64,000 nucleotides of DNA, taken from positions 62,001 to 126,000 of the forward strand of contig NZ_CP022188.1 of assembly GCF_003111665.1 (NCBI RefSeq). Reading direction: 5' to 3'. The translations under genes and the position numbers were made by a program. This stretch comes from Parazoarcus communis (GTDB lineage: Bacteria; Pseudomonadota; Gammaproteobacteria; Burkholderiales; Rhodocyclaceae). This document shows, piece by piece, positions 1 through 64,000 of the stretch; the stretch's first letter is position 1, and each line of letters starts with the position of its first letter. The notes beneath the pieces are model-generated. The model was not told where the DNA came from. It saw nothing but the letters and a program-made list of their open reading frames with translations, and did not search any database.

Positions 1-717
1 ACCCTGGGACAGTACGCCGACTGGATCTTCTGTCTGGTGCGCACCGACCCTGAGGCGAAGGCCCAGCGCGGTATCTCCTTCCTGCTGATCGACATGAAGA
101 CGCCTGGCGTTACCGTGCGCCCGATCATCACCATGGACGGTCTGCATGAAGTCAATGAAGTGTGGCTGGAAGACGTCCGGGTTCCGGTAGCCAACCTGAT
201 TGGCGAAGAGAACAAGGGCTGGACCTACGCGAAGTTCCTGCTGGGCCATGAACGCACCAACATCGCGGGCATCGGTATCGCCAAGCGCGAACTGGGACGC
301 CTCAAGCGTATTGCGGCAGGCGAGTCACTTGATGGACGACCGCTCATCGAAGACGCACTGTTCGCCTCCCGTATCGCTCAACTTGAGATCGAACTGATGG
401 CGCTGGAGATCACCAACCTGCGTGTGCTGTGCGCCGAAGCCGAGCGCCGCGCACCCGGCCCCGAGGCGTCGATCCTCAAGATCAAGGGCAGCGAGATCCA
501 GCAAGGCATCGTCGAACTGATGACCGAGGCCATCGGCGCTTACGCTCTGCCCTATCGGCGAGAGGCCATGAGCGCCGGATATCAGGGCGAGGCCATCGGT
601 CCGTTCCATGCCATCACCCCAACCGCCCAGTATCTCAATCTGCGCAAACTCTCCATTTACGGCGGGTCGAACGAGATTCAGCGCAACATCATTTCCCAGA
701 TGATTCTGGGGCTGTAA
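1..717 (+). CDS. Acyl-CoA dehydrogenase, large-subunit type (5' end outside window)
   Basis: FAD-dependent oxidation of an acyl-CoA to the 2-enoyl-CoA. The frame is open from base 1, so the N-terminus lies outside the window; about 238 residues are present. The visible part holds the middle beta domain (GISFLLIDMKTPGV, then a VWLEDVRVPVANLIGEEN stretch) and the C-terminal helical domain ending in the family signature IYGGSNEIQRNII. The stop is 10 bases before the next acyl-CoA dehydrogenase, and its AAGGAG overlaps this stop, so the two are co-transcribed. The paired arrangement resembles the PimC/PimD pimeloyl-CoA dehydrogenase subunits; the true substrate cannot be read from sequence. Confidence 0.93.
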   Translation, partial: TLGQYADWIFCLVRTDPEAKAQRGISFLLIDMKTPGVTVRPIITMDGLHEVNEVWLEDVRVPVANLIGEENKGWTYAKFLLGHERTNIAGIGIAKRELGRLKRIAAGESLDGRPLIEDALFASRIAQLEIELMALEITNLRVLCAEAERRAPGPEASILKIKGSEIQQGIVELMTEAIGAYALPYRREAMSAGYQGEAIGPFHAITPTAQYLNLRKLSIYGGSNEIQRNIISQMILGL

Positions 718-727
718 GGAGCACGCC

Positions 728-1846
728 ATGGACTTTTCCTTCACCGAAGAACAGAACATGCTGCTGGAAACCACGCGTCGATTCGTATCACGCGAATATG
801 GCTTCGAAGCACGCAAGCAGATCACCTCCAGCGAAACCGGCATGAGCCGCAAGACCTGGTCCTCACTGGCCGAGATCGGCTTGCTTGCCCTGCTGGTGCC
901 AGAGGAAAACGGCGGTCTGGAAGCCGGTCCGGTTGAAACCATGCTCGTCATGTCCGCACTGGGCGAAGGCCTGGTGGTAGAGCCCTTCCTGACCAGCGCC
1001 GTCATGTCGACCTCAGCCATCGCCCGCCTCGGCAGCACCGTCCAGAAGGAGGCCTGGTTGCCCTTGCTGGCCGGTGGCGAAGTTATTGCAGTGTTTGCAC
1101 ACGAGGAGAAAGCAGCGTCCTCGGATCCCCTCCGGATCAATACCACCGCCACGCCGGCGGGCGGAGGCTATGTCATCTCCGGCAGCAAGCACGTGATCTA
1201 TCACGCGCCACAGGCAGATCTTCTGCTGGTCAGCGCGAAGCTTCCCGAAGGCCAGCTCGCGCTGTTCGCGATACCTGCAAACACCCCGGGGCTGCGCATG
1301 CAGGCCTATCCAACGGTTGACGGCAGGCGCGCCGCCGATCTTCATTTCCAGCAGATGTTCGTCCCTGCCGATACCCGCCTGTGCTCGGCCGATGCAAACG
1401 AGGTCATCGCCGACGTGCTCGACCTCGGACTTGCGGCCCTGTGCGCCGAGGCAACCGGCAGCCTCGACAAGCTGCTTGCAGCAACCATCGAGTATGCCGG
1501 CGCCCGCAAGCAGTTCGGCGTGCCGATCGGCAAGTTCCAGGCCCTGCAGCATCGCATGGCCGACATGCTGATCCATCGCGAGCAGGCCCGTTCAATGTCC
1601 TACCTGGCCGCCATTCGCGCAGGCGAGCAAGCTGGCGCCGAACGCAGCCGTGCGCTGTCCGCGGCAAAGGTGGTAATCGGCCAGGCCTGCCGCTTCGTCG
1701 GCCAGCAGGCGGTGCAGATTCATGGCGGCATGGGCGTCACGGACGAGCTCGACGTCAGTCACTACTTCAAGCGCCTGTTTGCGATCGAAAAGCTGTTTGG
1801 CACGACGGATAGCCACCTGCGACGCTTCAGCGCAGCGGCCAGCTAA
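728..1846 (+). CDS. Acyl-CoA dehydrogenase, small-subunit (PimD-like) type
   Basis: 372-residue acyl-CoA dehydrogenase family protein. It starts with the typical DFSFTEEQNMLLETTRRF helix and ends with the family C-terminal segment (QIHGGMGVTDELDVSHYFKR). The beta domain is shorter and more divergent than in the upstream partner, as in PimD-type small subunits that pair with a PimC-like subunit. ATG 728 follows AAGGAG at good spacing. It is the last gene of the unit, followed by a clear intrinsic terminator. Family assignment is firm; the exact acyl chain is inference only. Confidence 0.92.
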   Translation: MDFSFTEEQNMLLETTRRFVSREYGFEARKQITSSETGMSRKTWSSLAEIGLLALLVPEENGGLEAGPVETMLVMSALGEGLVVEPFLTSAVMSTSAIARLGSTVQKEAWLPLLAGGEVIAVFAHEEKAASSDPLRINTTATPAGGGYVISGSKHVIYHAPQADLLLVSAKLPEGQLALFAIPANTPGLRMQAYPTVDGRRAADLHFQQMFVPADTRLCSADANEVIADVLDLGLAALCAEATGSLDKLLAATIEYAGARKQFGVPIGKFQALQHRMADMLIHREQARSMSYLAAIRAGEQAGAERSRALSAAKVVIGQACRFVGQQAVQIHGGMGVTDELDVSHYFKRLFAIEKLFGTTDSHLRRFSAAAS

Positions 1847-1879
1847 ACAGAACCAGCACTCCTCAGCCTTGCTCCCTCA

Positions 1880-1914
1880 TGCCCGTCCGCCAGCAGCGGA
1901 TGGGCATCTTTTTT
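1880..1914 (+). terminator. Intrinsic terminator after acyl-CoA dehydrogenase operon
   Basis: Perfect 11-bp stem (1880-1890 with 1896-1906), 5-base loop CAGCA, followed by TCTTTTTT. It lies 33 bases after the stop of the small-subunit gene. Confidence 0.9.
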
Positions 1915-2168
1915 GGCAGCGTCCGCTCACGGTACCCGCGTGACCGACCCAGCACTCCAGGCAGTCCGGTAGCATCGGCCGCGCGCGGCCACATCCCCGG
2001 ATTCTGGTCACACCCACATTGTTCTGGAAGCTCACCTCCTCGGCGATTTCCACCCATTCAGGAACGGATTCGACTTTGAAACTGCTTCCGAGGGCGGTAT
2101 TGCGTGCGTGACCGGCCTTCTGCATCTTTGCCCGGGATGCTGCCGATGACGAAATCGCGGGTCTCGTT
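1915..2168. other. Gene-free stretch between terminator and glk
   Basis: The gap between the acyl-CoA dehydrogenase stop and the glk stop spans 1847-2168. Apart from the terminator I see no convincing gene, RNA or repeat; reading frames here lack ribosome-binding sites and recognisable protein features. Confidence 0.6.
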
Positions 2169-3137
2169 TCAGTTTTCGAGACTGCGCGCGGCCCCGATCA
2201 GTGCAGGCCACGGCGCATCGATCACGAAGGTCGGAACCTCCGCGAGGTAGGCGCTGAAGCGGCCCTTGTGCTCAAACCGCGCGCGAAACGGCGAGGCATC
2301 GAAAAACGCGCCGAGTCTGGGCACGATGCCGCCGCCAATGTAGAGACCGCCCCGCGCGCCCAGAATCAGCGCAATGTCGGCAGCGACCGTGCCGAGCAGT
2401 GCACAGAAGTCGTTCACCACGGTGACACAGTGTTCGCACTCACCGCTCAGGGCCCGGCGGGTGATCTCGCCCGGGTCCAGCGCCTCGGCCACCCTCCCGC
2501 TCAGGGCCGCGTTCGCCTCATGGAGCGCAACCAGCCCCGCCCCGGAGATCAGACGTTCGGCCGAAACATGTGAATAGCGGCGTGCAAGCAGCGCGATCAG
2601 TTCAGCCTCATGTGCGGTGCTGGCCGCGAGGGTGACATGTCCGCCTTCGCCCTCAAGCGGAATCCAGCCCTTTCCGCTGGGCAGCAAGCCCGACACCCCC
2701 AGGCCGGTGCCGGGGCCGACGACGCCGATCGCCCGCCCCTTTGCCGCCCGACCACCGCCGACCTGTCGCAGCTCATGCGGTGCAAGCGCCGGGATCGAAA
2801 GCGCCAGCGCGGTGAAGTCGTTGAGAAAGCACAGGCGCGCCAGCCCCAGGTCGCGGCGGAGCGCTTCGATCGAAAACGCCCAGTCGTGATTCGTCATGCG
2901 TACCTGGTCGCCATCGATCGGGGTGGCGATGCCGATTGCCGCCCATACGGGCTGCACGCCGCCGCAATCCTTCAGATAGCGTGCGATGACCTCACGCGGG
3001 CTGGCAAAGTCGGCACAGCGAAACGTCTCGACCTGCTGCGGCAGGCAAGCAGGCTCGTGAATAAGCGCGAAGCGGGCATTGGTCCCGCCGATGTCGCCGA
3101 CCAATCGTGGAAAGCTGTCAGGATGCGAAGTGGGCAT
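2169..3137 (-). CDS. glk: Glucokinase (Glk, bacterial ROK-distinct type)
   Basis: ATP-dependent phosphorylation of glucose to glucose 6-phosphate in the cytoplasm, feeding the divergently placed pgi. 322 residues from the chosen ATG at 3137, the usual length for bacterial Glk. Phosphate-binding motif GDIGGTNAR is at residues 14-22, TNHDW near 82-86, the catalytic Asp in LNDF at about 107, and GPGTGLGV near 139. The frame is open about 80 codons further upstream, but that extension shows no family similarity and would run into the pgi promoter region, so the internal ATG is preferred; its ribosome-binding site is weak. Confidence 0.94.
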   Translation of the reverse strand: MPTSHPDSFPRLVGDIGGTNARFALIHEPACLPQQVETFRCADFASPREVIARYLKDCGGVQPVWAAIGIATPIDGDQVRMTNHDWAFSIEALRRDLGLARLCFLNDFTALALSIPALAPHELRQVGGGRAAKGRAIGVVGPGTGLGVSGLLPSGKGWIPLEGEGGHVTLAASTAHEAELIALLARRYSHVSAERLISGAGLVALHEANAALSGRVAEALDPGEITRRALSGECEHCVTVVNDFCALLGTVAADIALILGARGGLYIGGGIVPRLGAFFDASPFRARFEHKGRFSAYLAEVPTFVIDAPWPALIGAARSLEN

Positions 3138-3409
3138 GAAAAAGGAGCTCTGAAGCGCTGAATGACAAAGCGGAGCAGCCCGCAAGCGTCTGGAACCCAG
3201 TCTCGCACGAAAGCGCGCACCCTCCAATATGCCCCTGATACGGCGCTGCTTGCACTCGCTTGCCTTGGCCGCAAATGAAGATTGGGGTGCTATGGCATTG
3301 GCAACTCCGGTATCTTTGTAACTGATGAGAAAAATTAACTGTTCCGCGCGGCAGGACTTCAGTGGCGACCACCCGCCGCTCAAGCACGTCCGCGGATTTG
3401 GTGACTGAC

Positions 3410-5065
3410 ATGAACCCGACCACCGTACTTACGCATCCCGTCACGCCTGCATGGCAGGCCCTGGCCGCGCATCATGCCGACATTGCCGAAGCCCAACTGC
3501 GCGACCTGTTCAAGGACGATCCGCAGCGCTTCGAGCGCTTCTGCCTGCGTGCTGCTGGCCTGACACTCGACTACTCGAAGAACAGGATCACCACGGACAC
3601 CGTCGGACACCTGCTCGCCCTCGCACGCGAAAGAGGGCTTGAAGCCGCACGCGATGCGATGTTCGCCGGCGCGCACATCAACAACACCGAAGATCGTGCA
3701 GTGCTGCACACCGCCCTGCGCAATCCGACCGGCAGCCGGGTCGAGGTCGATGGCGAGGACGTCATGCCCGCGGTGCTGGCGGTGCGCAAACGGGTAGGAG
3801 ACTTCGCCGAGGCCGTCCGCGACGGAAAATGGACGGGCTACACGGGCGAAGCGGTCACCGACGTGGTCAATATCGGCATCGGCGGCTCCGACCTCGGGCC
3901 GGCCATGGCGTGCGAGGCGCTGGCCGCACATGGCCATCCGCGGCTGCGGATGCACTTCGTGTCGAACGTGGATGGAGACCAGCTGGCACGTGTGCTGGCC
4001 AAGGTCGTTCCGGCGCGCACGCTGTTCATCGTCGCCTCCAAGACCTTCACCACCATCGAGACCATGACCAACGCGGCCAGTGCGCGGGCGTGGTTCCTCG
4101 CCGGCGGCGCCAGCGAGCAGGATATCGCCCGCCACTTCGTTGCGGTATCGACGAACGTCGCCCGGGTGGCTGAATTCGGCATCGCCGCCGACAACATGTT
4201 CGGCTTCTGGGACTGGGTGGGCGGGCGCTACTCGATGTGGTCGGCCGTTGGCCTGCCGGTTGCGCTGTGCGTGGGGCGCGAGGGCTTCGAAGCCATGCTT
4301 GACGGCGCGCATGCAATGGATCGGCACTTTGCCGAGGCCCCGCTCGAAGCCAACATGCCGGTGATTCTTGCCCTGCTCGGCGTGTGGTATCGCAGCTTCT
4401 TCAACGTCGGCAGCCAGTGCATTGCACCCTACGCCCAGGCACTGTCGCGCATGCCGGCCTACCTGCAGCAGCTGGAAATGGAGAGCAACGGCAAGTCGGT
4501 GACGCGGGACGGCCAGCCGGTGGCTTCACCCACCTGTCCGGTCGTATGGGGCGAGCCCGGCACCAACGGGCAGCATGCCTTCTTCCAGCTACTGCATCAG
4601 GGCACCGACCTCATCCCGGTCGATTTCATCGCGCCGCTCAAGGCCAGCCACGGGCTGCCCGATCACCATCGCCTGCTGCTGGCCAACTGCATCGCCCAGA
4701 GCAAGGCGCTGATGGTCGGCAAGACAGCCGCCGAAGTGCGCGCGGAGCTCGCCGCGAGCGGCATGGATGCCGACGCTGTGCAAGCGCTCGTGCCGCACCG
4801 CGTCTTTCCCGGCAACCGCCCCAGCAACACCCTGCTCATGCCCGAGCTGTCACCACGCACGCTCGGCACCCTGATCGCGCTCTACGAGCACAAGGTCTTC
4901 GTGCAGGGCGTCATCTGGGATGTGAACAGCTTTGACCAGTGGGGCGTCGAGCTCGGCAAGCAGATCGCCACCCGCATCGCCGGCGAGCTGGCAGGAGGCC
5001 CGGCGGGCGAACATGACGCTTCCACTCGGGGCCTGATTGCGATGGCACGCGCCAGCGCGTCCTGA
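3410..5065 (+). CDS. pgi: Glucose-6-phosphate isomerase
   Basis: Interconverts glucose 6-phosphate and fructose 6-phosphate. 551 residues from ATG 3410, matching the family (about 549). Visible features are the sugar-phosphate-binding [14 protein letters not shown] stretch, SKTFTTIET, and the signature region [20 protein letters not shown] followed by the C-terminal GVELGKQIA helix. A GTG at 3362 in the same frame would add 16 residues with no family similarity, so it is not chosen. Divergent from glk, with which it forms a glucose-entry module. Confidence 0.95.
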
Positions 5066-5216
5066 GGCAGGGCTAGCAGCCCGGCGATGCACGCAGTGCG
5101 AGTCGCCACCAAGAACGTGCGGCACTCCGGACTGCTCGCATCGCGGCATGACCTGGTAGTCTCTCGGAAATGCATTGCGAATGTCGCAAGCGCCTGCGTT
5201 TCCAGTCACTGCCACG

Positions 5217-8200
5217 ATGTCCAGCACAAACAACTACTACGACAAGAATGCCCCGCAGTTTTTCTCCAGCACGGTGGACGTCGATATGTCCGCCCTGCAT
5301 GAGCGCTTTCTGGCCGGGATCCCGGCAAAGGGCCTGATCCTCGATGCAGGCTGTGGATCGGGCCGGGACAGCCGAGCGTTTCTAGACCGCGGCTACCGGG
5401 TTCGGGCGTTCGACGCCAGTGCTGCGCTATGCGAACTGGCTTCACGGCACATCGGACAGGCGGTCGAGACGCGCGGTTTCGACGATGTCGATGAACTGCT
5501 CTGCTACGACGGCATTTGGGCGTGCGCGAGCCTGCTTCATTTACCCGACGTGGATATGAATGCTGCGCTGGCACGGTTGTGGGCCGCACTCAAGCCCAAT
5601 GGCGTTTTCTACCTGAGCTTCAAGCTCGGAGAGGGTGAGCGGGTACAGGACGGGCGCCACTTTACCGATGCAACCGAGGCAAGGATCCGTGCCTGGATTG
5701 CCCCCTTCGCCGACCTTGCTGCAGCGGAGTGCTGGACAACACAGGATCAGCGCCCTGGACGCACCGAGCAGTGGATCAACGCGCTGATCCGCAAGCGCGG
5801 GCCCGCTGCGACCAAGCTCATTGTCGGTGGCGAATGTAATCACTTCCTGCCTCATCTGTGTGCAGCAATCAGCGGGGCGGACGAGATTGACCTCGCCGTT
5901 GCCTTCATCAAGACAACGGGTCTGCGCCTGCTCTTGCCCGATCTGCGCGCAGCGCTCACCCCTCAGGAAGGTGAGGCGAATGACGGGACGCGCGCGCCGG
6001 TGCAACTGCGCGTTGTGACCAGCGACTATCTTGACGTGACCGATCCCGAGGCACTGCGGTTGCTGATGCTGCTGAAGGAACTCGGCGCACAGATCCGGGT
6101 ATTTGAATCCGCGGGCAGCAGCTTCCACATGAAAGCCTATCTGTTCGCACATCTTCACGGCGGCAATGAGTTACGCGGTACGGCCTTCATCGGGTCGAGC
6201 AATATCAGTCGTCAGGCGCTCAAGGATGGCCTCGAATGGAACTACCGCGTCGACTACCCGGGCGATGACGGTTTCCTTCAGGCACGCTCGCGCTTTGAGG
6301 AGCTGTTTCGGCATCCGCGCACGGTGGAGCTGACTGATTACTGGATCGATGCCTACGAGCGCCGCCGGGTTCAACTTCCGCAGGCAGTCTCGCCCGGCAG
6401 CAACGAGATGGAGCCACCTCCCGTCCCGTCGGCGATTCAGCGTGAAGCGCTGCAGGCGCTGGTGGCGACGCGTATTGAAGGCTACAAGCGTGGCCTGGTC
6501 GTGCTGGCCACAGGGCTCGGCAAGACATGGCTTGCCGCGTTTGATTCCGAGCAGGTGCGAGCCCGTCGCGTGCTGTTCGTCGCGCACCGCGAGGAGATTT
6601 TGCAGCAGGCCGCCGAAACCTTCCTTCGCATCCGGCCGGCGGCACGCGTGGGCTTCTATGCCGGGCAAGTACGGGATCGCGATGTCGACGTCCTCTGTGC
6701 GTCCGTGCAAACGCTTGGGCGAGCAGCGCACCTGGAGGGTTTTGGGCCGCAGCACTTCGACTACATCGTGGTCGACGAATTTCACCACGCGGCTGCGCCG
6801 ACCTATCGCCGTTTGCTTGCGTACTTCGAGCCGCGCTTTCTGCTTGGCCTGACCGCAACGCCGGACCGGACCGATCAGTCGGACATCCTCAGCCTGTGCG
6901 ACGACAACCTCGTATTCACCTGCCAGCTCTTTGCCGGTATCGAGGCTGAACTGCTCGTGCCTTTCCACTATTACGGCATCTACGACGAGTCGGTCGACTA
7001 CACCGGCATTCCGTGGCGCAATGGCCGTTTCGACCCCGAACAGTTGTCCAACAAGCTTGCCACCCTTGCGCGTGCACGACACGCATTGCGCCAGTGGCAG
7101 TCGCGCGCCCAGGCACGCACGCTCGCATTTTGCGTATCGATTCGGCACGCGGAGTACATGGCCGAGCAATTTCAACGCACGGGCATTCCCAGCGCTGCAG
7201 TTTATGCTGGATCAGCAATGAGTCGTGGGGATGCGCTTGAGCAGTTGGCGGAAGGCCGCTTGAAGGTCATTTTCTCGGTCGATCTGTTCAACGAGGGCGT
7301 CGACCTCCCCGCCATCGACACGGTAATGATGCTGCGCCCGACCGAGTCCAAGATCCTGTTCCTGCAGCAGCTTGGTCGCGGGCTGCGCAAAGCGCCGCAC
7401 AAGGACAAGCTCGTCGTGCTCGACTTCATCGGCAACCACCACAGTTTTCTGCACAAGCCCCAGGCACTGCTGGCGGTGGGTACGAGCTATCGGCAACTGG
7501 CGGCCTTCGCACGCAAACTTGAGGACGGCAACCTCGAATTACCGGATGGCTGTTTCATCAACTACGACCTCCAGCTCATCGAGTTTCTGAAGTCGCTCGA
7601 CAGTGACAGCGCAGCCAAGGAATACGAGGCGCTGAAAGGCGCACTCGGCCGCCGCCCCTCCCTGGCGGAGTTCTACCGCGCCGGCGTCAGCGTATCGCGC
7701 ATGCGTCAGCAACACGGCTCGTGGTTCGAACTCGTGCTCGACCAAAAGGATTTGTCGGCTGATGAGGAAAGCGTCGCCCTCGCACAGAAGCGCTTCCTGC
7801 GTGAGGTCGAAAATACGGCGATGACCAAGAGCTACAAGATGGTCTTGCTGGAGGCGCTGCAGGAGCTGAACGGCTGGCTGGAACCCCCGACACTTCATGC
7901 GCTCGCTTCGCAGTCATGGCGGGTGCTTCAGCGGCGGCGCCCCTTGTTGGCAGATCTGCCTGCCACACTCTCCACGGGGACCGACGAGGCACCGGAAACC
8001 TGGTTACGGTACTGGAAGGACAATCCGGTCAATGCCTGGATCGGTGGCAATCGAACGAACGGTGCCGACACATTCTTCCGCGTGCTTGATGACCGGTTCG
8101 TGCGGACCTTCGTCGTACCAGAAGATCGCGCAGCCGCATTCTCTGAGCTGGTGCAGGAGTTGGTCGACTATCGTCTTGCTGCTTACGAGGTGCGAAAGGC

Positions 8201-9086
8201 GACCGCTCCGGAAGGCGGCGGCAATGTCATCCCGCTGCGCAGACCCGCGCCCGAGCGCACCGAACTGCCTTACTTTCCGAATCTGAAAATCGCCTGCGGC
8301 CATTTCAGGACCGGCCGGGCGGATGCCGAAGAACACCGCAGCCTTGGGGCCGGCTACGGCCGCCTGGACCCTGCTCGCCACTTCATCGCCCGGGCGAGCG
8401 GCAACTCGATGGACGGCGGCAAGCACCCGATCCGGGACGGCGACTATCTCCTGCTGGAGCTCATCAGCCCGGGCAGTGCGGGCTCGATCACGGGCGCAAC
8501 GGTTGCCATCGAACGTGGCGACGGCACTGGAGACAACCAGTACCTGCTGCGGGTCGTCACCAAAGGGCCCGATGGGCAATACGTTCTCAAGGCCAACAAC
8601 CCCGCTTACGAAGACATGCCGTCAAGCGATGAGATGCGTACGCTGGCGCGATTCAAGGCCGTCATCGACCCGCTGGAACTCATGCATGGCGAACGCCTGA
8701 TGCGGGAGGAGATTCCCGCACTGTTTGGCGAGGCGTTCAACCCCGGCAACTGGAACAGCGGGCATGTCGTACTTGCCAACAAGAATGCGCACATCCTGCT
8801 GGTGACACTGAACAAACAAGGCAAAGCCGAGGACCACCGCTATCTGGATCACTGGATCGACGAGCACAGCTTCCACTGGCAAAGCCAGAACGCGACGACG
8901 CCAGAGAGCAAGCGGGGCCGCGAGATCATCGAACATCAGAAGAAGGGGTTGGCGCTTCACCTGTTTGTGCGCGAACACAAGCTTGAAGCGGGCAAGGCCG
9001 CACCTTTCACGTATTACGGACGGGTCCGGTACGTCAGCCATACGGGCAGCGCGCCGATGAGTGTGGTGCTTGCAGTGGGGGAGTGA
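5217..9086 (+). CDS. Multidomain protein: methyltransferase + PLD nuclease + SF2 helicase + S24-like/DUF3427-like C-terminus
   Basis: About 1289 residues from ATG 5217. Domains in order: class I SAM-dependent methyltransferase, residues 5-195 (motif [11 protein letters not shown], 43-52); phospholipase-D-like nuclease, about 200-380 (HMK at 304-306, GSSN at 326-329); superfamily 2 helicase, about 405-740 (ATGLGKT 431-437, DEFH 520-523, TAT 546-548, QQLGRGLR 717-724); an S24/LexA-like fold near 1020-1160 (GNSM, Ser 1064); and a C-terminal DUF3427-like end. PLD-helicase-DUF3427 proteins are known; their role is largely inferred and some occur with phage-defence genes. The methyltransferase lacks DPPY/NPPY DNA-methylase motifs and resembles small-molecule types. 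Alternative starts are ATG 5181 and TTG 5175. It stands alone between housekeeping genes. Confidence 0.85.
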
Positions 9087-9232
9087 AGCAGGATGCAGTG
9101 CGGGCATCTTGATCGGCAAGATGCGACGGTACGGCGCGAAAAAGTCGCGCGGCGAACCTGGCTCCGAATTTCTTTGGCGCAGAAATGGAGCAATCCCGTA
9201 TCCGGCCTTGCTCCAAAGCACCGCAGTAAACG

Positions 9233-9260
9233 AAAAAAGCCTTGATAAATCAAGGCTTTT
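9233..9260. terminator. Bidirectional intrinsic terminator
   Basis: Perfect 11-bp stem (9235-9245 with 9250-9260), loop TAAA. The minus strand reads into six T (for tRNA-Pro); the plus strand carries four T (for the large helicase gene). Confidence 0.85.
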
Positions 9261-9273
9261 CCGCGGGATTCTT

Positions 9274-9350
9274 TGGTCGGGGAAAGAGGATTCGAACCTC
9301 CGGCCCCTGCGTCCCGAACGCAGTGCTCTACCAGGCTGAGCTATTCCCCG
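9274..9350 (-). tRNA. tRNA-Pro (anticodon CGG)
   Basis: 77-nt cloverleaf with encoded CCA (plus-strand TGG at 9274-9276). Acceptor stem CGGGGAA/TTCCCCG, D-arm GCTC...GAGC with AGCCTGGTA loop, anticodon stem CTGCG/CGCAG with loop TTCGGGA giving CGG, T-arm GGAGG-TTCGAAT-CCTCT. It lies 48 bases downstream of ispB on the same strand and could be co-transcribed with it. Confidence 0.97.
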
Positions 9351-9398
9351 ACACTGATTTACAACTTTTCTTCGTGCTCTGCGAAGCCAGAAACTATA

Positions 9399-10367
9399 TC
9401 AGTAATTTCTCGCAACTGCAAAGTCCGATAATTGTAGCAACGCATCCTTGAAAATGGAAGGGGAAAGTGTAGAAATTGCGTCGATTGCACGATCAGCTTC
9501 TTCCCGCGCATAGCGCCGTGCCTCGTCCAGCGCTTTGGTGCTCTGAATGGCGGCGAGTACGGCCGCAAAATCGTCGCGTCCGCCGTTCTCGATGGCGCCT
9601 CGTACCAGGGCGGCCTGCTCGGGCGTACCGTGCTGCATGACATGGATCAGCGGCAGGGTGGGCTTGCCTTCGGCGAGGTCGTCGCCGAGGTGCTTGCCGG
9701 TTTCCGCTTCGTCAGCTGAGTAGTCGAGCACGTCGTCGATGATCTGGAAAGCCGTGCCGAGATGCATGCCGAAGGCTGCGAGACGCGTCTCGGTGGCTTC
9801 ATCCGCACCGGCGAGGATGCCGCCAAGCCGGGCGGCCGCTTCGAAGAGCTTGGCCGTCTTGTAGCGGATGACGCGCAGGTAGTCGTCGATTTCGACGTCG
9901 GCATCATGGCAGTTGAGCAACTGCAGCACTTCGCCTTCGGCGATGACGTTGGTTGCATCCGACAACACGTCCATCACCCGCATGTTGTTGACGCTCACCA
10001 TCATCTGAAAGGCGCGCGAGTAGAGGAAGTCGCCCACCAGAACCGAAGCGGCGTTGCCGAACAGGGCGTTGGCGGTCTTGTTGCCGCGCCGCAGTTCGGA
10101 TTCGTCGACCACGTCATCGTGCAGCAGGGTGGCGGTATGGATGAACTCCACCACCGCAGCCAGCTCGTGATGATGTGTGCCGCGGTAGCCCATCGCGCCG
10201 GCCGCAAACAGGACGAGCGCGGGGCGCAGGCGCTTGCCACCGCTGTGAATAATGTATTCCGCGACCTGCCGGATCAGAACCACATCGGAGTGAAGTCGCT
10301 GTCGGATGACGGCATCCACCGCCTGCATATCGGCGGCAATAGGTGCAAATAGCTGCTGGGCGGACAA
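9399..10367 (-). CDS. ispB: Octaprenyl (polyprenyl) diphosphate synthase
   Basis: Elongates farnesyl diphosphate with isopentenyl units to make the ubiquinone side chain. 322 residues. First aspartate-rich motif DDVVD at 84-88, second DDVLD at 211-215, plus the GGKRLRP substrate-binding stretch at 43-49, all intact. The family N-terminus (LFAPIAADMQAVD) begins right after a TTG codon at 10367; no in-frame ATG fits, so a TTG start is chosen. Chain length cannot be fixed from sequence, but the small-residue context before the first motif suits a long-chain enzyme. Confidence 0.93.
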   Translation of the reverse strand: MSAQQLFAPIAADMQAVDAVIRQRLHSDVVLIRQVAEYIIHSGGKRLRPALVLFAAGAMGYRGTHHHELAAVVEFIHTATLLHDDVVDESELRRGNKTANALFGNAASVLVGDFLYSRAFQMMVSVNNMRVMDVLSDATNVIAEGEVLQLLNCHDADVEIDDYLRVIRYKTAKLFEAAARLGGILAGADEATETRLAAFGMHLGTAFQIIDDVLDYSADEAETGKHLGDDLAEGKPTLPLIHVMQHGTPEQAALVRGAIENGGRDDFAAVLAAIQSTKALDEARRYAREEADRAIDAISTLSPSIFKDALLQLSDFAVARNY

Positions 10368-10462
10368 GACTGGATGCTCGCGGAAAAAACGGGATGGTAG
10401 GGGGCTGCTGCAAGGCGCGTCAAGGAAGACCGCGGATTGATCGGTCGAGAAACGAGCCTCTG

Positions 10463-11212
10463 TTAGGCAGGAAACATATCCGAGGCACGCACCCGGTCGG
10501 GAAAATCGGTGATTACAGTCTCAACCCCCATGCGCAGCAAGGCTTTCGCGCGCTCGGCGTCATTTTCGGTGTACACCGCAAGATGATAGCCACTGTCACG
10601 GATCGTCCGGGCCTGTGCTGCATCGAGCGCGCTTGCGCAGACATGAATCGCGTGCACGCCCAGGCCTGCTGCGCGGCTTGTCCAGTCCTCAGGCAGCTCC
10701 TCGACCAGCAGGCCGTAGATCGCACCGGGCAGGATCTCCATTGCCGCGGCCAGGGACGCATCTTCAAAAGAGGAGATGACCAGCCCCGGCACGCCATTGG
10801 CGCGCCCCCGGGCAAGATAGTCGGCGACAACGCGCCCGGTCTGCTGCTCGAAACCGGCTGCGGGCTTGATCTCGAGATTCACCGCCAGACCAAGGGCCGC
10901 ACAGCGCGCGAGCGCCTCATCCAGCGTCGGCAGCCGTTCGGCGGCAAAGCGCACATCAAACCAGCTGCCGGCATCGAGCTGGCGCAGCTGCGCCAGCGTG
11001 TGACGACTCACCTCACCGTGGCCGCTTGTCGTTCGCTCCAGCGTTTCGTCGTGAATCAGCAGCGGAAAGCCGTCGGCGCTGAGCATGACATCGAACTCGA
11101 CGCCGCGACAGCCATGCTTCACCGCAACTTCAAGCCCGGCCAGCGTGTTCTCCGGCGCAAGCGCACCGCCGCAGCGATGCGCCAGCACCTGAGGCAGAGG
11201 CCACAGCTGCAC
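10463..11212 (-). CDS. ugpQ: Glycerophosphodiester phosphodiesterase (UgpQ type)
   Basis: Hydrolyses glycerophosphodiesters to sn-glycerol 3-phosphate and an alcohol. 249 residues, cytoplasmic size, no signal peptide. Catalytic His 12 in the AHRCGG motif, Glu 21 (PENT), Glu 39/Asp 41 metal ligands, second catalytic His 54 (IHDETL), NLEIKP near residue 110. It begins 5 bases after the end of ugpB, so the two form one unit. The product would enter glycerol metabolism through GlpD, encoded at 59598-61166. Confidence 0.92.
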   Translation of the reverse strand: MQLWPLPQVLAHRCGGALAPENTLAGLEVAVKHGCRGVEFDVMLSADGFPLLIHDETLERTTSGHGEVSRHTLAQLRQLDAGSWFDVRFAAERLPTLDEALARCAALGLAVNLEIKPAAGFEQQTGRVVADYLARGRANGVPGLVISSFEDASLAAAMEILPGAIYGLLVEELPEDWTSRAAGLGVHAIHVCASALDAAQARTIRDSGYHLAVYTENDAERAKALLRMGVETVITDFPDRVRASDMFPA

Positions 11213-11217
11213 TTGGA

Positions 11218-12504
11218 TCAGCTCCCGGCAGCGCGCACCACGGCGTTATCGAGTGCTTCCTTGGCCGCCTTGCGGTCGGCCCAGACGCCTGACAACTCTT
11301 CGTCGATGATGCGCCTTACCTTCTCGCGCCCCACGACCGGTTGAGCGGCCGAGTCGCCCGTCACCGGCTTGTTGGTAAGCTGGCCAACTGCCACCTTGAT
11401 GTTCTCAAGATCTGTCCCCAGCAGTTCGCTGCGCGAGGCCAGCAGACCCGCACGATTCAGCGGCAGATAGCCCGTTTCGCGCTGCCAGACGACCTGGTTT
11501 TCGGGCTGCAGCCAGAAGCTGACGAATTTTGCGACCCCCTTGTACTCAGCCGCTTTCTTGCCTGCCGCAACCCACATGGCCGGACCGTCGGCGAGCGTGT
11601 TCTGCGGAGCCCCCGGAAAATCGTCGTAGTACGGCAGCTGCGCCACACCGACATCGATCGTGCCCTTGCTGCGGAATCCGGCCCAGCTGTTGGACGGGGC
11701 CGCGATGACCGCGCATTCGCCGCTGGCAAAATGTTGCCCGGCTTCGTTCCCACGCTCGAACACCTGCAGGTAACGCGCCCGGTGCCAGCTCGCCATCATC
11801 GCGACGTGCTTGACCTGGAACATGCCGTTGAACGACGGTGCGGACACTTTTCCGCGCATCGCTGCAACCGGTTCGTTGTGCCACGCACTGAGGTTCTCCA
11901 CCATCACCCGCCCCGGTTCAGCCACAGTGTAGGGGCAGGTATGCCCGGCATCGGCAAGGCGTCCGAGGACGGTCTGAAGGTCAAACCACGTTGCCACGCT
12001 GGTGGTTTCCGGATTCATCCCGGCGCGCCGCAGTGCGTCGCGGTTCAGGAACAGCACCGGCGTCGACAGGCCGATCGGCAGGGCCAGCAGCTGGCCTTTG
12101 GAATCGACCGGGGTGCGCGTCATCATTGCAGGCGGGCGCAGCGTCTGCAGCGCGCTGCCGGTTTCCTTCATCACCGCATACAGCGGCTTGAAGCGGGGCT
12201 TGCCGGCCAGGAAACGCTCTTCGTCGTCGCCTTCGAGAATCATCAGGTGCGGTGCATTGGCAGACTTCCAGTCCTGCTCGGACAACACCACCTGGTACTC
12301 CTTGCTCTGCGCATTGAAGCGCTCGATCAAGGCTTGCAGGGAAGCAGCCCCTTCGGCGGGGAGGCGCTGAAAGAGCTCGATCTGCTGAACCTCAGCAGGC
12401 TTGGCGGGCGCAGCCGCGACTGCATGGCTAGCGACCGCAAGCACGGCCACTGCGCCAAAGCCAAGTGCGCGACGAATACCGAATCGGGAAACGAATGAAT
12501 GCAT
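11218..12504 (-). CDS. ugpB: sn-Glycerol-3-phosphate ABC transporter, substrate-binding protein
   Basis: Periplasmic extracellular solute-binding family 1 protein of 428 residues, the size of UgpB. An N-terminal signal peptide of about 31 residues (positive start, hydrophobic core, AVA-AAP cleavage region) is visible. Conserved features include LFQRLPAEGAASLQALIERFN, PIGLSTPVLFLNRDALRRAG and TGYLPLNR near the C-terminus. It pairs with ugpQ, but the permease and ATPase genes ugpA, ugpE and ugpC are not adjacent: the next gene upstream is an unrelated lipoprotein on the other strand. Confidence 0.9.
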   Translation of the reverse strand: MHSFVSRFGIRRALGFGAVAVLAVASHAVAAAPAKPAEVQQIELFQRLPAEGAASLQALIERFNAQSKEYQVVLSEQDWKSANAPHLMILEGDDEERFLAGKPRFKPLYAVMKETGSALQTLRPPAMMTRTPVDSKGQLLALPIGLSTPVLFLNRDALRRAGMNPETTSVATWFDLQTVLGRLADAGHTCPYTVAEPGRVMVENLSAWHNEPVAAMRGKVSAPSFNGMFQVKHVAMMASWHRARYLQVFERGNEAGQHFASGECAVIAAPSNSWAGFRSKGTIDVGVAQLPYYDDFPGAPQNTLADGPAMWVAAGKKAAEYKGVAKFVSFWLQPENQVVWQRETGYLPLNRAGLLASRSELLGTDLENIKVAVGQLTNKPVTGDSAAQPVVGREKVRRIIDEELSGVWADRKAAKEALDNAVVRAAGS

Positions 12505-12698
12505 GGGATATCTTGATCTCAGGACTGGAACGAGCCGTGTTCGGGATAACGCACAAGGCGTGCGATAAGTTTCAAATTATAGACGGCGTGCGTGAGAAGA
12601 TCGTGAAGGGCTCACATGCGCTCACATCTTGATACATGCTTCAAGATTTCGGCCGCACTGCCGTTAGCATCAATATCGTCAATCGATTCGAACAGACC

Positions 12699-13076
12699 AT
12701 GCGCAAGAAGATTCGGTTTCTGATCCTGCTGGCCCTGATTCCGCTGACAACGGGGTGCGACCAGCTGATCGAACTGCTCGAGCTTCCCAACCCGGCGAAG
12801 GAGGCCGCGCTGGCAGAGGCGGAAGGCCAGGCTATCGGCAGCGCCTGTCGTCATGCCGGGCGCTCGCTGGAGGACTGCTACATCCTCAACCCGTCGGCAC
12901 AGAAGGCAGCCGTGTTCGCAGGCTGGCGGTCGATGAACGACTACATGATGGAAAACAAGCTGGAGGTCGTCCCGTCCCAGCTTCAGACCAAGGCAACGAC
13001 GGCGCCCGAACCCGCTGCCGCAGCACCGGCGGGAACGCCCGCCTCCGCGCCCCCGGCCAAAGCCGGCGGACACTGA
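12699..13076 (+). CDS. Small lipoprotein of unknown function
   Basis: 125 residues from ATG 12699. The start MRKKIRFLILLALIPLTTGC is a clear lipoprotein signal peptide with lipobox LTTG-C, so the mature protein is predicted to be membrane-anchored on Cys 20. The middle contains further cysteines (SACRHAGRSLEDCYIL) that could form a disulfide. The tail is an Ala/Pro-rich low-complexity segment. The frame extends upstream to 12636 but the lipobox fixes the start. No family recognised; the next gene is convergent. Confidence 0.8.
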   Translation: MRKKIRFLILLALIPLTTGCDQLIELLELPNPAKEAALAEAEGQAIGSACRHAGRSLEDCYILNPSAQKAAVFAGWRSMNDYMMENKLEVVPSQLQTKATTAPEPAAAAPAGTPASAPPAKAGGH

Positions 13077-13096
13077 GGACCGGGCGTAATACAAAG

Positions 13097-14155
13097 TCAG
13101 GGGACGGGGTTGGTGTAGCGCAGGTGAATGCGCTCGATCGCCTCAAGCAGGTCGGGCGAAAGCGGCTTCGCCCAGGCATCCAGATCCTCCGCCAGCTGCC
13201 CTGACGTACTGGCGCCGATGATGGTGCTGGCCACGCAGGCACGGTGATACACAAAGGACAGCGCCAGCGCGGTCGGCGTCATACCATGCTCGCGCGCAAG
13301 GTCTGCATAAGCCGCGACAGCGGGTTGAACGTTCGGCTTGGTATAGCGCTGCCCAAAGGACTCGAACTCAGTCAGGCGGCCAGGCGCAGCCGGATTTGCA
13401 AGGTACTTGCCCGTCAGGTGCCCGAATGCAAGCGGGGAATACGCCAGCAGCCCCACTTGCTCACGATGACAGACTTCGGCCAGACCATACTCGAACACCC
13501 GCGTGAGCAAGCTGTAAGCGTTCTGAGTGGACACCACTCGTGGCAGGCCGGACTCGCTCGCAATGCGCGTAAATTCCATTACGCCCCACGGATGCTCGTT
13601 GGACAGGCCCACGTGACGGACTTTGCCCTCCGCCACCAGTTCGGCCAGCGCCTCGAGCTGCGCGCGGATCGGCGTGCACTCGCGCTCTTTGGCGGGATCG
13701 TACTGCCACTGCCCGAACAGCGGCTGATTGCGCTCCGGCCAGTGCAGCTGATAAAGGTCGATATAGTCTGTCCGCAGGCGTCTAAGGCTGCCCTCGACCG
13801 CCTCGCGAATGTTTGCGCGGTCGAGCGCCAGTGGCCCGCCGCGAATCCAGCCCAGACTGCGTGCCGGCCCCGCCACTTTGGTGGCAAGCACAACTTTTTC
13901 CCGCACCTGTCTGCTCAACCAGTTGCCGACGATGGTTTCGCTCGCGCCATAGGTTTCTGCGCGCGCAGGCACCGCGTACATTTCGGCCGTATCGATGAAG
14001 TTGAGACCGCGCTCAAACGCCATGTCGAGCTGATCATGCGCGTCACTCTCGGGCGTCTGCTGCCCGAACGTCATCGTCCCGAGGCACACCGCGGACACCC
14101 GCGGCCCCTGCGCGCCCAGCACCCGATAGATCATCCCGCCATCGCTCATCCGCAT
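13097..14155 (-). CDS. tas: NADP(H)-dependent aldo/keto reductase, Tas type
   Basis: 352 residues, close to E. coli Tas (346) over its whole length. Reads as a complete TIM-barrel aldo/keto reductase: the LGTMTFGQQ start, catalytic Asp/Tyr in FIDTAEMYAVP, the catalytic Lys in LATKVAG, the catalytic His in DLYQLHWPERNQ, and the C-terminal NADP-binding IIGAST. Tas was found through tyrosine-auxotrophy suppression in E. coli; its physiological substrate is not established. The start could also be ATG at 14134. Confidence 0.87.
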   Translation of the reverse strand: MRMSDGGMIYRVLGAQGPRVSAVCLGTMTFGQQTPESDAHDQLDMAFERGLNFIDTAEMYAVPARAETYGASETIVGNWLSRQVREKVVLATKVAGPARSLGWIRGGPLALDRANIREAVEGSLRRLRTDYIDLYQLHWPERNQPLFGQWQYDPAKERECTPIRAQLEALAELVAEGKVRHVGLSNEHPWGVMEFTRIASESGLPRVVSTQNAYSLLTRVFEYGLAEVCHREQVGLLAYSPLAFGHLTGKYLANPAAPGRLTEFESFGQRYTKPNVQPAVAAYADLAREHGMTPTALALSFVYHRACVASTIIGASTSGQLAEDLDAWAKPLSPDLLEAIERIHLRYTNPVP

Positions 14156-14240
14156 TTCTCCTGTTGATTCAAGCCGTCACGACATATCATGCGACCCTTC
14201 GCATCACCATGATACTTCAGCGCTCCGGCGCCACCTGCCC

Positions 14241-15335
14241 ATGTCCGACCATACCCCGCCCGCCAGTATCGCCATCTCCGGCCTGCTCGCCTATTGCCGC
14301 CCCGGCTTCGAGAAAGAGCTGGCCTCCGAACTGGACGACATCGCCGCTGACGCCGGCATGATCGGCTTCGTCCGCACCCAGCCCAACTCGGGCTATGCGG
14401 CCTTCGAAGCCTTCGAGCCCGTCCCCGTCTCCACCTTGGGCGAGCACGCCGACTGGCGCAAGCCGGTGTTCGCCCGTCAGCTCCTGCCCTGGTTCGCGAA
14501 GGTCGAGGACCTGCCCGAACGCGACCGCGCCACGCCTATCGTTGCCGCGGTGCATGCGTCCGGACAGCGCTTTTCCGGCGTCGTGCTGGAAACGCCTGAC
14601 AATGACGAAGCCAAGCAGCAGTCGGGCTTCTGCCGTCGCTTTGCCGAGCCCCTCACGCGGGCGCTCGAAAAGGCCGGACGTCTGCGCACCAGCAAGACCG
14701 GTCTGCCCTTGCTGCATGTCGTTTTCACCAGCCCGACCACGGCCTGGCTTGCCTCCGGCCTGCCCGGCATGTGCGCGCCGTGGCCGATGGGCATCCCGCG
14801 CCTGCGCATGCCCTCAAACGCGCCCAGCCGCTCCACGCTCAAGCTCGCCGAAGCCTTCATGACCCTGCTCTCGGACGAGGAGCGTGAAAACAACATCCGC
14901 GCCGGTCAGCGCGCAGTGGACCTTGGCGCAGCGCCCGGCGGCTGGACCTGGCAACTCGCCAATCGCGGCCTGCGGGTGATTGCCGTCGACAACGGCCCGA
15001 TGAAGGATTCGGTGATGGCGACCGAGATGGTCGAGCACCTCAAGGCCGACGGCTTCACCTGGCGCCCGCAGCGCGCGGTGGACTGGATGGTGTGCGACAT
15101 GGTCGAGCAACCGAGCCGGATTGCGTCGCTGATGGCCGACTGGGTGGCAACTGGACGCTGCCGCCACACCATCTTCAACCTCAAGCTGCCGATGAAGCGC
15201 CGCCTCGAAGCCGTGGAGCAGTGCCGCATCTTGATCCAGAAGCGGCTCGCCAGCGTCGGCCCCTACGATCTGCGCATCAAGCAGCTTTATCACGACCGCG
15301 AAGAAGTTACCGCTTACCTGACGCTCAAGCGCTGA
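14241..15335 (+). CDS. rlmM: 23S rRNA (cytidine-2498-2'-O) methyltransferase RlmM
   Basis: SAM-dependent 2'-O-methylation of C2498 in 23S rRNA. 364 residues, as in the family. N-terminal THUMP-like region (LLAYCRPGFEKELASEL), then a Rossmann methyltransferase domain with motif I VDLGAAPGGWTWQL at 226-239, and a K-D-K-E type arrangement later (VDWMVCDMV, NLKLPMKRR). ATG 14241 begins the conserved N-terminus. Stands alone, divergent from the tas-like gene. Confidence 0.94.
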   Translation: MSDHTPPASIAISGLLAYCRPGFEKELASELDDIAADAGMIGFVRTQPNSGYAAFEAFEPVPVSTLGEHADWRKPVFARQLLPWFAKVEDLPERDRATPIVAAVHASGQRFSGVVLETPDNDEAKQQSGFCRRFAEPLTRALEKAGRLRTSKTGLPLLHVVFTSPTTAWLASGLPGMCAPWPMGIPRLRMPSNAPSRSTLKLAEAFMTLLSDEERENNIRAGQRAVDLGAAPGGWTWQLANRGLRVIAVDNGPMKDSVMATEMVEHLKADGFTWRPQRAVDWMVCDMVEQPSRIASLMADWVATGRCRHTIFNLKLPMKRRLEAVEQCRILIQKRLASVGPYDLRIKQLYHDREEVTAYLTLKR

Positions 15336-15629
15336 GACCGTTCCAGCGTCCCGCGCAAGCCGACTTTGCCGGCATTGCGCGGGATGTGCGCATTCGCGCG
15401 ACGGCATCCGCCGCGGAGACCGGCACGACACTCCCGCACATGCACTCGCGCCGGAAGCACTTGTCACAAAACGCTTTTCGGCCTGTGTGTATAATCCTTT
15501 CTTTTTTCCGTATCCAGCCCGCCCGCCGGCACCCGCACTCGTCAAGGGCGCATTCCCGGCGCATGCTCATCCTGACACCCACAGTGGTCACATGATTGCG
15601 CGGCAGTTGGCCCAACCAGAAAGGCGCTC

Positions 15630-17117
15630 ATGAGTTTTGCCGACCTCGGCCTCATCCCGGAACTCCTGCAAGCCGTAGCAGAATCCGGCTACACCGAACC
15701 CACCCCGATCCAGAGCCAGGCAATCCCCATCGTGCTTGCCGGCAAAGACATTCTGGGCGGCGCCCAGACCGGCACCGGCAAGACCGCAGGCTTTACCCTG
15801 CCCCTGCTGCAACGCCTTGCCCGCCACGCCAGCACCAGCACATCCCCCGCCCGTCACCAGACGCGCGCACTGATTCTCGCACCGACCCGCGAACTGGCGA
15901 TGCAGGTGTATGAGTCGGTCAAAACCTACAGCAAGCACATCCCGCTGCGCTCGACCTGCATTTACGGTGGCGTCGACATGAAGGCCCAGGTCGCCGAACT
16001 GCGCCGCGGCATCGAAATCGTCATCGCCACGCCTGGGCGCCTGCTCGACCACGTCCAGCAAAAGACCATCCAGCTCAACCAGGTCGAAATGCTCGTGCTC
16101 GACGAAGCCGACCGCATGCTCGACATGGGCTTCATCCCCGACATCAAGCGCATTCTCGAGTTGCTGCCGGCCAGCCGTCAGAGCCTGCTCTTCTCCGCCA
16201 CCTTCTCCGACGAGATCAAGAAGCTCGCCGACCAGATGCTGAAAGACCCGCAGCTGATCGAGGTCGCACGCCGCAACATGGTGTCGGAAACCATCACGCA
16301 CGTCGTGCACCCGGTTTCGGCAGGCATGAAGCGCAACCTGCTCGCGCACCTGCTGCGCCATCAGCCCGACACCCAGGCACTGGTCTTTGTTGCCACCAAG
16401 ATCGTATGCGGCCGCCTTGCCCACTTCCTTGAGCGCAGCGGCATCTCCGCCGATGCCATCCACGGTGACAAGGGGCAGCAGCAGCGCACCGAAACCCTGG
16501 AGGCGTTCAAGGCCGGCAAGCTGCGCGTCCTCGTCGCCACCGACGTTGCCGCGCGCGGCATCGACATCGACGAATTGCCCAACGTCATCAACTTCGAGTT
16601 GCCGCACACGGCGGAAGACTACGTCCACCGGATCGGCCGCACCGGCCGTGCCGGCCACAAGGGCAACGCCGTGTCGCTGGTGTGCTCCGAAGAAAAGCAC
16701 TACCTCGCCGACATCCAGAAGCTCATCAAGCTCGATATCCCGCAGGAAATCGTGCCCGGCTTCGACCCCGACCCCGATTTCTTCGAGGCCGGCAGCCGTC
16801 ATCGTGGTCGGCGCAGTGGCGGCGCCAGCGCGAGCGCATCCATGCCAGCCGAACCACGGCAGAGAGCGCCGGCTGCGCCCCGCGCTGCACCTGCCACAGG
16901 GGAGTCGCGCGGCGGCCGCAGTGGCAACACAGGCGGTGGAAATCGCGGCAGGCAGAAGTCCACTGTCGCACCGGACGGCTTCGATTTCAGCAAACCCTAC
17001 GAATCTGCCCGCACCCCCGAAGCGGCAGCGGACACCGGCGCACCCGCTGAAAAAGCCGCGCCGCGCCGCCCGCAGCGTCCGATCGCGGTTCTGCTGGGCG
17101 GGCTGGGGCGGAAATAG
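15630..17117 (+). CDS. rhlE: ATP-dependent RNA helicase RhlE
   Basis: DEAD-box RNA helicase of 495 residues. Q motif (FADLGL...PTPIQSQAIP), Walker A AQTGTGKT 45-52, PTREL, DEAD 159-162, SAT 190-192, and the second RecA domain with ARGIDIDELPNVINF and HRIGRTGR. After about residue 385 comes a basic Arg/Gly/Ala/Pro low-complexity tail (RHRGRRSGGASAS) typical of RNA-binding C-terminal extensions in RhlE proteins. The 294-base upstream gap (15336-15629) contains a TATAAT at 15490-15495 but no well-placed -35. Confidence 0.94.
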   Translation: MSFADLGLIPELLQAVAESGYTEPTPIQSQAIPIVLAGKDILGGAQTGTGKTAGFTLPLLQRLARHASTSTSPARHQTRALILAPTRELAMQVYESVKTYSKHIPLRSTCIYGGVDMKAQVAELRRGIEIVIATPGRLLDHVQQKTIQLNQVEMLVLDEADRMLDMGFIPDIKRILELLPASRQSLLFSATFSDEIKKLADQMLKDPQLIEVARRNMVSETITHVVHPVSAGMKRNLLAHLLRHQPDTQALVFVATKIVCGRLAHFLERSGISADAIHGDKGQQQRTETLEAFKAGKLRVLVATDVAARGIDIDELPNVINFELPHTAEDYVHRIGRTGRAGHKGNAVSLVCSEEKHYLADIQKLIKLDIPQEIVPGFDPDPDFFEAGSRHRGRRSGGASASASMPAEPRQRAPAAPRAAPATGESRGGRSGNTGGGNRGRQKSTVAPDGFDFSKPYESARTPEAAADTGAPAEKAAPRRPQRPIAVLLGGLGRK

Positions 17118-17205
17118 GCCCGCGTCGCCCGGCTATTCGACCGATTTGGCGGCAGCACTTCAAGTATCCTGAACTCATGCCGATAACAGGCTTGGACACT
17201 TGGAC

Positions 17206-18756
17206 ATGCTGTCGCCAATGAAGCACGCTGGTCCCGCAAGGGACAACAACAATCCTGATGAGCCCTTCGTCCCCGACTTCTCGGAGGGGGCTGAAACCGG
17301 CGTGTATCTGGCCCTTCTCGAACTCATCGACGAAGGCCTGATCATTACCGGCGACGAGCGCATCATCGACGCCAACAGCGCCGCGTGCCGCCTGCTTGAA
17401 CGCGACTACCGGCAGATCGCCGGCCGCCCGCTGACCGAGCTCTTTGTCGACGAGCAGGCTTTCCTCGAGGCGCGCGCCCGATTGCTGATCCAGGGCGAAA
17501 TGCGCGGCACCCTCCAGATCGCGCTCCCCGATGGACGCCCACGCGACTTCCGCTTTGTCGCTGCTGCACGCCTGCGACCGGGCATTCACGCCCTGATTCT
17601 GAGCCCCGAGAACCTGACGGAGACTCCGGCCGGGCCGTCAGACACCGCTCCTGCAGCCCAGACCGACAGCGTATGGCCCCGACTCGCCGCCGCGCTCGCT
17701 CAAGCGGTCATCGTGATCGACGACCGCAATCGCATCAATGCCGCCAACGCCGCTGCGCTCGACACCCTTGGCATGAACCGCAGCGAACTGATCGGCCACA
17801 GCGCGGACAGTTGCCTCGACATCCACTGGCCAGCACCTGGCACCCCCCCGCTGGCCCGCATCAGCCCGCGCGGCAATACCCAGGCGCTCGACGCCCGTAT
17901 CCTTGCCGGCCCCCGCGACGGCTGGCACCTGTTGCTGCTGCCGCCCCGCACGGACGTCGTCGGCGGCCCTGTGTCCGCCAGCACAAAGGGGCCGCGCGGC
18001 CTCCAGCACCCCAGAATCGAAAGCACCCGCCTCGACCTGCACTTCCAGCCCCTGGTCAATGTCCGCAGCGGGGCGATTCATGCGGGCGAAGCTCTGCTGC
18101 GCTGGCACCACCCCCGGCTCGGGCTGATTCCATTCCGCGAATTCGCTGGCGCTGCGCGCGATGATGGCCGGCTGCCCGAGCTTGGCGGCTGGGCGCTGCG
18201 TGCGGCATGCCGTGCTGCAAACGCGTGGCCGCTCACACAGGGGCGGGCGCCCACCGTGACCGTCAATGTCGCGATCGAACAGATCATGCATGGCGCCCTC
18301 GTGCAGCAGGTCATCACCGCACTGAGCGAAAGCGGTATCGCGCCGAAGCGTCTGGAGCTCGATCTCGACGAAGAGGTACTGGCAGTGCCGGACGACAATG
18401 TCTCGGCCACGCTGAGTTCGCTCGCCAAGCTCGGCGTGCGCCTCGCCATCGACAACTTCGGACACGGCCTGAACTCCTTGCCGCGTCTTAAACGCTACCC
18501 CATCCAGGCCTTGAAGCTTGCACCGGAACTGGTGAGCGGCGTAGGCAAGGACGATGACTGCGACGCCGTAGTCGAGGCCATCGTGTGCATGGCCGCACCG
18601 CTGGGGCTCAAGGTTCTTGCCCGCGGGGTCGAGAACGAGGCGCAACAGTCCTTCCTCCTCGCGCTTGGCTGCGAACTCCAACAGGGGCCACTGTTCGGCG
18701 CACCCATGGCCGACGTCGAGTTCGCCCGTTTTCTCTCGGGTCAGCTTTTTTGTTAG
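17206..18756 (+). CDS. PAS-PAS-EAL protein, probably degenerate c-di-GMP phosphodiesterase
   Basis: 516 residues from ATG 17206 (TTG 17200 also possible). Two PAS-like sensor segments (about 25-125 and 155-245), then an EAL domain from about 275. The EAL signature is kept (GEALLRW, 294-300) as is Asn 354 (VTVNVAI), but the metal-binding DDFGTG loop reads IDNFGHG (416-421), with Asn in place of the second Asp, and the AEGVE element reads ARGVE (472-476). No GGDEF domain and no membrane segment. I infer weak or absent hydrolysis and a possible c-di-GMP-binding or protein-interaction role; family assignment is firm, activity is inference. Confidence 0.85.
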   Translation: MLSPMKHAGPARDNNNPDEPFVPDFSEGAETGVYLALLELIDEGLIITGDERIIDANSAACRLLERDYRQIAGRPLTELFVDEQAFLEARARLLIQGEMRGTLQIALPDGRPRDFRFVAAARLRPGIHALILSPENLTETPAGPSDTAPAAQTDSVWPRLAAALAQAVIVIDDRNRINAANAAALDTLGMNRSELIGHSADSCLDIHWPAPGTPPLARISPRGNTQALDARILAGPRDGWHLLLLPPRTDVVGGPVSASTKGPRGLQHPRIESTRLDLHFQPLVNVRSGAIHAGEALLRWHHPRLGLIPFREFAGAARDDGRLPELGGWALRAACRAANAWPLTQGRAPTVTVNVAIEQIMHGALVQQVITALSESGIAPKRLELDLDEEVLAVPDDNVSATLSSLAKLGVRLAIDNFGHGLNSLPRLKRYPIQALKLAPELVSGVGKDDDCDAVVEAIVCMAAPLGLKVLARGVENEAQQSFLLALGCELQQGPLFGAPMADVEFARFLSGQLFC

Positions 18757-18791
18757 GATCGCTGCGGGTCCGGGCTTGAAACTTCACTTCC

Positions 18792-19457
18792 ATGCAACAG
18801 GCAGACAAATCCACGATGCTCGACAAGGCACGCTATATCGTCGTTGAAGGGCCGATCGGCGCAGGCAAGACCTCGCTCGCCATCCGCCTGGCGGAGCATC
18901 TGCAGGCCAACACCCTGTTCGAGCAACCCGAAGCCAACCCCTTCCTGGCGCGCTTCTACCAGAATGCCGAGCGCTGGGCGATGTCGACGCAGCTCTCCTT
19001 CCTGTTTCAGCGCATCGACCAGCTCGCAGCGCTGCCTCAGGACGATGCCGAAGCACCCCGCATCGTCTCCGACTTCCTGCTTGAGAAAGACCCCCTCTTT
19101 GCCAGCCTGAACCTCACCGACGAAGAGCGTGCGCTCTATCAGCGCGTGTTCGACGCCATGAAACCGGCCGCGCCGCCCAAGCCGGATCTGGTGATCTACC
19201 TGCAGGCACGGGCCGATACCCTGGTCGAGCGCATCCGCAAGCGCGGCATGGAGGCCGAACGACGTATCACCGAAGCCTACCTCGAACGCGTAGCCGACCA
19301 CTACGCACGGTTCTTCTACCAGTACGAAGACGCACCCTTGTTCGTCGTCGATGCTGGCATACTCAATCCGGTTGATAATGAGGCTGACTTCGAACTGCTG
19401 GTCGACCGCCTGCGCAACATGCGCAGTTATCGCGAGTTTTTCGCCTACGCGGGCTAA
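18792..19457 (+). CDS. Deoxynucleoside (deoxyadenosine/deoxyguanosine-type) kinase
   Basis: 221 residues. P-loop GPIGAGKT at 20-27 preceded by YIVVEG, an LFEQPEANPFLARFY segment matching the deoxynucleoside-kinase substrate region, VSDFLLEKD, and an Arg-rich lid (RIRKRGMEAERRI). Salvages deoxynucleosides with ATP. It sits directly before panB-panC, an arrangement that I recall as common in betaproteobacteria. Which base it prefers cannot be told from sequence. Confidence 0.87.
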   Translation: MQQADKSTMLDKARYIVVEGPIGAGKTSLAIRLAEHLQANTLFEQPEANPFLARFYQNAERWAMSTQLSFLFQRIDQLAALPQDDAEAPRIVSDFLLEKDPLFASLNLTDEERALYQRVFDAMKPAAPPKPDLVIYLQARADTLVERIRKRGMEAERRITEAYLERVADHYARFFYQYEDAPLFVVDAGILNPVDNEADFELLVDRLRNMRSYREFFAYAG

Positions 19458-19538
19458 GCTGTCGGACCGCACGTTCAATTCCTGCTTGTGCATTGCACCA
19501 GTTTGGTGAAAACTGCGCCCTCCTTTCAGGAGCGAACG

Positions 19539-20354
19539 ATGAGCTACCTCCAGGACAACAAACCGATCACCCTGTTCGAGCTGGGCAAGATGCGCGCCGA
19601 AGGCCGCAAGATTGCCATGCTCACCTGTTATGACGCGAGCTTTGCCACGCTGGTAGAGCGCTGCGGCGTGGACGTGGTACTGGTGGGCGACTCCCTCGGC
19701 AACGTGCTCCAGGGCCAGAAGTCCACGCTCCCGGTCACCATGGACCACATGGTGTATCACACCGAATGCGTCGCGCGCGGATGCAACCGTCCGTTCATCG
19801 TGGCCGACATGCCCTTTGGCAGTTACCACGAGAGCCCGGCGCAGGCCATGCGCAATGCCGCGCGACTGTTGGCCGCCGGCGCGCAGATGGTCAAGCTCGA
19901 GGGTGGCGAGTTCATGGCCGAAACGGTGCATTTCCTGGTCGAACGCGGCGTCCCGGTATGCGCCCATATTGGTCTGACACCGCAATCAGTCCATCAACTG
20001 GGCGGCTATCGGGTTCAAGGCCGCAACGAAGCCGGCGCCGAACGCCTCAAGTCCGACTCGCGCGCGCTCGAGGATGCCGGCGCAGGCCTGATGGTCATGG
20101 AAATGGTGCCGGCGACGGTAGCCACCGAAATCACCTCCATTCTCAAGTCGATGGCCACCATCGGCATTGGCGCCGGCCCATCGTGCGATGGCCAGGTCCT
20201 CGTACTGCATGACCTGCTCGGCGTCTACCCGGGCAAGACGGCCCGCTTCGTGCGCAACTTCATGAACGGCGCGAGCAGTATCGACGAGGCCGTCGGCAGC
20301 TACGTCGCTGCAGTCAAGGATGGCAGCTTCCCGGCAGCGGAACATTGCTACTGA
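19539..20354 (+). CDS. panB: 3-methyl-2-oxobutanoate hydroxymethyltransferase
   Basis: First committed step of pantothenate synthesis: transfers a hydroxymethyl group from methylene-tetrahydrofolate to ketoisovalerate. 271 residues. Conserved stretches [49 protein letters not shown] and DLLGVYPG are present. ATG 19539 follows AGGAG at ideal spacing; the frame's earlier start at 19488 lacks support. panC follows 35 bases later, so the pair is an operon. Confidence 0.95.
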
Positions 20355-20389
20355 AGCAATCCGCTCGCGGACATCAAGAGGTTCAATAC

Positions 20390-21217
20390 ATGCAGATTCA
20401 CACCACGATCGAGTCGCTGCGTGCAGCCCGCGCCAAAGCCGGCCGTGTCGCCCTGGTGCCCACCATGGGCAATCTTCACGAGGGACACATCGCGCTGATG
20501 CGGCAGGCCGGAGCTCAAACCGACTGCGTGATCGCCAGCATCTTCGTCAATCGACTGCAGTTCGGCCCCAGCGAGGACTTCGACAAGTATCCGCGCACGC
20601 TCGAATCCGACTGCGAGAAGCTGGAGGCAGCAGGGGTCAAGCACCTGTTCGCGCCCGACGAAAAGGTGATGTATCCGCAAGTGCAGCACTATCACGTCGA
20701 TCCCGCGCCGGCCCAGGTCTCGATTCTCGACGGCGAATTCCGTCCGGGACACTTCCGGGGCGTCGCCACCGTGGTGCTGAAACTGCTCAATATCGTGCAG
20801 CCCGACGTGGCCCTGTTCGGCAAGAAGGACTATCAGCAGCTGATGGTGCTGTCGAACATGGTGCGCGAACTGGCGCTCCCGATCGAGGTTGTGCCCGGTG
20901 AGACCGTACGTGCCGAAGACGGCCTCGCGCTGTCCTCCCGCAATGGCTACCTGACGGCCGAGCAGCGTGCCGAGGCGCCTGCCCTTCACCGCCTGCTGAC
21001 ACGCATCAGCGCGGCGGTACGCAGCGGTGACCACGACTTCCTGAAGCTCGAAACCGAGGCAATGAGCGAACTCGCGGCGCGCGGCTGGAAACCCGACTAC
21101 GTTGCCATTCGCCACCGCGCAGACCTTCAGCCGCCGGTACATGCCAACGATCCGCTGGTTGTGCTCGCGGCGGCAAGGCTTGGTGTGACCCGACTGATCG
21201 ACAACCTCGAAATCTGA
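20390..21217 (+). CDS. panC: Pantothenate synthetase (pantoate-beta-alanine ligase)
   Basis: ATP-dependent condensation of pantoate with beta-alanine. 275 residues. ATP-binding [10 protein letters not shown] (the HIGH-like motif), [28 protein letters not shown] and the KMSKS-equivalent region SSRNGYL are all present. The family normally reads FVNPLQF, so an Arg replaces Pro here, a minor oddity. ATG 20390 starts the conserved [12 protein letters not shown]-terminus. Confidence 0.95.
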
Positions 21218-21341
21218 GCCGCGGTGTCACATCAGGGTTCGCCCTGCCTTGCAAGCTGACGCGTAACATCTCAAGCTATGACGAATCAGAATCGCCCCTG
21301 AAGGCGAGTGGCAGTAAAGACCCAGAGGAGGAAACCCGGAG

Positions 21342-21785
21342 ATGACGACTACCGTAGGACAGATTCTTGCCCAGAAGGGCAACAAGGCCATGGCAGTGCT
21401 ACCCAACAGCTCCGTGCTCGACGCGTTGCAGATCATGGCGGAACACGACATCGGCGCAGTGCTCGTTATCGAGGGCGAGCGTCTGGTGGGCATCTTCACG
21501 GAGCGCGACTACGCACGCAAGGTCGTGCTCAAGGGCCTCGTATCGCGCGACGTAAAAATCCGTGAACTGATGACCCCCAACCCGCGCACGGTCACGCCGT
21601 CGTGCACGGTCGATGAGGTCATGCAGACCATGACGGAAAACCGCTTTCGTCACCTGCCGGTTGTCGAAGACGGCAAGATCGCCGGCATCGTGACCATCGG
21701 CGACATGGTGAAATGCATCGTCAGCCAGCAACAGGCCACCATTGATCAGTTGTCGAGCTACATCGCCGGCGATCTCGCGACCTGA
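21342..21785 (+). CDS. Tandem CBS-domain protein
   Basis: 147 residues consisting almost only of two CBS motifs (about 8-62 and 75-135). Features are VLDALQIMAEHDIGAVLVIE, GIFTERDYARKV, the IRELMTPNPRTV linker and RHLPVVEDGKIAGIVTIGD. Such stand-alone CBS pairs (Bateman modules) bind adenosyl nucleotides or NADH; ligand and partner are unknown here. ATG 21342 is preceded by AGGAGG, a strong ribosome-binding site. Confidence 0.9.
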   Translation: MTTTVGQILAQKGNKAMAVLPNSSVLDALQIMAEHDIGAVLVIEGERLVGIFTERDYARKVVLKGLVSRDVKIRELMTPNPRTVTPSCTVDEVMQTMTENRFRHLPVVEDGKIAGIVTIGDMVKCIVSQQQATIDQLSSYIAGDLAT

Positions 21786-21793
21786 GTCTCGTC

Positions 21794-21826
21794 TGGCGGA
21801 GGCCCCTGAAAGGGGCTCATCCGCCA
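21794..21826. terminator. Hairpin between convergent CBS gene and pepN
   Basis: Two nested arms: TGGCGGA/TCCGCCA (21794-21800 with 21820-21826) around GCCCC/GGGGC. Sits between convergent genes, but has no T-tract on either strand, so it may be an RNA-end stabiliser rather than a classic terminator. Confidence 0.45.
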
Positions 21827-21844
21827 GCAGACAGCCCTGCAGGC

Positions 21845-24529
21845 TCAGTTCAGAGCCTTGCCCACAACCTCTGCAACATCCGGCGACAACCCTTCAGACG
21901 CCAGCACGCGCTCGAGTTGCGGCCGGATGCTGGCCTGCAACTCAGGGGTGTAACGCCGCCAGTTCTCCAGCGCCCGCGCCATACGCGAAGCCACCTGCGG
22001 ATTGGTCGCATTGAGCGCAATCACCTGATCGGCCCAGAACCGGTGCCCACTGCCGTCCGCGGCATGGAACTCGCCCGCGTTGGCACGGAAGAAGGTGCCG
22101 AGCAAGGCATAGACCTTGTTCGGATTCGACAGGCTGAAGGCCGGATCAGCCATCAAGGCGCGCACCCGCTCCACAGTCGGCTCTGCCGCATCGCTCCAGC
22201 GCCAGGCACCGGCCTGCAGCGCAAACCACTTGTCGAGCACCAGGGGGTCCTTGAGATAGCGCTGATGGAATGCCTGCAGCGCAGCCTCGCGTGCGGCACC
22301 GGAGACCTGCGCGAGCGCAGCCAGCGCACCGAAACGCTCGGTCATGTTGGTCGCGGCATCGAAGCGCGCCTGCGCCAGCACCAGGCCCTGAGCATCGCCC
22401 GCAGCGGCCAGATAGCGCAGGGCCAGATTGGCCAGCGCACGGCGACCGGCGTCCGCCGGGTGGTAGCGATATTCGCCCGGCACCTGCATTGCAGCGAACA
22501 GGGCGCGCCACTCATCGGCCAGGACAGCGCCCAGATGGCGCGTAAGCCCGACCAGCGCAGCGCGCAGCGCCTGCGGATCGGCAACAGTCATGCGCTCGAG
22601 CAGGAAGCCTTCGGCCGGCATGGCCAGCGCTTGAGCACGGAAGGCAGGGTCGAGCGCCGTGTCTTCGAGCAGCGTGCGGAAAGCCGCAACGAAGGCCTCG
22701 GGCACAGCCTGCATGGCACCGCCGGCAGAGGCCAGGATGATGCGCTCGCTGTAACGCTGCGCGGCATCCCAGCGGTTGAAGGGGTCGCTGTCGTGAGCCA
22801 TGCGGAATGCCAGGCGCGCATCGTCTTCGTCCAGCTCCAGAATCACTGGCGCCGAGAAGCCTCGCAGCAGCGAGGGCACGGGCTCGGCTGCAAGACCGAT
22901 GAAACGGAAGTACTGCTCGGCCGAGTTCAGCGCCAGCACCCGCGTCGTTGCACCCGGCTGAGCCTCACCCTCCAGCTGCAGTGCGCAGTCACGCCCGTCC
23001 GGACCGATCAGGCCGAGCGCCACCGGAATCACCAGCGGCTGCTTCTCGGCCTCGCCCGGAGTCGGCGGCGTATGCTGACTCAGGCTCAGCGTGTAGCTGC
23101 CGCTGGCCGCATCCCACGCGCCGGAGGCCCGCAGGCGTGGCGTGCCGGACTGGCTGTACCAGTGCATGAACTGGTCGAGATCGCGACCATTGGCCTCGGC
23201 CATCGCATCGACGAAATCGTCGCAGGTCACGGCGCAGCCGTCGTGATAGCTGAAGTACAGATCCATGCCGTTGCGGAAACCCTCGGGCCCGAGCAGGGTG
23301 TGCAGCATGCGGATCACTTCCGCCCCCTTCTCGTACACCGTGGCGGTGTAGAAGTTGTTGATCTCCTGATAGCTGTCGGGGCGGATCGGGTGCGCCATCG
23401 GCCCGCCGTCTTCCGGGAACTGTGCCGCACGCAGCACCCGGACATCGTCGATGCGCTTCACCGCCCGCGCCGAGGCAGCGCCTTCGGGGCCGGCTGCGCG
23501 GGCGAGCATGTCGGCCGAGAACTGCTGGTCACGGAACACGGTGAGGCCTTCCTTGAGCGTGAGCTGGAACCAGTCGCGGCAGGTCACGCGGTTACCCGTC
23601 CAGTTGTGGAAGTACTCATGCGCCACCACACTCTCGACGTTCTCGTAGTCGATGTCGGTTGCGGTGTCCGGCTTGGCCAGCACGAACTTGGTGTTGAAGA
23701 TGTTGAGGCCCTTGTTCTCCATCGCCCCCATGTTGAAATCGGCCACTGCAACGATCATGAAGCGGTCGAGATCGAGCTCGAGGCCGAAGGTTGTCTCGTC
23801 CCAGCGCATCGAGTGGACGAGCGAATCCATCGCATGCTCGCAGCGGTCGAGATTGCCTTCCTCCACCCACACCTGGAGCAGCACCTTGCGTCCGGACGCG
23901 GTTTCCACCTCGCGCTCGAGCGCGACCAGCTTTGCCGCCACCAGTGCAAACAGGTAGGACGGTTTGAGGAAGGGGTCTTCCCATTTCGCGTAATGGCGCC
24001 CGTCCGGCAGCTCACCCTGCTCGAGCAGGTTGCCATTCGACAACAGCACCGGGCAGGCCTCACGGTCGGCGTCGAGGGTGACGGTAAAGCGCGCCATCAC
24101 ATCCGGGCGGTCGGGGAAGCAGGTAATGCGGCGAAAACCCTCCGCCTCGCACTGCGTGAAGAAGCCGCCGTTCGACAGGTAGAGCCCGGAGAGCGTGGTG
24201 TTGGCTTTCGGATTGACCCGGGTGACCACCTCAAGCGTCACCGATTGCGCAGGACTGGCCACATCGATCTCGAGCAGGGAGCCCTTTTCGCGCAGCGCGC
24301 CAGCCGCCGGCGTCACCCCGTCGATGCTCAGCGAGACGCGCTCCAGCGCCTCGCCCCACAGCCGGATGGGACCATCGACAGCTGCAGCCGGGTTGCGCAC
24401 GCAAATCATGCGGTTGGTGACGATCGTGGCCGTGGGCTCGAGCCGGAAATGGAGGTCGATGCGCGTGACACTCCAGGCCAGGGGCTGGTAATCGACCCGT
24501 TGAATGGTGGGGGCTTGTTCGGTTCTCAT
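21845..24529 (-). CDS. pepN: Aminopeptidase N (M1 family)
   Basis: Zinc metallopeptidase removing N-terminal residues from peptides. 894 residues from ATG 24529, close to the 870 of E. coli PepN. Substrate-anchoring GAMEN 268-272, zinc site HEYFH 304-308 with the third ligand Glu 327 (KEGLT) 18 residues on, then the long C-terminal superhelical domain. The frame extends 33 codons upstream without family similarity; the QAPTIQRVDYQPLAW start supports the chosen ATG. Follows the Usp gene on the same strand across a short repeat tract. Confidence 0.94.
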   Translation of the reverse strand: MRTEQAPTIQRVDYQPLAWSVTRIDLHFRLEPTATIVTNRMICVRNPAAAVDGPIRLWGEALERVSLSIDGVTPAAGALREKGSLLEIDVASPAQSVTLEVVTRVNPKANTTLSGLYLSNGGFFTQCEAEGFRRITCFPDRPDVMARFTVTLDADREACPVLLSNGNLLEQGELPDGRHYAKWEDPFLKPSYLFALVAAKLVALEREVETASGRKVLLQVWVEEGNLDRCEHAMDSLVHSMRWDETTFGLELDLDRFMIVAVADFNMGAMENKGLNIFNTKFVLAKPDTATDIDYENVESVVAHEYFHNWTGNRVTCRDWFQLTLKEGLTVFRDQQFSADMLARAAGPEGAASARAVKRIDDVRVLRAAQFPEDGGPMAHPIRPDSYQEINNFYTATVYEKGAEVIRMLHTLLGPEGFRNGMDLYFSYHDGCAVTCDDFVDAMAEANGRDLDQFMHWYSQSGTPRLRASGAWDAASGSYTLSLSQHTPPTPGEAEKQPLVIPVALGLIGPDGRDCALQLEGEAQPGATTRVLALNSAEQYFRFIGLAAEPVPSLLRGFSAPVILELDEDDARLAFRMAHDSDPFNRWDAAQRYSERIILASAGGAMQAVPEAFVAAFRTLLEDTALDPAFRAQALAMPAEGFLLERMTVADPQALRAALVGLTRHLGAVLADEWRALFAAMQVPGEYRYHPADAGRRALANLALRYLAAAGDAQGLVLAQARFDAATNMTERFGALAALAQVSGAAREAALQAFHQRYLKDPLVLDKWFALQAGAWRWSDAAEPTVERVRALMADPAFSLSNPNKVYALLGTFFRANAGEFHAADGSGHRFWADQVIALNATNPQVASRMARALENWRRYTPELQASIRPQLERVLASEGLSPDVAEVVGKALN

Positions 24530-24671
24530 TCTGACTCCGGCTTTGGCTGCGACTTGCGGCGAAACCGGAAGTGTAAGGCGCCCGGGGCCACATGCCCAAC
24601 CACAAGACGAACGTGCGTAATGAAGCAAAGCCGGAAAACGGGAACCGCTCGCCCCGACGAACTCGGTCGCC

Positions 24672-24719
24672 GAAGTCAGTTACTGAAGTCAGTTACTGAA
24701 GTCAGTTACTGAAGTCAGT
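24672..24719. repeat. 13-bp tandem repeat, 3.7 copies
   Basis: Unit GAAGTCAGTTACT occurs perfectly three times (24672-24684, 24685-24697, 24698-24710) plus nine bases of a fourth copy (24711-24719). It lies between the stop of the tandem-Usp gene and the start of pepN, so copy number could vary without touching either protein. Confidence 0.95.
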
Positions 24720-24727
24720 CGCCGAAC

Positions 24728-25624
24728 TCAATCGAACTCGCGGTCGGTCACCATGACATCGCCGTTGGACTGGGCGAGGATGTGTTTGGTCACGCTACCC
24801 AGCAGCAACTCTTCGAGCAAGCCCAGCCCGCGCTTGCCGATCACGATCAGGTCACAATCCTGCTCCTGCTCCTGCGCGAGAATCGTGGCAGCCGCATCTC
24901 CGTGCAAGACGATGCGACGAACACCTGCGTCCCCCAGCCCCGCGGCATCCACGAGGGCATTCATTTTCTCGACGGCCTCACGCTTGGCGGTTACCCGCAG
25001 GGCAGCCAGGGCGTCGCTCTCGACGCCGGCGTAACGCAGCTTGCCTTCAAAAGGCACTTCGAATGCGTGCAGCAGGATCAGATCGGCCTTTGGCGCCACT
25101 GAGCGGGCAAAACGCAACGCATCTGCGGAGCGCGGCGAAAAATCGACCGGAACCAGTACGCGCTGATAGTTTTCATGCGGCATCTGCTTGACCACCAGCA
25201 TGGCCCGTGAGCTCTTGCTCAGCATGCGCTCGGTCGTCGTCCCGAGCAGCCACTCGCGAACCACGCTCGATCCGCGAGCGCCCAACACCAGCAGGTCCGC
25301 ATCGATGACCTCCGCGTATTCGCTCAGCTCCGACATCACCGCACCGGTAGCCAGATGCATGTCGACCCTGGCGCCATAGCGCTGGCCGATATCATCGACC
25401 AGTTCGCGGACCTCGCCACGCACCTCGTCGAGCAGACGCGCCGCCACGTCACCGGTACCGACATCGACCAGATGCCGCAAGGCGTTAAGCCCGCTGCCAT
25501 TCACCACGTGGGCAATCGACAGCCGGGCACCGACCTCGCTTGCCACCATTGCAGCACGCTCCGCCGCGTGCCGCGCAAAGGCGGAAAGATCACTTGCCGC
25601 AAGCAGCGTACGAATCGATTGCAT
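24728..25624 (-). CDS. Tandem universal stress protein (two Usp domains)
   Basis: 298 residues made of two UspA folds (about 1-145 and 152-298). Each carries the nucleotide-binding signature G-2X-G-9X-G(S/T): GARGSSVVREWLLGTT in the first and GKRGLGLLEELLLGSV in the second, so both are predicted ATP binders. Lies 82 bases downstream of the P-type ATPase on the same strand and is likely co-transcribed with it. Tandem Usp proteins act in stress or energy-limitation responses; no specific role can be read here. Confidence 0.92.
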   Translation of the reverse strand: MQSIRTLLAASDLSAFARHAAERAAMVASEVGARLSIAHVVNGSGLNALRHLVDVGTGDVAARLLDEVRGEVRELVDDIGQRYGARVDMHLATGAVMSELSEYAEVIDADLLVLGARGSSVVREWLLGTTTERMLSKSSRAMLVVKQMPHENYQRVLVPVDFSPRSADALRFARSVAPKADLILLHAFEVPFEGKLRYAGVESDALAALRVTAKREAVEKMNALVDAAGLGDAGVRRIVLHGDAAATILAQEQEQDCDLIVIGKRGLGLLEELLLGSVTKHILAQSNGDVMVTDREFD

Positions 25625-25706
25625 GGATCACCCTCCCTCATCTCATCCGGAATCGCTGCCGACCCCGGTCCGTTATCGAATTGCGCCCCGCGCGGGCTTT
25701 ACCGGC

Positions 25707-28418
25707 TCAGAGCCTGCGCAGCATGACTTTCTCCGCCTCGATCACCAGCAGCACGATGATGCCGAACAGCAGAATCCGTACCCACTCGTCCATCCCCAGC
25801 GCCTCGGTACCGAAGAGTGCCTGCATCGCCGGCAGGTAGGTGAACAGCGCCTGGCAAATCAGCAGCAAGGCAATTGCATACAGCACGTAGCGATTACCGA
25901 AGAAGCCCTCGCGATTGAGGATGGATCCGTAAAAGCTGCGCACATTGAACAGATAGAAGACCTCGCCGATCAGGATCGCATTTACGGTCACCGTCCTTGC
26001 GGCCTCCAGTCCGGCACCACGATTGAGTTCCCACAGGAACAGCCCCATCCCGCCCGCGACCAGCAATACGCCGACGAACACGATACGCCATACCAGGAAA
26101 CGGGTCAGCAGCGGCTCCATGGGGTCACGCGGCGGACGCTGCATGATGTCGCGCTCGGGCGCCTCGAAGGCGAGCGCTAGCGAGAGCGTCACCGCCGTGA
26201 TCATGTTCACCCACAGGATCTGTGCCGGCGTAATCGGCATCGTAAGGCCGAACAGCACCGCAGCCAAAACCATTGCCCCCTGACCGATATTGGTGGGCAG
26301 GATGAACACGATCGCCTTCTTGAGGTTGTCGTACACCCGCCGCCCCTCCTCCACCGCAGCGGCCACCGACGCAAAGTTGTCGTCGGCAAGGACCATCTCG
26401 GCCGCCTCCTTGGCCGCCTCGGTGCCCTTGCGTCCCATCGCCACGCCAACGTCGGCACGCTTGAGCGCGGGTGCATCATTGACACCGTCCCCGGTCATCG
26501 AGACCACCTCGCCCTGCGCCTGCAGCGCCTTCACCAGGCGCAACTTGTGCTCGGGGCTGGCGCGGGCAAAGATATCGACGTCGCCGACCACGCCTGCAAG
26601 CTGTGCATCATCGAGCGCTTCGATCTCCGCCCCGGTAATGACGCTCTGCGCCGAAGCCAGTCCGAGTTGCTGCCCGATCGCCCGCGCAGTGACCGCATGA
26701 TCACCGGTGATCATCTTGACCCGGATGCCTGCCGACAGGCACCGGGCGACCGCGGCTACAGCCTCGTCGCGCGGCGGATCGGTCAGGCCGAGAATCGCGA
26801 GCAAGGTGAAGCCACCGGCTTCGACATTGGCGAAATCGAGCGCGCTCTGACGCTCGGTATCGTAGCGCTCGGCAATCGCCAGCAGACGCATGCCCTGTGC
26901 CGCAGCCTCCTCCATGCTGGCATACCAGCGCTCACACTGCAGGGGGCCATCAAGTTCGCCTTCACGCTGAGTCGAGCACAGGGACAGCACCCGCTCGGGC
27001 GCCCCCTTGAGCAGAATCAGCCCGCCGCCACGGTGGTCGTGGTGCAGGGTTGCCATGAAGCGGTGCTCGGACTCGAACGGGATGGCGTCGACCCGCGGCA
27101 GGGCCTCGCGCTCGAACGCCGCATCCAGACCGGCCTTGGCTGCGAGCGTCAGCAAGGCGCCCTCGGTCGGATCTCCGACCAGATGCCACAGATCATCGTC
27201 CAGCGCCAGCGTGGCGTCATTGCACAATAGCGCCGCGCGGCCAATACGCTGCAAGCCCGGACACTCAAGCGCGTCGAGTTCGCGCCCGTCGCGGCTGAAG
27301 CCGCCATGGGGCGCGTAACCCGCCCCTGAAACCGCCAGCGCCCCGTCAGCGATCAACACCTGCTGCACGGTCATCTCGTTACGCGTGAGGGTGCCGGTCT
27401 TGTCGGTGCAGATCACGGTGACCGAACCCAGCGCCTCGACCGCCGGCAGGCGGCGAATGATGGCATTGCGTCGCGCCATCGCCTGCACGCCGATTGCCAG
27501 CGTGATCGTCATGATTGCAGGCAGCCCTTCCGGGATTGCCGCGACAGCAAGACCGACCGCTGCAAGAAACATCTCGCCCGACGGATATCCCCGCACCATG
27601 ACACCGAACACGTAGGTGACCGTCGCTATGGCCAGTATGGCCCACGTCAGCACACGACCAAAACCGGCCAACTGCCGCAGCAGCGGCGTACTGAGCGTTT
27701 GCACCTCGTTGAGCATCGCGCTGATGCGACCGATCTCGGTCCGCGTCGCAGTCGCCACGACCACTCCGACTGCCTGACCGTAAATGACAAGGGTTCCGGA
27801 GTAGGCCATGCAGACACGATCGCCAAGCGCTGCGCTTGCACTCACCGCTGCCGTGCCCTTTTCAACCGCGAGCGATTCGCCGGTGAGCGCTGCTTCCTCG
27901 ATGCGCAAACTCCGCACCTCCAGCAGGCGCAGGTCGGCCGGCACCTTGTCACCGGAGACCAGAAAGACGATGTCTCCGGGCACCAGCGTGTCTGCCATCA
28001 CCTCCTGCCGGCGTCCGTCACGCAGCACCTGGGCCTGCAGCGAGAGCATGTTGCGGATCGCATCCAGCGCACGCTCTGCCTTGCCTTCCTGAATGAAGCC
28101 GATGATGGCATTGATCACGACTACACCGAAGATCACCCCGGCGTCGACCGCGTGCCCCAGGGTTGCCGTGACAACGCCCGCAGCCAGCAACACGTAGATC
28201 AGGACATTGTGAAACTGGAGCAGAAAACGCAGCCATGGGCCGCGCCCCTTGGGCGGCGGCAGCGCATTCGGGCCGAAGCGCGATTGGCGCTCCTGAAGGT
28301 CGGCAGCACTCAGCCCGAGCCGCCGGTTCGCACTCAGGCACTCAATGGCATCGGAGGCCGGGCAGGCATGCCAATCGGCCTGCGCGCCACCCGGATCATG
28401 TTCGAATCTGGCATTCAT
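25707..28418 (-). CDS. Cation-transporting P-type ATPase (PMCA/SERCA-like P2 subgroup)
   Basis: 903-residue integral membrane ATPase. Actuator motif TGES 179-182, M4 ion-site PEGL 296-299, phosphorylation site DKTGT 339-343 (Asp 339), hinge TGDGVNDAPALK, then the six-helix C-terminal membrane part. The PEGLP motif and length place it with Ca/Na/H type P2 pumps rather than heavy-metal pumps. M6 reads WVNMITAVTLSLALAFE, lacking the Asp of SERCA, so calcium specificity is doubtful; the ion cannot be assigned. A cation-ATPase N-terminal domain (ANRRLGLSAADLQER) is present. Confidence 0.92.
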   Translation of the reverse strand: MNARFEHDPGGAQADWHACPASDAIECLSANRRLGLSAADLQERQSRFGPNALPPPKGRGPWLRFLLQFHNVLIYVLLAAGVVTATLGHAVDAGVIFGVVVINAIIGFIQEGKAERALDAIRNMLSLQAQVLRDGRRQEVMADTLVPGDIVFLVSGDKVPADLRLLEVRSLRIEEAALTGESLAVEKGTAAVSASAALGDRVCMAYSGTLVIYGQAVGVVVATATRTEIGRISAMLNEVQTLSTPLLRQLAGFGRVLTWAILAIATVTYVFGVMVRGYPSGEMFLAAVGLAVAAIPEGLPAIMTITLAIGVQAMARRNAIIRRLPAVEALGSVTVICTDKTGTLTRNEMTVQQVLIADGALAVSGAGYAPHGGFSRDGRELDALECPGLQRIGRAALLCNDATLALDDDLWHLVGDPTEGALLTLAAKAGLDAAFEREALPRVDAIPFESEHRFMATLHHDHRGGGLILLKGAPERVLSLCSTQREGELDGPLQCERWYASMEEAAAQGMRLLAIAERYDTERQSALDFANVEAGGFTLLAILGLTDPPRDEAVAAVARCLSAGIRVKMITGDHAVTARAIGQQLGLASAQSVITGAEIEALDDAQLAGVVGDVDIFARASPEHKLRLVKALQAQGEVVSMTGDGVNDAPALKRADVGVAMGRKGTEAAKEAAEMVLADDNFASVAAAVEEGRRVYDNLKKAIVFILPTNIGQGAMVLAAVLFGLTMPITPAQILWVNMITAVTLSLALAFEAPERDIMQRPPRDPMEPLLTRFLVWRIVFVGVLLVAGGMGLFLWELNRGAGLEAARTVTVNAILIGEVFYLFNVRSFYGSILNREGFFGNRYVLYAIALLLICQALFTYLPAMQALFGTEALGMDEWVRILLFGIIVLLVIEAEKVMLRRL

Positions 28419-28460
28419 TTACGGACACCTGGAACAGGTTCAGAAACACGGCTTACATGC

Positions 28461-28480
28461 TTGCACATATCTACATGCAA
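28461..28480. promoter_or_regulatory. Inverted repeat TTGCA-N10-TGCAA between divergent genes
   Basis: Arms 28461-28465 and 28476-28480, in the 208-bp gap between the ATPase (minus) and the EF-G-like gene (plus). An overlapping direct repeat of (T/C)TACATGC occurs at 28453-28460 and 28471-28478. Possible regulator site; no known regulator assigned. Confidence 0.35.
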
Positions 28481-28626
28481 TTGCCGCTTTGGTTCCCTTA
28501 AAACACGTGCTGCCGTGCAAATGGACGTTCGGGAAGAAGCCCGCAGCATCCGGCTTGATATAGCGCATTGCCATGGCTCCGACACTGGCGGAAACTTGAG
28601 CCATTCGTTACACGGAGGGATGTGCA

Positions 28627-30663
28627 ATGACGCCAGAGTCGGTTCACGACATCCGCAACATCAGCCTGCTCGGCCACGCCGGCTGCGGCAAGACCTCATT
28701 GGTGGAAGCGCTGCTCGCAGCGTCCGGCGCCATTCCCAGCGGTGGCAGCGTGGCACGTGGCGACACCGTTTCAGACCACGACCCGCAGGAAAAGGCCATG
28801 GGGCATTCGCTTGCCGCAAGCCTGACCCATCTCGAATGGTCGGGTCACTGGATCAATCTGCTCGACACACCGGGGTTGCCCGACCTCGCCGGACGCGCAC
28901 TCGCCACCCTCCCCGCGGTCGAAACCGCGGCGATTGTGGTCCATGCGGCAACCGGTATCGAGAGCGGAACGCGCCGCATGATGGCTGCCGCTGCGGGCAA
29001 ATGCCGCATGATCGTGGTAAACGCCATCGACGCTGCCGGCACCGATTTCGCTGCACTCACGACTGCCATCGCCGACGAATTCGGCCGCGAGTGCCTGCCG
29101 ATCAACCTGCCATCGGCCGACGGCAGCTCGGTTATCGATTGCTTCTTCGCACCCGACGCGTCGCTTGCAACCGCATTCTCGTCGCCCACTGCAGCCCACG
29201 ACGCAATCGTCGATCAGGTGATCGAGCTCGATGAAGCGCTCATGGCGCGCTACCTTGAGCAGGGCGAAGCGCTCGACCCCGAACAGCTGCACGCGCCCTT
29301 CGAACAGGCATTGCGCGAAGGCCATCTGATTCCGGTCTGTTTCGTATCGGCCCGAACGGGCGCCGGCGTGAACGAACTGCTCGATATCCTGGGGCGGCTG
29401 ATGCCCGACCCGACCGAGGGCAACCCGCCCCGCTTCATCAAGGGCGAAGGGCCGGCGGCCGTCGCCGTCAGCACCGAGCCCGATGCGGCACGACACGTCC
29501 TGGCCCATGTTTTTCAGATCAGCAACGACCCTTACCGCGGCAAGATTGCGCTGTTCCGCGTTCATCAGGGAAAGGTCGAACCCGGCAGCGCGCTCTTCAT
29601 CGGCGATGCGCGCAAACCCTTCAAGGTCGCCCACCTCCTGCGCCTGCAGGGGCGGAACGTGATCGAAACCGCGCTCGCGGTGCCTGGAGACCTGTGCGCC
29701 GTGTCACGCGTCGACGAGCTCCATCGCGATGCCGTCCTGCACGACTCACACGACGAAGACCAGTTCCACCTTGCGCCGCCGACCTATCCCCAGCCGGTAT
29801 TCGGGCTGGCGCTGATCGCACGCAAACCGGCTGACGAGCACAAGCTGGCCGAGGCGCTGGTGCGCCTGACTGACGAGGATCCCTGTCTGGAGGTGAGCTA
29901 CGACGCACGCGGACACCACACGGTCGTGCGCGGGCTGGGCGAGCAGCACCTCAAGATCGTGCTCGACCAGCTCGCCAGTCGCTGGAACCTGCAGCTCGAC
30001 ACTGCCCCACCGGCAATTCCATACCGCGAGACCATCTCGGCGACAGCGGAGGCACGTTACCGCCACAAAAAGCAGAGCGGCGGTTCGGGGCAGTTCGGTG
30101 AAGTTGCCTTGCGCGTCGAGCCACTGGCTCGCGGCGAAGGTCTGCAGCTTGCCGACGAGGTGAAAGGCGGCGCCATTCCCACGCACTTCATGCCCGCCGT
30201 CGAAAAGGGCGTCCGTCAGGCGCTCACCGAAGGCGCCGTGGCGGGCTTCCCGATCCACGACCTGCGGGTAATCGTGACCGACGGCAAGCACCATGCGGTG
30301 GATTCGAACGAGATCTCGTTTTCCACCGCAGCCCGTCACGCCCTGACCGAAGCCGTGCTCGCCGCCCGCCCGCAGATCCTCGAACCCATGCTCGAGATCA
30401 CGGTGAAGGTGGCGGACGACCGCTTTGGCGAGGTCAGCGCCGAGCTTGCGGGGCGCCGCGGCCACCTGACGGCTACCGACAGCCCGGCGAGCGGCTGGAC
30501 CATGATCTCGGCGCGCGTGCCGATGGCCAGCATGGATGGGTTTGAAGCGCGGCTGAAAGCGATTTGCGCAGGAGAGAGCGAATTCATGATCGAAGCCGGC
30601 GGCTACGAGCCTGCCGCGGCCGAAACACAGGCACAATTGCGCCGGGAACACAGCGCACAGTAG
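28627..30663 (+). CDS. Elongation factor G-like GTPase (second EF-G paralogue type)
   Basis: 678 residues with full EF-G layout: GTPase domain (P-loop GHAGCGKT 16-23, DTPG 81-84), domain II, domain III, domain IV (HKKQSGGSGQFGEV) and domain V (EPMLEITVKVADDRFGEV). Domain IV retains the HKKQ..G..QF stretch, so ribosome binding is plausible. The G4 motif NKxD reads NAID (133-136), which should alter guanine binding. It differs from housekeeping fusA, which normally lies with rpsL/rpsG and tufA, absent here. Likely an EF-G2-like factor of unproven function. Confidence 0.88.
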   Translation: MTPESVHDIRNISLLGHAGCGKTSLVEALLAASGAIPSGGSVARGDTVSDHDPQEKAMGHSLAASLTHLEWSGHWINLLDTPGLPDLAGRALATLPAVETAAIVVHAATGIESGTRRMMAAAAGKCRMIVVNAIDAAGTDFAALTTAIADEFGRECLPINLPSADGSSVIDCFFAPDASLATAFSSPTAAHDAIVDQVIELDEALMARYLEQGEALDPEQLHAPFEQALREGHLIPVCFVSARTGAGVNELLDILGRLMPDPTEGNPPRFIKGEGPAAVAVSTEPDAARHVLAHVFQISNDPYRGKIALFRVHQGKVEPGSALFIGDARKPFKVAHLLRLQGRNVIETALAVPGDLCAVSRVDELHRDAVLHDSHDEDQFHLAPPTYPQPVFGLALIARKPADEHKLAEALVRLTDEDPCLEVSYDARGHHTVVRGLGEQHLKIVLDQLASRWNLQLDTAPPAIPYRETISATAEARYRHKKQSGGSGQFGEVALRVEPLARGEGLQLADEVKGGAIPTHFMPAVEKGVRQALTEGAVAGFPIHDLRVIVTDGKHHAVDSNEISFSTAARHALTEAVLAARPQILEPMLEITVKVADDRFGEVSAELAGRRGHLTATDSPASGWTMISARVPMASMDGFEARLKAICAGESEFMIEAGGYEPAAAETQAQLRREHSAQ

Positions 30664-30764
30664 TCCCGATGCAACGCCGGCGCGGCCTGCGGGTCACGCC
30701 GGCGAATTCATTGACCCGGCATGCCTGTTCGCCAGAAAAAACCTGAGTCGCGACCCGAAACGCA

Positions 30765-31028
30765 ATGGAACTGTCCGAACGTCACCGCACCTACTGGCGG
30801 CGCAATCTGATGCTGACCGGCACCCTGCTGGCCATCTGGTTCGTCGGTACCTTCGTCGCCGGCTACTACGCTGTAGAGCTCAATTCCCTGAGCTTCATGG
30901 GTTTCCCGCTCGGTTTCTACGTCTTCGCGCAGGGCTCGCTGATCGCCTATCTCTTGATCATCGGCATCTACGTGCGGGTCATGAACCGGATGGACCGCCG
31001 CTACGGCGTATCCGAACGCCGCTCCTGA
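30765..31028 (+). CDS. DUF4212 protein (orphan sodium/solute symporter small-subunit type)
   Basis: 87 residues, two predicted membrane helices (about 15-35 and 48-70) joined by the family motif LSFMGFPLGFYVFAQGS. This family normally forms the small subunit encoded immediately before a sodium:solute symporter, as with the second copy at 33486-33740. Here no symporter follows; the next gene is on the other strand. Sequence is clearly different from the other copy, so it is not a recent duplicate. Confidence 0.82.
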   Translation: MELSERHRTYWRRNLMLTGTLLAIWFVGTFVAGYYAVELNSLSFMGFPLGFYVFAQGSLIAYLLIIGIYVRVMNRMDRRYGVSERRS

Positions 31029-31109
31029 GCCGGCTCCGGCCTGCTTGCCGAGCCGCGAATCTGCCTCAGCAAGCCATGAGCCCCAATCCCGCAACCTTCC
31101 GACGGGCGC

Positions 31110-31514
31110 TTACTGCCCCTGCTTCTCCGCAGCGGATGCAGGCTTGCCGCGCTTCTTGATCACCATCGGATGAGCTTGCCGGCTGAGAATGAAATCAGCG
31201 AAAAACTTGCACCAGATCGTGCTGCCAGCAACTGCGCTCCAGGTCTCGTAGTCAGGCGCAGTTCCGCCAACGCCAAACGCGATATACAAAACAACCCAGC
31301 CGACGATGAAAATGATGATGCCGGCGCCAATCAGGTTGATCGCTGCTGCATAGGGTGCGTACTTTTCAGGATTGGGTGGTGCCTCGCCACGCTTGAGCGC
31401 AACCTCGGAAAAATCCCGCTTGAAGACGATGCGCCACGCACGTCTCATCCAGAAGAAAGTGATAGGAAACAAGGCCAGGAAAAGAATCCAGGTAATGGCA
31501 ACACTAATAGTCAT
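31110..31514 (-). CDS. Small membrane protein of unknown function
   Basis: 134 residues with an N-terminal helix (about 3-23), a second hydrophobic segment (about 58-82), and hydrophilic ends. A conserved-looking KRDFSEVALKRGEAPPNPEKYAPY stretch joins them (quoted in part only as KYAPYAAAINLIGAG). It lies 151 bases downstream of the sodium:solute symporter on the same strand, but a terminator separates the two. I do not recognise a named domain; neighbourhood suggests a link with the symporter, which is inference. Confidence 0.7.
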   Translation of the reverse strand: MTISVAITWILFLALFPITFFWMRRAWRIVFKRDFSEVALKRGEAPPNPEKYAPYAAAINLIGAGIIIFIVGWVVLYIAFGVGGTAPDYETWSAVAGSTIWCKFFADFILSRQAHPMVIKKRGKPASAAEKQGQ

Positions 31515-31573
31515 CAGGCACTCCTCTTATACAGGCTTGCAGACACACCGAAATTGCCCGCAAGGTGCCACAA

Positions 31574-31609
31574 AACAAAAAACCCCGCCATTGAATCCGG
31601 CAGGGTTTT
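31574..31609 (-). terminator. Intrinsic terminator after sodium:solute symporter
   Basis: Arms AAAACCCTGCC and GGCGGGGTTTT on the minus strand, loop of about 9, followed by T-rich TTGTTTTG. It separates the symporter from the 134-residue membrane protein. Confidence 0.8.
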
Positions 31610-31665
31610 ACCTGCATCGCGCGCCTCGCTGGGAGCCACGCGATGCAGACTAACTACATGCGTGC

Positions 31666-33474
31666 TTAGTGCGCGCCGTCGACCGCCTTGGAACCGCGGG
31701 GGATACGAACGCTTTCGACCAGAGCCTGGATGTGCTCGGGCGGCTCTTTCGTAACCTTATCGACCATGAAGGCAACTGCGAAGTTCACCAGTGCGCCGAT
31801 TGCACCGAACGCTTCCGGCGTGATGCCGAAGAAGGAGTTCGGGCCGCCGATCATGTCGGTGAATTCAGTACCCTTGATGAAGAAGATACCCTTGTGAGCG
31901 AACACGTAGAACAGGGTGAGGAGCAGGCCGGAAAGCATACCGGCAATGGCGCCTTCCTTGTTCATCTTCTTCGAGAAGATACCCATCATGATGGCCGGGA
32001 ACAGCGAGCTACCAGCAATACCGAAGGCCAGAGCCACGGTACCGGCGGCGAAGCCCGGGGGGTTCAGACCGAGATAACCGGCCAGAACAATCGCGAAAGC
32101 CATGGAGATCTTGCCCACGAGCAGTTCGTTCTTGTCCGAGATATCCGGATTGATCACGTTCTTCACCAGGTCATGCGACACGGCGGACGAGATGGCCATC
32201 AGCAGACCGGCAGCCGTGGAGAGCGCAGCAGCCAGACCACCTGCAGCGATCAGTGCGATCACCCAGTTGGGCAGCAGTGCGATTTCCGGGTTGGCCAGCA
32301 CGATGATGTCGGGGTTGACCGTCAGCTCGTTGCCTTTCCAGCCCGCAGCTTCAGCCTTGGCCTTGGATTCGGCGTTGGCAGTCGGCTTGTCGTTGTAGTA
32401 CTGGATGCGACCGTCGCCGTTCTTGTCTTCGAAGGCCAGCAGACCGGTTTGCTCCCAACGCTTCATCCAGGCCGGACGCTTTTCAGCTTCGAGGCTGGCT
32501 TCGGCAGCGTACAGATCACCACCCGCCGCAACAGCGGAGTTCACCGTGGCGTGGAGGTTGTACTTGGCCATGGCGGCAACGCCAGGTGCAGTCGTGTACA
32601 GCAGGGCGATGAAGACCAGCGCCCAACCAGCGGACGAACGTGCATCCTTGACCTTCGGCACGGTGAAGAAGCGAACGATCACGTGCGGCAGGCCTGCAGT
32701 ACCGATCATCAGCGACACGGTGTAGACAAACATGTTGAGCGTGCTGCCCGGAACAGAGGTCGTGTATTCACCGAAGCCGAGATCCGTCACCACTTGGTCG
32801 AGACGCATCAGCAGGGTCGTATCGGTACCGACCAGCGTACCGCCAAGACCGATCTGCGGCAGGACGTTGCCCGTCAGTTGCAGCGAGATGAACAGCGCCG
32901 GAACCGTGTAGGCCAGGATCAGAACAACGTACTGGGCTACCTGGGTGTAGGTAATGCCTTTCATGCCGCCGAACACGGCGTACATGAACACAATGCCCAT
33001 ACCGATGTAGATACCGGTGTCGTTGGTCACGCCGAGGAAGCGCGAGAAGGCCACACCCACACCCGTCATCTGACCGATAACGTAGGTGATGGAAGCGGTC
33101 AGCAGGCAGACCACCGCAACAGTACTGGCAGACTTCGAGTAGAAGCGATCGCCAATGAACTGGGGCACGGTGAATTTGCCGAACTTGCGCAGGTACGGTG
33201 CAAGCAGCATCGCCAGCAGAACGTAGCCGCCGGTCCATCCCATCAGGAACAGACCGCCGCCGTAGCCCATGTTGGAAATGAGGCCGGCCATCGAGATGAA
33301 GGACGCTGCCGACATCCAGTCAGCGCCGGTTGCCATGCCGTTGGCGATCGGGTGAACTCCGCCGCCCGCGACATAGAACTCGCTGGTGCTACCGGCACGC
33401 GCCCAGATGGCGATGCCGATGTACAGCGCAAAACTCGCGCCGACCACCACATAAGTAATTGTCTGAAGATCCAT
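31666..33474 (-). CDS. Sodium:solute symporter (ActP-like, DUF4212-partnered large subunit)
   Basis: 602-residue multi-span transporter of the SSS family. Typical features: GADWMSAASFISMAG near 50-64, VPQFIGDRFYSK, and SAAAGLLMAISSAVSHDL-type core helices (here LAAALSTAAGLLMAISSAVS). Between helices, residues 310-390 form a long hydrophilic insert containing an EF-hand-like loop DKNGDGRIQYYN (350-361). Preceded 11 bases upstream by its DUF4212 small subunit, the known pairing of this subgroup. Acetate or another short carboxylate is the likely substrate, inferred from ActP relatedness and the acetate-metabolism genes nearby. Confidence 0.9.
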   Translation of the reverse strand: MDLQTITYVVVGASFALYIGIAIWARAGSTSEFYVAGGGVHPIANGMATGADWMSAASFISMAGLISNMGYGGGLFLMGWTGGYVLLAMLLAPYLRKFGKFTVPQFIGDRFYSKSASTVAVVCLLTASITYVIGQMTGVGVAFSRFLGVTNDTGIYIGMGIVFMYAVFGGMKGITYTQVAQYVVLILAYTVPALFISLQLTGNVLPQIGLGGTLVGTDTTLLMRLDQVVTDLGFGEYTTSVPGSTLNMFVYTVSLMIGTAGLPHVIVRFFTVPKVKDARSSAGWALVFIALLYTTAPGVAAMAKYNLHATVNSAVAAGGDLYAAEASLEAEKRPAWMKRWEQTGLLAFEDKNGDGRIQYYNDKPTANAESKAKAEAAGWKGNELTVNPDIIVLANPEIALLPNWVIALIAAGGLAAALSTAAGLLMAISSAVSHDLVKNVINPDISDKNELLVGKISMAFAIVLAGYLGLNPPGFAAGTVALAFGIAGSSLFPAIMMGIFSKKMNKEGAIAGMLSGLLLTLFYVFAHKGIFFIKGTEFTDMIGGPNSFFGITPEAFGAIGALVNFAVAFMVDKVTKEPPEHIQALVESVRIPRGSKAVDGAH

Positions 33475-33485
33475 GTGTCCGCCCC

Positions 33486-33740
33486 TTACTCTTCGTCAAC
33501 GTCAAATTGCTTGTCGAGATCACCCATCTTCTTCGCATAGTAGAAAATGAGGACGACGAACACATAAATCGACCCTTGCTGCGCGAACCAGAATCCCAAC
33601 GGGTAGCCACCAAGGTGGATGTTGTTGAGCATCGGCGCGAAGAGAATGCCGGCGCCAAATGAAACCAAGAACCAGATGATCAGGATCTTGGTTAACAGCG
33701 CCAGCGTAGCCTTCCAATAGGCTGAACTGTTGTTTTCCAT
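33486..33740 (-). CDS. DUF4212 protein, symporter small subunit
   Basis: 84 residues, two membrane helices (about 13-35 and 48-68) with the family loop IHLGGYPLGFWFAQQGS between them. Encoded 11 bases before the large symporter subunit, so the two are translated from one mRNA. The start ATG at 33740 has a GAGGAGA ribosome-binding stretch 5' of it. Members of this family are assumed to assist or stabilise the transporter; direct function is not established. Confidence 0.88.
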   Translation of the reverse strand: MENNSSAYWKATLALLTKILIIWFLVSFGAGILFAPMLNNIHLGGYPLGFWFAQQGSIYVFVVLIFYYAKKMGDLDKQFDVDEE

Positions 33741-33824
33741 ACTGTCTCCTCTCGATGATTGTTGCCTGCCTTGCGACCGGACGGGCCGAAATCAGGCCAG
33801 CCGACAAAACTGCAGGAGGATTAT

Positions 33825-33950
33825 ATGAATGCGGATCTTACTTCTGGCTTACAAAGGGAAACTTCTTCGTCAGCTTCAACGAACAGCCATGCGCAGGTCG
33901 CCCCCCAGCGAAGACTGGAAAGAGAGAAATCCATGCTGCCTGCCTCCTGA
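33825..33950 (+). CDS. Possible small protein, 41 residues
   Basis: ATG 33825 is preceded by a perfect AGGAGG (33814-33819) at 5-base spacing, unusually strong for this window. The reading frame gives a hydrophilic, Ser/Thr-rich then Arg-rich peptide (MNADLTSGLQRETSSSASTN...) ending at TGA 33950. It lies in the 324-base gap 33741-34064 between the divergent symporter unit and a Usp gene. No family recognised; it could be a real small protein, a leader frame or a decayed gene start. The remainder of the gap shows nothing else I can support. Confidence 0.4.
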   Translation: MNADLTSGLQRETSSSASTNSHAQVAPQRRLEREKSMLPAS

Positions 33951-34064
33951 TTGCCGCGTAATATTCACCCACGCCGGTCACGGCGCTTACAGGAAAACGC
34001 CGATGCCCTGATGCCCCCTCCGGTGCTAGGCTTGCGGCGATATTTTTCCGGCACGGGAGCCATG

Positions 34065-34520
34065 ATGTACAAACATATTCTGGTCGCAATCGACGATAGC
34101 GAGACCTCGGCCAAAGCCCTCGACGAAGCCATCGCGCTGGCGCGACTTCACGACGCGGTACTGGAGATCGCTCACGCGGTGGATGAGTCCATGCTGCAGG
34201 CGTTTTCAAATCACGGCGTGACGCTGGTGGACCACGGAAAGATGCAGGACGCCCTGCTCGATGGCGGGCGCGAGACCCTGAAGACTGCAATGGAAACTGC
34301 GCGCGCTGCGGGCCTGACGCCGCGCGAGCGTTTTCTTGCGGCTGAGGATCTGCATGCCGCGGACCAGATCGCACTGGCCGTTGAAAAATCCGGCGCCGAC
34401 CTGCTGGTCGTCGGCTCGCACGGGCGCCGCGGCTTCCGTCGCATGCTGCTCGGCAGCGTGGCCGAGAACCTGGTGCGCAAGGTGCACGTGTCGGTGCTGA
34501 TTGTGCGCGGCGAGCACTGA
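34065..34520 (+). CDS. Universal stress protein (single Usp domain)
   Basis: 151 residues. Starts with YKHILVAIDDSETSAKAL, the typical first strand and Asp, and ends with the ATP-binding signature GSHGRRGFRRMLLGSVAENLV, i.e. G-2X-G-9X-GS, so an ATP-binding UspA-type protein. Two adjacent ATGs (34062, 34065) are possible; GGGAG at 34054-34058 is better spaced for 34065. Convergent with icd and closed by a bidirectional terminator. Confidence 0.9.
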   Translation: MYKHILVAIDDSETSAKALDEAIALARLHDAVLEIAHAVDESMLQAFSNHGVTLVDHGKMQDALLDGGRETLKTAMETARAAGLTPRERFLAAEDLHAADQIALAVEKSGADLLVVGSHGRRGFRRMLLGSVAENLVRKVHVSVLIVRGEH

Positions 34521-34542
34521 CCCGGGCTTCATCTGCCATGAA

Positions 34543-34576
34543 AAACCCCCGTCATCCTTTCGGATGCGGGGGTTTC
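34543..34576. terminator. Bidirectional terminator between usp and icd
   Basis: AAACCCCCGTCATCC pairs with GGATGCGGGGGTTT with one bulge, 3-base T loop, T/A flanks on both sides. Lies between the convergent stops of the Usp gene (34520) and icd (34624). Confidence 0.85.
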
Positions 34577-34623
34577 TTATTTCGCAGCGAGTCTGGCTCC
34601 AGGCACGACAGGCCGGAGCGGAA

Positions 34624-35868
<1,245 letters not shown>

Positions 35869-36021
35869 TGCAGTTCCCTCGCTGGACTCTGTTGATCTTT
35901 CGAAGGGTGCGGCTGTCATCGACAGCCGGGACGAAAGGACTTGTCTCTGGAGCCCCGTCGCCACGCCACCGAGCAATGATTATCTATGATATCCGGCACG
36001 TCCGAAACAATACGCACTAGC

Positions 36022-36048
36022 TTGCACGAGAAGCGCGAATGATAAAAT
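36022..36048 (+). promoter_or_regulatory. Probable extended -10 promoter of aceK
   Basis: TGATAAAAT (36040-36048) is an extended -10 element; TTGCAC (36022-36027) lies 15 bases upstream, shorter than ideal but acceptable with an extended -10. About 60 bases before the aceK start. Confidence 0.5.
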
Positions 36049-36110
36049 CCAGACCAGCCCCGAGCACCATCCGGGCAATCGCAAACGAGTCCTGACGGAG
36101 GAGAGCGGGG

Positions 36111-37892
36111 ATGGATGCACCAATGGGAGAAAATCCGGTTGCGCAGGCGATCGCGCAAACCCTGATCGAAGGCTTCAACAAGCACTACCGGATTTTTCGC
36201 GACACATCCCGGCGGGCAAAGGAGTACTTCGAGTCGGGTGAATGGCAGGCACAACTCGACGCAGTGCGCGAGCGTGTGCAGTTTTACGACGGCCGGGTGA
36301 ACGAAACCGTTGCCCGCCTGCACGGGGAGTTCGACGCAGATTCGCTCGACGACACCACCTGGCAGCAGGTCAAACTCCACTTCATCGGCATGCTGATCCG
36401 GCACAAGCAACCCGAGCTCGCCGAAACCTTTTTCAACTCGGTGTGCTGCAAGATCCTGCATCGCACCTACTTCAACAACGATTACATCTTCGCGCGGCCG
36501 GCAAGTTCGACCGAATACATCGACTCCTACCCGCCAGTGTATTCCAGCTACTACCCGCAGGAAGCCGGGCTGCGCGCCACGGTAAGGAACATCATCGAAG
36601 ACTTCGACTGGCAGCGCCCGTTCGAGGATCTCGAACGCGATGTCGACTTCATCGTGCGCACCACTCAAGCGCATCTGGCGTCCTGGCCCGAGATGGAGGT
36701 CAACTGCCAGATCCAGGTCCTGTACTCCGCCTTCTATCGCAACAAGACTGCCTACATCATCGGCAAGGCGATCAACGGCTATCAGGAATACCCCTTCACG
36801 CTGGCAGTGCGCCATACGCCGTCGGGCAAGCTCTTCATCGACACCCTGCTGCTCGACCCATGGCGCATCTCGGTGCTGTTTTCGCTGTCGCGCGCCTACT
36901 TCATGGTCGAAATGGAAGTGCCCTCGGGCTATGTCCAGTTTCTGCGTTCGATCATGCCCAACAAGCCGCGCAGCGAGATCTACACCATGCTTGGCCTCGG
37001 CAAGCAGGGCAAGACGATGTTCTTCCGCGATCTGGTCTCGCACCTGCGCCACTCGAACGACCAGTTCAGCATCGCGCCGGGCATTCGCGGCCTTGTGATG
37101 CTGGTATTTACGCTGCCGTCCTACCCCTATGTGTTCAAGATCATCAAGGACGTCTTCGGGGCATCGAAGAACATGGACCGCGCCACCGTCAAACGCAAGT
37201 ACCTGATGGTGAAGCATGTCGACCGGGTCGGGCGCATGGCCGACACACTGGAGTTTTCCTACGCCGCACTGCCGCTGTCGCGCTTCCATCCAGACCTGCT
37301 CGAAGAGCTGAGCCGTCTGGCACCGACATCGTTCGAGCTCGATGGCGACTCGGTGGTCATCAAGCACCTTTACATCGAACGCCGCATGACACCGCTCAAC
37401 ATCCATCTCGAGCATGCGAGCGACGAAGGCGTGGAACACGCGGTGCGCGAGTACGGCAACGCGATTCGCGAGATGGCAATCGCCAACATCTTCCCGGGCG
37501 ACATGCTATGGAAGAACTTCGGCGTCACCCGCTACGGTCGCGTGGTCTTCTACGATTACGACGAGATCGAGTACATGACGGACATGAACTTCCGCGCCAT
37601 CCCGCCGGCACCCTATGAGGAAATGGAGATGGCGGCCGAGCCCTGGTACTCGACCGGCCCCATGGATGTATTCCCGGAAGAGTTCGCCACCTTCCTGCTC
37701 GGCACCCCTCGCATTCGCAAGGCCTTTCTGAAGCATCACCGCGACCTGCTGGCGCCGGACTTCTGGCGCAAGGCACAGGACAGCATTCGCAGCGGCCATG
37801 TGGAGGACTTCTTCCCCTACCCGCAGGAGTTGCGCTTCTGCAATCTCTACCCGGCGCAGGCAGGACAGGCACCAGCATCAGACACTGAGTGA
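36111..37892 (+). CDS. aceK: Isocitrate dehydrogenase kinase/phosphatase
   Basis: Bifunctional enzyme that phosphorylates and dephosphorylates isocitrate dehydrogenase, controlling the split between TCA cycle and glyoxylate shunt. 593 residues, family length. An N-terminal regulatory helical half (IAQTLIEGFNKHYRIFRDTS) is followed by the kinase fold: APGIRGLVMLVFTLPSYPYVF (first 20 quoted in part), the KIIKD Lys region, and FYDYDEIEYMTD, the DxE metal site of AceK. Sits beside icd rather than with aceBA. Confidence 0.95.
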   Translation: MDAPMGENPVAQAIAQTLIEGFNKHYRIFRDTSRRAKEYFESGEWQAQLDAVRERVQFYDGRVNETVARLHGEFDADSLDDTTWQQVKLHFIGMLIRHKQPELAETFFNSVCCKILHRTYFNNDYIFARPASSTEYIDSYPPVYSSYYPQEAGLRATVRNIIEDFDWQRPFEDLERDVDFIVRTTQAHLASWPEMEVNCQIQVLYSAFYRNKTAYIIGKAINGYQEYPFTLAVRHTPSGKLFIDTLLLDPWRISVLFSLSRAYFMVEMEVPSGYVQFLRSIMPNKPRSEIYTMLGLGKQGKTMFFRDLVSHLRHSNDQFSIAPGIRGLVMLVFTLPSYPYVFKIIKDVFGASKNMDRATVKRKYLMVKHVDRVGRMADTLEFSYAALPLSRFHPDLLEELSRLAPTSFELDGDSVVIKHLYIERRMTPLNIHLEHASDEGVEHAVREYGNAIREMAIANIFPGDMLWKNFGVTRYGRVVFYDYDEIEYMTDMNFRAIPPAPYEEMEMAAEPWYSTGPMDVFPEEFATFLLGTPRIRKAFLKHHRDLLAPDFWRKAQDSIRSGHVEDFFPYPQELRFCNLYPAQAGQAPASDTE

Positions 37893-37900
37893 GCATGGCC

Positions 37901-37932
37901 GTGCTGGGCAGGCGCGTAGCCCTGCCCAGCAC
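37901..37932. terminator. Strong hairpin between convergent aceK and soxB
   Basis: Perfect 12-bp stem (37901-37912 with 37921-37932), 8-base loop, just after the aceK stop. No T-tract follows on either strand, so it may slow or stabilise rather than terminate. Confidence 0.5.
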
Positions 37933-38010
37933 CGGATTCAGCTCAATCGCCGTAATGCTCCGCTTGCCACAAACCGACGGACGGCCGCGCGCCGCCCGTC
38001 GTCCCGAAGC

Positions 38011-39735
38011 TCAGACCGCCACGCCCGGATTGCCGTCCATGCCCTTGAGCGAGGGCAGGTTCAGCGGACGCTGCGAGATGACCTTCTGCGCCCGCAGGTA
38101 GTTGGCCACCACATCCCATACCGCAGGCCCGGAATCCTTCGCGGCCTCCGACACCGGCGCCCAGCCCGCCACCTTGTAGGTCTTGCCGGGCTCGATGCGC
38201 TTACCCTTGAGCATCATGTTGTCGATGCGCTTGCCCATGCCCGCGTTCGGGTCGCAGCTGTACTGCAGACCGCCAACACGCACCATGTCGCCCCCCTGCT
38301 GATAGTAGGGATCGGGGTTGAACAGGTTGTCGGCCACGTCTTCGAGCACCGTCTTGATCATCTCGCCGCTCATGTCGGTCACCGTCGTCCACGGATAGGT
38401 GATCGCGGTCTGGTCGAGCAGGTGCTCCATGGTGATGGTGTCGCCCGGCAGCAGCGAGGTGCCCCAGCGGAAGCCGGGCGAAAACGCGATTTCGGCGTCT
38501 TTCTCCGCGATCAGCGCATCGACCAGCAACTGATCCCAGGAACCGTTGAAATTGCCCCGGCGATAGAGCATGCCTTCGGTCACCGCCAGCTTTTCGGAGA
38601 GCTTCTCGATGAAGGGGGCACGCACCTTGTCGATGAAGTCGGCCATCTCCTTGTCCGCGGGCAGCATGTTCGCGAACACGGGAAGCAGCTTGTAGCGGAA
38701 ATCCACAACCTTGCCGCCCCGTACGTCGAAATCCATCACACCGAGGAACTTGCCGTTGGAGCCCGCATTGGTCACCAGGGTCTTGCCACCGGGGTTGGTC
38801 ACCACGGTCGGCGCCGGCATGCCATCGTGCGTATGTCCGCCGAAGATCGCATCGATCCCGGTTACACGCCCAGCGAGCTTTAGGTCCACGTCCATGCCAT
38901 TGTGCGAGAGCACGACGACGACCTGTGCGCCTTCTGCGCGGGCGGCATCCACAGCCTCCTGCATGCCCTGCTCCTGGATGCCGAAGCTCCAGTTCGGCGT
39001 CATCCAGCGCGGATTCGCGATCGGCGTGTAGGGGAAGGCCTGACCGACGATTGCCACCGGAATGCCGTTGATGTTCTTGATCACATAGGGCTTGAACACC
39101 GGGTCTTCGAAGTCGGTCGTGCGCACGTTCTGCGCCACGATGTCGATCTTGCCGGCGAAGTCCTTCTCCTCGATTTCCTTCACCCGGTCGGCGCCGTAGG
39201 TGGACTCCCAGTGCAGCGTCATCACATCCACACCGAGCAGCTTGCAGGCATCGACCATGTCCTGCGCATTGGTCCACAAGGCCGTGCCCGAGCCCTGCCA
39301 GGTGTCTCCGCCGTCCAGCAGAAGCGCGCCCGGCCGACTGGCCTTCATGCGCTTGACCAGGGTGGACAGATGCGCGAACCCGCCCACCTTGCCGTAATTC
39401 CTCGCGGCTTCGACGAAGTTCAGATAGGTGAAGGCATGCGCCTCGGCGCCACCCGGCTTGACCCCAAAGGCCTTGAGGAAGCCTTCGCCCACCACATGTG
39501 GTGGTTTGCCGAGCATGTCGCCCACACCCAGATTGACGTTGGGTTCGCGGAAGTAAATCGGCATCAGCTGCGCGTGACAGTCGGTCATGTGCAGAAGGCT
39601 GACGTTGCCGAACTTTGGCAGTTCGTAAAGCTTCTCTGCAGCCGCTTCGGCGCGCGCAATATCGCTGTGCAAGGTCATGCCACCTGCAGAGGCAATGGCC
39701 AGGAGCTGAAGAAATTCGCGGCGATTCATGCTCAT
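38011..39735 (-). CDS. soxB: Thiosulfohydrolase SoxB
   Basis: Periplasmic dimanganese hydrolase that releases sulfate from the thiosulfonate on SoxY. 574 residues. Tat signal NRREFLQLLAIASAGG at the N-terminus, then metallophosphoesterase-type metal ligands: MTDCHAQL, DGGDTWQGSG, LSHNGMDVD and GGHTHDGMP, followed by the 5'-nucleotidase C-terminal domain. Last gene of the minus-strand sox set, separated from soxX by a strong terminator. Some start ambiguity between Met 1 and Met 3 of this frame. Confidence 0.96.
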   Translation of the reverse strand: MSMNRREFLQLLAIASAGGMTLHSDIARAEAAAEKLYELPKFGNVSLLHMTDCHAQLMPIYFREPNVNLGVGDMLGKPPHVVGEGFLKAFGVKPGGAEAHAFTYLNFVEAARNYGKVGGFAHLSTLVKRMKASRPGALLLDGGDTWQGSGTALWTNAQDMVDACKLLGVDVMTLHWESTYGADRVKEIEEKDFAGKIDIVAQNVRTTDFEDPVFKPYVIKNINGIPVAIVGQAFPYTPIANPRWMTPNWSFGIQEQGMQEAVDAARAEGAQVVVVLSHNGMDVDLKLAGRVTGIDAIFGGHTHDGMPAPTVVTNPGGKTLVTNAGSNGKFLGVMDFDVRGGKVVDFRYKLLPVFANMLPADKEMADFIDKVRAPFIEKLSEKLAVTEGMLYRRGNFNGSWDQLLVDALIAEKDAEIAFSPGFRWGTSLLPGDTITMEHLLDQTAITYPWTTVTDMSGEMIKTVLEDVADNLFNPDPYYQQGGDMVRVGGLQYSCDPNAGMGKRIDNMMLKGKRIEPGKTYKVAGWAPVSEAAKDSGPAVWDVVANYLRAQKVISQRPLNLPSLKGMDGNPGVAV

Positions 39736-39786
39736 GATCTGAATCCTTACGTCATGAAAATGGACGAAAAACGGAAATTCGGGCGG

Positions 39787-39817
39787 AAAAAAGCCCGGGC
39801 CGTATCACGGCCCGGGC
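39787..39817 (-). terminator. Intrinsic terminator between soxX and soxB
   Basis: Perfect 10-bp GC-only stem (39793-39802 with 39808-39817), loop of 5, followed on the minus strand by six T (39792-39787). Lies 17 bases after the soxX stop and 51 bases before the soxB start. Confidence 0.88.
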
Positions 39818-39833
39818 CGGAGTGGGTCGATTG

Positions 39834-40436
39834 TCAGCGCTTGTTGACGGGAGACTCGGGATCGAACAGGTAGGCCATCACGTGGCGAATCTGCTCTTCA
39901 GTGAGGATGCCGCCATAGCCGTTACGCGGCATGTCGCTGCACGCGTTGTAGGCCTTGGAGTTCCACAGCTTGCCCCAGGTGTACTTGACGATCTCTTCCG
40001 AGTTGCCGCGGATTTTGGCGTAGCCCTCGAGACTGACGCCGATGGTGCCTTCTGACACCTCGTTCGGGTCCATCGCGTGACAGTTGTAGCAGCCGCCACC
40101 GTTGTTGTCGGGCGTCTTGTCGGTCCACGTAAGGCCACGACCGCTGGCCGCGATCTTCTGCCCTTCCTTCCAGTCGCCACCTGTGTAGTTGCCGTCGGAC
40201 GGCCACTTGATCGTCTTCATCTCGGCGGCTTCGAGCCGCTTCATGGTCTCCGCGTCGAGCGGCGTCAGGCTGGAGCAGGCCTTCTGGATCGCATCCTGCT
40301 TCTGGCGATCGAGTGAAGCGATGCCGCTGGCCTTGAACGAGCTCACCATCATCTGCTCGACCTTGCCTTGAATCTCGTCGGCGTGGGCGAAGGATGCGGC
40401 AAGCACGAGCGGGAGCGCACAGATCAGTTTCTTCAT
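39834..40436 (-). CDS. soxX: Sulfur oxidation c-type cytochrome SoxX
   Basis: Haem subunit of SoxXA, which couples thiosulfate oxidatively to the SoxY cysteine. 200 residues; signal peptide of about 19 residues ending SFAHA-D. One haem-binding site CYNCH at 116-120. The distal Met ligand probably lies in the DMPRNGYGGILTEEQI region. Directly follows soxA (12-base gap) and ends at a terminator. Confidence 0.93.
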   Translation of the reverse strand: MKKLICALPLVLAASFAHADEIQGKVEQMMVSSFKASGIASLDRQKQDAIQKACSSLTPLDAETMKRLEAAEMKTIKWPSDGNYTGGDWKEGQKIAASGRGLTWTDKTPDNNGGGCYNCHAMDPNEVSEGTIGVSLEGYAKIRGNSEEIVKYTWGKLWNSKAYNACSDMPRNGYGGILTEEQIRHVMAYLFDPESPVNKR

Positions 40437-40448
40437 GTCATGTCCTCC

Positions 40449-41249
40449 TTAGCGCTTCACACCGGGCCACTGGGCCGCGGCACCGTTACCCTTGCCCGCC
40501 ATGAACACCGACAGCGCAATCGTCACATCCGAAGCGAACACCGGCTCGGCCGTGCGTTGCTGGCGGAAGCAGTCCCACAGGCGGTGCTGCATGGTCCAGA
40601 ACTGCGAGTTGGACACACGGTAGGCCGGCCACGATCCCCAGCCCGCCGCTGCGCCCTCGGGCTTGGTGATGTTGGGCAGCGACGTCGCACGGATGCGCTT
40701 GTCGTCCTGGCTGTGGCAGGTGGAGCAGGCAAAATCCATCGAACCGGTGCGGTAGAAGAAGGCACGCTCGCCCATGTCGTACATCGCTTTCATCTTGGGA
40801 TGCGACAGGTCGACCGCGATCGGCTTGCCCTTCGAGTGCGTAACCACGTAGGCCACCAGCGCTGCAAGCTTGCCCCGCTCACCTTTCAGGAACTTGCCAT
40901 TGATGATCTCGGCCGAGGGGATGCCCTGCTGGGTTTCCATGCAGTGCATCAGCCGCGACTCGAGATCCTGCACCTTGCCGGTGTCATCGAAGTAGCGCGG
41001 CAACTGTGCCGCGGCGCCCTCGACCACACCCGGCCCGAGGCCAAGGTTACACTGCTCGAGCGTCGCGTTCTTGGGCCCGCGTGCGGTACGCCAGAGCTCT
41101 TCGCCCTCCATTTCGTAAAGCTCGGCCGGATTACCGTCGGCGAGCATTTCGCGATAGGCGTCGAAGTTCAGTTCCTCGTTCGCCGATGCCAGCGGGCTGG
41201 TCAGCATCACTGCAGCGCCGAGCGCGGTGAACATGAATTGTTTTCTCAT
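40449..41249 (-). CDS. soxA: Sulfur oxidation c-type cytochrome SoxA (monohaem form)
   Basis: Catalytic subunit of SoxXA. 266 residues with signal peptide (cleavage near SPLASA-NEE). One CXXCH only, CSTCH at 175-179; the N-terminal haem site of dihaem SoxA is replaced by single Cys 67 and Cys 103, probably a disulfide as in other monohaem forms. The active-site cysteine, which carries the cysteine persulfide ligand, is Cys 227 in HRLWDCFRQQR. GAGGAGAGA precedes the start. Confidence 0.94.
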   Translation of the reverse strand: MRKQFMFTALGAAVMLTSPLASANEELNFDAYREMLADGNPAELYEMEGEELWRTARGPKNATLEQCNLGLGPGVVEGAAAQLPRYFDDTGKVQDLESRLMHCMETQQGIPSAEIINGKFLKGERGKLAALVAYVVTHSKGKPIAVDLSHPKMKAMYDMGERAFFYRTGSMDFACSTCHSQDDKRIRATSLPNITKPEGAAAGWGSWPAYRVSNSQFWTMQHRLWDCFRQQRTAEPVFASDVTIALSVFMAGKGNGAAAQWPGVKR

Positions 41250-41294
41250 CGTCTCTCCTCCTGGGACCTTTCGTTAAGACCCCTGCTTGTGGGC

Positions 41295-41316
41295 GCACCG
41301 GCGTGATCGCCGGCGC
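41295..41316. repeat. Hairpin in the soxZ-soxA gap
   Basis: Nine-base arms (41295-41303 with 41308-41316, one G-U type mismatch) around TGAT, in the 107-bp space between soxZ and soxA, the longest gap inside soxC-soxX. No T-tract. Possible mRNA processing or stability element. Confidence 0.4.
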
Positions 41317-41356
41317 TGCCTGGGTCCGCACACCGCGTGCGGCCCCAGGCGAACGA

Positions 41357-41668
41357 TCAGGAAATCTGCACTTCGTCAGTGCGGCTGTCGCCCTTGTTGT
41401 CCGCCCAGCTCACCGTGACCTTGTCACCCTTGGCGCCGCCGTTGAACTTGAACGCCAGATACGGGTTGGTGGACACCGAGGCGCCAAACTGGGCCGAGAG
41501 CACCACCTTGTCGTTGTGCTTGGCAGTCAGTTCGGTGATGAAGTGCGCCGGAATCAGCGCACCGGACGAGTCCTTGCGCTGGCCGGTTTCCATGACGTGC
41601 GACATCAGCACGCGCACTTCAGTCACGCCTTCCTTGGCTGCTGCGCGAATACGCATCGGATTTGCCAT
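41357..41668 (-). CDS. soxZ: Thiosulfate oxidation carrier complex protein SoxZ
   Basis: Partner of SoxY in the sulfur-carrier complex. 103 residues, no signal peptide, as usual because SoxZ is exported as a SoxYZ complex by the SoxY Tat signal. Conserved stretches RAAAKEGVTEVRVLMSHVMETG, IPAHFITELTA and AWADNKGDSRTDE-like end are visible. Thirty bases after soxY, so co-expressed. Confidence 0.95.
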   Translation of the reverse strand: MANPMRIRAAAKEGVTEVRVLMSHVMETGQRKDSSGALIPAHFITELTAKHNDKVVLSAQFGASVSTNPYLAFKFNGGAKGDKVTVSWADNKGDSRTDEVQIS

Positions 41669-41698
41669 CGATTTATCTCCTTGATTTCGTGACCGTGC

Positions 41699-42166
41699 TC
41701 AGCCGCCGCAGCCGCCGAGCGTGACCTTGATTTCTTTCTTGGCCATGTAGAACTTGCCGTCGGCCTTGACCACCGCGTAGACATCCGATGTTTGCCCCAT
41801 CTTGACCCGGGTCTGGACATCGGGAAGCGTGCCTGCCGGAATATCGAAAGACGCTGCCAGCATGTTCGGATTCTTCTCGATCATGATCGAGATCTGCTCG
41901 GTCTTCGGAAGGTTGCTCACCACCCCGACCGGCACAACGGCTCCGTTCTCCGCGATATCGGGCGCGGCGATCTGGACATCGGCGCTTTCCACCGGCTTGC
42001 CCGCACCCATGGCCGACATTGCAGCATCAAGAGTCTTGGCGTCGAAAGCGCCTTTGTTCCAGGCAGCCTCAGCCAATTCGGGCTTGATCAGACCGGCCGC
42101 AGCCAGCAGACCGAGCATGCCCAGACCGCCGCCCGCCTTCAGGGTCTCCCTGCGTTGATTGTTCAT
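41699..42166 (-). CDS. soxY: Thiosulfate oxidation carrier protein SoxY
   Basis: Periplasmic sulfur carrier whose C-terminal cysteine holds the oxidised sulfur species. 155 residues from ATG 42166, which follows GAGGAGAG; the frame's earlier start at 42181 is inside that ribosome-binding site. Tat signal NNQRRETLKAGGGLGMLG. The C-terminus is VTLGGCGG, with the carrier Cys 153 two residues before the end. Between soxD and soxZ. Confidence 0.96.
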   Translation of the reverse strand: MNNQRRETLKAGGGLGMLGLLAAAGLIKPELAEAAWNKGAFDAKTLDAAMSAMGAGKPVESADVQIAAPDIAENGAVVPVGVVSNLPKTEQISIMIEKNPNMLAASFDIPAGTLPDVQTRVKMGQTSDVYAVVKADGKFYMAKKEIKVTLGGCGG

Positions 42167-42188
42167 CCCGTCTCTCCTCATTGAATTA

Positions 42189-43265
42189 TTACTGCGCTTT
42201 CGCGCCCTCCAGAATCCACTGGACGAGCTGTTTGATTTCCTCGTCCTTCACGTGGCCTTGCGGCGGCATTGGCACCGCCCCCCAGACACCCTGACCGCCT
42301 GCCTTGACCTTGGCCATCAGCTTCGCGCCAGCGTCGTCCTGATCTTTGTATTTTGCCGCAATATCGACGTAGGCCGGGCCCACAATCTTGTTTGCGACGC
42401 CATGGCACGCCATGCAACCCTTTTCGTTTGCCAGCGCCAGAGCCGCGGCTGCCGGAGAGGCTGCAGCAGGCTCCGCTGCAGAAACCGGCTCGCCGGTCTG
42501 CTTGCCACGCGTCTGCCCCACAGAACGATTCTGCTCTGCGAGGTTGCCGTGGGCGTCCTGAGCATACGCGGGCAGCGAAGAGACAATCTGCACATCCTTC
42601 TTGCAGTCCTTCATGCAGGCAACGTTCTTCGTATCGGGCTTTCCACCATTTCCAATCCCGCCCTTGGCCGCCGACGCGCCCGGCCACATGCCGTGATCGG
42701 TCGTCATCCCGTTACGATTGGGCATGCGCTGCTGTACTTCAGCGATGTTCTGGTCGCTGAGCTCAAAGTCAGCCGGAACCACTTCGGCAAGATTGAGCAG
42801 ATAGGCAACAACGGCATAGACCTCATCGGGCTTGAGCGACTTTGGTGCAGTCCAAGGCATCGCACGCTGAATATAGTCGAACAGCGTCGATACGGTGGGC
42901 ACCTTCATCAGCGTCGTGCGCTGCGGAAATGACCCGCTGACGAGCGACTTGACGTGACCGGTCTTGATGTCGTCGCGCGTCGTACCGCCTACGAGCGGCG
43001 TGAAGACCTCGTTCGACTCACCAAACGCACCATGGCAACTGGCGCAGTGTGCTTCCCACACCTCGATGCCCTGATCGACCGTTCCCTTGCCCTTCGGGAG
43101 GCCGGTGAAGTCGGGGCGGACATCGATATCCCAAGCCTTCACTTCGGCTGGCGTGGCTGCCCGGCCAAGGCCGGGGTAGCGATCAAAGGCAGCTGCGGGG
43201 GCGACCAGCCCGGCGGTCGCAGCGACGACAGCGAGCACGGACAGTGTCTTAGAGAACCTGGACAT
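42189..43265 (-). CDS. soxD: Dihaem cytochrome c SoxD
   Basis: Electron-accepting subunit of the SoxCD sulfane dehydrogenase. 358 residues, signal peptide ending near APAAA-FDRY. Two haem sites, CASCH 74-78 and CMACH 284-288. Between them a loop with a non-haem cysteine pair CMKDC (217-221), then an Ala-rich linker (260-275). Begins inside the soxC tail: the start at 43265 overlaps the soxC stop region by 17 bases, indicating translational coupling. Confidence 0.94.
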   Translation of the reverse strand: MSRFSKTLSVLAVVAATAGLVAPAAAFDRYPGLGRAATPAEVKAWDIDVRPDFTGLPKGKGTVDQGIEVWEAHCASCHGAFGESNEVFTPLVGGTTRDDIKTGHVKSLVSGSFPQRTTLMKVPTVSTLFDYIQRAMPWTAPKSLKPDEVYAVVAYLLNLAEVVPADFELSDQNIAEVQQRMPNRNGMTTDHGMWPGASAAKGGIGNGGKPDTKNVACMKDCKKDVQIVSSLPAYAQDAHGNLAEQNRSVGQTRGKQTGEPVSAAEPAAASPAAAALALANEKGCMACHGVANKIVGPAYVDIAAKYKDQDDAGAKLMAKVKAGGQGVWGAVPMPPQGHVKDEEIKQLVQWILEGAKAQ

Positions 43266-44586
43266 TGCTCACCTCCCCCGACTCGACCACCTTCCATGAC
43301 TGGATGGCATTGTTGTGATAGATGGACTTGGTGCCGCGTGCAGCGCGCAACTGTCCGTAGCCCGGCTGCACGAAACCGGATTCGTCCGTCGCGCGCGACT
43401 GCAGGATGGCGGGTTTGCCATCCCACACCCAGTCAATGTTGAAGCGGGTCACCGCCTTCGACAGCACCGGCGTTTCCAGGCGCGCCTGGCGCCAGTTGAT
43501 GCCACCATCGACCGACACATCGACGCGGGTGACCTTGCCACGACCTGACCACGCCATGCCCGATATATTGTAGAAACCCTTGTCGAGCAGAATCTGACCG
43601 CCGGACGGTGTCGTGATGACGGACTTGCACTCCTGCACCGAGGTGTATTGCCGGTGCTGTCCATCGGGCATCAGATCCATGTAATGAACGGCCTCGTCCT
43701 TCGTGGCCCAGGGCATGTCGCCCACTTCGATGCGGCGCAGCCACTTGACCCAGCTCACGCCCTGCACCCCAGGCACCACCAGGCGCAAGGGGTAACCGTT
43801 TTCCGGGCGCAGCATCTCGCCGTTCATGCCGTAAGCCACCAGCACCTCGCCGGACTCGACCAGTTCCATCGGAATGGTGCGGGTCATCGACGAGCCGTCA
43901 GCCCCCTCGGCGAGAATGAAGCGCCCCTTCTTGTAGTCGGCGCCACACATGTCGAGAATGGCCTTCAGCGGCACACCGGTGAATTCCGAACAGGACAGCA
44001 TGCCATGGCTGTACTGCACCGTGGGCACCGCCACATTGCCCCATTCCATGCCGGTGTTCGCACCGCATTCGATGAAATGTACCCTCGACACCGAAGGCAG
44101 CCGCATGATGTCGTCCATGGTGAACACCGAACTGGACTTCACCAGACCGTTGATCATCAAGCGGTGCTTTGAGGGATCGATGTCGTGCCAGCCCTGGTGG
44201 TGACGTTCGAAATGCAACCCTGACGGGGTGATGATCCCGAACAAGCCCTGCAGTGGCGTGAAGGCGACCGAAGAGCCACCGACCCGGGTCAGACCCGGGC
44301 TTTCGCGCCGCACCAGGCCACGCTCGTACTTCGACGGCAGTCCATAGGGATTTGCTGCCACCGGCAGCCCGAGGCTTGTGGACCACGGCGGAAGGTTGAG
44401 GATCGCCGGATCCCCTTCACCTGCCGCGCGCGCCACGGCAGGTGCCATCATCGCAGCACTGGCGCCGATGAACGCCTTGCGCAAGAAATCACGCCTCCCC
44501 TCCTTTACCGACTGAATATCCTCGTCGGTCAGGAAGTTTTCTGGCGCTGGTCTCACCCGACCGAGCCGGAACTCACTGTTTTCCAT
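43249..44586 (-). CDS. soxC: Sulfane dehydrogenase (molybdopterin) subunit SoxC
   Basis: Molybdenum protein that oxidises the sulfane sulfur on SoxY in six-electron steps. 445 residues. Tat signal GRRDFLRKAFIGASAAMMAP at about 30-49. Molybdenum ligand Cys 174 in VHFIECGANTGMEWGN, and the sulfite-oxidase dimer domain with VDVSVDGGINWRQA. The start is preceded by GAGGGGAG. Its presence means the pathway need not deposit sulfur globules. Lies 54 bases after the ArsR-type gene on the same strand. Confidence 0.96.
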   Translation of the reverse strand: MENSEFRLGRVRPAPENFLTDEDIQSVKEGRRDFLRKAFIGASAAMMAPAVARAAGEGDPAILNLPPWSTSLGLPVAANPYGLPSKYERGLVRRESPGLTRVGGSSVAFTPLQGLFGIITPSGLHFERHHQGWHDIDPSKHRLMINGLVKSSSVFTMDDIMRLPSVSRVHFIECGANTGMEWGNVAVPTVQYSHGMLSCSEFTGVPLKAILDMCGADYKKGRFILAEGADGSSMTRTIPMELVESGEVLVAYGMNGEMLRPENGYPLRLVVPGVQGVSWVKWLRRIEVGDMPWATKDEAVHYMDLMPDGQHRQYTSVQECKSVITTPSGGQILLDKGFYNISGMAWSGRGKVTRVDVSVDGGINWRQARLETPVLSKAVTRFNIDWVWDGKPAILQSRATDESGFVQPGYGQLRAARGTKSIYHNNAIQSWKVVESGEVSNVQVL

Positions 44587-44640
44587 GCCTACGCTCCCCT
44601 CTGCATTCGATCACTCGTATTTTTTGATGATGCGCATCAT

Positions 44641-44997
44641 TCAATGCCCCGAGCCGAGATCCTGCTCGAGCCTGAGCAACTCCTCACGCTGCGGCGCCGA
44701 CATGTCGCCGCGCGAAGCGATACTCACGCACACCGTGCGACACAGATCGGCGAAGTTCGGATCGATGATCCGGTAGATGACCTGAGCGCCATCGCGACGA
44801 CGATCCAGCACCCCTGCGCGATACAACAGATTCAGGTGACGCGAGGCATTCGCCTGCGTCAGCCCGATCGCCTCCACGACCTCATTGACCGCACGCTCCT
44901 CACTGCACAGACAGTGAAGAATCTTGAGTCGAGTGGGCTCCGCCAGCAGTCCAAAGTACTCAGCCACGCTTTCGAAGACCTTGTGCAACTCGTTCAT
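44641..44997 (-). CDS. ArsR-family transcriptional regulator (SoxR-like)
   Basis: 118 residues from ATG 44997; winged helix with recognition helix TQANASRHLNLLYRAG. Cysteines at 29 and 31 (ILHCLCSEERAV) and 86 and 90 (LCRTVC) could be thiol or metal sensors. It is the first gene before soxC and divergent from fccA, the usual place of the sox repressor; SoxR regulators of Paracoccus and Pseudaminobacter are of this family. An 18-bp palindrome lies between -35 and -10 of its own promoter, suggesting autorepression. Effector (persulfide, sulfite or metal) is unknown. Confidence 0.88.
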   Translation of the reverse strand: MNELHKVFESVAEYFGLLAEPTRLKILHCLCSEERAVNEVVEAIGLTQANASRHLNLLYRAGVLDRRRDGAQVIYRIIDPNFADLCRTVCVSIASRGDMSAPQREELLRLEQDLGSGH

Positions 44998-45019
44998 GAC
45001 GCGATTGGCCTTATGCACT

Positions 45020-45032
45020 GATTGAATCAATC
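45020..45032. repeat. Perfect palindrome GATTGA-A-TCAATC
   Basis: 13-base inverted repeat just downstream of the -10 of the ArsR/sox promoter on the minus strand, 23 bases before the regulator's start codon. Possible secondary operator or RNA element. Confidence 0.55.
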
Positions 45033-45057
45033 TATAACCATACACGTATATGGTCAA
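45029..45057 (-). promoter_or_regulatory. Promoter of the arsR-sox operon
   Basis: On the minus strand TTGACC (45057-45052) is followed 17 bases later by TAGATT (45034-45029); TATAGA two bases earlier is an alternative -10. The palindromic operator occupies the spacer. Confidence 0.6.
45037..45054. promoter_or_regulatory. 18-bp inverted repeat, probable ArsR-type operator
   Basis: ACCATACACGTATATGGT: 16 of 18 bases are symmetric, arms ACCATA/TATGGT. It covers the space between the -35 and -10 of the regulator promoter and lies about 98 bases upstream of the probable fccA -10, so one site could repress sox and influence fcc. Confidence 0.7.
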
Positions 45058-45130
45058 CTACTAATATTTGTGCATTGCGCAAAAATCATCTTTGCGAAAA
45101 ATCCCGAAGGAATACGCAGAAAACGGTGCT

Positions 45131-45157
45131 TTGAATGCGAAACAGCTGGGATATACT
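45131..45157 (+). promoter_or_regulatory. Probable fccA-fccB promoter
   Basis: TTGAAT (45131-45136) and TATACT (45152-45157), spacer 15 bases, about 100 bases before the fccA start. The short spacing suggests need for an activator or weak basal use. Confidence 0.45.
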
Positions 45158-45259
45158 GATTTGGCGAAGTGCCTTTCGAGCGCAAGACACGCGCCCGCAC
45201 GTGGCCGCAGCGCCGGTCGATGGCGTTCGCACACACCAAGAAATCAAGAGGAGGAAGAC

Positions 45260-45565
45260 GTGAACGCCAAACTTGCACTCACCACACTGTGCCTGGCAAG
45301 CCTCGCCGGGCTCGCGCACGCGAAAGACCAGGACCCCCACTTGGCGCGCAACCTTGCGGCAACCTGCGCCAACTGTCACGGCACCAGCGGCAAGAGCCTC
45401 GGTGGCATGGAAAGCCTCGCGGGCGAGCCCAAGGAAAAGCTCCTGCAAAAACTCGCCGACTTCCGCTCTGGCGCAAAACCGGCCTCGATCATGCACCAGA
45501 TCTCCAAGGGTTACACCGAAGAGCAACTCGACATGATCGCCGCGTATTACGCAGCGATGAAGTAA
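45260..45565 (+). CDS. fccA: Flavocytochrome c sulfide dehydrogenase, cytochrome subunit (monohaem)
   Basis: 101 residues; GTG start at 45260 with AGAGGAGG 5' of it. Signal peptide of about 21 residues (AGLAHA-KDQ), one haem site CANCH at 36-40 followed by GTSGKSLGGMESLAG, typical of small FccA. The reading frame is open from 45068 but the signal peptide fixes the start. fccB follows 18 bases later. Accepts electrons from the flavin subunit during sulfide oxidation. SoxE is an alternative name, though SoxE is usually dihaem. Confidence 0.9.
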   Translation: MNAKLALTTLCLASLAGLAHAKDQDPHLARNLAATCANCHGTSGKSLGGMESLAGEPKEKLLQKLADFRSGAKPASIMHQISKGYTEEQLDMIAAYYAAMK

Positions 45566-45583
45566 GAACCGGGGGAGAAAACA

Positions 45584-46858
45584 ATGCAGAACAGACGCGA
45601 ATTCCTGAAATCAGCCGGCATGCTTGGTGCCGGCTCCACCCTGCTTGGGCTCGCCGGCTGTGCGGGCATGGCCCGTGGTTCGGGCGGACATGTGGTGGTG
45701 GTCGGCGGCGGGTATGGCGGCGCCACGGTCGCCAAATATCTTCGTATGTGGAGCGAAGGCCGGGTCAGTGTCACGCTGATCGAGCGCAACACCGAGTTCG
45801 TCTCCTGCCCGATGTCGAACCTCGTCATCGGCGGACTGAAAAACATGGCCGACATCACCATCAGCTATGACAATCTGCGCACGCGCTGGGGTGTAAAGGT
45901 CATCACCGATGAAGTGCTCGCGCTCGATGCGACCAAACGTACCATCAGTACCGCACGGAACGGCACCATCGCATACGACCGTGTCGTCCTTTCGCCCGGC
46001 ATCGACTTCATGTCCGAGCGCATCGGCGGCCTCGCCGGCAACGAAGAGCTCATCCCCCACGCATGGAAGGCCGGTCCGCAGACGGTGGTGCTGCGCCAGC
46101 AACTGCAGGACATGAAGGATGGCGGCGTTTTCGCCATGCACATCCCCAAGTCGCCCTACCGTTGCCCCCCCGGCCCCTACGAGCGGGCCTGCATGGTGGC
46201 CAATTACCTGCGCACGGCGAAGCCAAAATCCAAGGTGCTTGTACTCGACTCAAACGGTGAGATCCAGTCGAAGAAGGCACTCTTCACCAAGGCCTTCGAG
46301 GGCTACAAGGGCATGATCGAATACATGCCCAACAACGAGTTGCGCAGCGTAAATGCAAAGACGCGCACCGCCGAACTCGATTTCGAGAAGGTCAAGGCAG
46401 ACGTGCTCAACGTCATCCCCCCGATGCGTGCGGGCAACATCGCCACGCAGTCGGGGCTGCCGCTGATCAACGACCGCTGGGTCGATGTCGAATGGCTTGG
46501 CTACGAAGCCCGTGGCGTACCGGGAGTGCATGTCATCGGCGACGCGCTCTTCCCTGCGCCGACGATGCCGAAGTCCGGGCACATGGCCAATCAGCAGGCC
46601 AAGGTGGTGGCAGCCGCCATCATCAACCTGCTCGCCGGACAGGCACCGAACCCCACACCGGTGGTCATGAACACCTGCTACAGCTTCGTCGACGGAAAGA
46701 ATGCCATGCACGTCGCGTCGGTGCACCAGTACGACGACGTGAAAAAGCAGCCGATGCCGGTTTCGGGTGCAGGCGGCGTGTCGGTTGCGGCGAATGAGAT
46801 CGAAGGCAAGTTCGCACATGCCTGGGCACAGAACATCTGGGCCGATATGCTGACCTGA
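45584..46858 (+). CDS. fccB: Flavocytochrome c sulfide dehydrogenase, flavoprotein subunit
   Basis: 424 residues, FAD-dependent oxidation of sulfide to sulfur/polysulfide in the periplasm. Tat signal QNRREFLKSAGMLGAGS, Rossmann motif VVVVGGGYGG (about 37-46), and the family cysteine motifs YRCPPGPYERA and VVMNTCYSFVDG that supply the redox-active cysteine pair. Also called SoxF when linked to sox genes, as here. It sits with fccA opposite the sox operon. Confidence 0.94.
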   Translation: MQNRREFLKSAGMLGAGSTLLGLAGCAGMARGSGGHVVVVGGGYGGATVAKYLRMWSEGRVSVTLIERNTEFVSCPMSNLVIGGLKNMADITISYDNLRTRWGVKVITDEVLALDATKRTISTARNGTIAYDRVVLSPGIDFMSERIGGLAGNEELIPHAWKAGPQTVVLRQQLQDMKDGGVFAMHIPKSPYRCPPGPYERACMVANYLRTAKPKSKVLVLDSNGEIQSKKALFTKAFEGYKGMIEYMPNNELRSVNAKTRTAELDFEKVKADVLNVIPPMRAGNIATQSGLPLINDRWVDVEWLGYEARGVPGVHVIGDALFPAPTMPKSGHMANQQAKVVAAAIINLLAGQAPNPTPVVMNTCYSFVDGKNAMHVASVHQYDDVKKQPMPVSGAGGVSVAANEIEGKFAHAWAQNIWADMLT

Positions 46859-46897
46859 TGCCAGCGCCTTTGCAGCAGACCTGCTGCGTGCATGATG

Positions 46898-46926
46898 AAG
46901 GGGCCCCGGGCGGGCCCCTTCTTTTG
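46898..46926. terminator. Terminator after fccB
   Basis: Perfect 9-bp stem AAGGGGCCC (46898-46906) with GGGCCCCTT (46912-46920), 5-base loop, then CTTTTG. Lies between the convergent fccB and c4-like cytochrome genes. Confidence 0.85.
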
Positions 46927-46936
46927 CCCTGCCGAC

Positions 46937-47557
46937 TCAGTTCAAGGAACTGATGTAGAGGGCGACAGACCTGATCTCCAGTTCCGTCAGCCTGGAGGCA
47001 ATCGAATGCATCACCGCGTTGTCATTGGTGCGGTTGCGCGTGTTGAACGAGCGCAACTGTCTCTCGATGTACTGCGGCACCTGCCCCGCCAGCCGGGGCA
47101 ATTGCGACGTCCCGAGCCCCCGCTCTCCATGACAGGACGCACAGGCGGCCACGCCGGAATACTCGTTTCCGCGGCGGAAGATGAAGCGACCGATCGCCGC
47201 CAGTTCGCCATCCTGCACGTCCTGCGCACGCGTCGGCTTCTGCTCGAAATAGACACCGAGGGCCAGCATCTCCTCGGGAGAGAGGTCGGCTGCCATGTTC
47301 ACCATGGTGTCGCTCTGACGCCGACCGGCCTTGAAGTCGGCCAGCTGCTTGGCGATGTACTGATAGTGCTGCCCGGCCAGGCGCGGATACAGCGCGGTTG
47401 TGCTCTCGCCTTCTGCACCGTGGCAAAGAAAGCAGCGCCCCATGCTGATCTCTTCCGCACGGGCAAGATCAACCTCGGGAAAGTCTGCCGCCCAGGCTGC
47501 GGACGACGCGCAGAGCGCCAGCAAGCTCGAAATTACCGCACGTTTCCAGTGACTCAT
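46937..47557 (-). CDS. Dihaem cytochrome c (c4-like)
   Basis: 206 residues with signal peptide (SSAAWA-ADF, about 23). Two haem sites, CFLCH 42-46 and CASCH 139-143, each in a c4-type half with the repeats YPRLAGQHYQYIAKQL and LPRLAGQVPQYIERQL. Cytochrome c4 carries electrons to terminal oxidases; next to sox and fcc it may accept electrons from them, which is inference. Convergent with fccB. Confidence 0.9.
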   Translation of the reverse strand: MSHWKRAVISSLLALCASSAAWAADFPEVDLARAEEISMGRCFLCHGAEGESTTALYPRLAGQHYQYIAKQLADFKAGRRQSDTMVNMAADLSPEEMLALGVYFEQKPTRAQDVQDGELAAIGRFIFRRGNEYSGVAACASCHGERGLGTSQLPRLAGQVPQYIERQLRSFNTRNRTNDNAVMHSIASRLTELEIRSVALYISSLN

Positions 47558-47641
47558 TCTCGTCTCCCGCCTGTTCTTGTGTTTGGACAGGAAAGACTAT
47601 CAGAACTCGCTAATACATCAAGCGCGTGCCACACGCCGCGT

Positions 47642-48079
47642 TCAGACCTCGGCAGGCCAGCCCAGCTCCATCACCCACGGCCCCATGCCGGCATCGAGCG
47701 CGGCCAGGACGTAAGGCACGACGGATTCCGGCAAGGCGTCGCGCTCAAACCACGCCAGATGGTCACACTTTGTCGGCTCGCAGATCGCGGGCTCCCCCGC
47801 CCAGTCGCGGGCGAGCATGAAGAAATCGATGCGATTGGTGTCAGACAGTCGATGCACGACACCGAGAAACTGAAGGTCTGCCTCGCGCAAACGTAATCCG
47901 GTTTCCTCGCGCATCTCACGCACTGCCGCCTGATGCACGGATTCACCGGGTTCGACATGCCCTCCGGGAAGACTGTACTGGCCGTCAAAAAAACCAGTGC
48001 CCGAGCGACGCATCAGCAGGATGCGGTCCGCTGTCTCGCACAGCACATGCACACCGGTTGGAATACCTGGATGCGTCAT
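47642..48079 (-). CDS. NUDIX hydrolase
   Basis: 145 residues with a complete Nudix box [24 protein letters not shown] (residues 39-62; shown key positions G, E, REMREET). Substrate not predictable; could be a nucleotide-sanitising enzyme. Begins 6 bases after the end of dut on the same strand, suggesting one operon coaBC-dut-nudix. Confidence 0.9.
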
Positions 48080-48085
48080 GCCTGC

Positions 48086-48535
48086 TCAATGCTTTCCGGT
48101 ACTGCCGAAACCACCCGCCCCGCGCTCGCTGGACGCAAAATCGTCAACGACGTTGAAGCCCACCTGCACCACAGGCACGACCACCAGTTGCGCGATGCGC
48201 TCCATCGGCTGAATGGTGAACACGTCGCGGCCGCGGTTCCAAACGGAGACGAAAATCTGCCCCTGGTAGTCGGAGTCGATCAGGCCCACAAGGTTGCCCA
48301 GCACGATGCCATGCTTGTGCCCGAGGCCTGAACGCGGCAGTACCATCGCCGCGAGCCCGGGATCGGCGAGGTGAATGGCGAGGCCACTGGGCACCAGCGT
48401 CGTTTCGCCCGGATGCAGCAGAATCGGCGCGTCGAGGCAAGCGCGCAGATCAAGCCCGGCCGCACCTTGGGTGGCGTACGCAGGGGGATGGCCCTTGAGG
48501 CGGGCATCGAGCAACTTCACATCAATGCGTTGCAT
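48086..48535 (-). CDS. dut: dUTP diphosphatase
   Basis: Hydrolyses dUTP to dUMP. 149 residues, trimeric dUTPase. Motifs [27 protein letters not shown], and the C-terminal [15 protein letters not shown] loop (here [11 protein letters not shown]) are all intact. The start lies 12 bases after the end of coaBC. Confidence 0.96.
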
Positions 48536-48547
48536 GACTCTTCCTTG

Positions 48548-49753
48548 TCAGTTGTGCTCTCGCCCTGCGGGCGCGAGCAGATTCGCCAGATGCTCGACAA
48601 TCTCTTGTGCCAGCACCGACTTGGCCGCGCGCGGCAGCGGATGGCGACCACGCTCGTCGTAGAGAACAATGGTGTTGTCGTCTCCGCCCATGCCGTCGGA
48701 CACCAGATTGCCCACCAGCATCGGCAGCTTCTTGGCCTTGCGCTTGCCTTCGGCGTAGGCATCGAGATCGCGGCTTTCAGCCGCAAAACCGACACAGAAC
48801 GGCGCATCGGGGCGCGACGCTACTTCAGCGAGAATGTCGGGATTGGGCGTCAACTCGATGCGCATTGTATCGCCCGACTTCTTGATCTTGTGCTCCGCAG
48901 CCTGCAGCGGCCGGTAGTCCGCCACCGCCGCCACCCCGATAAAGACGTCGGCCGCAGGCAGCGCATCAAATACGGCCGCACGCATCTCGAGCGCACTGCG
49001 CACATCGACCCGAAGCACCCCGGCCGGCGCAGTCAGCGCCACCGGGCCACTCACCAGCACCACCTCGGCGCCGGCCCGCGCACATGCCGTGGCGAGGGCA
49101 TAGCCCATCTTTCCGGAACTGGTATTGGTGATCGCGCGCACCGGATCCACGGCCTCGAAGGTCGGCCCCGCTGTCAGCACCACCTTGCGCCCTGCAAGAC
49201 GCTTCGGCGTGAAGAAGGCGATCACCGCCTCCAGGATCTCCTCGGGTTCGAGCATCCGCCCCATCCCGACCTCGCCGCACGCCTGCTCGCCGGCCGCAGG
49301 CCCGATGACCGTCACCCCGTCGCCAGCCAGTGTTGCTGCGTTGCGCTGCGTCGCGGGGTGCTCCCACATCTGACGATTCATCGCAGGCGCCACCAGCAGC
49401 GGGATGTCGCGCGCGAGGCACAGGGTGGTCAGCAGGTCATCGGCCCGGCCCTGCGCAAGCCGCGCAAGACAGTCGGCGGTGGCAGGTGCAACGAGCACTG
49501 CGTCGGCATCGCGACTGAGGTCGATGTGGGCCATGTTGTTATCCATGCGCGCATCCCACAGATCCGTCCACACCGGATTGCCCGACAGCGCCTGGTAGGT
49601 CACCGCGGTAACGAAACGCGCGCCCCCCTCTGTGAGTACGACATGAACATCGGCGCCCGCCTTTACCAGAAGCCGAACCAACTCAGCCGCCTTGTAGGCC
49701 GCGACGCCTCCGGTGACGCCGAGAACAAGTTTCCTGCCCTGCAGTTCATTCAT
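48548..49753 (-). CDS. coaBC: Phosphopantothenoylcysteine decarboxylase/synthase CoaBC
   Basis: Bifunctional coenzyme A enzyme: CoaB adds cysteine to phosphopantothenate and CoaC decarboxylates. 401 residues. CoaC half about 1-190 ([35 protein letters not shown]), CoaB half from about 195 ([35 protein letters not shown]-like HKIKKSGD). Links to panB/panC elsewhere in the window. Only 46 bases separate its start from divergent radC. Confidence 0.95.
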
Positions 49754-49799
49754 GACATTCAGGTTAAACTATCAGTACATTGGAATAAACGGGATCGCC

Positions 49800-50477
49800 A
49801 TGGCAATCACCGACTGGCCCGAATGCGAACGTCCTCGAGAAAAACTGCTTGGCAGTGGCGCGCACGCCCTTACCGACTCGGAACTGCTCGCCCTGTTTCT
49901 GCGCGTCGGCATCCGCGGACAGACCGCCGTCGACCTCGCACGCAATCTGCTGACCCGCTTCGGCTCACTCACACGACTGTGCAATGCCAGCGCAGAAGAG
50001 TTCGCCGCCGTTCCCGGCATGGGGCTGGCGAAGTATGCCCAACTGCAGGCGGTGATGGAACTGGCCCGACGCGCATTGGCCGAGCAGATGAGCGAACGCA
50101 GCCTGTTCGACTCACCCACCGCCGTCCGCGACTGGTTGCAACTGCACCTTGGCCACCTGCCGCACGAAACCTTCTGCATTCTCCTCCTTGATGCCCGCAA
50201 CCGCCTCATCGAAGCCGTCGACCTGTTCCGGGGCACGCTGACCCAGACCAGCGTTTACCCGCGCGAAGTCGTAAAACTGGCACTCGAACACAACGCCGCC
50301 GCCGTCATTCTCGCCCACAACCACCCGTCCGGCGCAGCCGAGCCCAGCACCGCAGACGAGTTGCTGACCCGCACCCTGCGCAATGCGCTCGACCTCGTAG
50401 ACATCCGGATCCTCGATCATTTCATCGTCCCGGCCCACGGGCGGCCGCTGTCATTTGCCGAGCGCGGACTGCTCTAA
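49800..50477 (+). CDS. radC: RadC/YeeS family JAMM-domain protein
   Basis: 225 residues from ATG 49800. N-terminal helix-hairpin-helix part ([26 protein letters not shown]) and the JAB1/MPN-type metal site [14 protein letters not shown] with its upstream Glu. Historically called DNA repair protein RadC, but that phenotype is disputed; biochemical function unknown. The frame starts earlier (49713), overlapping coaBC; the [16 protein letters not shown] start is conserved. Confidence 0.92.
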
Positions 50478-50585
50478 TCGCCGGCAACCATCTAACGATG
50501 CAAATCCTGATAATGCACTTGCCTTAACCCCTGCTCTTACGCTATCCTCCATCGTTTTCGCAATCCGAATTCCCTGGAGCATCGT

Positions 50586-50822
50586 ATGGCTCGCGTCTGC
50601 CAAGTGACCGGTAAAGCACCGATGGTGGGAAACAACGTTTCCCACGCAAACAACAAAACCAAGCGTCGTTTTCTCCCCAACCTGCAAAACCGTCGGTTCT
50701 GGAGCGAATCCGAGAACCGCTGGATCCGCCTGCGCGTATCCAATGCCGGTCTGCGGACGATCGACAAGAAGGGCATCGACATCGTCGTTGCCGAACTTCG
50801 TGCCCGCGGCGAAAAGCTTTAA
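50586..50822 (+). CDS. rpmB: 50S ribosomal protein L28
   Basis: 78 residues, family length, with [20 protein letters not shown] start and [19 protein letters not shown] lies 5' of the ATG. Followed 53 bases later by rpmG, the usual pairing. Confidence 0.97.
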
Positions 50823-50875
50823 GCCCTGGCGTTAACCCTGCGGCCCAGCGCCGCGCGAACTGAACGGAGAACGCC

Positions 50876-51043
50876 ATGGCAAAAGGCATCCGCGAAAAGA
50901 TCAAGCTGGAATCAACCGCCGGCACGGGTCATTTCTACACCACGTCGAAGAACAAGCGCACCACCCCGCAGAAGCTCGAATTCAACAAGTACGACCCGGT
51001 CGCGCGCAAGCACGTCCCGTACAAGGAAATCAAGCTGAAGTAA
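50876..51043 (+). CDS. rpmG: 50S ribosomal protein L33
   Basis: 55 residues read directly from ATG 50876 to TAA 51041-51043: [20 protein letters not shown] at the start, YTTSKNKR and [14 protein letters not shown] middle ([16 protein letters not shown]), ending EIKLK. Basic, family length, lacks the Cys-rich zinc form. Preceded by CGGAGA. Second gene of the rpmB-rpmG unit. Confidence 0.96.
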
Positions 51044-51105
51044 GGATGCAGCAGCGGGCCACGGCCCGCTACGCTCGGCGCCAGACGCCGCTCGTTAGAT
51101 GCTCC

Positions 51106-51145
51106 AAAAGATAAAGGCCACCTGCAAAGGTGGCCTTTATCTTTT
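51106..51145. terminator. Long bidirectional terminator, rpmG/cspA
   Basis: Perfect 18-bp stem (51106-51123 with 51128-51145) closed by a GCAA tetraloop, with A and T ends that give T-tracts on both strands. Serves the convergent rpmB-rpmG and cspA units. Confidence 0.93.
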
Positions 51146-51177
51146 GGCTGCGCCACCGGGGCGCAGCCCAAGCAAAA

Positions 51178-51381
51178 TCAGGCGCTCTGAATGTTCGAAG
51201 CCTGCTTGCCCTTCGGACCCTGGGTCACGTCGAACGAAACCTTTTCGCCTTCCTTCAGGGTCTTGAAACCGCTCATGGTGATGGCGGAGAAGTGCGCGAA
51301 CAGATCGTCGCTACCATCATCAGGCGTAATAAAACCAAAACCTTTGGAATCGTTGAACCACTTAACAGTGCCAGTTGCCAT
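51178..51381 (-). CDS. cspA: Cold-shock protein (CspA family)
   Basis: 67 residues, single cold-shock domain with RNP1 KGFGFITP and RNP2-type DLFAHFSAI. Nucleic-acid chaperone. Preceded by AAGGATTAAGG. A promoter about 150 bases upstream leaves a long leader, as is known for cold-inducible csp genes; this sequence feature alone does not prove cold induction. Confidence 0.95.
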
Positions 51382-51539
51382 ATTGCCTTAATCCTTCAAA
51401 GTGACTTAGTACAGCCCGGGGCCCTCCCGGACGGCGCGTCAATCAGGCATTCGAACATTTCACCTGACGCCCTTGCCGATTACCCGACAAGCTGACGACC
51501 GACTCAACGCTTGCAACACACGATCAACACACGTCTCGG

Positions 51540-51568
51540 TTTTTACGCACTTGTCCGCATAGCGTCAA
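51540..51568 (-). promoter_or_regulatory. Probable cspA promoter
   Basis: On the minus strand TTGACG (51568-51563), 17-base spacer, TAAAAA (51545-51540). Start near 51533 would give a leader of about 150 bases. The gap 51382-51771 holds this promoter, the leader, and the clpS promoter; nothing else supported. Confidence 0.6.
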
Positions 51569-51736
51569 CGGATAATTGCAGCCACCGAACTGCTGCGACG
51601 CAACAACATCCTGCCCTTTTCGAACCTCCATGGCACGTTTCTGGCTTGAATTCCAATGCGATTCATGCAACGACGCGACGCAGGGAAGACCTTGATATCC
51701 CATTTTTCAACCCCAGATATTCTGGCAAACGCTCAG

Positions 51737-51764
51737 TTGCACTCTGCATCGAGTTGATTAGAAT
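51737..51764 (+). promoter_or_regulatory. Probable clpS promoter
   Basis: TTGCAC (51737-51742), 16-base spacer, TAGAAT (51759-51764). The -10 overlaps ATG 51763, and transcription starting about 7 bases later would begin at ATG 51772. Confidence 0.5.
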
Positions 51765-51771
51765 GAGTCGC

Positions 51772-52080
51772 ATGGCCACTCAGAAACAAGACGGATTCGT
51801 ACTGGAAGCAAAGCGGACAAGCACTCGTCCGCCCCCGCTCTTCAAGGTGCTTCTGCTAAACGACGATTTCACACCGATGGATTTCGTGATCGAAGTTCTG
51901 CAGAAATTTTTTGCCATGGACCGCGAACGCGCCACGCGGGTCATGCTCCAAGTCCACAGAGAGGGCATGGGCGTGTGTGGTGTTTTTCCACGGGACATCG
52001 CATCAACCAAGGTGGAACAGGTCGTTTCCCATGCTCGTCAGCACCAGCATCCGTTGGTATGCGTGATGGAGGAAAATTGA
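51772..52080 (+). CDS. clpS: ATP-dependent Clp protease adaptor ClpS
   Basis: 102 residues from ATG 51772 (ATG 51763 possible). N-degron recognin that delivers proteins with Leu, Phe, Tyr or Trp N-termini to ClpAP. Hallmark [20 protein letters not shown] with the Asn-Asp-Asp and Met specificity pocket, [13 protein letters not shown], and [21 protein letters not shown]. The tail reads directly into clpA: stop 52078-52080, next start 52081. Confidence 0.95.
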
Positions 52081-54354
<2,274 letters not shown>

Positions 54355-54496
54355 CCCCTCCGCGGTATTGGCTCAACAAGGCGCGGCCCATGTGGTCGCG
54401 CTTTTTTTCGCCCCTGCCCGGCTATTCGCCAACGGGGACGCTCCGTTATGATCACGGACTGAACCCGATCCGACATCAATCACACAGGGAGCTTTC

Positions 54497-54976
54497 ATGC
54501 CTATTCAGACAGCCGATCTTTGCGACGCCCACGAAGACAAGGTCAGCGTGCTTGCACCGATGTTCCGCAGTTTCGGTGGCTGCAGCGCCTTCGGTGGCGC
54601 CATCAGCACGCTCAAGCTGTTCGAGGACAACTCACTTGTGCGCAAGACGCTCGAGTCTGCCGGCAACGGTCGTGTCCTGGTCGTCGACGGCGGCGGCTCA
54701 ATGCGCTGCGCACTGGTCGGCGACCAGCTGGCCGAACTCGGCGTGAAGAACGGCTGGGCCGGCATCCTCGTCTACGGCTGCATCCGTGACTCGAAAGCCA
54801 TCGGGGAGATGAATCTGGGCGTTTTCGCGCTCGGCACCCATCCACGCAAGACCGTCAAGCGCAATACGGGCGAGCTCGACCTTGCGGTTACCTTCGGCGG
54901 CGTCACCTTTACGCCCGGACACTATGTCTATGCGGACGAAGACGGCGTGATCGTCTCCGCCACACCGCTGATCTGA
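54497..54976 (+). CDS. rraA: RraA-family protein (RNase E activity regulator type)
   Basis: 159 residues, RraA/menG-like fold. Conserved [47 protein letters not shown] and [14 protein letters not shown]. coli RraA inhibits RNase E; relatives with similar sequence are 4-hydroxy-4-methyl-2-oxoglutarate/oxaloacetate aldolases, and the GD(x20)R-D residues needed for that activity (DQLAE..GCIRD) appear kept. Either role is possible. GGGAGC precedes the ATG. Confidence 0.9.
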
Positions 54977-55004
54977 GCGCCGGGCCATCTCCAGCCCCTC
55001 GATC

Positions 55005-55048
55005 GTCGGGGAAGTTCTGTGCGCCGCAACAGGACATCCCCGACTTTT
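55005..55048 (+). terminator. Terminator after rraA
   Basis: Outer stem GTCGGGGA/TCCCCGAC (55005-55012 with 55037-55044), inner GTTCTGT/ACAGGAC with one G-U, then TTTT. Within the 321-base gap 54977-55297, which also holds the aceA promoter. Confidence 0.85.
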
Positions 55049-55131
55049 CATTTCACTAACCTGATTCACGTTCCACAATACAAAATACAAAATCCAAGCC
55101 ACTGTTTTAATTAAATAACTTTTTTTCTTAT

Positions 55132-55145
55132 GTCTTATATAAGAC
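55132..55145. promoter_or_regulatory. 14-bp perfect palindrome upstream of aceA
   Basis: GTCTTATATAAGAC, perfectly symmetric, ends three bases before the aceA -35, within an AT-rich stretch. Fits a dimeric regulator site controlling isocitrate lyase; regulator not identified. Confidence 0.7.
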
Positions 55146-55148
55146 CTA

Positions 55149-55177
55149 TTGCTGCTTAGCGGAATGCAACCTATACT
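55149..55177 (+). promoter_or_regulatory. aceA promoter
   Basis: TTGCTG (55149-55154), 17-base spacer, TATACT (55172-55177). Predicted start near 55184, leader about 114 bases. Confidence 0.75.
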
Positions 55178-55297
55178 GTTTGGCAACCGGCGCTGATTTT
55201 TCCCTCGAAGACGCGCTGGCAGAAATCGATCGGTTGGCCGGCTCCTGATCCCGGCAAACCATGGTTGTCCCCCTTATCAAACAGACAAGGAAGCATG

Positions 55298-56599
55298 ATG
55301 AACCTGACTCGCGAACAGCAAATTGCCGCCCTCGAAAAAGACTGGGCCGAAAATCCCCGCTGGAAAGGCATCAAGCGCGGCTATTCCGCTGCTGATGTCG
55401 TCCGCCTGCGTGGTTCCTTCCAGGTCGAGAACACCCTGGCCCGCCGCGGCGCCGAAAAGCTGTGGAGCCTGGTGAACAACGAGCCCTACGTGAACTGTCT
55501 GGGCGCGCTGACCGGTGGTCAGGCCATGCAGCAGGTCAAGGCCGGCATCAAGGCCATCTATCTGTCCGGCTGGCAGGTTGCCGCCGACAACAACGAATAC
55601 GCTGCCATGTACCCGGATCAGTCCCTGTACCCGGTTGATTCGGTGCCGAAGGTCGTGGAGCGCATCAACAACGCCTTCACCCGTGCCGATGAAATCCAGT
55701 GGTCCAAGGGTGTAAACCCGGGCGATGCCGGCTACATCGACTACCACGCACCGATCGTGGCTGACGCCGAAGCAGGTTTCGGCGGCGTGCTCAACGCCTT
55801 CGAACTGATGAAGGCCATGATCCGCTCCGGCGCTGCCGGCGTGCACTGGGAAGACCAGCTGGCTTCCGTGAAGAAGTGCGGCCACATGGGTGGCAAGGTG
55901 CTGGTCCCGACCCAGGAAGCCGTGCAGAAGCTGATCGCTGCCCGTATGGCTGCCGACGTCTATGGCGTGCCGACGCTGGTGATCGCCCGTACCGATGCTG
56001 AAGCAGCCGACCTGCTGACGTCCGACTACGACGAGAACGACAAGCCCTTCCTGACCGGTGAGCGCACTGCTGAAGGCTTCTACAAGACCAAGAAGGGTCT
56101 TGACCAGGCCATCTCCCGCGCCATCGCCTACGCTCACTACGCCGACCTGGTGTGGTGCGAGACGGGCACGCCGGATCTGGAATTTGCCCGCAAGTTCGCT
56201 GAAGCCGTGCATAAGGTCCACCCGGGCAAGATGCTGGCCTACAACTGCTCGCCGTCCTTCAACTGGAAGAAGAACCTGGACGATGCCACCATCGCCAAGT
56301 TCCAGCGCGAACTCGGCGCCATGGGCTACAAGTACCAGTTCATCACTTTGGCTGGTATTCACAACATGTGGTACAACATGTTCGACCTCGCCCAGGACTA
56401 CGTCGCACGCGGCATGTCGGCTTACGTCGAGAAGGTGCAGGAACCGGAATTCGCTGCTCGCGAGCGTGGTTACACCTTCGTGTCGCACCAGCAGGAAGTC
56501 GGCACCGGCTACTTCGACGAAGTGACCACCGTCATCCAGGGCGGCAAGTCCAGCGTAACCGCTCTGACGGGTTCCACCGAAGAAGAGCAGTTCCACTAA
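55298..56599 (+). CDS. aceA: Isocitrate lyase
   Basis: Glyoxylate-shunt enzyme splitting isocitrate into succinate and glyoxylate. 433 residues from the second of two adjacent ATGs (55295, 55298); AAGGA at 55287-55291 suits 55298. Catalytic signature [10 protein letters not shown] with the active cysteine, plus [11 protein letters not shown] and [14 protein letters not shown]. Codon use is visibly more biased than in neighbours, fitting high expression. Opposes isocitrate dehydrogenase at 34624, which AceK tunes. Confidence 0.97.
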
Positions 56600-56650
56600 G
56601 TCGAACGATTTCGGGGGCTGGTTTCGCCGCCCCCCGGTTTCAATCGCAAG

Positions 56651-56686
56651 AAAACCGCCCGATGCGTCTGCACCGGGCGGTTTTTT
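56651..56686 (+). terminator. Terminator after aceA
   Basis: AAAACCGCCCG (56651-56661) pairs with CGGGCGGTTTT (56674-56684) around a loop of about 12, followed by T to 56686. Convergent with the next gene. Confidence 0.9.
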
Positions 56687-56724
56687 CATTTATATCCACG
56701 GGCTTCACTCAAGCCCGTCGATGT

Positions 56725-57267
56725 TCAGTTACGGCCGGTGCCCTTGCCGTCTTGCTTGCCCGATCCCATCTTGTGGTGCCCGCCGCCGTGACGACCGCCC
56801 ATACGATCAAACTCGGCATCGAAGACCGTTTTCTGCGCATCGGACAACTGCGCATAGAAGACTTCCACTGCCTTGCGCATCTCGGCCATCTCGGTTTGAC
56901 GCAGTTTGCTCATTTCCTCCATTTTCGCCATGCGATCAAGGACGGTCACCGGGCGATCCTCCGCGTTGCGGGCCATCATGTGCGACGCCATGCGCTCGCC
57001 GCGATCCTTCAGCACAGCCTTGAACTCATCCCATGCCGGCTTCTGAGCGGGTGTCAACGCCAGCGCCAGTTCAAGCTTGGCGGCCTGGACTTCACCACGC
57101 TGCGCCATCCGCGCCTTCATCTTTTCAGGACTCATCTGCTGCATGCCCTGCCTGCCGTCACTCATGCCCATGCCATCGCAGTCACCTCCACGCGCAATGG
57201 CCGAAGCGCCAATTGCAGAGGTGGCGATGATTGCTGCGGCGATTGAAGTCTTGATCCAGGTTTTCAT
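56725..57267 (-). CDS. Spy/CpxP family periplasmic protein
   Basis: 180 residues with a signal peptide (MKTWIKTSIAAAIIATSAIG, cleavage near SAIA-RGG). Contains two LTxxQ-like helices of the Spy/CpxP fold: LALTPAQKPAWDEF and QLSDAQKTVFDAEF, with Met-rich helical linkers. The C-terminus is Gly/His-rich (GGRHGGGHHKMG), a possible metal site. Divergent from an OmpR-type response regulator (208-base gap), as CpxP and Spy are controlled by CpxAR/BaeSR in enterics; the link here is by context. Confidence 0.85.
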   Translation of the reverse strand: MKTWIKTSIAAAIIATSAIGASAIARGGDCDGMGMSDGRQGMQQMSPEKMKARMAQRGEVQAAKLELALALTPAQKPAWDEFKAVLKDRGERMASHMMARNAEDRPVTVLDRMAKMEEMSKLRQTEMAEMRKAVEVFYAQLSDAQKTVFDAEFDRMGGRHGGGHHKMGSGKQDGKGTGRN

Positions 57268-57474
57268 GATGATGCTCCTCGGTATTTTTCGGTTGATCTC
57301 CCGCCCATTGAATTCCTGTCATTGGGCGACGGATTCATTTGACCACCACGATGTAAGTGGCAAGTGTCCGGATCGGGCCGAATTGCACGCTGATGTCTCA
57401 GAGGGCGCACTTGATACGCTGGGATACAAGAATGTTGGCGCGGCAGCTTAAGATTCGGGCTGAGGAGAACGTGA

Positions 57475-58239
57475 ATGTCAAACCAGCAAGACCATATCCT
57501 GATTGTTGACGACGACCGTGATATCCGCGGACTGCTCGCAGACTACCTTGAGAAGCAGGGCCTGCGCTGCACGACGGCTGCTGACGGGCGCGAGATGAAG
57601 GCCGCCCTCGAAAGCCACAGGATCGACCTGATCGTGCTCGACGTGATGATGCCCGGCGAAGACGGGCTCACCCTGTGCCGCAACCTGCGCGCCGGGAACG
57701 GGCCGAATGCGGCCACCCCGATCCTGATGCTCACTGCGCGCGGAGAGGATATGGACCGCATCCTCGGGCTTGAGATGGGCGCGGACGACTATCTGCCCAA
57801 GCCCTTTGTGCCGCGTGAGCTCTATGCACGCATCCGGGCCATTCTCCGCCGCGCACGCGCGTTGCCACCCAACCTCGAAGTCACGCCATCTGCCAACGCA
57901 CGCGAACTACACTTCGCCCACTGGCGGCTCGATACCGTGAATCGTCACCTGGTGGATGAGGACGGCACGGTGGTTGCATTGTCTGGCGCCGAATATCGCA
58001 TGCTCGGCGTCTTTCTCGCCCACCCCCAGCGCGTGCTGTCACGCGACCAGCTGATGGAGTTCACCCAGGGGCGCGAGGCCGAAGTGTTCGACCGCTCCAT
58101 CGACCTCCTGATCAGCCGCCTGCGCCAACGCCTCGGCGACAATGCACGAGAGCCCGCAATCATAAAGACGGTGCGCAACGAAGGTTACGTGCTGGCCTGC
58201 GAAGTCACACCGGGCGGCAGCGGGAAAGCGCCGCAATGA
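57475..58239 (+). CDS. OmpR-type response regulator
   Basis: 254 residues. Receiver domain with phosphoacceptor Asp 56 (IVLDVMMPGEDG), acidic pocket near Asp 12-13, Thr 87 and Lys 109 (DYLPKPF), then a winged-helix OmpR DNA-binding domain (about 140-240; LSGAEYRMLGVFLAHP, RSIDLLISRLRQRLGD). Overlaps the next gene by ATGA (58236-58239), so co-translated with the kinase. Confidence 0.95.
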   Translation: MSNQQDHILIVDDDRDIRGLLADYLEKQGLRCTTAADGREMKAALESHRIDLIVLDVMMPGEDGLTLCRNLRAGNGPNAATPILMLTARGEDMDRILGLEMGADDYLPKPFVPRELYARIRAILRRARALPPNLEVTPSANARELHFAHWRLDTVNRHLVDEDGTVVALSGAEYRMLGVFLAHPQRVLSRDQLMEFTQGREAEVFDRSIDLLISRLRQRLGDNAREPAIIKTVRNEGYVLACEVTPGGSGKAPQ

Positions 58240-59558
58240 AACTGCCCTGGCCCAGAAGCCTCTTCTCGCGCCTGATGCTGATCTGGCTCGCCGGTATCAC
58301 GCTGGTGCTTGCGGTGAGCTTCATCCTGTTTGTCGGCGAGCGCGACCGGGTCGGCCGCAATGCACTGTTCCATGGCATTGCACAGGAAGTTGCCGCCACC
58401 GCCGATGTCCTCGACCGCATGCCCGAGAACGAGCGCGAGCGCTGGGTGGATCAACTTGGCCGCAGACGTCTGCGACTGAGCCTGCGCGCCTTGCCGGACG
58501 ACCTGCCCCCGCTGCCGGTCGAACATCCGCTCCTCCCTGCCCTCAAGGAAGCCATGCCTGAGCGCGAAGTCGCACTCTTTGCCAGCAGACACGGACACGA
58601 AGGGCGCCCATCCCTGTTCATTTCGATGCGCCTGAGCGATGGTTCTCCGCTCAGCATCCGTATGCCCGGCATTCCGTTCGCGCCCGACTTGCGTGCCCCA
58701 CCGCCCGGACAGCTGATCTCTGCCCTGCTCGCACTGATCGTAGGGGTCAGCCTCCTCACCTGGTTCAGCGTCCGTATTGCAACCCGACCGCTGTCGCGCA
58801 TGGCAGACGCAGCGCGCGCGCTCGGCGAGGACCCCGAACGCGCGCCCATGGACGTTCGCGGACCAACGGAAGTGGCCAGTGCGGCCGCGGCTTTCAACCA
58901 GATGCAGCAGCGCATTGTCGAACACGTACGTGAGCGCACCCGCATCCTGGCCGCGATCTCACACGATCTGCAAACCCCGATCACGCGACTGCGTCTGCGC
59001 GCCGAGATGGTTGATGACGATGCCTTGCGCGAAAAGGTGCAGTCCGATCTCGATGCGATGCAGAGCCTGATCAAGGAAGGACTGGACTACGCACGCAGCA
59101 TGGAGGGCAGCAAGGACAGACAGCCAATCGACCTGACCCGCCTGCTCGAAGCGCTGCGCGACGATGCTCAGGACATGGGGTGGACGGTCACGCTGGCAGG
59201 CCGTGCCCACCGCCCCTTCAACGGACAGGTCACGGCGCTGCGGCGCGCACTGTGGAATCTGATCGAGAACGGCGTGAAGTTCGGCGGACAGGTCGATGTC
59301 ACGCTGACCGGGCAGCCCGATCACGTCGAGATCCGCATCCGCGATCACGGCCCCGGACTGGAAGAGGCCGAACTCGACAAGGTCTTCGAACCCTTCTACC
59401 GCACGGAATCCTCACGCAACCGCGAAACCGGAGGCACTGGGCTGGGCCTCGCCATTGCGCGCAACCTGCTGCGCACCCAGCACGGGGAGGTGAGCCTTGC
59501 CAACCACCCGGAAGGCGGGCTGGAGGCGACGGTTACGCTGCCCGAGGCGCGTGCCTGA
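58236..59558 (+). CDS. Sensor histidine kinase (EnvZ-like)
   Basis: 440 residues. Two membrane helices (about 13-35 and 158-178) enclose a periplasmic sensor segment of about 120 residues. HAMP region, then H-box ISHDLQTPITRLR with phospho-His 243, N-box NLIENGVKFGG, G1 DHGPGLEE and G2 GTGLGLAIARN. The cognate response regulator is the overlapping upstream gene. Signal unknown; envelope stress is suggested by the divergent Spy/CpxP-like gene. Confidence 0.94.
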   Translation: MKLPWPRSLFSRLMLIWLAGITLVLAVSFILFVGERDRVGRNALFHGIAQEVAATADVLDRMPENERERWVDQLGRRRLRLSLRALPDDLPPLPVEHPLLPALKEAMPEREVALFASRHGHEGRPSLFISMRLSDGSPLSIRMPGIPFAPDLRAPPPGQLISALLALIVGVSLLTWFSVRIATRPLSRMADAARALGEDPERAPMDVRGPTEVASAAAAFNQMQQRIVEHVRERTRILAAISHDLQTPITRLRLRAEMVDDDALREKVQSDLDAMQSLIKEGLDYARSMEGSKDRQPIDLTRLLEALRDDAQDMGWTVTLAGRAHRPFNGQVTALRRALWNLIENGVKFGGQVDVTLTGQPDHVEIRIRDHGPGLEEAELDKVFEPFYRTESSRNRETGGTGLGLAIARNLLRTQHGEVSLANHPEGGLEATVTLPEARA

Positions 59559-59597
59559 CGGTGAAGCCAGGCCGCCGTGCGCACTTCGCAAACGGCG

Positions 59598-61166
59598 TCA
59601 CGGCTCGACCTGATACTGCGCAGCCAGCACCCTGAAGCGATCGACTTCTGCCGCAGCCCAGTCCGGCGCCTTCCCACGTTCCTCGGCCAGGATTGCTGCG
59701 ACCGCCGGCGCAGCACGCACGGCCGCTGCCGCATCGAAGAACAGCGCCCGATGGCGACGAGCAAGGACATCCTCAACCGTGCGCGCAAATTCGGCGCGGG
59801 CAGCATATCGCACCTCGGCTTCAGTCAGCGTCAGCCCTTCTGCAACGACATTCTCTGCGCCGGGCAGGCGCAGCACTTCCTTGCGATCGAGCCCATAGAC
59901 ATCGCCATCACTCTTTTCTGGCGCACCATGCAAACGCAGACGTGCAGTCGCTGCAGAACGCGGCGGCAGCCCGCCAACGGGTTGTGCCGCATCGATTGCA
60001 TCCTCGGCCATCACACGATAAGTCGTCCATTTGCCGCCAGTGACGCTGACCAACCCCTCGGCCGAGACGTCCACAAGGTGCTCGCGCGACAACTGTCGCG
60101 TGGGGGAATCGGCTCCGCCTCCGATGAGCGGTCTCAGCCCGACGAAGACCGCGCACACATCCGCGCGGGATGGAGGGCGCTCAAGATAGCGTGCCGCCGT
60201 CTCAAGAATGAAGTCGATCTCGCCCGGCAAGGGCCTCGGCTCAAGCGGCAGATCGCTGCGCGGAGAGTCGGTCGTACCCAGCAAGACTTTTCCCTGCCAG
60301 GGAATCATGAACAGCACGCGCCCGTCGTCGGTATGCGGCACAAGCAGAGCATTCTCGCCGGGAAGGAACTCGCGCCCCACCACCAGATGAACGCCCTGAC
60401 TGGGGCTGAGCATGTCATGGGCGTCGGCCCGCGCCAGACGGCGCACGCTGTCGGCCCACACCCCGGATGCATTGATCACCACCTTGGCGCCAACGCGATA
60501 TGCCTGCCCTGTCTCCGCATCGCGCAGATCGACCCCGCAGACCTTGCCACCTTCGATCGCGAGCCCCGTCGCCGCACAGTAGTTCACTGCCAGACCACCG
60601 AAATCGCACACGGTGCGCGCCAGGGTCAGCGCCAGCCGCGCGTCGTCGAACTGCGCGTCCCAGTAGGCGATTCCGCCGCGCAAACCTTCACGCTTTACGG
60701 TAGCCAGCGCGGCAAGCGTATCGTCGACGTTCAGCACCTTGCTGCGGGCAATGCCACGGCGCCCGGCCAGCAGGTCGTACAGGCCGAGCCCGGCCGCGAG
60801 CATCGGTTTGTCGTGCAGGCGGTATGCAGGCACGACAAAGCGCAGAGGATGGACCAGATGGGGTGCGTTCTCGAGCAGACGGGCGCGTTCGGCCAAAGCC
60901 TCCCGCACCAGCGGCAGATTGCCCTGAGCGAGATAGCGCACTCCGCCGTGAATCAGCTTGGTCGCCCGCGAACTCGTGCCCTTGGCAAAGTCCTCGGCAT
61001 CCACGACCAGCACGGCGTATCCGCGCGCAGCAGCGTCCACTGCGCAGCCAAGCCCGGTTGCCCCGCCACCAATCACGACCACGTCCCACACCCTGGGCTC
61101 TGACAGACGGACCAGCAAGGCCTGTCGCGCACGCTCAGCCAGACCGCTCTTCGCCGCACCCGTCAT
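59598..61166 (-). CDS. glpD: Aerobic glycerol-3-phosphate dehydrogenase
   Basis: FAD enzyme oxidising sn-glycerol 3-phosphate to dihydroxyacetone phosphate, passing electrons to quinone. 522 residues from ATG 61166, family length. N-terminal FAD site [12 protein letters not shown] near 29-40, then [16 protein letters not shown] and GGKWTTYR near the C-terminus. Start overlaps the glpK stop by ATGA, so translation is coupled. The reading frame runs back far into glpK but without homology there. Confidence 0.95.
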
Positions 61167-62653
61167 GAATGGCCCCAACTGCGGACGCATGCAATGCCGC
61201 GCGCCCATGCGGTGCGTCGTGCGAGCCGCCGATCCTCTGCAAGGCTTGGCTCGAACACCCGGTCGACCTGCCACTGCCGGGTAAGCGCATCCGTGTCGGG
61301 CCATACGCCCACACCAAGTCCGGCGAGATAGGCCGCGCCCAGCGTCGTGGTCTCGAGCATTTTCGGGCGCACGACCGGCACCCCCAGGAGGTCGGCCTGC
61401 ATCTGCATCAACAAATTGTTGGCAGCCGCACCACCATCCACCCTCAGCTCGCGCAACGGGCTCGCACCGTCGAGCTGCATCGCTTCGACCAGATCCAGTG
61501 TCTGCATCGCGATCGCTTCGAGTGCAGCGCGCGCCACATGCGCAGCACCCGTTCCACGTGTGAGCCCGAGCAGGGTGCCACGGGCGTTCGGATCCCAGTA
61601 GGGCGCGCCAAGACCGGTAAACCCCGGAATCATGACGACACCTCCGCTGTCCGGCACACTCCCCGCCAATGCTTCGATATCCGCGGAGGCCTTGATCAGG
61701 CCAAGCGAGTCGCGCAGCCATTGCACGATGGCGCCCCCCATGAACACGCTGCCCTCAAGCGCATAGACCGGCGGCCCGTCACCCGACCAGCCAATCGTGG
61801 TCAGCAGGCGATGGGTGGAAACCACTGCCTCGGTACCCGTGTTCATCAACAGGAAACAGCCCGTGCCATAGGTATTCTTGGCCATGCCCGGCGAGAAGCA
61901 GCACTGGCCGAATGTCGCGGCCTGCTGGTCGCCGCCGATCCCGGCAATCGGGATCGACGCGCCGAACACATCGGGGTCGGTCTCGCCGCACACACCGATA
62001 CTGTCAACGACACGTGGCAACACCGAGGCCGGAATCCCAAAACCTTCAAGAAGACTCTCGTCCCAGGTCCGGGAATGGATGTCGAACAACAGGGTGCGTG
62101 CCGCATTGCCCGGATCGGTCAGATGCAGCCGTCCGCCGGTGAGATGCCAGATCAGCCAGCTGTCGATGGTTCCGAACGCGAGTTCGCCGCGCTCGGCCCG
62201 CTCGCGGGCGCCCGGCACATGATCCAGGAGCCAGGCCAGTTTGGTCGCTGAAAAATAGGGATCGAGCTCAAGTCCGGTGCGGGCGCGAACATCCTCGCTC
62301 CAGCCGCGCGCGCGCAGCGTCTCGCAGCGATCGGCCGTGCGCCTGTCCTGCCACACGATGGCCGGCGCGATTGCCCGCCCGTCGCGGCGTGACCACAGCA
62401 CTGTGGTTTCGCGCTGATTCGCGATCCCGATCGCAGCAATCTCGCTGGCCGTCAGTTTCGCGCTCTCGAGCGCCGCGCGCGCGCAGTCGAACTGGGATTG
62501 CAGGATCTCATGCGCATCGTGCTCAACCCACCCCGGCTGCGGAAAATGCTGGGCAAACTCACGCTGGGCATGACCGCACACCCGTCCATCCGCATCGAAG
62601 ACCATCGCGCGCGAACTGGTCGTTCCCTGATCCAGGGCAAGAACATGTGCCAT
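61163..62653 (-). CDS. glpK: Glycerol kinase
   Basis: ATP-dependent phosphorylation of glycerol to sn-glycerol 3-phosphate. 496 residues. Starts with the phosphate-1 motif [28 protein letters not shown], and the signature [12 protein letters not shown] and [13 protein letters not shown]. Coupled with glpD. No glpF facilitator or glpR regulator is seen in the window; the ugpB-ugpQ pair supplies glycerol phosphate elsewhere. Confidence 0.96.
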
Positions 62654-62793
62654 TGGCGACTCCCGGGCAGAATTCAGACAAAGCGTAGCCCCTCAGGGCC
62701 GAACTGACCAGAGCCCGGCGCAATCCGTCTCCGTCTGCGCGCGCAGATATGGTTCAATGCGCCCCTCATACATTGCAACGCAGCATCGAGGCC

Positions 62794-63642
62794 ATGCCCG
62801 CCATCTGGATGATCATCGCCAGCTTCCTATTCGCCTGCATGGGCGTTTGCGTAAAGCTGGGCGCCGCCCAGTTCTCCACCGGAGAGCTGGTTTTCTACCG
62901 CGGGGCGGTGAACATCGTAATGATGACCATTGCCTCGCGCATGACCCACATCGCACTCAGCACCCCGCACTGGCGCATGCAGTTGTCACGCAGCCTATCG
63001 GGCTCGCTCGCGCTGATGTGCTATTTCTTCACCATCGGCGTCCTGCCGCTGGCAACCGCGGCCACCCTGAGCTACACGTCCCCGATGTTCGTCGCCCTCC
63101 TGCTGATCCTGCTTTTCGGCGAACGACTCCGGCTGCCGGTCGCACTCGCCCTGCTGGCAGGCTTCGCGGGCGTCGTCCTGCTGCTCCGCCCCACCCTGCA
63201 ACCAGGACAATGGCTTGGCGCGATCACGGGTTTGGGCGCCGGCGTGATTTCCAGCCTGGCTTACATCAGCGTGCGTGAACTGGGCAAGGCCGGAGAGCCC
63301 GAGATCCGCACGGTATTCTGGTTTTCCTGCGTGACCACCGTGCTCGGCGCAGTCTGGGCCCTGACAGGCGAACTGCATCGCCCCGATGCGGGCGGGTTCG
63401 CCATTTTGCTCGGCATCGGCCTGTTTGGCGGTCTCGCTCAGTTGGCGATGACGCGCTCCTACCGCTTCGGCAAGACGGTCGTCTCCGCCGCCCTCAGCTA
63501 CAGCACGGTCATTTTCGCCAGCCTTTTCGGCATGGTGATCTGGGACGAGACGCATCCCCCTTCGGCCTGGCTTGCAATCGCACTGATCATCGTCAGCGGC
63601 CTCATGGTTTCCTTCGCATCGCGCCGCAGGGCCGACGATTGA
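62794..63642 (+). CDS. DMT-superfamily (EamA) permease
   Basis: 282 residues from ATG 62794 (GAGG 5' of it; ATG 62749 adds 15 residues without support). Ten predicted helices in two EamA repeats: first beginning WMIIASFLFACMGVCVKLGA, second AITGLGAGVISSLAYISVREL. Metabolite or drug exporter; the substrate is not predictable. Confidence 0.88.
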   Translation: MPAIWMIIASFLFACMGVCVKLGAAQFSTGELVFYRGAVNIVMMTIASRMTHIALSTPHWRMQLSRSLSGSLALMCYFFTIGVLPLATAATLSYTSPMFVALLLILLFGERLRLPVALALLAGFAGVVLLLRPTLQPGQWLGAITGLGAGVISSLAYISVRELGKAGEPEIRTVFWFSCVTTVLGAVWALTGELHRPDAGGFAILLGIGLFGGLAQLAMTRSYRFGKTVVSAALSYSTVIFASLFGMVIWDETHPPSAWLAIALIIVSGLMVSFASRRRADD

Positions 63643-63699
63643 GCCCGACAGCCGCGAGGGCTATAGTAGGCACACAAGCACAACAGCACGGAGGCCGTC

Positions 63700-64000
63700 A
63701 TGATCAGCACCGACCACAAAGGCAATCTGGTAGCAGTGACCGTATTCGGCGAATTTACCCTGGCCGACTATCGCGAGTTCGAGGAGTTGGTGAACTACAA
63801 GATCCAGTTTGTCGGAACGGTGGATCTGCTGTTCGACCTGCGGGAGATGGCAGGCTTCACGCTTGACCTGGCCTGGGAAGAGATCAAGTTCTCGCGCGAG
63901 CATGCACATGACTTCCGCCGCATCGCGATTCTCACCGACGACCAGTGGGTGACCTGGAGTGCATGGATTTCCCAGCTCTTCGTCGATGCCGAAGTACAGG
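63700..64000 (+). CDS. SpoIIAA-like/STAS-like protein (3' end outside window)
   Basis: Begins at ATG 63700 with CGGAGG before it and runs past the window edge; 100 residues seen. Alternating strand/helix pattern with FGEFTLADYREFEELV, VDLLFDLREMAGFTL and HDFRRIAILTDDQWVTWSAW matches the SpoIIAA-like family often annotated in proteobacteria. No phosphorylatable STAS serine assigned. Function unknown. Confidence 0.8.
   Translation, partial: MISTDHKGNLVAVTVFGEFTLADYREFEELVNYKIQFVGTVDLLFDLREMAGFTLDLAWEEIKFSREHAHDFRRIAILTDDQWVTWSAWISQLFVDAEVQ

Follow-up and report, generated by a model that had tools for sequence, protein, structure and literature searches.

The gene described here occupies positions 5217–9086 (+ strand) of the window, the 64,000-nt stretch of Parazoarcus communis DNA that was analysed. 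An uninterrupted reading frame, ATG to stop, encodes 1289 amino acids. A mechanical ORF list places a TTG start at 5175, 14 codons upstream; we prefer ATG 5217 because the starts of relatives align with it. An earlier note had proposed that one chain combines methyltransferase (MTase), PLD nuclease, SF2 helicase, S24-like and DUF3427-like parts. The open frame and a Pfam search of the 1289-aa product confirm this fusion: a class I MTase (Methyltransf_25, 4e-13, residues 41–129) is followed by a PLD nuclease (PLDc_2, 2e-6, residues 260–351), an SF2 helicase (ResIII, 5e-35, residues 406–551; Helicase_C, 1e-11, residues 628–724), a UmuD/LexA-like S24 domain (Peptidase_S24, 2e-6, residues 1024–1138) and DUF3427 (2e-18, residues 1162–1275), the last matching the second half of the Pfam model. 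All 13 listed families except Methyltransf_PK, TehB and DUF7883 clear Pfam's own cut-offs. The MTase and PLD domains, on whose detection by profile searches the earlier note had staked its proposal, were both found. The locus comprises the following features:

3362..5065, + strand: ORF that we take to be pgi, glucose-6-phosphate isomerase (start not refined); borders on one side the variable slot in which the gene lies
5217..5807, + strand: class I SAM-dependent methyltransferase domain, residues 1–197 (Methyltransf_25, 4e-13)
5808..6401, + strand: PLD-family nuclease domain, residues 198–395, with H304xK306 and GSSN 326–329 (PLDc_2, 2e-6)
6402..7451, + strand: SF2 helicase/translocase core, residues 396–745 (ResIII, Helicase_C; RadD and SauUSI matches)
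7452..8246, + strand: coupler-like linker region, residues 746–1010, without a Pfam domain
8247..8660, + strand: UmuD/LexA-like S24 domain, residues 1011–1148 (Peptidase_S24, 2e-6)
8661..9086, + strand: predicted SRA-fold target recognition domain (DUF3427 second half), residues 1149–1289, and stop codon
9274..9350, - strand: tRNA-Pro(cgg), found by ARAGORN; the other edge of the slot
9399..10367, - strand: presumably an ispB-like polyprenyl diphosphate synthase ORF, a conserved flank also present in relatives

The motifs of the three enzymes are intact, as the note had claimed. In an alignment of the window protein with its 120 best homologues (121 rows, a set chosen for closeness), all rows keep the MTase signatures (D43, G45, C46, G47 and S105-L-L-H108), the PLD signatures (H304, K306, GSSN 326–329) and the SF2 signatures (Walker K436 and T437, DEFH 520–523, motif VI Q717 and R721). 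About nine of the 120 listed homologues lack the Pfam label for PLD and about four that for S24; the key residues align in all. The MTase fusion is present in each of the 120 best homologues listed, which come from several named Proteobacteria, so the N-terminal MTase is not the unusual addition that had been supposed. In a sister form the MTase is a separate gene directly adjoining the nuclease. The MTase tree places the fused rows nearly in one group, with one fused/adjacent change among PLD rows and three against all rows. A literature search across mostly open-access texts, at the level of abstracts and passages, returned no description of the MTase fusion or of the partner exchange described below; the accessible parts of PMC7913695, PMC3874153, PMC7159879, PMC12839542, PMC7641849, PMC12707154, PMC11842806 and PMC12904381 are equally silent on both.

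Patchy presence and differing loci within the genus bear out the accessory position that had been claimed, and homologues do not sit uniformly in core, housekeeping positions. In two genomes of the genus (G000 and G001), pgi and tRNA-Pro(cgg) flank the gene. G002 carries about 8.8 kb of other DNA between these markers, G003 has no full-length match to the window gene, and in G004 a 71% copy and tRNA-Pro(cgg) are on separate contigs. The tRNA stands beside ispB at 10 of 12 loci examined, the window's own genome included; of the other two, L155 has none and L156 is a weak paralogue. Family members occur on plasmids and on one contig of a viral collection, and broken copies exist (pieces in G013; L003). 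The idea that the pgi/tRNA-Pro slot is a defence island was considered and rejected: PADLOC matched none of 10 slot ORFs from G002, G003 and G004, which were picked by size from 44 listed, several of them overlapping and possibly not genes, and which in G003 and G004 come from stretches that do not reach pgi.

Kinship with SauUSI and the two C-terminal domains

SauUSI (PDB 7clg) is the best match of the window protein in both sequence and structure. The main sequence match scores 312 bits over residues 187–845 of the window protein, and the SRA region aligns with SauUSI residues 812–918 at E 2e-5. Foldseek of a model of the S24-SRA part returned 7clg first (E 9e-6), followed by the plant SRA proteins SUVH6 and KRYPTONITE; 10-residue mean pLDDT is 54–90 in the SRA half and only 29–64 in the S24 half. 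The DUF3427-like part of the earlier note thus stands as a DUF3427 match, with the correction that DUF3427 is, as judged by sequence alignment and a predicted structure, an SRA reader of modified bases. Together with the SauUSI match, this argues that the window protein is a SauUSI-like, type IV-type nuclease with an added MTase and S24 domain. A PADLOC mREase_IV match of 390 bits and the kinship with SauUSI bear out, at the level of the family, the defence role that had been suggested.

According to the accessible part of PMC7913695, SauUSI has the same order of PLD nuclease, SF2 ATPase, coupler and SRA recognition domain and the same HxK motif, but the Glu of its HxKx4E motif is replaced by Ala in the window protein. 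The part of that text available to us gives the coupler as residues 618–805. The phmmer alignment with 7clg covers only the first part of the window protein's linker, ending at query residue 845 and SauUSI residue 670, so that the alignable stretch corresponds to coupler residues 618–670. SauUSI itself has neither an MTase nor an S24 domain and is active without an MTase, as far as the accessible part of its description goes; the MTase fused to the window nuclease therefore makes the latter a SauUSI-like variant, not SauUSI itself. The equivalents of the pocket residues Asp858 and Trp868 are kept as Asp1211 and Trp1221, and the Asp and Trp recur in 23/23 DUF3427 rows. In contrast, pocket residue Tyr831 is replaced by His1183. 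This position is His in 16/16 MTase-linked DUF3427 proteins, which are probably of common ancestry and hence not 16 independent observations, and Val or Ile in 6/6 proteins without an adjacent MTase; a broken MTase-like frame lies about 5 kb from one of these six (L057, in G010). This pattern suggests that the pocket is kept and that base specificity probably differs from that of SauUSI.

A profile alignment with UmuD (8gmt; E 0.004, a weak match) places Cys1027-Gly1028 of the S24 domain at the cleavage site and Ser1064 at the nucleophile, which we take to be Cys24-Gly25 and Ser60 of UmuD. Both positions are thus kept, as in UmuD/LexA peptidases. Unlike these enzymes, which use a Ser-Lys dyad, the window protein has Arg1112 where LexA and UmuD have the catalytic Lys, the position being placed by eye. 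Cys1027, Gly1028, Ser1064 and Arg1112 are invariant in 121/121 rows. On each of three different nuclease scaffolds, some members carry the S24 domain and others lack it (L073 vs L065; L122 vs L096; L113 vs L081). Among 11 sampled genomes with a strong S24-type match, the MTase is fused or adjacent in 10 (convergent in G418); in the eleventh, G627, a contig break separates the S24 part from the MTase and PLD half on another contig. The MTase belongs to another clade in 3/11 genomes, which argues that what is retained is an MTase as such and not a particular gene. The S24 surveys left out four weak matches (G499, G542, G572 and G602; E 1e-4 to 9e-4) that stood beside 7 strong ones, as well as a second weak piece of G254, whose main S24 frame contains stops.

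The methyltransferase clade and its nuclease partners

The MTase domain has DAGCGSG as motif I and [10 protein letters not shown] in the motif IV region. Its best PDB relative is the uncharacterised RPA2492 (3e23, 94 bits), and other solved relatives found by profile are small-molecule MTases (TehB, glycine and phosphoethanolamine MTases). The DNA-MTase motifs [DNS]PP[YFW] and PC[QP] occur in 0/89 clade MTases, and a DNA MTase of standard type was rejected on these grounds. Clade MTases are small (about 195 aa, with no extra recognition domain) and acidic (mean pI by group 5.1–5.6; outgroup 5.5). The invariant residues outside the SAM site (W101, H108, K136, R147, R179) are identical whatever the nuclease partner. 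These properties together would be odd for a sequence-specific DNA MTase.

The MTase family swaps among PLD-SF2, HNH and SF2 nucleases, and this modularity is the new point. A nuclease is fused or nearby at 65/80 MTase-clade loci (the best 80 of at least 200 confirmed relatives, from a scan seeded with seven nuclease-linked MTases): PLD-SF2 at 41, HNH at 19, SF2b at four and a phosphorothioate (PT)-type HNH at one. The 65 include two loci with the partner on the opposite strand (L092, L107), one broken frame (L071) and one fragment (L074); the other 15 of these best 80 have no nuclease. The same nucleases accompany 0/24 outgroup MTases, or 1/25 if L036, an outlier moved into the clade, is kept in the outgroup. 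The probes for HNH, SF2b and PT-type nucleases were taken from neighbours at the same loci, so this control is limited to nucleases of these types. Across the best MTase tree the broad partner type changes 19 times, with 44 of 111 inner branches weak. Six of the 25 outgroup rows (L036 and five on one long branch) fall on the clade side of this tree; in a second tree, the 24 rows other than L036 group as a single clade.

A second, distant MTase clade pairs with the same nucleases, and single-chain MTase-HNH fusions occur in both clades (L142; L258, L260 and L265). Six viral-collection contigs of 63.9–257.5 kb (L170–L173, L175, L176) carry the MTase and no partner nuclease in the fetched flanks; a seventh, L174, has the MTase and only a weak (20%) helicase match. 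As a reader of modified bases the HNH partner was rejected: Foldseek of its model (mean pLDDT 79) gave nothing at E 0.001 or better, and the best matches, from E 0.006, were Cas9 chains and HNH domains with no reader fold.

Phosphorothioate DNA was likewise considered as the common substrate. At L104 the clade MTase gene overlaps that of a phosphorothioate-DNA type IV nuclease (NF045808, 320 bits), at L111 the clade MTase is fused to a TIGR04096 protein (a Dnd-associated putative MTase, 569 bits), and at L247 dptF/dptG and a dnd cluster are found in the vicinity of a frameshifted MTase. DndC was above cut-off in 0/17 genomes tested, a set that includes the window's genome and excludes those of L104 and L111; matches below cut-off were seen in G004 (115 bits) and G316 (21 bits). 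Phosphorothioate was therefore rejected as a general partner.

Proposed working and alternative readings

We favour, with a probability of roughly 45%, a single-chain, ATP-driven, modification-dependent nuclease of the SauUSI kind whose own MTase provides self-protection within an exchangeable nuclease/MTase unit. The SRA domain would flip a modified base in incoming DNA, the coupler and the inserted S24 module would relay its recognition to the SF2 motor, the motor would translocate on DNA, and the PLD domains of a dimer would shred it. The MTase would methylate a substrate common to the whole family, leaving the cell's own DNA neither read nor cut, and the nuclease part of the unit (PLD-SF2, HNH or SF2b) could be exchanged. 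This reading builds on what was observed here: the domain architecture, the SRA fold, catalytic residues that are intact, close linkage and the exchange of partners; by homology to SauUSI, DNA would be the target, phage or plasmid defence the probable role, and dimerization and translocation the likely mode of action. The protective role of the MTase and its target are the least certain parts. The missing DNA-MTase motif IV (0/89), nuclease-free loci and MTase-only viral-collection contigs count against a safety MTase, as do SauUSI, which works without one, and the existence of DUF3427 nucleases without an adjacent MTase. We consider it somewhat unlikely, yet conceivable, that the family is a new kind of R-M system, in which two distant clades of small, non-DNA-type MTases without a recognition domain form obligate units with interchangeable nucleases, among them type IV-like enzymes commonly described as needing no MTase. 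The MTase would make or remove one common chemical feature that every such nuclease checks, and S24, in the members that carry it, would be a coupler under this control.

The same features of the MTase could instead mean that it regulates the nuclease without marking DNA, by methylating a protein (possibly the nuclease or S24) or a nucleotide-like molecule or by sensing SAM, in a toxin-antitoxin- or licensing-like arrangement. The absent DNA-MTase motifs, the acidic domain without a recognition part, small-molecule MTases among the solved relatives and the S24-MTase linkage (11/11 genomes, counting the split G627) fit this reading, and the partner-independent residues outside the SAM site imply one common substrate. 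However, MTases also accompany S24-less nucleases (L081, L103, L116 and HNH-only loci), so S24 cannot be the sole target, and a pure SAM sensor would not need the five conserved residues outside the SAM site; overall we regard regulation as possible, if rather doubtful. That the MTase alters incoming DNA or its unusual bases and thereby creates the target for the SRA domain in its own chain is improbable: the two share a polypeptide and His replaces SauUSI Tyr831 in the MTase-linked proteins (16/16, probably of common ancestry, vs Val/Ile in 6/6), but the same MTase clade pairs with nucleases without a detected DUF3427 (PLD-SF2-S24 alone, HNH, SF2b), and host DNA would also be marked unless the MTase were restrained.

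An SOS-coupled device, in which S24 senses RecA filaments or auto-cleaves like UmuD/LexA to switch the nuclease while the MTase is secondary, would account for the UmuD-like Cys-Gly and Ser positions kept in 121/121 rows and for the variable presence of S24 on three scaffolds. Arg at the Lys position (121/121, by eye) makes auto-cleavage doubtful, and with a weak UmuD match and a low-confidence S24 model we put such a device at long odds. Matches of the SF2 core to RadD and to XPB-type repair helicases would suit a DNA repair or housekeeping enzyme not directed at foreign DNA; patchy presence at different loci within one genus, members on plasmids and a viral-collection contig, broken copies and a restriction enzyme as closest characterised relative make this very improbable.

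In the usual account, type IV restriction enzymes need no partner MTase to cut modified DNA. A SauUSI-like enzyme with an MTase in every listed close relative and a partner-swapping MTase family would add a second design to restriction, with self and non-self told apart by way of whatever methylation these MTases carry out. It makes the target of the MTase and its essentiality when the nuclease is active testable and concerns many genes whose sole annotation is 'DUF3427 domain-containing protein' or 'class I SAM-dependent methyltransferase'. New tools with which to read DNA modifications could also come of it.

Comparison with other systems

R-M pairs behave likewise in the linkage of nuclease and MTase, seen here at 65/80 of the best 80 of at least 200 relatives, and in partner exchange; they differ in that the window-type MTase has neither a DNA-MTase catalytic motif (0/89) nor a recognition domain. 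The Type ISP enzymes LlaGI and LlaBIII and Type IIG enzymes also join nuclease, MTase and, in ISP, an SF2 motor in one chain, and the SF2 part matches single-chain R-M enzymes weakly (23–26 bits). In Type ISP and IIG enzymes the MTase methylates N6 of adenine in DNA, has a DPPY-type motif and is accompanied by a recognition domain, whereas the window MTase lacks the DPPY-type motif and forms the N-terminal part of its chain. Links to phosphorothioate-DNA type IV enzymes and to the Dnd-associated putative MTase exist at L104 and L111, but DndC above cut-off in 0/17 genomes, a set outside those two loci, speaks against phosphorothioate as a general partner. MADS is a multi-gene system in the accessible parts of the papers that name it (PMC12904381, PMC11842806), whereas the window gene is adjoined in the ORF list by pgi and the polyprenyl synthase. 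Its Mad2 methyltransferase part matches the window MTase domain over part of the profile: mads_2 is the only PADLOC family that the domain matches (49 bits over profile positions 265–400 of 492, a partial coverage), and five scanned MTases of the second clade score 39–70 bits against the same profile.

Domain architecture and occurrence of the fused gene

5217–9086, + strand: fusion protein, an open frame of 1289 residues

Pfam detects all the parts that the earlier note had read in this single chain, in the order class I methyltransferase (MTase), PLD nuclease, SF2 helicase core, S24 and the second half of DUF3427, and the catalytic signatures are unchanged in 121 of 121 close rows (the window protein and its 120 best homologues). 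The best solved relative by sequence is SauUSI (7clg; 312 bits, residues 187–845); the MTase part resembles the uncharacterised RPA2492 (3e23, 94 bits), and PADLOC places the protein among type IV methyl-directed restriction enzymes (390 bits). The N-terminal MTase fusion had been thought unusual but is in fact common: a protein search that scored 7997 entries gave 5210 relatives with E no higher than 1e-10, and all 120 of the best listed homologues carry the MTase.

A search of 41 genomes, that of the window plus 40 relatives, found the fused family, whole or in pieces, in five, and the gene is thus patchy:

G000 (the window's own genome), G001, G004: family members
G010: contig-end fragment
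G013: scattered pieces

In G000 and G001 the fused gene is flanked on one side by what we take to be pgi and on the other by tRNA-Pro(cgg), followed by what we take to be ispB; in G004 it is on another contig, and in the relative G002 about 8.8 kb of other DNA fills the pgi/tRNA-Pro slot. Homology and patchiness make a predicted defence role for the window protein well supported.

SauUSI-like PLD-SF2-DUF3427 genes with no adjacent MTase are also present in the window's family (G003:C52, G010:C93, G013:C105 and G020:C220; loci L061, L057, L062 and L012), 36–37% identical over the PLD-SF2 part. The window's genome holds a second, lone MTase (36%; G000:C1:3929009-3929455, locus L060), whose surroundings gave no match to PLD, helicase, S24 or DUF3427.

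Partner nucleases of the methyltransferase

Species genomes were scanned with an MTase alignment, and for the best 80 of 200 confirmed relatives we looked up to 4.5 kb away for matches to a set of representative nucleases. The partner was PLD-SF2 at 41 of the 80 loci (18 fused, 23 separate), HNH at 19 (one fused, L142), SF2b, the other SF2 helicase type, at four and a phosphorothioate-type HNH enzyme at one (L104); 15/80 had no representative nuclease within 4.5 kb. All 65 loci with a partner have it within 1.5 kb of the MTase. Outgroup MTase loci, searched for the same nuclease kinds in 1.5 kb flanks, gave one positive in 25, an HNH at L036; the MTase tree pairs L036 with a clade member, and without L036 the outgroup count becomes 0/24. 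This exchangeable MTase-nuclease unit, rather than the fusion itself, would surprise a specialist here.

Individual genomes illustrate the separate arrangement. On a Pseudoalteromonas plasmid the end of the MTase gene adjoins the start of a gene whose product is PLD-SF2-S24 and showed no DUF3427, and genome G201 has the same arrangement, again with no DUF3427 detected. The gene directly after the MTase encodes an HNH-S24 protein in G181 and, in G254, an SF2 protein of another kind whose S24 is truncated, and the MTase lies downstream of an HNH gene in G296 and G316.

In the MTase tree one change parts fused from separate PLD rows; set against every row, the fused group requires three, because L104 and L111 are placed among the fused rows. 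Counted over rows whose partner is known, the best tree requires 19 changes of broad partner type; support is weak at 44 of the 111 inner branches. A supported trio (L002, L065, L049) combines close MTases with differing nucleases, respectively PLD-SF2-S24, HNH and HNH-S24.

Eleven plasmid regions with the MTase were examined using NCBI annotation. The next gene is an HNH endonuclease in four, two have an HNH gene on the opposite strand about 1.1 kb away, a DNA/RNA non-specific endonuclease gene precedes the MTase in one, and four, L243 and L247 among them, have no nuclease as next gene. CoiA-family competence protein genes lie near the MTase on an Acinetobacter plasmid (L248:6097-7110) and a Variovorax plasmid (L252:9093-9884).

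On one viral-collection contig (L169:6001-8141) the MTase is accompanied by an HNH-S24 gene, so proviruses may carry the unit. Six other such contigs (L170, L171, L172, L173, L175, L176; 63.9–257.5 kb) encode MTase homologues (46% in L170, 37–39% in the others) with no representative nuclease in the fetched flanks; phage counter-defence or phage DNA modification is possible for these.

S24 module and C-terminal reader

Searching with S24 first found it in 6 of 299 genomes of one phylum sample and, in a class sample of 369 genomes, gave 7 strong and 4 more weak matches; the strong matches of both surveys together represent 11 different genomes. An MTase gene is fused or adjacent to the S24 gene in 10 of the 11 (on the opposite strand in G418), and in the eleventh, G627, the MTase and PLD half are on one contig and the remainder on another. 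S24 is tied to an MTase.

The MTases of G055, G418 and G472 belong to a different clade (27–31% identical), found in 12/369 genomes with a cut-off of E 1e-25. When both clades and 24 outgroup rows are placed in one tree, support is 100/100 for the second clade and 96/83 for the outgroup. Second-clade MTases stand beside PLD-SF2 (L256, L257; convergent in L264), HNH (L261) or SF2b (L263) and are fused to HNH in L258, L260 and L265; the MTase is fused to a further region in L259 and L262, that of L262 with no recognised domain, and none of the representative nucleases was seen at L266 and L267. MTase-HNH single chains, which parallel the window's protein in compact form, thus come from two MTase clades (L142:6986-8164, L258:1501-3183, L260:1489-3171, L265:346-2076).

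Nuclease pairs with and without S24 are 63% (L073/L065) and 56% (L122/L096) identical, and by sequence S24 is an add-on module to nucleases. Its profile aligns to UmuD (E 0.004) across what we take to be the Cys-Gly cleavage site and nucleophile Ser, and Cys1027, Gly1028 and Ser1064 are unchanged in 121/121 rows. The UmuD Lys position, placed by eye from its spacing to the following Asn, is instead Arg in all 121, which makes self-cleavage doubtful; S24 may serve in sensing or relay.

A structure model built from 16 aligned relatives has a mean pLDDT of 63, with 10-residue means of 54–90 in the last 140 residues and 29–64 in the S24 half. Its top structure match is SauUSI (E 9e-6), followed by weaker matches to SRA structures of SUVH6, KRYPTONITE, MspJI and UHRF1; on this model the C-terminus is a predicted SRA reader. 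The SauUSI TRD is an SRA domain with a base pocket of Asp858, Trp868 and Tyr831, according to its description (PMC7913695). Equivalents of the Asp and Trp are retained in 23 of 23 aligned sequences, whereas the Tyr831 position is His in 16/16 MTase-linked proteins and Val or Ile in 6/6 DUF3427 proteins with no adjacent MTase; among the 121 close rows, 119 have His there and 2 have Gln. The His-bearing MTase-linked proteins are probably of common ancestry, so the His would be a lineage marker, not repeated evolution. We infer that the SRA domain reads a modified base with altered specificity.

Substrate of the methyltransferase

Motif I is intact in 89/89 clade members, DNA-MTase motif IV was found in 0/89, and positions away from the SAM site do not vary across 22 rows that differ in partner (e.g. 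Y8, W101, H108, K136, R147, R179, W186). We therefore read the MTase, from its sequence, as a putatively active enzyme with one common substrate, independent of the nuclease's DNA site. Averaged by partner group, the domain is acidic throughout, and likewise in the outgroup. On the best explanation the substrate would be in DNA; on the first rival it may be in a protein or small molecule.

Several MTases have phosphorothioate-related neighbours. At L104:7001-8511 the MTase gene overlaps one for a restriction enzyme of phosphorothioate DNA (320 bits). On Methylibium petroleiphilum plasmid RPME01 (L243, 8938-13347) the gene of a 'DNA phosphorothioation-associated putative methyltransferase' lies about 1 kb from a distant MTase relative (33%), and on a Pseudoalteromonas shioyasakiensis megaplasmid (L247) a frameshifted MTase is about 0.7 kb from dptF/dptG, near a dnd gene cluster. 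Weaker HNH relatives (43–52 bits, below cut-off) lie 6–91 bases upstream of the fused gene at L077, L079 and L082, and a DGQHR gene (DndB/DpdB-like; 40 bits, below cut-off) follows a clade MTase with no nuclease match at L066:7720-10334. A single frame of 1051 aa at L111:3198-6353 joins a clade MTase to a TIGR04096 protein (569 bits), a 'DNA phosphorothioation-associated putative methyltransferase', and the gene adjoins an AAA-ATPase/PD-(D/E)XK gene.
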